From positions 1 through 16,861 of the forward strand of contig SMYP01000022.1 in the NCBI GenBank assembly GCA_007050895.1: a stretch of DNA of 16,861 bases. Reading direction: 5' to 3'. Under the pieces are notes generated by a model, which saw only the letters and a list, made by a program, of their open reading frames with translations, had not been told where the DNA came from and did no database searches. The stretch comes from Candidatus Bathyarchaeota archaeon (GTDB lineage: Archaea > Thermoproteota > Bathyarchaeia > Bathyarchaeales > UBA233). The position numbers and the translations under genes were made by a program. The number at the start of each line of letters is the position of its first letter. The stretch's first letter is position 1. Below are positions 1-16,861 of the stretch, piece after piece.

Positions 1-358
1 TTATGGTTATGTTTCCCACGTTTTTGTCAAAGAAAGTGTCTCCGCTGTTTAAGTCTGCCGGAATAATGAAGTCGTCGCCGAGCTGTCCAATCTCCAAATT
101 CAAAGTTACACTTATAGTCTCCCTTGTTCCATTAGAGTACTCCACCATAATTGCAACATTCACACTTTTTCCTTGAACATCCTCAATCTCCATTCGAGCC
201 CAAGTTACATCATGTCCTTCAGTCGGAGTTCCCGTGTAATTCACGTTGTACTCTATCCAGTCTCCCGTTTTCACACCCACCGAAACTTCAGCCAAAACGG
301 TATCGATAAATGAGAAAACCGTGAACAAGACAATTATTAGACCGAGTTTTCTACACAT
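1..358 (-). CDS. Secreted protein of unknown function, 3' part cut by window edge
   Basis: An open frame runs from ATG at 358 to the window edge without a stop, giving 119 visible residues. The start MCRKLGLIIVLFTVFSF followed by VLA is a signal peptide, with cleavage likely near residue 23 (VLA-E). The mature part begins VSVGVKTGDWIEYNV and has alternating beta-strand character, with two N-glycosylation-type sequons (NYT, NGT). The GDWIEY opening followed by a GDDFIIPADLN stretch resembles a family of secreted or membrane-attached beta-rich proteins that I associate with Bathyarchaeia and Thaumarchaeota; its role is not known to me. The C-terminus, where a membrane anchor might sit, lies outside the window. 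A TATA-like stretch lies about 35 bases upstream of the start. No function can be assigned. Confidence 0.75.
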   Translation of the reverse strand, partial: MCRKLGLIIVLFTVFSFIDTVLAEVSVGVKTGDWIEYNVNYTGTPTEGHDVTWARMEIEDVQGKSVNVAIMVEYSNGTRETISVTLNLEIGQLGDDFIIPADLNSGDTFFDKNVGNITI

Positions 359-387
359 GACGTCTCAAAATACATCTGCTACTTTAG

Positions 388-399
388 TTTTTTAAGAAT
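388..399 (-). promoter_or_regulatory. Possible TATA box for the secreted-protein gene
   Basis: On the minus strand this reads TTCTTAAAAAAC, an A/T-rich TATA-like element centred near 393. Archaeal start sites lie about 25 bases downstream, which would put transcription start near 367 and leave a leader of under 10 bases before the ATG at 358. It is a match by eye only. Confidence 0.3.
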
Positions 400-573
400 T
401 GCCTAAAAACCCTAAGTAATTAATCTATGAGATTCAAGCTATCTTGCTTACTATTAGGATTTCAACAACTCCGCGCGCTCCAAAAAGACAAAAATTCTAA
501 GCATATTGAGAGAGCTCATTAATTACATATGTTGACGCTAACCCTTTAGCAGCCCGGTTGTGGCTCTAAATTG

Positions 574-589
574 AAAAAATATGAAAAAA
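574..589 (-). terminator. Double oligo-T terminator after the zinc-repeat gene
   Basis: Two runs of six T on the minus strand (plus-strand A runs at 574-579 and 584-589) lie about 50-60 bases past the stop codon at 638. Archaeal RNA polymerase commonly stops at such T runs without a hairpin, and none is seen here. Confidence 0.4.
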
Positions 590-637
590 CTTTGGAAAAG
601 AATCAGGGAAGTTGCTCTACATCTTTGACAGCTCTCT

Positions 638-1696
638 TCATATGAGGCTATTTCTATTTTCTATTAACTCCTTAACCGTTATCATTTGTATGTCAAACCC
701 GTAACTCATCTTAGCTCGGACTCTCCCTCTAATTGCATCAGCACCAAAACCAAAAGCAATAATTGTTCCTTTTCTAGCATTGCGACGACCAATTGCAGCT
801 GCAAAGTTTTCAATTGCGTTTCTGCCGACATCAGTCTCCTGTTTTATCGAAACTGGTTGACCATCAAGCGCGTAGCCGTCTATTCCCACGCGAGAGTCAC
901 TTGGTGAAGACGATTTACCAGCCAATCTTTTAAGAACCCAATTTTGAAATTCACCGGCTGGCATTTTTCTAAGGTCTTCTTCCTTCAACCCTTTTTTCTT
1001 GACGAATACATAAGCGGCTGTGACAACTCCCGCTACCACTGCAACTGCGACCACTCCATATGTGGTTCCCCCAATGTCAAGATCAGCGTTCCGTTCTCCA
1101 CCCTCCACTCCCAAGCCATTACATTCGGGGCATTCAATAAATCCTGTTCCATCACATTGTGGGCATTCAATTGTAGCGGGTGTCAACCCGGTTCCACTAC
1201 AATACGGACATGGAACATTTTCAGCTTCGAGAGTGATGTTGGTTGAGAATACTTGCTGCGCTTGGAGCGTGTTGTAGTCTTCAGATGAAACTCCATCTAT
1301 TGTCAAAGATACTTGAATAACTTCGTTCGCTGGGAACAGAGTACGGGGTGAGGTGGAAGCATAGGTGTTGTCTTTTACTTCTACTGCGGCGGTAACCCTT
1401 CCATAAGTGTTGATGGACTCTCTATTTTCGTAGCTGATTTGCACAGATATTTTCCCATCGTTCAACCAAGCCGACCTGCTCTTTTGAATGACTACGGGCT
1501 CTAACGTTCCAGATCCCTCACATCGTTCGCAAGGAGCCCCTTCTTGCACCGTTATTTCACCCTCACCATCACAGTATGGACACACTAACTCGCCAGTTCC
1601 GTCACATCGTGGGCACTGTGCCATAGTTAATGCTACGCTTGATGTCAAACAAAAAAGAAACGCAATAGACACAACCATCAGCGACTTATTCTTCAT
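638..1696 (-). CDS. Six DnaJ-type zinc repeats, membrane segment and Mrr-like nuclease-fold domain
   Basis: The 352-residue protein has three parts. Residues 1-26 are a signal peptide or signal anchor (cleavage likely TMA-Q). Six CxxCxGxG repeats, as in the DnaJ/Hsp40 zinc domain, begin at C28, C39, C56 and then C163, C178, C189, flanking a beta-rich segment (about 65-160). A single membrane helix spans about 209-231 and is followed by FVKKK, so by the positive-inside rule the zinc part is outside and the C-terminus is in the cytoplasm. Residues 241-352 resemble Mrr-like restriction-endonuclease-fold domains: the GEFQNWVLKRL helix, then GIDG (D273), then VSIKQ (K285) and an AIENFAAAI helix. 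D273 and K285 fit the PD-(D/E)xK core, but the D/E/Q two positions before the lysine is Ser283. No J domain is present, so this is not DnaJ. Function is unknown: zinc or redox sensing outside linked to a DNA-binding or nuclease domain inside is an inference. The start is ATG with a TATA-like box about 20-25 bases upstream. Confidence 0.85.
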   Translation of the reverse strand: MKNKSLMVVSIAFLFCLTSSVALTMAQCPRCDGTGELVCPYCDGEGEITVQEGAPCERCEGSGTLEPVVIQKSRSAWLNDGKISVQISYENRESINTYGRVTAAVEVKDNTYASTSPRTLFPANEVIQVSLTIDGVSSEDYNTLQAQQVFSTNITLEAENVPCPYCSGTGLTPATIECPQCDGTGFIECPECNGLGVEGGERNADLDIGGTTYGVVAVAVVAGVVTAAYVFVKKKGLKEEDLRKMPAGEFQNWVLKRLAGKSSSPSDSRVGIDGYALDGQPVSIKQETDVGRNAIENFAAAIGRRNARKGTIIAFGFGADAIRGRVRAKMSYGFDIQMITVKELIENRNSLI

Positions 1697-2089
1697 AGTT
1701 CCTACACTCCCCTAAATATACCCAATGAATTGCTAATGTTGTATAGGCGTTACCTCTCAAACGCCCAATCCACCAAATCTCTCTAATTTAATAAGCGAGT
1801 ATCTATATTTCTTGACTTAAAAAACTTCGTAAGAAAACAATTTTTCCGGTCATTCCTGCCAGTTAATTTACGAGAATAGCATGTCAATAACACAAAAGAA
1901 ATTGAGTTACGCTTGTAAGGGGGTCGCACTAAAGCTGTGCTGTACAGACTGCAATTGAAATATCTTAAGAATCAAATATGCAAAGATTACTCTAAAGACA
2001 CTACTTTGACAGCCTACACGACTCAAGCAAGTTTCTTCTAGTAAAATGACGCTTAGCTTTTCTCTTTTCGTTTTGGCACGTTTTCTAAT
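1697..2089. other. 393-base intergenic stretch without a recognised gene
   Basis: Apart from the TATA-like box near its left end I see no tRNA, hairpin terminator or convincing gene here. A 25-codon plus-strand frame at 1881-1958 ends in a short cysteine-rich tail (CCTDC), but it has no ribosome site and no family resemblance. The stretch is A/T-rich, like the other spacers in the window. Confidence 0.5.
1713..1721 (-). promoter_or_regulatory. TATA-like box of the zinc-repeat/nuclease-fold gene
   Basis: The minus strand reads GTATATTTAG here, a good archaeal TATA match centred about 21 bases before the ATG at 1696. Transcription would begin at or next to the start codon, implying a leaderless mRNA, so the GGGGAG between box and start is probably not a working ribosome site. 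Confidence 0.4.
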
Positions 2090-2464
2090 TTATTCTTCCT
2101 CGTTGTCAAAAGCCATTACCCTAATAGCGCTGTCGTCTTGCTCGGGGTCCCCTTCAGAAGCATAGTTTGTTCGAAAGTTTTCCTGATTTTCGGGTTTTTC
2201 GATCTCCACGTCGTCTTCTTTGAGGGTGTTGCCCCTTGCCAGCTGCTCCAATCGGTTCTCCAACATGTCGATTCGGGTTGATAGCTGATTTATTGTTTGC
2301 TTCTTAGCAGCGTTATCGTTTCTTAACTCTTGAATTGCCACTTTTTCGGTTAGTATTCTAAAAAGTGTTTCCAATTGCTTTAGTTTTTCATCTAAAGCCC
2401 GCGATTCTTCATCTAATCGTGCTTTCTCATCTTGTAATCGTTCAAGTTCAAAGGATGTATCCAA
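2090..2464 (-). CDS. Orphan coiled-coil protein with acidic tail
   Basis: A 124-residue protein whose residues 3-78 form a continuous heptad-like coiled coil rich in Glu, Lys, Leu and Arg (for example ELERLQDEKARLDEESRALD). The remaining 45 residues are hydrophilic and strongly acidic, ending AFDNEEE, and look disordered. There are no Cys, catalytic motifs, signal peptide or membrane segments. The start is TTG at 2464: no ATG or GTG occurs between it and the upstream in-frame stop, and later starts would cut into the coiled coil. The gene stands alone, with spacers of over 300 bases on both sides. Coiled-coil composition makes weak matches to SMC-, prefoldin- or tropomyosin-like proteins meaningless. 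It is probably a real gene, since the frame is clean and the protein has consistent character, but the role is unknown. Confidence 0.6.
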   Translation of the reverse strand: MDTSFELERLQDEKARLDEESRALDEKLKQLETLFRILTEKVAIQELRNDNAAKKQTINQLSTRIDMLENRLEQLARGNTLKEDDVEIEKPENQENFRTNYASEGDPEQDDSAIRVMAFDNEEE

Positions 2465-2773
2465 CCTATTTCGCCAAAATAGACGTAGCGGTTAAAGGAT
2501 AATTTTCTTATGAAAAGCGAATCTATATTGGTGATTCAATTGCTGAGAAATGTTTTCACACATTGATTTTGCATTTGTTTCATTTTTTGAAGTTAACTGT
2601 GACTATTCGGGGAAACTTTAGTCTTAGGCAAATTTAGCTCTATTTTCCCCGATAAGTCTAAGAACTAAACTTTGCTACTCTTAGATTCTTTTGAAAAGTC
2701 TGGGATTGTGAATAAATAATTCCGTTAGATATTGTGAAAAGTCAAGAACGACAGTTTTGCCTCAGTCCTGCAG
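2465..2773. other. 309-base intergenic stretch with overlapping inverted and direct repeats
   Basis: No gene is seen. The stretch holds a 9-base perfect inverted repeat (TCGGGGAAA 2607-2615 / TTTCCCCGA 2644-2652). A second imperfect inverted repeat crosses it (TTTAGTCTTAG 2617-2627 / CTAAGAACTAAA 2658-2669). A further 7-base inverted pair is TCTAAGA 2657-2663 / TCTTAGA 2679-2685. A 9-base direct repeat TGAAAAGTC occurs at 2692-2700 and 2735-2743. It separates the dehydrogenase end from the coiled-coil gene start, so it should hold a promoter for the latter and perhaps a terminator for the former. No clear T-run terminator is visible. Confidence 0.5.
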
Positions 2774-3811
2774 CTAGACCCGATTAGGTTCAAGAATTAC
2801 TTTAAGAGATTCTCTTGCTTCAGCTGTTAACCTGAAACCCTCAGCAGCTTGCCCCAAGCTTAGTTTATGTGTTATCATATCCTTAACGTTCAGTTCTCCT
2901 TCAGCCAATATGGCTAGTGATTCAACCAAATCTTTTGGTGCTGCACCGTAAGAGGTTTTCACGGTGATTTCGTTCCTCCAAAACTGATTAATGGGCAATG
3001 GAAACTTAACTGACGGCTCTGGCACCGCAAAAAAAAGAATTGTGCCCCCTTTGTCCACGCAATCCAGCGATGTTAAAGCTGCCTGTGCTGCGCCAGTGCA
3101 CACCACCACCTTGTCCGCTAACCTTCCACCGTTGACTTCCTTCAATTTTTGAGGCAAATCATCCTTGACGTCTATGGTACAATCTGCACCGAACTTCTTC
3201 GCCAAGTCCAATCTGTACCTGTTAATGTCACCCACCACAACCTGTTTAAGACCTTTACGCTTAGCCAATTGTACATGCAATATCCCAGACACACCACTCC
3301 CAATTACCAACAAAACATCATCCTCCTGAATCCCGGATAACCGTTGGCTCCTAATTACACATGCCAACGGTTCAATAAAGGTCCCCTCTTCAAAAGACAT
3401 GTCAACCGGCAATTTGTAAATCCCGGTTTCAACATTTATCCTCGGCACCCGAATGTATTGAGCAAAGCCCCCGGGATAATAATTAGTTGTGTGCAAAGTC
3501 TCGCATGCCGTATGATTCCCTCGTAAACAGTATCTACATTTGTTACATGGCACATGATGCGAAACGAAAACGCGTTCACCCACCTTATACTCCGCAACTT
3601 TATCACCCACTTCCTCAATTACACCTGTAGCTTCATGACCAAGAATTCTTGGAGCCTTTGGAACCCTATACCATTCCGTTACATCGCTTCCACATATTCC
3701 ACTGGCAATTACCTTCACGAGGATTTCATTATTTCCGATTCTAGGCTTAGGAATCTCCTCAACTCTCACGTCTTTGTTGTTGTAGTAAACAGCTGCGAGC
3801 AAAGATTTCAC
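2774..3811 (-). CDS. Zinc-dependent medium-chain alcohol/polyol dehydrogenase
   Basis: A 345-residue cytoplasmic enzyme of the zinc medium-chain dehydrogenase superfamily, the usual length. It should oxidise a secondary alcohol to a ketone, or the reverse, with NAD. Visible features in order are catalytic zinc ligands C40 (GICGSD) and H59-E60 (GHEATG), the structural zinc tetrad C89, C92, C95 and C103, E147 (FIEPLAC), and the Rossmann motif GSGVSG at 171-176. Acidic D195 at the end of the second strand (VVGDIN) favours NAD over NADP. The overall pattern is nearest to the sorbitol, threonine and galactitol-1-phosphate dehydrogenase branch; the exact substrate cannot be read from sequence. The GTG start lies 16 bases after the aldolase stop, so the two are one operon and the substrate is probably a hydroxylated compound made or used by that aldolase. 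No strong ribosome site precedes the GTG. Confidence 0.9.
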   Translation of the reverse strand: MKSLLAAVYYNNKDVRVEEIPKPRIGNNEILVKVIASGICGSDVTEWYRVPKAPRILGHEATGVIEEVGDKVAEYKVGERVFVSHHVPCNKCRYCLRGNHTACETLHTTNYYPGGFAQYIRVPRINVETGIYKLPVDMSFEEGTFIEPLACVIRSQRLSGIQEDDVLLVIGSGVSGILHVQLAKRKGLKQVVVGDINRYRLDLAKKFGADCTIDVKDDLPQKLKEVNGGRLADKVVVCTGAAQAALTSLDCVDKGGTILFFAVPEPSVKFPLPINQFWRNEITVKTSYGAAPKDLVESLAILAEGELNVKDMITHKLSLGQAAEGFRLTAEARESLKVILEPNRV

Positions 3812-3827
3812 CAGAAAAGCTGAAATC

Positions 3828-4625
3828 TCATACGGTTTCAGCTTTCACCCTTTCATAAAGACTCTGTGCTTCTTCAGGAGTGTGACCATCATGAATTATG
3901 GCTCTTATTGCTCTTATAGCAGCTACCGGATGTTCTGTCTGCCAGATGTTTCTCCCCAAGTTCACGCCTATGGCGCCTTTCTGCATGCCATCATAGACGA
4001 AGTCAAAAACTTCGCGTTGAGTTTCAGTTTTTGGTCCTCCAGCAATGACCACAGGCACAGGACAACCTTCAACAACTTTTTCAAAATTCTCCTCGCAGTA
4101 ATAGGTTTTCACAACTCTGGCGCCAATTTCAGCGGCAACTCGACAACATAATGCCAAATAACGAGCTTCTCTCTTCTCAAGTTCCCTACCAACTGCCGTA
4201 ACAGCCATAACAGGTATTCCATAATTTTCGCACTCATCAACCAACCTTGCCAAGTTAGACAAAGTCTGATGCTCATACTTGCTACCAACGAAGATAGACA
4301 TGGAAACAGCGCTTGCATTAAGGCGAATAATCTCATCAATGGATGTGACCAAGTTTTCGTTTGCTAGGTCTTCTCCAACCACGGTTGTTGCACCTGACAC
4401 TCGCATAATTACTGGTTTAGGAATTGCTGGATCAATGCAGTTACGAAGCACACCACGTGTCATCATCAATGCGTCAGCATACTTCCATAGTGGCTTTATG
4501 GTTTCCCTTGGTTTTTCCAACATATGCGTTGGTCCTTGAAAGTACCCATGGTCTATTGGCAGAAAAAGAGCTTTACCGTCAGCCTGAATAAGACGAGATA
4601 ACCGGTTTTTCATTCCCCAATCCAT
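3828..4625 (-). CDS. LsrF-like class I (Schiff-base) aldolase/thiolase
   Basis: A TIM-barrel enzyme of the DhnA/LsrF group of class I aldolases, closely resembling E. coli LsrF (3-hydroxy-5-phosphonooxypentane-2,4-dione thiolase). Numbering from M1 at the ATG, landmarks are the opening DWGMKNRLSRL, D25-H26-G27 (IDHGYFQGP), YEHQTL, the Schiff-base lysine K173 in VVKTYYC, phosphate-binding AGGPK near 195-199, and GRNIWQ near 224. The frame can be extended to a GTG at 4637, adding four residues. I prefer the ATG at 4625 because GGTGA sits 8 bases before it and the family begins at DWGM. A TATA-like box at 4658-4667 would start transcription near 4635. It is co-transcribed with the dehydrogenase. 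An AI-2 breakdown role is unlikely with no lsr neighbours; fructose-bisphosphate or a related keto-sugar phosphate, or a deoxyheptulosonate-type product, are alternatives. Confidence 0.88.
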   Translation of the reverse strand: MDWGMKNRLSRLIQADGKALFLPIDHGYFQGPTHMLEKPRETIKPLWKYADALMMTRGVLRNCIDPAIPKPVIMRVSGATTVVGEDLANENLVTSIDEIIRLNASAVSMSIFVGSKYEHQTLSNLARLVDECENYGIPVMAVTAVGRELEKREARYLALCCRVAAEIGARVVKTYYCEENFEKVVEGCPVPVVIAGGPKTETQREVFDFVYDGMQKGAIGVNLGRNIWQTEHPVAAIRAIRAIIHDGHTPEEAQSLYERVKAETV

Positions 4626-4657
4626 ATAATGTTTCACCGCGGAACCTTTAGGTCCAG

Positions 4658-4667
4658 AATTAAATAA
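4658..4667 (-). promoter_or_regulatory. TATA box of the aldolase-dehydrogenase operon
   Basis: The minus strand reads TTATTTAATT, centred about 27 bases before position 4636. Transcription would start close to the GTG/ATG start region (4637/4625), giving a leader of about 10 bases that contains the GGTGA in front of the ATG at 4625. Confidence 0.45.
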
Positions 4668-4745
4668 CCTTTTCCTGTCTTCGAGTCCACAATCGCGTTT
4701 TCGAATAGTTTATCAGTTTGATTAAATTACTCGTGAATAGAAATT

Positions 4746-6572
4746 GTGGTAATAGGGGTGGATGGGTTTTTGGAACCGAAATGCGCGTTAAGATGTCCTG
4801 TCTGCGGAACCCTAATAGACCCAAGTGACACGCTAACAAGAATGCAGATAACTTATGATACTTTTGGAGGAAAAAAATATTGTTTCTGCAGTAAAAACTG
4901 CAGACAACATTTCATAGAAGACCCAAGAATAGCGTATTTCTCGATGGAAATAGGCATAATCAAAGATGTTCCAACTTATAGTGGTGGCTTGGGCGTTTTG
5001 GCAGGAGATATCGTGAAAGCCAGTGCGGATTTAAAGTTACAAATGGTAGCATTGACCTTGGCAAGCAGGAAAGGATATTTCAGACAGAAACTTACAGATC
5101 GGGGCGAACAGCAAGAATTTCCAGACGAGTGGGATCCTTCTAAATCCTTGTTCCGCATGCCAAAGATGACCACGGTAACAATTGAAGGTCGCCAAGTGAA
5201 GGTGCAGGCTTGGCTGTACGAGTATCAAAGTCCCACAGGAGGAATGGTCCCGATTCTTTTTTTGGACACTGATGTGGAAGGCAACTCTGAAGAAGATAGA
5301 AGAATTACGGACCATCTTTATGGTGGCGATAAGCGGTACAGGTTTAAGCAAGAGATTGTGCTTGGGATAGGCGGCGTAAAGCTTCTAAATGAATTGGGAT
5401 TTAAGGTTAGAAAATATCATATGAATGAGGGGCATTCTGCGCTTTTAACTTTCGAGTTGTTGAAAGAGAAAAATATGGACGCTGAAAAAGTTCAGTCTCT
5501 TTGCGTTTTTACGACCCACACTCCAATTGAAGCCGCCTTTGATCAGTTCTCTTATGACATGGTTGAAGAGGTGTTAGGTAAAGAATATTGGATGTTGAAT
5601 GTGAAGCAACATGCTGGTCACGATAATTTAAACATGACATATTTGGCTTTGAACTTGAGCAAGTATGTAAATGGAGTTTCCAAGGCTCATATGGAATATT
5701 CCAGGAAGCTTTTTCCAGGTCACTACATTAGATCTGTTACTAATGGGGTTCACTCTTACACCTGGACTTGCCCTTCTTTCAGAGCACTTTTTGATAAGTA
5801 TATTCCAAGCTGGGCAAATGAGCCTATTTTATTAGTTAGAGCTTTGGAAATTCCGAATCAGGAAGTTTGGGATGCTCATGTTAAGGCAAAAACAGATCTA
5901 ATTGACTTTGTTGAAAAAAGTAAAGGCATAAAGTTGGATTCTGAGGTTTTAACTATTGGTTTTGCCAGAAGAGCCACAGGGTACAAGAGATCAACGTTGA
6001 TTTTCTCTGACTTGCACAGATTGCTGGAAGTGAATAAGAGCGGAAAAATACAGATGGTATTTGCAGGGAAAGCACATCCGAGGGATGTGGATGGTAAAAA
6101 GCTGATAAGGGAGATTCACGAATACGCAGACAAACTGAAAGACCAGATTAAAATTGTATATCTTGAAAATTATGACTTGGAGGTTGCGAGTAAGCTCACA
6201 TCAGGGGTTGACGTTTGGCTTAACACTCCTGTTCCACCGATGGAAGCCTCGGGAACCAGCGGGATGAAAGCGGCTCACAATGGCGTGGTAAACTTTAGCG
6301 TCTTGGATGGCTGGTGGGTTGAAGGATGTGTAGAGGGAGTAACGGGTTGGTCGATTGGGCCGCATCCAAAAGAGTTTGTCATTGATGAGGAAAGAAAAGA
6401 GGTTGAGCTTCGGGATTTGTATAGCAAACTGGAGTATTTGATTGCACCAACTTTTTATGGCCAGAGAGATGCTTGGATAGATTTGATGAAAAACTCCATT
6501 GCTAGGATTGCACATTACTTCCAGATTCAATGGGTCATGCGAAGATACATCACGGAAGCCTACATTATTTAG
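4746..6572 (+). CDS. Alpha-glucan phosphorylase (GT35) with N-terminal YHS domain
   Basis: A 608-residue protein. Residues 13-60 are a YHS-type metal-binding module (C13, C17, C20, then C46, C48 and C52 in YCFCSKNC, ending FIEDP). From residue 62 comes a complete short-form alpha-glucan phosphorylase: IAYFSMEIGI, YSGGLGVLAGD (79-88), YHMNEGH (224-230), QHAGHDN (288-294), FARRATGYKR (406-415), GKAHP (441-445) and PMEASGTSGMKAAHNG (498-513) with K508 as the pyridoxal-phosphate lysine. It should split alpha-1,4-glucan with phosphate to glucose-1-phosphate in the cytoplasm. It lacks the DUF3417 N-terminal domain of longer archaeal/bacterial forms, the YHS module standing in its place. Its C-terminus looks complete. 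The start is uncertain: GTG at 4746 or GTG at 4758, with no ATG available before the first cysteine. It is divergent from the aldolase operon across about 110 bases. Confidence 0.9.
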   Translation: MVIGVDGFLEPKCALRCPVCGTLIDPSDTLTRMQITYDTFGGKKYCFCSKNCRQHFIEDPRIAYFSMEIGIIKDVPTYSGGLGVLAGDIVKASADLKLQMVALTLASRKGYFRQKLTDRGEQQEFPDEWDPSKSLFRMPKMTTVTIEGRQVKVQAWLYEYQSPTGGMVPILFLDTDVEGNSEEDRRITDHLYGGDKRYRFKQEIVLGIGGVKLLNELGFKVRKYHMNEGHSALLTFELLKEKNMDAEKVQSLCVFTTHTPIEAAFDQFSYDMVEEVLGKEYWMLNVKQHAGHDNLNMTYLALNLSKYVNGVSKAHMEYSRKLFPGHYIRSVTNGVHSYTWTCPSFRALFDKYIPSWANEPILLVRALEIPNQEVWDAHVKAKTDLIDFVEKSKGIKLDSEVLTIGFARRATGYKRSTLIFSDLHRLLEVNKSGKIQMVFAGKAHPRDVDGKKLIREIHEYADKLKDQIKIVYLENYDLEVASKLTSGVDVWLNTPVPPMEASGTSGMKAAHNGVVNFSVLDGWWVEGCVEGVTGWSIGPHPKEFVIDEERKEVELRDLYSKLEYLIAPTFYGQRDAWIDLMKNSIARIAHYFQIQWVMRRYITEAYII

Positions 6573-6921
6573 TTTTTTTTGCTTTATATTCGGATAGAAT
6601 GCTTTCAATCAAGTGGCTTCTGTCCCTGTATTTTCCACTTTGAACTTGCTCGTCAATCCACTTCAGCAAATTCGCGTCTAATGATGTGAAAAGACTAGCT
6701 TTGTTTTTAAGGTTCAAACTGGCAATTATAATGTAACCTTTTTCTATTAACCAATGATGAAACTGCCAAGTCGTATAAATACAATCGGTGCTGCATTTTT
6801 TTCTTATTTGCTCGTACTCTTCCGATTTCTCTTTCTGTTGGTTTAACTTCACCTGCACTGGGCATTTCACATCTTTGCAGAATTCTCTACGTTTGTACTC
6901 GGTAAAACCTTCAAGAGGCAT
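6565..6921 (-). CDS. Small Cys-motif plus ribbon-helix-helix protein
   Basis: A 118-residue soluble protein. Its N-terminal half has a C-x4-C (C15, C20) and C-x3-C (C43, C47) arrangement around a charged helix, then FHHWLIEKGYII, which together suggest a small zinc or iron-sulfur site. Residues 76-112 (SLFTSLDANLLKWID, then GKYRDRSHLIESIL) fit a ribbon-helix-helix (CopG/MetJ-type) DNA-binding fold: a short strand, helix, turn with G-x-y-x-x-R-S, and second helix. It is probably a transcription regulator or an antitoxin-like DNA binder; no toxin gene lies beside it. The ATG start at 6921 has a TATA-like AATTAAAATA about 20 bases upstream and a divergent winged-helix gene on the other side. Its last 8 bases overlap the phosphorylase 3' end. 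Confidence 0.8.
   Translation of the reverse strand: MPLEGFTEYKRREFCKDVKCPVQVKLNQQKEKSEEYEQIRKKCSTDCIYTTWQFHHWLIEKGYIIIASLNLKNKASLFTSLDANLLKWIDEQVQSGKYRDRSHLIESILSEYKAKKTK
6573..6580 (+). terminator. T8 terminator of the phosphorylase gene
   Basis: Eight T residues directly follow the TAG of the phosphorylase gene. Run-off at a T tract without a hairpin is typical for archaeal polymerase. The tract lies inside the Lys-rich end (KAKKTK) of the convergent gene. Confidence 0.5.
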
Positions 6922-7108
6922 AATTCATCAACGCTTATTTTAATTCAAAACTAATAAGCATATTCTTTGAAACTGTTTTCTCAATCACTTGAAAAAGCCA
7001 ATAAAGCTCTATTTATAGCTTGAAACGCTGAGCAAAAATAGGTTTGACATTGAATTTTAAAGCCCTTAATCTTAATTACTGTTTTATGCTTTAATCCTAG
7101 GTCGTGGG

Positions 7109-7561
7109 GTGAGTGCTTTAGATAGGATTGGAGATGCGGAGGATCAACTTAATGTTAGTGCCTTCCACACGTATGTTTATCTAGTTAAAGCGGGAAAGCC
7201 TGTTGGACCAAGAGAGGTGATGCGAGGGGCAAACCTCACCAGTCCCAGTGTAGCTTATAGAAACCTTCAAAAACTTATTGACTTAGGCTTGGTACTTAAA
7301 GATGAGTATGGCAATTATGCTGTAAAAGAAAAAGTGGGTCTTAAAGGTCATGTTTGGCTGGGAAAAACTTTCGTCCCGCGATTCATCGTTTTCGGGTTTA
7401 TTTTCGTAGGCGTCTTGATCGCCGAATTAGCTATACTTATTCCCCATCTCTTCTTTAAGACTTCCGTTGAAGGCTCCTTCTGGCTTTTGACAATAATAAC
7501 GATAGTTGCCGCAGCAATTTTCCTACTTGAAGGGTCAAGGTTCCGAAAGAAGAGAGGATAA
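7109..7561 (+). CDS. Membrane-anchored winged-helix protein
   Basis: A 150-residue protein with an N-terminal winged helix-turn-helix (about 12-76: a helix through FHTYVYLVKAG, PVGPREVMRGANLTSPSVAYRNLQKLIDLGLV as the turn and recognition helix, and a short wing DEYGNYAV). Two membrane helices follow (about 90-114 and 124-141) and a basic tail RFRKKRG. By the positive-inside rule both the DNA-binding domain and the tail face the cytoplasm, giving a membrane-tethered regulator. The winged helix is of the MarR/ArsR/TrmB-like style common in archaea. No ligand or sensor domain is visible beyond the membrane hairpin. GTG at 7109 follows a TTTTATGC stretch about 25 bases upstream, which suggests a leaderless transcript. 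The target is unknown; nearest candidates are its own promoter region and the divergent ribbon-helix-helix gene. Confidence 0.75.
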   Translation: MSALDRIGDAEDQLNVSAFHTYVYLVKAGKPVGPREVMRGANLTSPSVAYRNLQKLIDLGLVLKDEYGNYAVKEKVGLKGHVWLGKTFVPRFIVFGFIFVGVLIAELAILIPHLFFKTSVEGSFWLLTIITIVAAAIFLLEGSRFRKKRG

Positions 7562-7700
7562 CAAATTGATCTCAGCGGATTGATGATTGTATTTTGACAG
7601 TAGCATAGTGGTCGTGCCATCATCTCAACAAAAATCAAGGTGTTAGTACGACGAAAAGTTCTTAAGCTATTGGGCATTCTTCTAAACGGCAAGACAAACG

Positions 7701-7718
7701 CCTTAGGCTATGCCTAGG
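7701..7718 (+). other. Small inverted repeat upstream of the L12 gene
   Basis: CCTTAGGC-TAT-GCCTAGG forms a short imperfect hairpin or dyad directly before an A/T-rich TATA-like TTTAAGTAT (7719-7727). Its position could suit a regulator site for the L12 promoter. CCTAGG also occurs just before the winged-helix gene (near 7096-7101). It is weak evidence. Confidence 0.25.
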
Positions 7719-7727
7719 TTTAAGTAT
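7719..7727 (+). promoter_or_regulatory. Possible TATA box of the L12 gene
   Basis: TTTAAGTAT is a plausible archaeal TATA element. It would start transcription near 7749 and leave a leader of about 50 bases carrying the strong ribosome site at 7791-7797. Confidence 0.3.
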
Positions 7728-7790
7728 TAGCTTGTTTCCTTTAAGGGGAAAGAGCTGTATCAACTAAAAAAGTTAAAATAGTTGAATGAA

Positions 7791-7797
7791 GAGGTGA
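7791..7797 (+). promoter_or_regulatory. Strong ribosome-binding site fixing the L12 start
   Basis: GAGGTGA lies 5 bases before the ATG at 7803. This rules out the in-frame TTG at 7782 as the start, since that codon lies upstream of the site. Confidence 0.75.
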
Positions 7798-7802
7798 AAA
7801 GT

Positions 7803-8120
7803 ATGGAAAACGTTTACGCCGCGATGCTCCTTCATAAGGCAGGAAAAGAAATAAACGAAGAAAATGTCACAAACGTTTTGACAGCGGCAGGAATAACCGT
7901 TGACGCAGTGCAAGTAAAAGCTCTAGTAGCTTCTCTAAGCGAAGTCAACATTGATGAGGCTATCAAAGCTGCTCCGACTATGATGGCCGCCGCGCCAGCA
8001 CCAGCAGCATCTACAGCAGCCACTGAGGAAAAACCGAAAGAAGATAAGAAGAAAAAAGCTGAAGAAGAGAAAGCCAAAGAAGACGCAGCGCTAGAAGGTT
8101 TAGGCGCCCTTTTCGGGTAA
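7803..8120 (+). CDS. rpl12: Large-subunit ribosomal stalk protein P1 (archaeal L12)
   Basis: A 105-residue protein of the archaeal/eukaryotic P1 family, the usual length. Residues 1-58 (MENVYAAMLLHKAGKEINEE, then VLTAAGITVD and IDEAIKAAP) are the helical dimerisation domain that binds P0. Residues 60-74 form an Ala/Pro hinge, 75-96 a Lys/Glu-rich charged linker, and the end GLGALFG is the conserved tail that recruits translation factors. The ATG at 7803 is set by GAGGTGA just upstream. In many archaea this gene sits with L1 and P0 (L10); here it is alone on the plus strand, though it may still be a single-copy gene. Its last 21 bases overlap the convergent protease gene, so the conserved LGALFG codons are read on both strands. 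Confidence 0.95.
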   Translation: MENVYAAMLLHKAGKEINEENVTNVLTAAGITVDAVQVKALVASLSEVNIDEAIKAAPTMMAAAPAPAASTAATEEKPKEDKKKKAEEEKAKEDAALEGLGALFG

Positions 8121-9236
8121 ACCGCCATTTTCTATTTTTTGATTTATTTCCCCATCTTGCCGTTTTTGCTTGTTATCACTCAATATTTTCCAGACTACTA
8201 CTGGTACCCATCCTAAAATAATCATCAAAGTCCCTGGAAAACCACCCACTTCTCTTTGAAGCAATGGCTCAAGAAAGTTCAAAACTTCGGGGAGAAAAGC
8301 CTCAAATATAGCAAAGGAAATTGTCATAGCTACCAATGCTGCGTAACCAGCTTGTTTTCCGAACTTTTTAACCGTTTGAAGGGCGAGAATTCCAGCGAAA
8401 AAGAAGTCGCCTAGACCCAACCCCCTAAAAAGAAGCGTGCCTTCCGGTGAAAAGACAAAAGGCACATTCGGCAAATAAACCAAAACCGGAAGTCCTAATC
8501 CGGTAAACTGCTCTGCAGCATCAATCATCGTCCCTGTAACCAAAACTAGAATAATGTCCGCTACAGTTAAGAGGACAGCGAAAAGTAGCACGGTTTTCCA
8601 GCTGAACAAAGAACCTAGATAAAGAATTATCAACACTGCAAATGCTAATGCAAAAAAATCCAATATAGCCGGCGCCCAAACGGGCGCTCCATCATAAAAT
8701 ATATTGAAAAACACGAACAGTAATACGAATAGAGCTGACGGTTGAATAGCGAGATACATTCTTTCTTCCGTCTCAGTCTTTTTCGAGTTGATTATTAATG
8801 AAACTAAGGCAAATGCCGCCAAACCAAAGAAAGCTACCGCCCGGTAATGCGTTAAACCATCAGCAAAAGGCTCCACAAGACTAATCATTCCCACAAGTAA
8901 ACCGACAATAGCAAAGCACAAAGAGAAAAGTTGCGCTCTTTTCCTTTTCATACCAGAGAAAAGATATGCGAATATGAAAAGCAACATTGAATATGAGAAC
9001 AGAAATACCAGCAGTATGATATTTTGAAAAATCTGGCCGGGGTCTATAATAGAGACATAGCCCATAACGGAAACCGCGACAACAATCATCGCCACAAGCA
9101 TGACAACGTCTCGCGTTCGAAGCTCCCTTTTTTCAAGAGCAGTTTTCAACTTTTCTTCAGTCCGCTCGTTTAAAATCAAAGCAACAGTTGAGACTGCTAA
9201 TAACGCTAGGGGCATTGCGATGTCAAGATTAGCCAT
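8100..9236 (-). CDS. Presenilin/SPP-like intramembrane aspartyl protease
   Basis: A 378-residue polytopic membrane protein with about ten hydrophobic segments. It carries the marks of the archaeal presenilin homologue (PSH, family A22). One membrane helix has TVADIILVLVTGTMIDAAEQ then LPVLVYLP, matching the YD-helix followed by the lPvLf-P stretch, with candidate catalytic D227. After 50 residues, RGLGLGDFFFAGIL holds the GxGD motif with D277. A later GGFPGTLMI (P334) sits where PAL is expected. Departures from the family are Ala for Tyr before the first Asp and PGT for PAL. Such enzymes cut transmembrane segments of substrates within the bilayer. The ATG at 9236 is chosen over GTG 9245 because a TATA-like box at 9261-9268 lies about 27 bases upstream, giving a leaderless start. 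A charged cytoplasmic-type tail (356-378) ends the protein and overlaps the L12 gene. Confidence 0.75.
   Translation of the reverse strand: MANLDIAMPLALLAVSTVALILNERTEEKLKTALEKRELRTRDVVMLVAMIVVAVSVMGYVSIIDPGQIFQNIILLVFLFSYSMLLFIFAYLFSGMKRKRAQLFSLCFAIVGLLVGMISLVEPFADGLTHYRAVAFFGLAAFALVSLIINSKKTETEERMYLAIQPSALFVLLFVFFNIFYDGAPVWAPAILDFFALAFAVLIILYLGSLFSWKTVLLFAVLLTVADIILVLVTGTMIDAAEQFTGLGLPVLVYLPNVPFVFSPEGTLLFRGLGLGDFFFAGILALQTVKKFGKQAGYAALVAMTISFAIFEAFLPEVLNFLEPLLQREVGGFPGTLMIILGWVPVVVWKILSDNKQKRQDGEINQKIENGGLPEKGA
8128..8140 (+). terminator. Oligo-T terminator of the L12 gene
   Basis: A T4 and a T6 run (TTTTCTATTTTTT) start 8 bases after the L12 stop codon, inside the convergent protease gene. 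No hairpin is needed in archaea. Confidence 0.5.
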
Positions 9237-9260
9237 GAAGAGCACATAGCTAAACGTGCA

Positions 9261-9268
9261 TTTATTTC
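9261..9268 (-). promoter_or_regulatory. TATA box of the presenilin-like protease gene
   Basis: The minus strand reads GAAATAAA, centred about 28 bases before the ATG at 9236, the spacing expected for transcription starting at the A of that ATG. It supports a separate promoter despite the short gap to the upstream methyltransferase gene. Confidence 0.4.
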
Positions 9269-9309
9269 TTTACCGCAAAACCGCCTTCAGTTACTTTAAC
9301 TCTACTGAC

Positions 9310-10167
9310 TTACCAGCCAAACGCTGCGTTCAAGATGGCTAGCGAGGCAAAGAGCGCTTCTTCAGTTCTAACGGTCTCAGTGCCTTGCTCAGGAATCATA
9401 TTCACCACAAAATCAGCAACCACATTTAGGTCATAGCCTTCATCCTCCATAATCTCGTGTAATCCTCGCGCTGGCGCCCCAAAAGCCACAAGCTTGCAAG
9501 TCGAATCACGCCATTTCTTAGATATTTCTTTAGCGAAATCCACAAACTTAACGCCGATCTTGGACGTGGCTATGGTCAAATCGAATTCTCCATTTTTGAC
9601 GAACTTTCCAAAATGATGTTTCTCCACTTTAACTTTGTAACCCCAATAATTTGGAACACTGTCTTTGCTTACCGATTGAACTTCAATGCGTTTACCAGAT
9701 GTAACTATCTGTAGCGTTAAGCGTTTTCCCACAGTCCACTGTGATTCGCGCATAAGCGCAGGGCATTCAACACCGATGTCCACAAGCACTCCTTCCCTAG
9801 TACATTCAGTAACCACTCCTTCACGATACTCACCGACCGTCAGGTTCTTGGCTTTCCGATTTAATGGGTGATGCGGTGTTCGAAGCGGCGGCAAAACCCC
9901 TACGTATTGCAACCGCGGATCCAACTTGAAAAAGCGTTTTCGAAGATACTGAGGTGTCTCCAAATAGGACAGCAACAAAGCAATAAAATCAGATTCAGTC
10001 TCCTGTTTGTCTTTTTCTGCGTCGTCATGGTAAACAATGATTTCATCCACTCTAAAAACGGCAGCAGCCCTGCCAATCAACCCTATCTTCGAAGTTTTCT
10101 CGCGCAAATGCGGCGTATCCGAAATAACTGATGCCGGTATAGCTATCGCAAGCTTCTTCCTACTCAT
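9310..10167 (-). CDS. SPOUT-OB RNA methyltransferase (archaeal MTH1/SPOUT1 family)
   Basis: A 285-residue protein of the putative RNA methyltransferase family known from the Methanothermobacter MTH1 structure and human SPOUT1 (CENP-32). It has a split SPOUT fold: residues 4-95 hold the first strand and helices (KKLAIAIPASV, GRAAAVFRVDEIIVY and YLRKRFFKLDP), residues 95-180 an inserted OB-like RNA-binding domain (PHHPLNRKAKNL, REGVVTECTREGVLVDIG), and residues 195-285 the knot that binds S-adenosylmethionine. Knot motifs are VAFGAPARGL (227-236) and IPEQGTETVRTEEALFASLAIL (258-279). The reaction is probably N3-uridine methylation of rRNA, inferred from the human homologue. The ATG at 10167 has GAGGAG nine bases upstream. 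Length and motifs are complete. It is divergent from PGI/PMI across about 100 bases. Confidence 0.9.
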   Translation of the reverse strand: MSRKKLAIAIPASVISDTPHLREKTSKIGLIGRAAAVFRVDEIIVYHDDAEKDKQETESDFIALLLSYLETPQYLRKRFFKLDPRLQYVGVLPPLRTPHHPLNRKAKNLTVGEYREGVVTECTREGVLVDIGVECPALMRESQWTVGKRLTLQIVTSGKRIEVQSVSKDSVPNYWGYKVKVEKHHFGKFVKNGEFDLTIATSKIGVKFVDFAKEISKKWRDSTCKLVAFGAPARGLHEIMEDEGYDLNVVADFVVNMIPEQGTETVRTEEALFASLAILNAAFGW

Positions 10168-10231
10168 TCAAGCGTGCTCCTCACTTTAGAAACTCTCTTG
10201 ATGTTTACGCTCAGCTTAAAAGTTAAAAACT

Positions 10232-10241
10232 GAATATAAAA
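10232..10241 (+). promoter_or_regulatory. TATA box of the PGI/PMI gene
   Basis: GAATATAAAA is a near-ideal archaeal TATA box centred 27-28 bases before the GTG at 10265, placing transcription start next to that codon. A GGTGA at 10254-10258 also fits a ribosome site 6 bases from the GTG, but would be largely excluded from a leaderless transcript. Confidence 0.6.
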
Positions 10242-10264
10242 GTGCGGGTACACGGTGAATTTGA

Positions 10265-11374
10265 GTGGCAACGTCATTCTTGGATAATATAGGTAAAATA
10301 AGCGAAGTTGACAAGAGTAACATGTTAGCGTTCTGCGTTGACTCAGAAAAGCATTATCAAGAAGCCACAAGAAGAGCTGAAAAGATTTCCATTCATTTTT
10401 CAAATCCTCAGAATATAATCGTCGCAGGTATGGGCGGCTCCGCAATTGGAGGCGAACTGCTGAAAGATTGGGCTCGTGATAAGTTGCAAGTGCCATTAGA
10501 AATCAGCAGAGCCTATTCGTTACCAGCTTACGCAACCGAGCGCAGCCTTGTTTTGGTTATGAGCTATTCTGGGGAGACAGAGGAGTCACTCAGCTCCTTC
10601 CTCGACGCGTTGAAGAGGAACTGTATGATTTTCTGCGTAAGTTCAGGCGGTATCTTGCTGGATTTTGCTGAAAAGCTGAATGTGCCGTACTTGCAAGTTC
10701 CTTCGGGAATACCGCCGCGGGCAGCTCTTCCCTATATGTTTGTACCCTTGCTTAAGGCACTTGAGAAATCCGGAGTCATTTCGGGTGTTTCAGGAGAGCT
10801 TTCGGAGGCCACACAGCTACTTGGGAGTGTTTCCAGCGAAAATGCACCTGAAAAACCTGTGAAAAATAATTTTGCAAAAATGTTGGCTTCGGGAATCAGC
10901 GGGAGCATTCCTGCAGTTTACGGATTTGGCATTTACCGGAGCGTGGCACAGCGTTTCAAGCAGCAGTTCAATGAGAACAGCAAGGTGCCTTCGAAGTGGG
11001 AGTTTTTCTCGGAGCTTAATCATAATGAGATTGTGAGTTGGGAAAACAAGGGAAAGCTCCCAGAATGTTTTTCAACTATATTTATAAGGGACAAGGCAGA
11101 ATGGGATGCGATTCGTAGTAGAATCGAAACGACAAAAACATTTTTGCCTGCGGGCTCGAAGATTTTCGAAGTGTGGAGCCAAGGAAAATGTGATCTTGCG
11201 CGGATGTTGTCAACCGTTTGCATCGGAGATTTCACAAGCGTTTATTTGGCTGTTCTTTATGGTGTAGATCCGACTCCTGTGGAAACCATAAGCTTGTTAA
11301 AAGAAAAAATGAAGAATGTAGGAACGAAAGAAAAGGTGAAACGCGAACTAGCCTTGATAACTGGATCACGCTGA
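10265..11374 (+). CDS. Bifunctional phosphoglucose/phosphomannose isomerase
   Basis: A 369-residue cytoplasmic enzyme of the archaeal PGI/PMI family, interconverting glucose-6-, fructose-6- and mannose-6-phosphate. Two SIS sugar-isomerase domains are visible. Motifs in order are GMGGSAIGG (55-63), the phosphate loop SYSGETEE (100-107), PPRAALPY (150-157, a mark of the bifunctional family), the catalytic region SELNHNEIVSW (249-259, E250 base and H253) and the C-terminal DPTPVETISLLK (335-346) with the conserved lysine K346. Length is slightly above the roughly 300-340 of other archaeal members because of the 170-210 linker. The GTG at 10265 is supported by a TATA box and GGTGA upstream. It converges on the inositol-1-phosphate synthase gene, overlapping by 9 bases; both enzymes act on glucose-6-phosphate. 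Confidence 0.92.
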   Translation: MATSFLDNIGKISEVDKSNMLAFCVDSEKHYQEATRRAEKISIHFSNPQNIIVAGMGGSAIGGELLKDWARDKLQVPLEISRAYSLPAYATERSLVLVMSYSGETEESLSSFLDALKRNCMIFCVSSGGILLDFAEKLNVPYLQVPSGIPPRAALPYMFVPLLKALEKSGVISGVSGELSEATQLLGSVSSENAPEKPVKNNFAKMLASGISGSIPAVYGFGIYRSVAQRFKQQFNENSKVPSKWEFFSELNHNEIVSWENKGKLPECFSTIFIRDKAEWDAIRSRIETTKTFLPAGSKIFEVWSQGKCDLARMLSTVCIGDFTSVYLAVLYGVDPTPVETISLLKEKMKNVGTKEKVKRELALITGSR

Positions 11375-12427
11375 AGCTTTTCCTTTTATAAACGAACCGA
11401 AGACTCTTTCTGCAGTTTCAAGCGGCATCATTTCTGGTGGACGTTTGAAGGCGTATGCGCAGACCGGAATTAGCGCTCCGGCCTGTTTCTTGTTTAATCC
11501 TATTTTTACTGCTCTTATCACGTCAAATAGTACACTGCCTGCGTTTGGAGCGTCAATTGTACTGAATTTCAGATCTATCTGCATGGGAGCATTGCAGAAG
11601 TAAGTGCCACTTATCCAGAAGTAGCTATCGCGTTTGTTTTGGAGAAAGTCTACGTAGTCGGTTGAGCCTGCTACTATTTCCGCTTTGTACGAAAGCGCAC
11701 TGGCTACGGACTGCGTTTTTATAGCACGTTTGGCTTCACGCGTTCTGTCCAGTGTGTCGAGAGATTCTGTTCCGCCCCCAACGTCGAGCTGGTAAGTCTC
11801 TGTTATTCTAACCCCATTATTTGAGAGGAGTTTAAGAAGCGTTTTGTGTAGCGCCGTTGAGCCAACTTGATCGACCAAATCATCACCTGCAAGAGGGAGG
11901 TGCGCATCTTCAAATCTTTTTGCCCATGCAGTGTCGCTTGCTATGTAAGTTGGCGTAGCATTTATGAAGGCACATTTCGCGGTCAAGGCTTGTTCTGCAT
12001 AGAAATGTGAGGCGTTCTTTGCTCCACTTGGGAGTAGGTTCACGAGAATTTCAGCCTTTGCTTCACGGAGTTTTTGCGCCACATTCACATCGGATTTACT
12101 GCTACGCTGTATGATAGTCTCGGAGCTCTTTCCTATGCCATCTAAAGTGGGAGCTTTTTGAACGATTACGCCTGTTACAGGGATATCAGTAACTCTTGGG
12201 GCATTATTGGGTGATGCGAAAATGGCTTCAGCCAAGTCGTTTCCAACTTTTCGGTTGTCTACATCGAATGCGGCTACGACTTGGATATCGCTAGGCTTAT
12301 ATCCGCCCAGTAGAGGATTCCGCAGTCCAACTGGGTTTTCCCCAGACATACTGTAATAACGTAATCCTTGAATGAGAGCTGAGGCGCAGTTTCCCACGCC
12401 TGCTAAGGCAACTTTGATACTTGGCAT
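11366..12427 (-). CDS. Inositol-1-phosphate synthase (archaeal type)
   Basis: A 353-residue NAD-dependent enzyme turning glucose-6-phosphate into myo-inositol-1-phosphate, used in archaea for archaetidylinositol lipids and inositol osmolytes. The N-terminal Rossmann fold has VALAGVGNCASALIQGL (6-22) and VVAAFDVD (50-57). Conserved catalytic-domain stretches are VNLLPSG (129-135), FINATPT (154-160), GDDLVDQVGSTALHKTL (181-197), YQLDVGGGTES (212-222) and DAPNAGSVLFDVIRAVKIGL (292-311). The frame is open to a possible start at 12550, but I set the start at ATG 12427: AGGTGG lies 5 bases upstream, the protein then begins directly at the Rossmann strand, and a TATA box at 12467-12476 lies inside the longer frame. 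Length matches short archaeal and actinobacterial forms, not the larger eukaryotic enzyme. Confidence 0.93.
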   Translation of the reverse strand: MPSIKVALAGVGNCASALIQGLRYYSMSGENPVGLRNPLLGGYKPSDIQVVAAFDVDNRKVGNDLAEAIFASPNNAPRVTDIPVTGVIVQKAPTLDGIGKSSETIIQRSSKSDVNVAQKLREAKAEILVNLLPSGAKNASHFYAEQALTAKCAFINATPTYIASDTAWAKRFEDAHLPLAGDDLVDQVGSTALHKTLLKLLSNNGVRITETYQLDVGGGTESLDTLDRTREAKRAIKTQSVASALSYKAEIVAGSTDYVDFLQNKRDSYFWISGTYFCNAPMQIDLKFSTIDAPNAGSVLFDVIRAVKIGLNKKQAGALIPVCAYAFKRPPEMMPLETAERVFGSFIKGKASA

Positions 12428-12432
12428 CTGTA

Positions 12433-12438
12433 CCACCT
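12433..12438 (-). promoter_or_regulatory. Ribosome-binding site deciding the inositol-1-phosphate synthase start
   Basis: The minus strand reads AGGTGG, five bases before the ATG at 12427. It argues against the upstream in-frame codon at 12550 as the start. Confidence 0.7.
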
Positions 12439-12466
12439 TGTTTGGGGTTTTCTTATCTTCTTTGTC

Positions 12467-12476
12467 CTTATAAAAA
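12467..12476 (-). promoter_or_regulatory. TATA box of the inositol-1-phosphate synthase gene
   Basis: The minus strand reads TTTTTATAAG, centred near 12472. Transcription would begin near 12445, giving a leader of about 18 bases that holds the AGGTGG site. Confidence 0.55.
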
Positions 12477-12578
12477 CCATCGCTACATATTGGTTGAAAA
12501 CGGATTGATTGCAGTGTTAGCGTACTACTAAACGCTTCCGTTTTACTCATTATTTCTATTAAAATACAAACATACTAC

Positions 12579-12600
12579 TTGATCGTCAGGTTTGATCAAA
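12579..12600. repeat. Palindromic TTGATC dyad between scpB and inositol synthase genes
   Basis: TTGATC is followed 8 bases later by the perfect 10-base palindrome TTTGATCAAA (12591-12600), so TTGATC and GATCAA can pair across a 9-base loop. It lies upstream of the inositol synthase promoter and downstream of scpB. It could be a regulator site or the scpB terminator region; a T5 run on the minus strand lies near 12611-12615. Confidence 0.3.
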
Positions 12601-12670
12601 TTTCTTCAATAAAAATGACCAAACAAAGTATCCACTGACTCCTGCAGATTAAACAAGTAGTTTTTTGTAA

Positions 12671-13258
12671 TTAGCTCTCCGCCTTTATTGCTTCTCCGAA
12701 TATTCTTTTTAACTCCCTCTTCATCGCTGCAGTGTCATGGGTCAATCCGAAGTAATCGGCGAAGTGGTCGGTTGTTCTCAGATTCATAGAACGTCCAGCT
12801 CGCTCAGCCACAACTAGACCCATATCCCTGAGAAGCTTTACGTGACCATAAGCATGCTGGCCTCTAGCTTGAATTACTCTTTTCTGAGGGACAGGTTGTC
12901 GATAAGCTATGTAAGACAACGTTTTTAATGGTCCAGAGGAAAGTAAAGGTCTATTAACGAGTTTCTTAACAAGTGGAGTGAAATCCGCTTTTAACTGCAA
13001 AACATAGCGTTCATCCTTCAGTTCCAAAATTTCAAGTGCAGTGTTCCTAGCTGAGTATTCTTCCATTAACATTTTAAGGTATTTAGCAGTTTTATTTTTC
13101 GATCGCGTGCTAAGAACCGAACATAATTCGTTGAGCGTTAGAGGGCGACCGGAAACATACAATGCAGCCTCTAATAGTCGTAGTCGACGCTGCCTCTTCT
13201 GTTCTTGCACTTCCGTTATCTTATCTTGCAAGTTATCGGTTTGTTCCTTCTTCTGCAA
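12671..13258 (-). CDS. scpB: Condensin partner ScpB, last gene of smc-scpA-scpB operon
   Basis: A 195-residue protein of the ScpB (kite) family, which dimerises and binds the kleisin ScpA to complete the SMC ring. It has a charged N-terminal extension (1-22) and two winged-helix domains: about 23-100 (LRLLEAALYVSGRPLTLNEL, then ERYVLQLKADFTPLVKKL) and about 105-190 (LLSSGPLKTLSYIAYRQPV, VIQARGQHAYGHVKLLRDMGLV, GRSMNLRTTDHFADYFGL). The family's stretch 'L..TLa.IAY.QPi....I...RG' is clear. The start is TTG at 13258 inside the end of scpA, giving a 26-base overlap and probable translational coupling; no later ATG, GTG or TTG keeps the first helix. It acts with SMC and ScpA in chromosome compaction and segregation. 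Confidence 0.9.
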   Translation of the reverse strand: MQKKEQTDNLQDKITEVQEQKRQRRLRLLEAALYVSGRPLTLNELCSVLSTRSKNKTAKYLKMLMEEYSARNTALEILELKDERYVLQLKADFTPLVKKLVNRPLLSSGPLKTLSYIAYRQPVPQKRVIQARGQHAYGHVKLLRDMGLVVAERAGRSMNLRTTDHFADYFGLTHDTAAMKRELKRIFGEAIKAES

Positions 13259-13928
13259 TGTTTAAGTTCCCCACAGCTATGTATAATTCTTCGGTTTGCT
13301 CGTTCTGCCACAAATCTACTTTCCCGTCTTGCACCAGAAACAACAACAGAATAAACGTGCGCACCGCTTCTATTCGGTCAAACTCTTTTGTGAGAGTTGA
13401 AAATTCGATTATTCCAGCTCCTTTAACTTTCTCGCATAGAAGTGCATACAGCGTCTGCATTTTTGACTCAAGTTCCGCCAAGAACGCGTCAAACTTTGGC
13501 AAGAGATCAGTAACGGCTGGAAGAACAGGCTGCGAGACAACCCTGTCGAGGCGATTCAGCTTTTCACCTTTTAATACTTCATCCAAAACCTCTAACAAAT
13601 TTTGTATAGTAGTTGAGGTTAATTCATGCCTTAGAGGCAGAAACAGCGGTGGCGGAATAAAATCTGGAGGAGGCTTCGGAGGTGCTGGCGGTTCTTGAAG
13701 AGTTAGCAGAAGCTTAGACTTCATCAAGTAGATTAGCGCAGATGAATCCAACGCAACACCGGAAGCTCTGAAATCCACCTTTCCTGTACGTTCCATCTCC
13801 GAAAGAAAAGACTGGAGCAGGTAAGAGATATTAACGTTCCAAGGCTTGAGTTTTTCAAGTTTATTTAGCTCAAAGAGAATATTCCATGGAGGCCTCAGGT
13901 AAAAAGGTCTTCTCACTGCAGTTGACAC
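13233..13928 (-). CDS. scpA: Kleisin ScpA of the SMC complex
   Basis: A 231-residue kleisin that bridges the SMC heads. The N-terminal helical region (12-45: RPPWNILFELNKLEKLKPWNVNISYL) matches the 'LL.Li....ldpwdi.I..l...yl' helix that binds the SMC neck, and LDSSALIYLMKSKLLL (60-75) follows it. The usual GPLDLLL loop is changed to RPPWNILFEL. A proline-rich linker (80-98) and a middle ScpB-binding region come next. The C-terminal winged helix (about 170-225: FSTLTKEFDRIEAVRTFILLLFLVQDGKVDLWQ, then EELYIAV) binds the SMC cap. The GTG start shares one base with the smc stop (TAGTG), so translation is probably coupled. A second in-frame GTG four codons later is the alternative start. Confidence 0.9.
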   Translation of the reverse strand: MSTAVRRPFYLRPPWNILFELNKLEKLKPWNVNISYLLQSFLSEMERTGKVDFRASGVALDSSALIYLMKSKLLLTLQEPPAPPKPPPDFIPPPLFLPLRHELTSTTIQNLLEVLDEVLKGEKLNRLDRVVSQPVLPAVTDLLPKFDAFLAELESKMQTLYALLCEKVKGAGIIEFSTLTKEFDRIEAVRTFILLLFLVQDGKVDLWQNEQTEELYIAVGNLNIAEEGTNR

Positions 13929-16861
13929 TAACTGGTCGCCTCCAAGAATCTTGCTGATACAACGCTAGATACTCCATTTCGCTCGTAAACTCCATAAATC
14001 TTCTGAGCTTTATTCACCATCTCAGGCTTTAAAGTAATAACTATAAACTGAATTTGTCCAGATTCCTCTAACAACAAGTCAGCAAGTTTAGTAGTGTGAA
14101 ATGCATCAAGATGTGCATCAACCTCGTCAAGAATATAAAACGACGAAGGGGTAAAATCTTTCAAAGCAAAAATGAAAGCGACAGCTGAAACAGAACGTTC
14201 GCCACCACTTGCCCCACTGACAACTATCGATGGCTTATCTGGAAACTGAACAAGCATATCTATCCCACCGTGGAAAGGCTCGTCAGGATTCTCAAGCTGC
14301 AAAACAGCAGAACCCCCTCCAGTGAGTTTCGAAAAGTAGGTATTAAGATTAAGGTTAATTTTCTCAAATGCATCCATGAAAACCTTGCGTTTCCTAGCTT
14401 CAATTTCATCCATAAACTGCACGATTGCCTGTTTTTCTCTTTCAAGCTCATTTAAACGCAAAGATAACTCTCGATATCTAGAAATCTGCTCTTCGTAATG
14501 CGACAAGGCAAGCTGATTCACTCCGCCTATTCTTTCAATCTCGAACCTCATCATTCTCATCGAGGTTTCAGCTGCCGCAACTTGCTTGTCCGTCGTTTCA
14601 AAAGGTTGTTCATAACCGAACTGTCTAAGCTGGCTTAACTGCTGCTGAAGCTGCATCTGAGAAGTCTGAATATTCAACTGCAGCTGATTTAGAAGCATCT
14701 CAGACTCCTCGTATTCCGCGTCAAGAAACCGAAGTTCATCGTCAATAGCGTCAATCTGCGATGTGAACTTTTTAGCTTCCTCTCTCGCAGAGAAAACCGC
14801 CTTAGAGAGTTCGATACGGCTTTTTTCCAAATCAGCTATTTCCTGCTTCAGTGCTTCACGTTCCTGAAGCGCTTCAGAAACTTCCTTTTCCATTTTACCG
14901 TGTTGCTGCTCAACCTTGGAAAGCTGAATTTTAGCATTTTGGTATCCCACTCGCAGAACATTATCAAACTGGGATTGCTTCGTGGACATTTCAGTTTGAA
15001 CCGTGCCTAAATTCTGCCTAAGGGCAATTATTTCCTCAGCCAGCTTTTCCCGCTTAACCTCTAAATCCTGAATGCGCCCAACATCGGTCTTCTTCCTCAA
15101 CTCGCCTAACTCAGCTTGTAACTTCTGAATTTCCTTTCGAATCGCGGTTCTTTCAGACTTGTATAGTCCGATATGTTCTCTTGCTGTCTCTATTTCTTTT
15201 TCAATTTTCGCACAGTACCTCTCCACGCGCCGCACGTTGACTTCAGTTCGCTTGACGTTCCACTTGACCCTGACCATTTCCCTGTCAAGAGTGACGATGG
15301 AATCCGACAATCGTGCAATCTCAATCTTGGTGCGCTCGATCTCCTCCTCAAAAACAGACATGTCAGTGTCTCTCTGGGAGAGATGCTGCTGAAGTGCCTT
15401 CACAGCTTCATCAAGGCTTTTAATCGCGTTTTCACTGGGAATAAGCTTTGAAAAATCTATAGGAGATCTGTAATAGCCGCTTTCGAAGCCACCTCCAGCC
15501 TCGTAAAGGTTTCCATTAATGGTTACTGTTCGATAGCCTTCACTTGAAAGAGCAAACGCATTCTTATCGTTAGAAACGATTAACGTATCTCCAAAAACAT
15601 AGTTTATTGCTGTATCAAAAGTTCGCGCGCACTTAACAAAGTCTGAAGCAACGCCAGTAACGCCCTGTCCTTGAGGTAGCGTTATAGGGTTAGGATTAGA
15701 AGCACCTTGAAGCGGAATAATCTTTATTCTGCCCAGCTTCATCTTCTTCAAAGTTTCGGTACACATGAAAGCGACATCAATGTCTTTCACAATTAAAGCG
15801 TTAAGCCATCCGGCCGCAGCCGCTACTATTGCTTTCCTGTAAGTCTTTTCAACCTTAATCAGCTTTCGCACTCGCCCATAAATGCCTGAGATGGCACCTA
15901 AATTTCCGAGTTCCTCTATGTTTCTCAGTGCTTTCTCTTCAGCTGCAACAGTTTCTGCGAGTTCCCGTTGCGTAACGAATTCTATAACTGCTTCCTTGGC
16001 AGAACTTGCGATTTTTCCCGCTTCGGAAATTTCTCTTTCCACAGATTCTCTTTGGGCAGTCCTCCGGTTAAGAGTAAATTCGAGACTTTTAAGCCGCGCT
16101 TTCTGCTCTTTTTGGACCTTGTCAAGCTCACTAAGCGAGTTTTCAATTTCCTCGAGCGTCTCTATGAACCGAGTTTTGCGATCGTTCAGTTCCCTGAGCC
16201 TTCTAGAGCTAAGTTTGATAGCATTTTGCTCCTTCAAATACTCTGATCTCAAAAAGGCAAGTTTCCTATAGCGCCCGTCAGTTTGATTTTCGAGCTGGCG
16301 GATTTTCTTGCTGTTCTCGCCGAGTCCTCCCCAAAGTTGAGCCGTCTCTTGCGCCAGAGCTTCATGTTCAATTTCTTTTCCACTAATCTGGGACTGTAGG
16401 TCTTCTTGTTCACGCCGAAGCTTTCTTATTTGTAACCGATTTTCTTGAATCTCCTTTCTAATGGACTGATACTGCTCGAGGTTGTTGGCGCTAACACGCT
16501 TTAGGCTTTCAAGACTGGCTTGTCCCGCGCTTATTTTTGTGTTAATCTCAGTAAGTCTTGATTTCAATTCCCCAATTTTTATCTGCACCTTCAGTACTTG
16601 CGAACCGCCTTCCTCAACCATTTCTGAGCTAAGTTTCCGCCACTCACCTTCCACTGCTCTCCTTTTTGTTCTTTGGTCGTTTCTGGATTCGCGGAACTTC
16701 TCAACTTTGCTCCTTACCTTGTCAGCTTGCGATGAGACGCCTTCAACCTTCTTGTTTAGCTGAACCACTTCATGGGAGATTTTTACTGCTTCAAACTTCT
16801 TTAACTCATTCTGGATGAAGTTGTAACGCAAAAGTTCATTTCGTTCCCTTTCAAGGTCGTC
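13928..16861 (-). CDS. smc: SMC chromosome-condensation ATPase, 5' end cut by window edge
   Basis: The frame is open to the window edge, giving 977 residues; the TTG at 16831 is internal, not a start. The missing N-terminus (roughly 200 residues) holds the Walker A head. What is visible is the end of the N-terminal part and a long coiled coil (to about 310), the hinge domain (about 315-465, with GISGIYGRVRKLI-like LGAISGIYGRVRKLI and a glycine-rich NLYEAGGGFESGYY end), the return coiled coil, and the C-terminal ATPase head. The head has signature SGASGGERSVSAVAFIFAL (about 14190-14225), Walker B FYILDEVDAHLD (about 14105-14140) and the switch region FIVITLKPEM. SMC dimerises at the hinge and uses ATP to bind and extrude DNA with ScpA and ScpB, which follow in the same operon. 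Confidence 0.95.
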   Translation of the reverse strand, partial: DDLERERNELLRYNFIQNELKKFEAVKISHEVVQLNKKVEGVSSQADKVRSKVEKFRESRNDQRTKRRAVEGEWRKLSSEMVEEGGSQVLKVQIKIGELKSRLTEINTKISAGQASLESLKRVSANNLEQYQSIRKEIQENRLQIRKLRREQEDLQSQISGKEIEHEALAQETAQLWGGLGENSKKIRQLENQTDGRYRKLAFLRSEYLKEQNAIKLSSRRLRELNDRKTRFIETLEEIENSLSELDKVQKEQKARLKSLEFTLNRRTAQRESVEREISEAGKIASSAKEAVIEFVTQRELAETVAAEEKALRNIEELGNLGAISGIYGRVRKLIKVEKTYRKAIVAAAAGWLNALIVKDIDVAFMCTETLKKMKLGRIKIIPLQGASNPNPITLPQGQGVTGVASDFVKCARTFDTAINYVFGDTLIVSNDKNAFALSSEGYRTVTINGNLYEAGGGFESGYYRSPIDFSKLIPSENAIKSLDEAVKALQQHLSQRDTDMSVFEEEIERTKIEIARLSDSIVTLDREMVRVKWNVKRTEVNVRRVERYCAKIEKEIETAREHIGLYKSERTAIRKEIQKLQAELGELRKKTDVGRIQDLEVKREKLAEEIIALRQNLGTVQTEMSTKQSQFDNVLRVGYQNAKIQLSKVEQQHGKMEKEVSEALQEREALKQEIADLEKSRIELSKAVFSAREEAKKFTSQIDAIDDELRFLDAEYEESEMLLNQLQLNIQTSQMQLQQQLSQLRQFGYEQPFETTDKQVAAAETSMRMMRFEIERIGGVNQLALSHYEEQISRYRELSLRLNELEREKQAIVQFMDEIEARKRKVFMDAFEKINLNLNTYFSKLTGGGSAVLQLENPDEPFHGGIDMLVQFPDKPSIVVSGASGGERSVSAVAFIFALKDFTPSSFYILDEVDAHLDAFHTTKLADLLLEESGQIQFIVITLKPEMVNKAQKIYGVYERNGVSSVVSARFLEATS

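What the first reader, a model, noticed from the sequence alone, without database searches (positions are those of the whole stretch)
638..1696. Extracytoplasmic six-repeat DnaJ-type zinc module fused across a membrane helix to an Mrr-like domain
CxxCxGxG repeats normally occur inside cytoplasmic DnaJ or in small redox proteins. Here a signal peptide, six repeats, a single membrane helix with a basic stop (KKK) and a C-terminal restriction-endonuclease-fold domain are combined in one protein. The predicted topology puts zinc or thiol chemistry outside and a DNA-type domain inside. That arrangement is unlike any standard nuclease or chaperone and could be a one-protein signalling or defence device.
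Basis: partly seen in the sequence, partly recalled or inferred. Interest (0 to 1): 0.75.

Follow-up and report, generated by a model that had tools for sequence, protein, structure and literature searches.

The report
Zinc-stalk membrane receptor with nuclease-derived tail
A conserved family of archaeal proteins that appears to stand on the cell surface on a zinc-rich stalk and to carry, inside the cell, a domain taken from a DNA-cutting enzyme whose cutting site has changed; it looks like a sensor whose function is not known.

Summary
The 352-aa ORF at 638-1696(-) encodes a signal sequence, three CxxCxGxG motifs, an Ig-like domain, three more motifs, one membrane helix and a PD-(D/E)xK-fold tail. 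It is no assembly error: 92 of 120 listed homologues and 12 of 256 genomes of the class have this order. The nearest relatives found outside the membrane proteins are C-terminal domains of PF01555 DNA methylases; the 120 best matches all keep D+QxK. Of 119 window-type proteins with letters there, 4 keep it: Gln is mostly Ser, Leu or Ala, while D, K and two nearby acids persist in 104. Motif numbers on the two sides of the Ig head are equal in 90 of 92, as a nested DnaJ-type zinc hairpin would need. Orthologues at the same endA locus have lost this ectodomain, and a paralogous lineage fuses the membrane-tail unit, its active site erased, to a CAP12-type TIR domain. I read the family as a single-pass receptor or scaffold whose nuclease-derived tail binds nucleic acid or partners, more likely than a restriction nuclease. 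A permuted, still active site is not excluded.

The parts
638..1696 (-). Whole gene, 352 aa, single-pass membrane protein
1616..1696 (-). Signal sequence, residues 1-27
   Evidence: hydropathy; coordinates; cleavage itself not tested
1508..1615 (-). N-terminal arm: CxxCxGxG motifs 1-3 (residues 28-63)
   Evidence: Pfam DnaJ_CXXCXGXG 32.4 bits for the protein against cut-off 32.7
1217..1498 (-). Ig-like beta-sandwich head, residues about 67-160
1109..1210 (-). C-terminal arm: CxxCxGxG motifs 4-6 (residues 163-196)
995..1075 (-). Membrane helix, residues about 208-234, followed by lysines
   Evidence: hydropathy; low pLDDT in the model
656..991 (-). Cytoplasmic PD-(D/E)xK-fold domain, residues about 236-347; E249, D273, S283-I-K285, Q286, E296
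2090..2464 (-). Neighbour: coiled-coil-like protein, 124 aa, next to the gene in window, L001, L002 and L050/L090 (4 of 4 of this clade examined)
2..358 (-). Neighbour, cut by the window end: signal sequence plus extracellular domain; the full relative L001 7157-7789 is 210 aa and ends in a hydrophobic stretch; present in the same 4 of 4

Best explanation
A single-pass receptor-like (or scaffold) membrane protein. Shown: domain order, fold class of the tail, motif conservation, homology of the tail to the methylase-linked Mrr-like domain, recombination of ectodomain and tail. Inferred: after signal-sequence export the two triplets of CxxCxGxG motifs pair as a nested hairpin (1 with 6, 2 with 5, 3 with 4), one zinc per pair, and form a stalk that presents an Ig-like head outside the cell. 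The membrane helix links it to a cytoplasmic domain derived from a DNA-methylase-associated nuclease. That domain has lost the canonical Gln of QxK but keeps D, K and neighbouring acids, so it most likely still binds metal and/or nucleic acid or a partner rather than acting as a restriction nuclease. Ligand binding or clustering outside would change its assembly inside. In one lineage a paralogue carries the same membrane-tail unit with the active site erased and a TIR domain added, which suggests that the tail can serve as an assembly platform for an effector.
For: Tail relatives: C-terminal part of PF01555 methylases (L066; 1931 proteins pass, best 120 listed). D+QxK: 120 of 120 listed methylase-linked, 4 of 119 window-type (A; one further row has no letters there), 0 of 120 TIR-type (C). 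In A, of 119: acid249 118, D273 117, K285 106, acid296 116, all four 104; in C all four 0 of 120. In 256 genomes of the class 24 have the tail: 12 full A, 1 broken A, 5 B (Thr/Pro-rich or low-complexity linker instead of the ectodomain), 12 C (9 of them beside A or B; in one, G461, the TIR part is cut off), 3 methylase type (genomes overlap between A/B and C). B and A occupy the same place beside endA in 5 of 5 B genomes and in 4 of 12 A genomes plus the broken A. In the tree B groups with two A rows (100/94), and B, C and eight A rows group (100/99). Motif counts N-side/C-side in 92 rows with N-termini: 83 (3,3), 7 (2,2), 1 (3,2), 1 (1,2); no cysteine outside CxxC in the mature part in 83 of 92. 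Architecture D, L044, has 4 and 4 (sequence). Model strands 36-38/186-188 and 47-55/171-177 lie between the motifs as a nested hairpin needs. A precedent for inactive enzymes kept as nucleic-acid receptors is proposed for inactive STAND NTPases (passages of PMC8195603).
Against: D273 and K285 are both kept in 105 of 119, more than a plain scaffold would need, so a working nuclease is possible. The 120 methylase rows are the best matches to one methylase; the other 1811 were not seen, and L067 (G492, where only the end of such a gene is open) has Asn at the Asp position with QxK kept. No ligand, partner or readout is known. No whole genome is held for the window's organism, and G001 and G002, which hold close relatives, have the A protein but no TIR-type paralogue and no PF10137 match. 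Strand pairing in the ectodomain was not read from coordinates; pTM is 0.40. Co-occurrence of A/B with C may be common descent. CheA/R/C/D/Y genes lie beside the trio in L001 and L002; on L090, whose contig starts 2.9 kb upstream of the trio, none was found, and CheC and CheD were not found in the window.
Confidence: 0.5

Rival explanations
1. Membrane-tethered active nuclease with a permuted active site. The Ser/Leu/Ala-x-Lys variant uses D273, K285 and the acid at 296 on the next helix, as CCGG-family restriction enzymes do (PD...K...D/E), and the protein degrades incoming DNA at the membrane.
For: D273+K285+acid296 in 105 of 119. Passages of PMC6344858 and PMC4652773 describe the permuted PD...K...D/E site; BsaWI's K165 to D175 spacing (+10) is close to K285 to E296 (+11). 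The tail's matches among the listed VIA rows are all DNA nucleases.
Against: The acid at 296 is present in 120 of 120 listed methylase-linked relatives that also have QxK, so it is probably inherited and no sign of a swap. Position 283 varies among S, L, A, Q, R, H, T and G, and Lys is Arg, Ser or Asn in 13 of 119. The spacing from D273 to K285 (12) is shorter than the X21-53 given for the CCGG family. In the TIR-type paralogues 2 of 120 keep both D and K.
Confidence: 0.25
2. Redox or chaperone-like surface protein: the CxxCxGxG arms act on thiols or on unfolded secreted proteins, and the tail is only an anchor.
For: Motifs resemble DnaJ, BSD2 and anti-TRAP zinc modules.
Against: Numbers of motifs on the two sides match in 90 of 92 and no spare cysteine is left in 83 of 92, as for structural zinc sites. 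The ectodomain is lost in B while the tail is kept, so the tail is not just an anchor.
Confidence: 0.12
3. Anti-virus defence receptor that reports to the TIR paralogue by contacts between the shared tails.
For: Same membrane-tail unit in A/B and C; 9 of 12 C genomes also have A or B, including 5 of 5 B genomes. C carries a CAP12-type TIR domain: PF10137 27.4 bits for L038, over the cut-off 24.7; L035 23.1, L037 20.6 and L034 15.9 are below it.
Against: 8 of 12 A genomes have no C match at E<=1e-3. The listed C proteins are 55-100% identical to the query over 78-100% of it, and the identified genes beside three C loci are housekeeping-like, unlike patchy defence genes. The likely TIR glutamate (E314; its equivalence is inferred) is Ala or Thr in 7 of 120. 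No PADLOC match at E<=0.01 to the one A, one B and two C proteins scanned.
Confidence: 0.13

Closest known systems
C-terminal Mrr_cat-like domain of archaeal PF01555 DNA methylases (L066 and 120 listed homologues)
   Same: Homologous domain over its whole length, same GIDG...P..(V/I)KQ core, same helix-1 F-x-x-W
   Different: Fused to a methylase, D+QxK intact in 120 of 120 listed; here membrane-bound and QxK kept in 4 of 119
DnaJ cysteine-rich domain / BSD2 / anti-TRAP
   Same: CxxCxGxG motifs; nested pairing fits
   Different: Outside the membrane, six motifs, an Ig-like domain between the two triplets, no J domain
CAP12/Pycsar TIR proteins (PF10137)
   Same: Only the TIR-type paralogues share this domain
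   Different: The window protein has no TIR domain
TMEM106B (human)
   Same: Single-pass, one CxxCxGxG motif able to bind zinc and an extracytoplasmic beta-sandwich; its luminal domain is among the Foldseek rows (8b7d, E 5.9e-4, but rmsd 15.1 A over 142 columns)
   Different: Type II orientation with a cytosolic N-terminus (passages of PMC9547799; that the motif is cytosolic is recalled), no nuclease-fold tail; loose analogy only
NA-iREase1 (NACHT-associated inactive restriction endonuclease, PF22722)
   Same: Another nuclease-fold domain named inactive; weak match in 5 of 17 tail domains (best E 0.011)
   Different: Attached to NACHT proteins by its name; other details recalled, not tested

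Membership tests
PD-(D/E)xK superfamily | alpha/beta nuclease fold | tested here: met
Mrr_cat (PF04471) | score over the curated cut-off | tested here: not met
   13.1 bits against 21; domain alone 16.1 bits, 13 of 17 tail domains match at E<=1
Active Mrr-type nuclease | D...(Q/E/D)xK | tested here: not met
   window has D273 and SIK; 4 of 119 window-type proteins with letters keep it
CCGG-type permuted nuclease site | PD...K...D/E with acid on the next helix | tested here: inconclusive
   D273, K285, acid296 in 105 of 119; geometry not measured
DnaJ cysteine-rich domain | paired CxxCxGxG motifs binding zinc | tested here: inconclusive
   six exact motifs, 32.4 bits against 32.7; zinc binding needs an experiment
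DnaJ chaperone | J domain | tested here: not met
   no J-domain family among the Pfam matches at E<=1
Known anti-phage defence systems (PADLOC) | match to a PADLOC model | tested here: not met
   no match at E<=0.01
Single-pass type I membrane receptor | N outside, C inside | not testable with these tools
   hydropathy and the lysines after the helix agree; topology needs an experiment

The most novel reading that the evidence does not exclude
A class of archaeal receptors in which a restriction-type nuclease domain was turned into a cytoplasmic relay module: a zinc-hairpin stalk with an Ig head senses outside, the nuclease-derived tail clusters or binds nucleic acid inside, and by contact of like tails it controls a membrane-bound TIR effector that carries the same domain with its site erased.
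Probability: 0.25. Interest if true: 0.85.

Novelty: new variant of a known kind. Interest (0 to 1): 0.6.

Why it matters
Archaeal transmembrane signalling outside chemotaxis and two-component systems is little known (my general knowledge). This family gives a natural series (methylase-linked nuclease domain with intact site, membrane form with altered site, TIR-linked form with erased site) that would show how a DNA-cutting domain becomes a signalling part. It also predicts a nested zinc hairpin of two, three or four levels that can be tested by mutation.

Tried and rejected
Whole-genome search of the window's own genome: none is held. PF27659, which newer precomputed annotation gives for many of the listed homologues, is not in the local Pfam, so its name and extent stay unknown: part of this protein has an entry in a newer Pfam, and novelty of a single domain is not claimed.

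Papers: eight searches were answered. Searches found none; some searches listed 7, 5 and 1 papers, none of whose titles or abstract starts describes this family; one search listed 10 of 975. These papers were not read through. PMC8195603, PMC6344858, PMC4652773 and PMC9547799 were seen as passages only.

Full report
What is there. The gene 638-1696(-) encodes 352 residues: signal sequence, CxxCxGxG motifs at 28-35, 39-46, 56-63, an Ig-like domain (about 67-160), motifs at 163-170, 178-185, 189-196, a membrane helix (about 208-234) followed by lysines, and an alpha/beta domain to the end. 0 of 20,000 shuffles of its residues reached two motifs. Twelve of its 13 cysteines are in the motifs; the other is in the signal sequence (sequence; count).

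Family. 144 proteins pass E 1e-3; the 120 listed are 37-100% identical to the window protein. In 398 genomes of the phylum of G001 (the genome of the Bathyarchaeota MAG L001), 32 have matches at 1e-3: 7 full length, 3 tail only, G311 without tail, and 21 weak ones; of the weak ones whose frames I printed, three are DnaJ proteins. In 256 genomes of its class, 24 have the tail. Sorting by open frames: A, full architecture, 12 (G001, G002, G114, G168, G198, G209, G233, G330, G456, G462, G466, G498; the search counts one TGA inside G168's match); broken A, G464; B, 5 (G132, G186, G338, G469, G472); C, 12 (G132, G186, G209, G330, G338, G460, G461, G462, G466, G467, G469, G472); methylase type, 3 (G413; G549, partly masked; G492, where only the end is open). 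No genome here has both A and B. The ectodomain profile finds 14 of 256 at E 1e-8: the same 12, G464 and G311. G311 is architecture D: four motifs, Ig-like, four motifs, membrane helix, no tail (L044 7271-8128+).

B is A without its head. The tRNA-splicing endonuclease gene endA lies next to B in 5 of 5 genomes, next to A in G209, G330, G462 and G466, and next to the broken A in G464; it was not found in the stretches held for the other 8 A genomes (Pfam identification). The tree puts B beside two A rows, P0107 and L061 (100/94), and C in a group with B and eight A rows (100/99); the methylase rows form one clade (100/100). The exact sister of C is open (84/77). With the methylase rows as outgroup, which is my assumption, A is the stem from which B and C came.

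Active site. Counts over the 120 listed proteins of each kind, methylase / A / C: D273 120, 117, 3; Gln as first residue of QxK 120, 5, 0; K285 120, 106, 44; acid at 249 120, 118, 31; acid at 296 120, 116, 90. One A row (P0047) has no letters there, so n is 119 for A. Against a clean contrast: L067 (G492) has Asn for the Asp while keeping QxK. A rows that keep QxK are P0081, P0083, P0084 and P0086; P0117 has QxR; P0119 and P0120 have His there. P0083, P0119, L049 and L059 lie closest to the methylase rows in the tree. So the membrane form probably began with an intact site and lost Gln, to several different residues, while D and K were mostly kept. Two readings remain. Passages of PMC6344858 and PMC4652773 show that restriction enzymes can use PD...K...D/E, so A may still cut. 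Or the site binds metal or nucleic acid only. In C, 2 of 120 keep both D and K.

Ectodomain. Of 92 rows with an N-terminus, 83 have three motifs on each side of the Ig head, 7 have two and two, and 2 are unequal. The (2,2) rows are P0091, P0092, P0095, P0113, P0117, P0118 and P0120; P0091, P0092, P0095 and P0113 lack motifs 1 and 6 by eye, so there are probably at least two separate losses, and D has four and four. Equal numbers fit a nested hairpin in which each level needs one motif from each arm, as in the DnaJ hairpin (the nested DnaJ pairing is recalled). The model's short strands lie where this needs them; distances were not measured. Because both ends of the hairpin meet the membrane, the Ig head would be at the far tip. 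Its best matches are mostly Ig-like domains of GH2 enzymes.

Surroundings. In the window, L001, L002 and G498 (L050/L090) the gene lies between a coiled-coil-like gene and a gene for a signal-sequence protein. L001 and L002 have CheA, CheR, two CheC-like, CheD and CheY genes upstream on the other strand. The window itself continues with housekeeping genes. Of ten genes scanned beside three C loci, the identified ones include Fe-ADH, aconitase, glyoxalase, a beta-CASP protein and a PALP enzyme.

TIR-type paralogue. PF10137 scores 27.4 bits for L038, over its cut-off 24.7, and 23.1, 20.6 and 15.9 for L035, L037 and L034. In the ten genomes searched with PF10137, the C genes of G186 and G330 pass the cut-off, that of G132 is below it and that of G209 is not listed. 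E314 is kept in 113 of 120 and the residues around 296-303 are nearly invariant. None of this is in the window; it bears on what the tail is for.

Verdict. A restriction device is not the likely function. A receptor or scaffold with a nuclease-derived cytoplasmic domain is the reading I prefer (0.5); an active permuted nuclease (0.25) is the main rival.

Noticed in passing
window 4746-6572 (+): Glucan phosphorylase-like ORF (PF00343) begins with a Cys-rich segment that looks like a YHS/TRASH metal-binding domain (recalled resemblance).
   Followed up: no
window 7109-7561 (+): Winged-helix-like (weak TrmB, E 0.013) protein with a hydrophobic C-terminal half: possibly a membrane-anchored transcription regulator.
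   Followed up: no
window 12671-16861 (-): ScpB and ScpA genes (PF04079, PF02616) after a long ORF that looks like SMC by its sequence (not scanned), in an archaeal window.
   Followed up: no
L044 7271-8128 (+): Architecture D: four motifs, Ig-like domain, four motifs, membrane helix and no nuclease-fold tail.
   Followed up: partly
L034 5466-6587 (-), L035, L036, L037, L038: Conserved membrane proteins: signal/TM, erased nuclease-fold domain, CAP12-type TIR domain; 171 homologues at E<=1e-3.
   Followed up: partly
L068/L089 (G464): Broken copy of the A gene with several stops beside a gene matching endA over its full length.
   Followed up: partly
L001 1-4797, L002: Che gene cluster (CheA, CheR, two CheC-like, CheD, CheY) upstream of the coiled-coil/A/secreted trio, on the opposite strand.
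   Followed up: partly
L067 1429-1830 (+): Methylase-tail-like ORF with Asn in place of the catalytic Asp but QxK kept.
   Followed up: no
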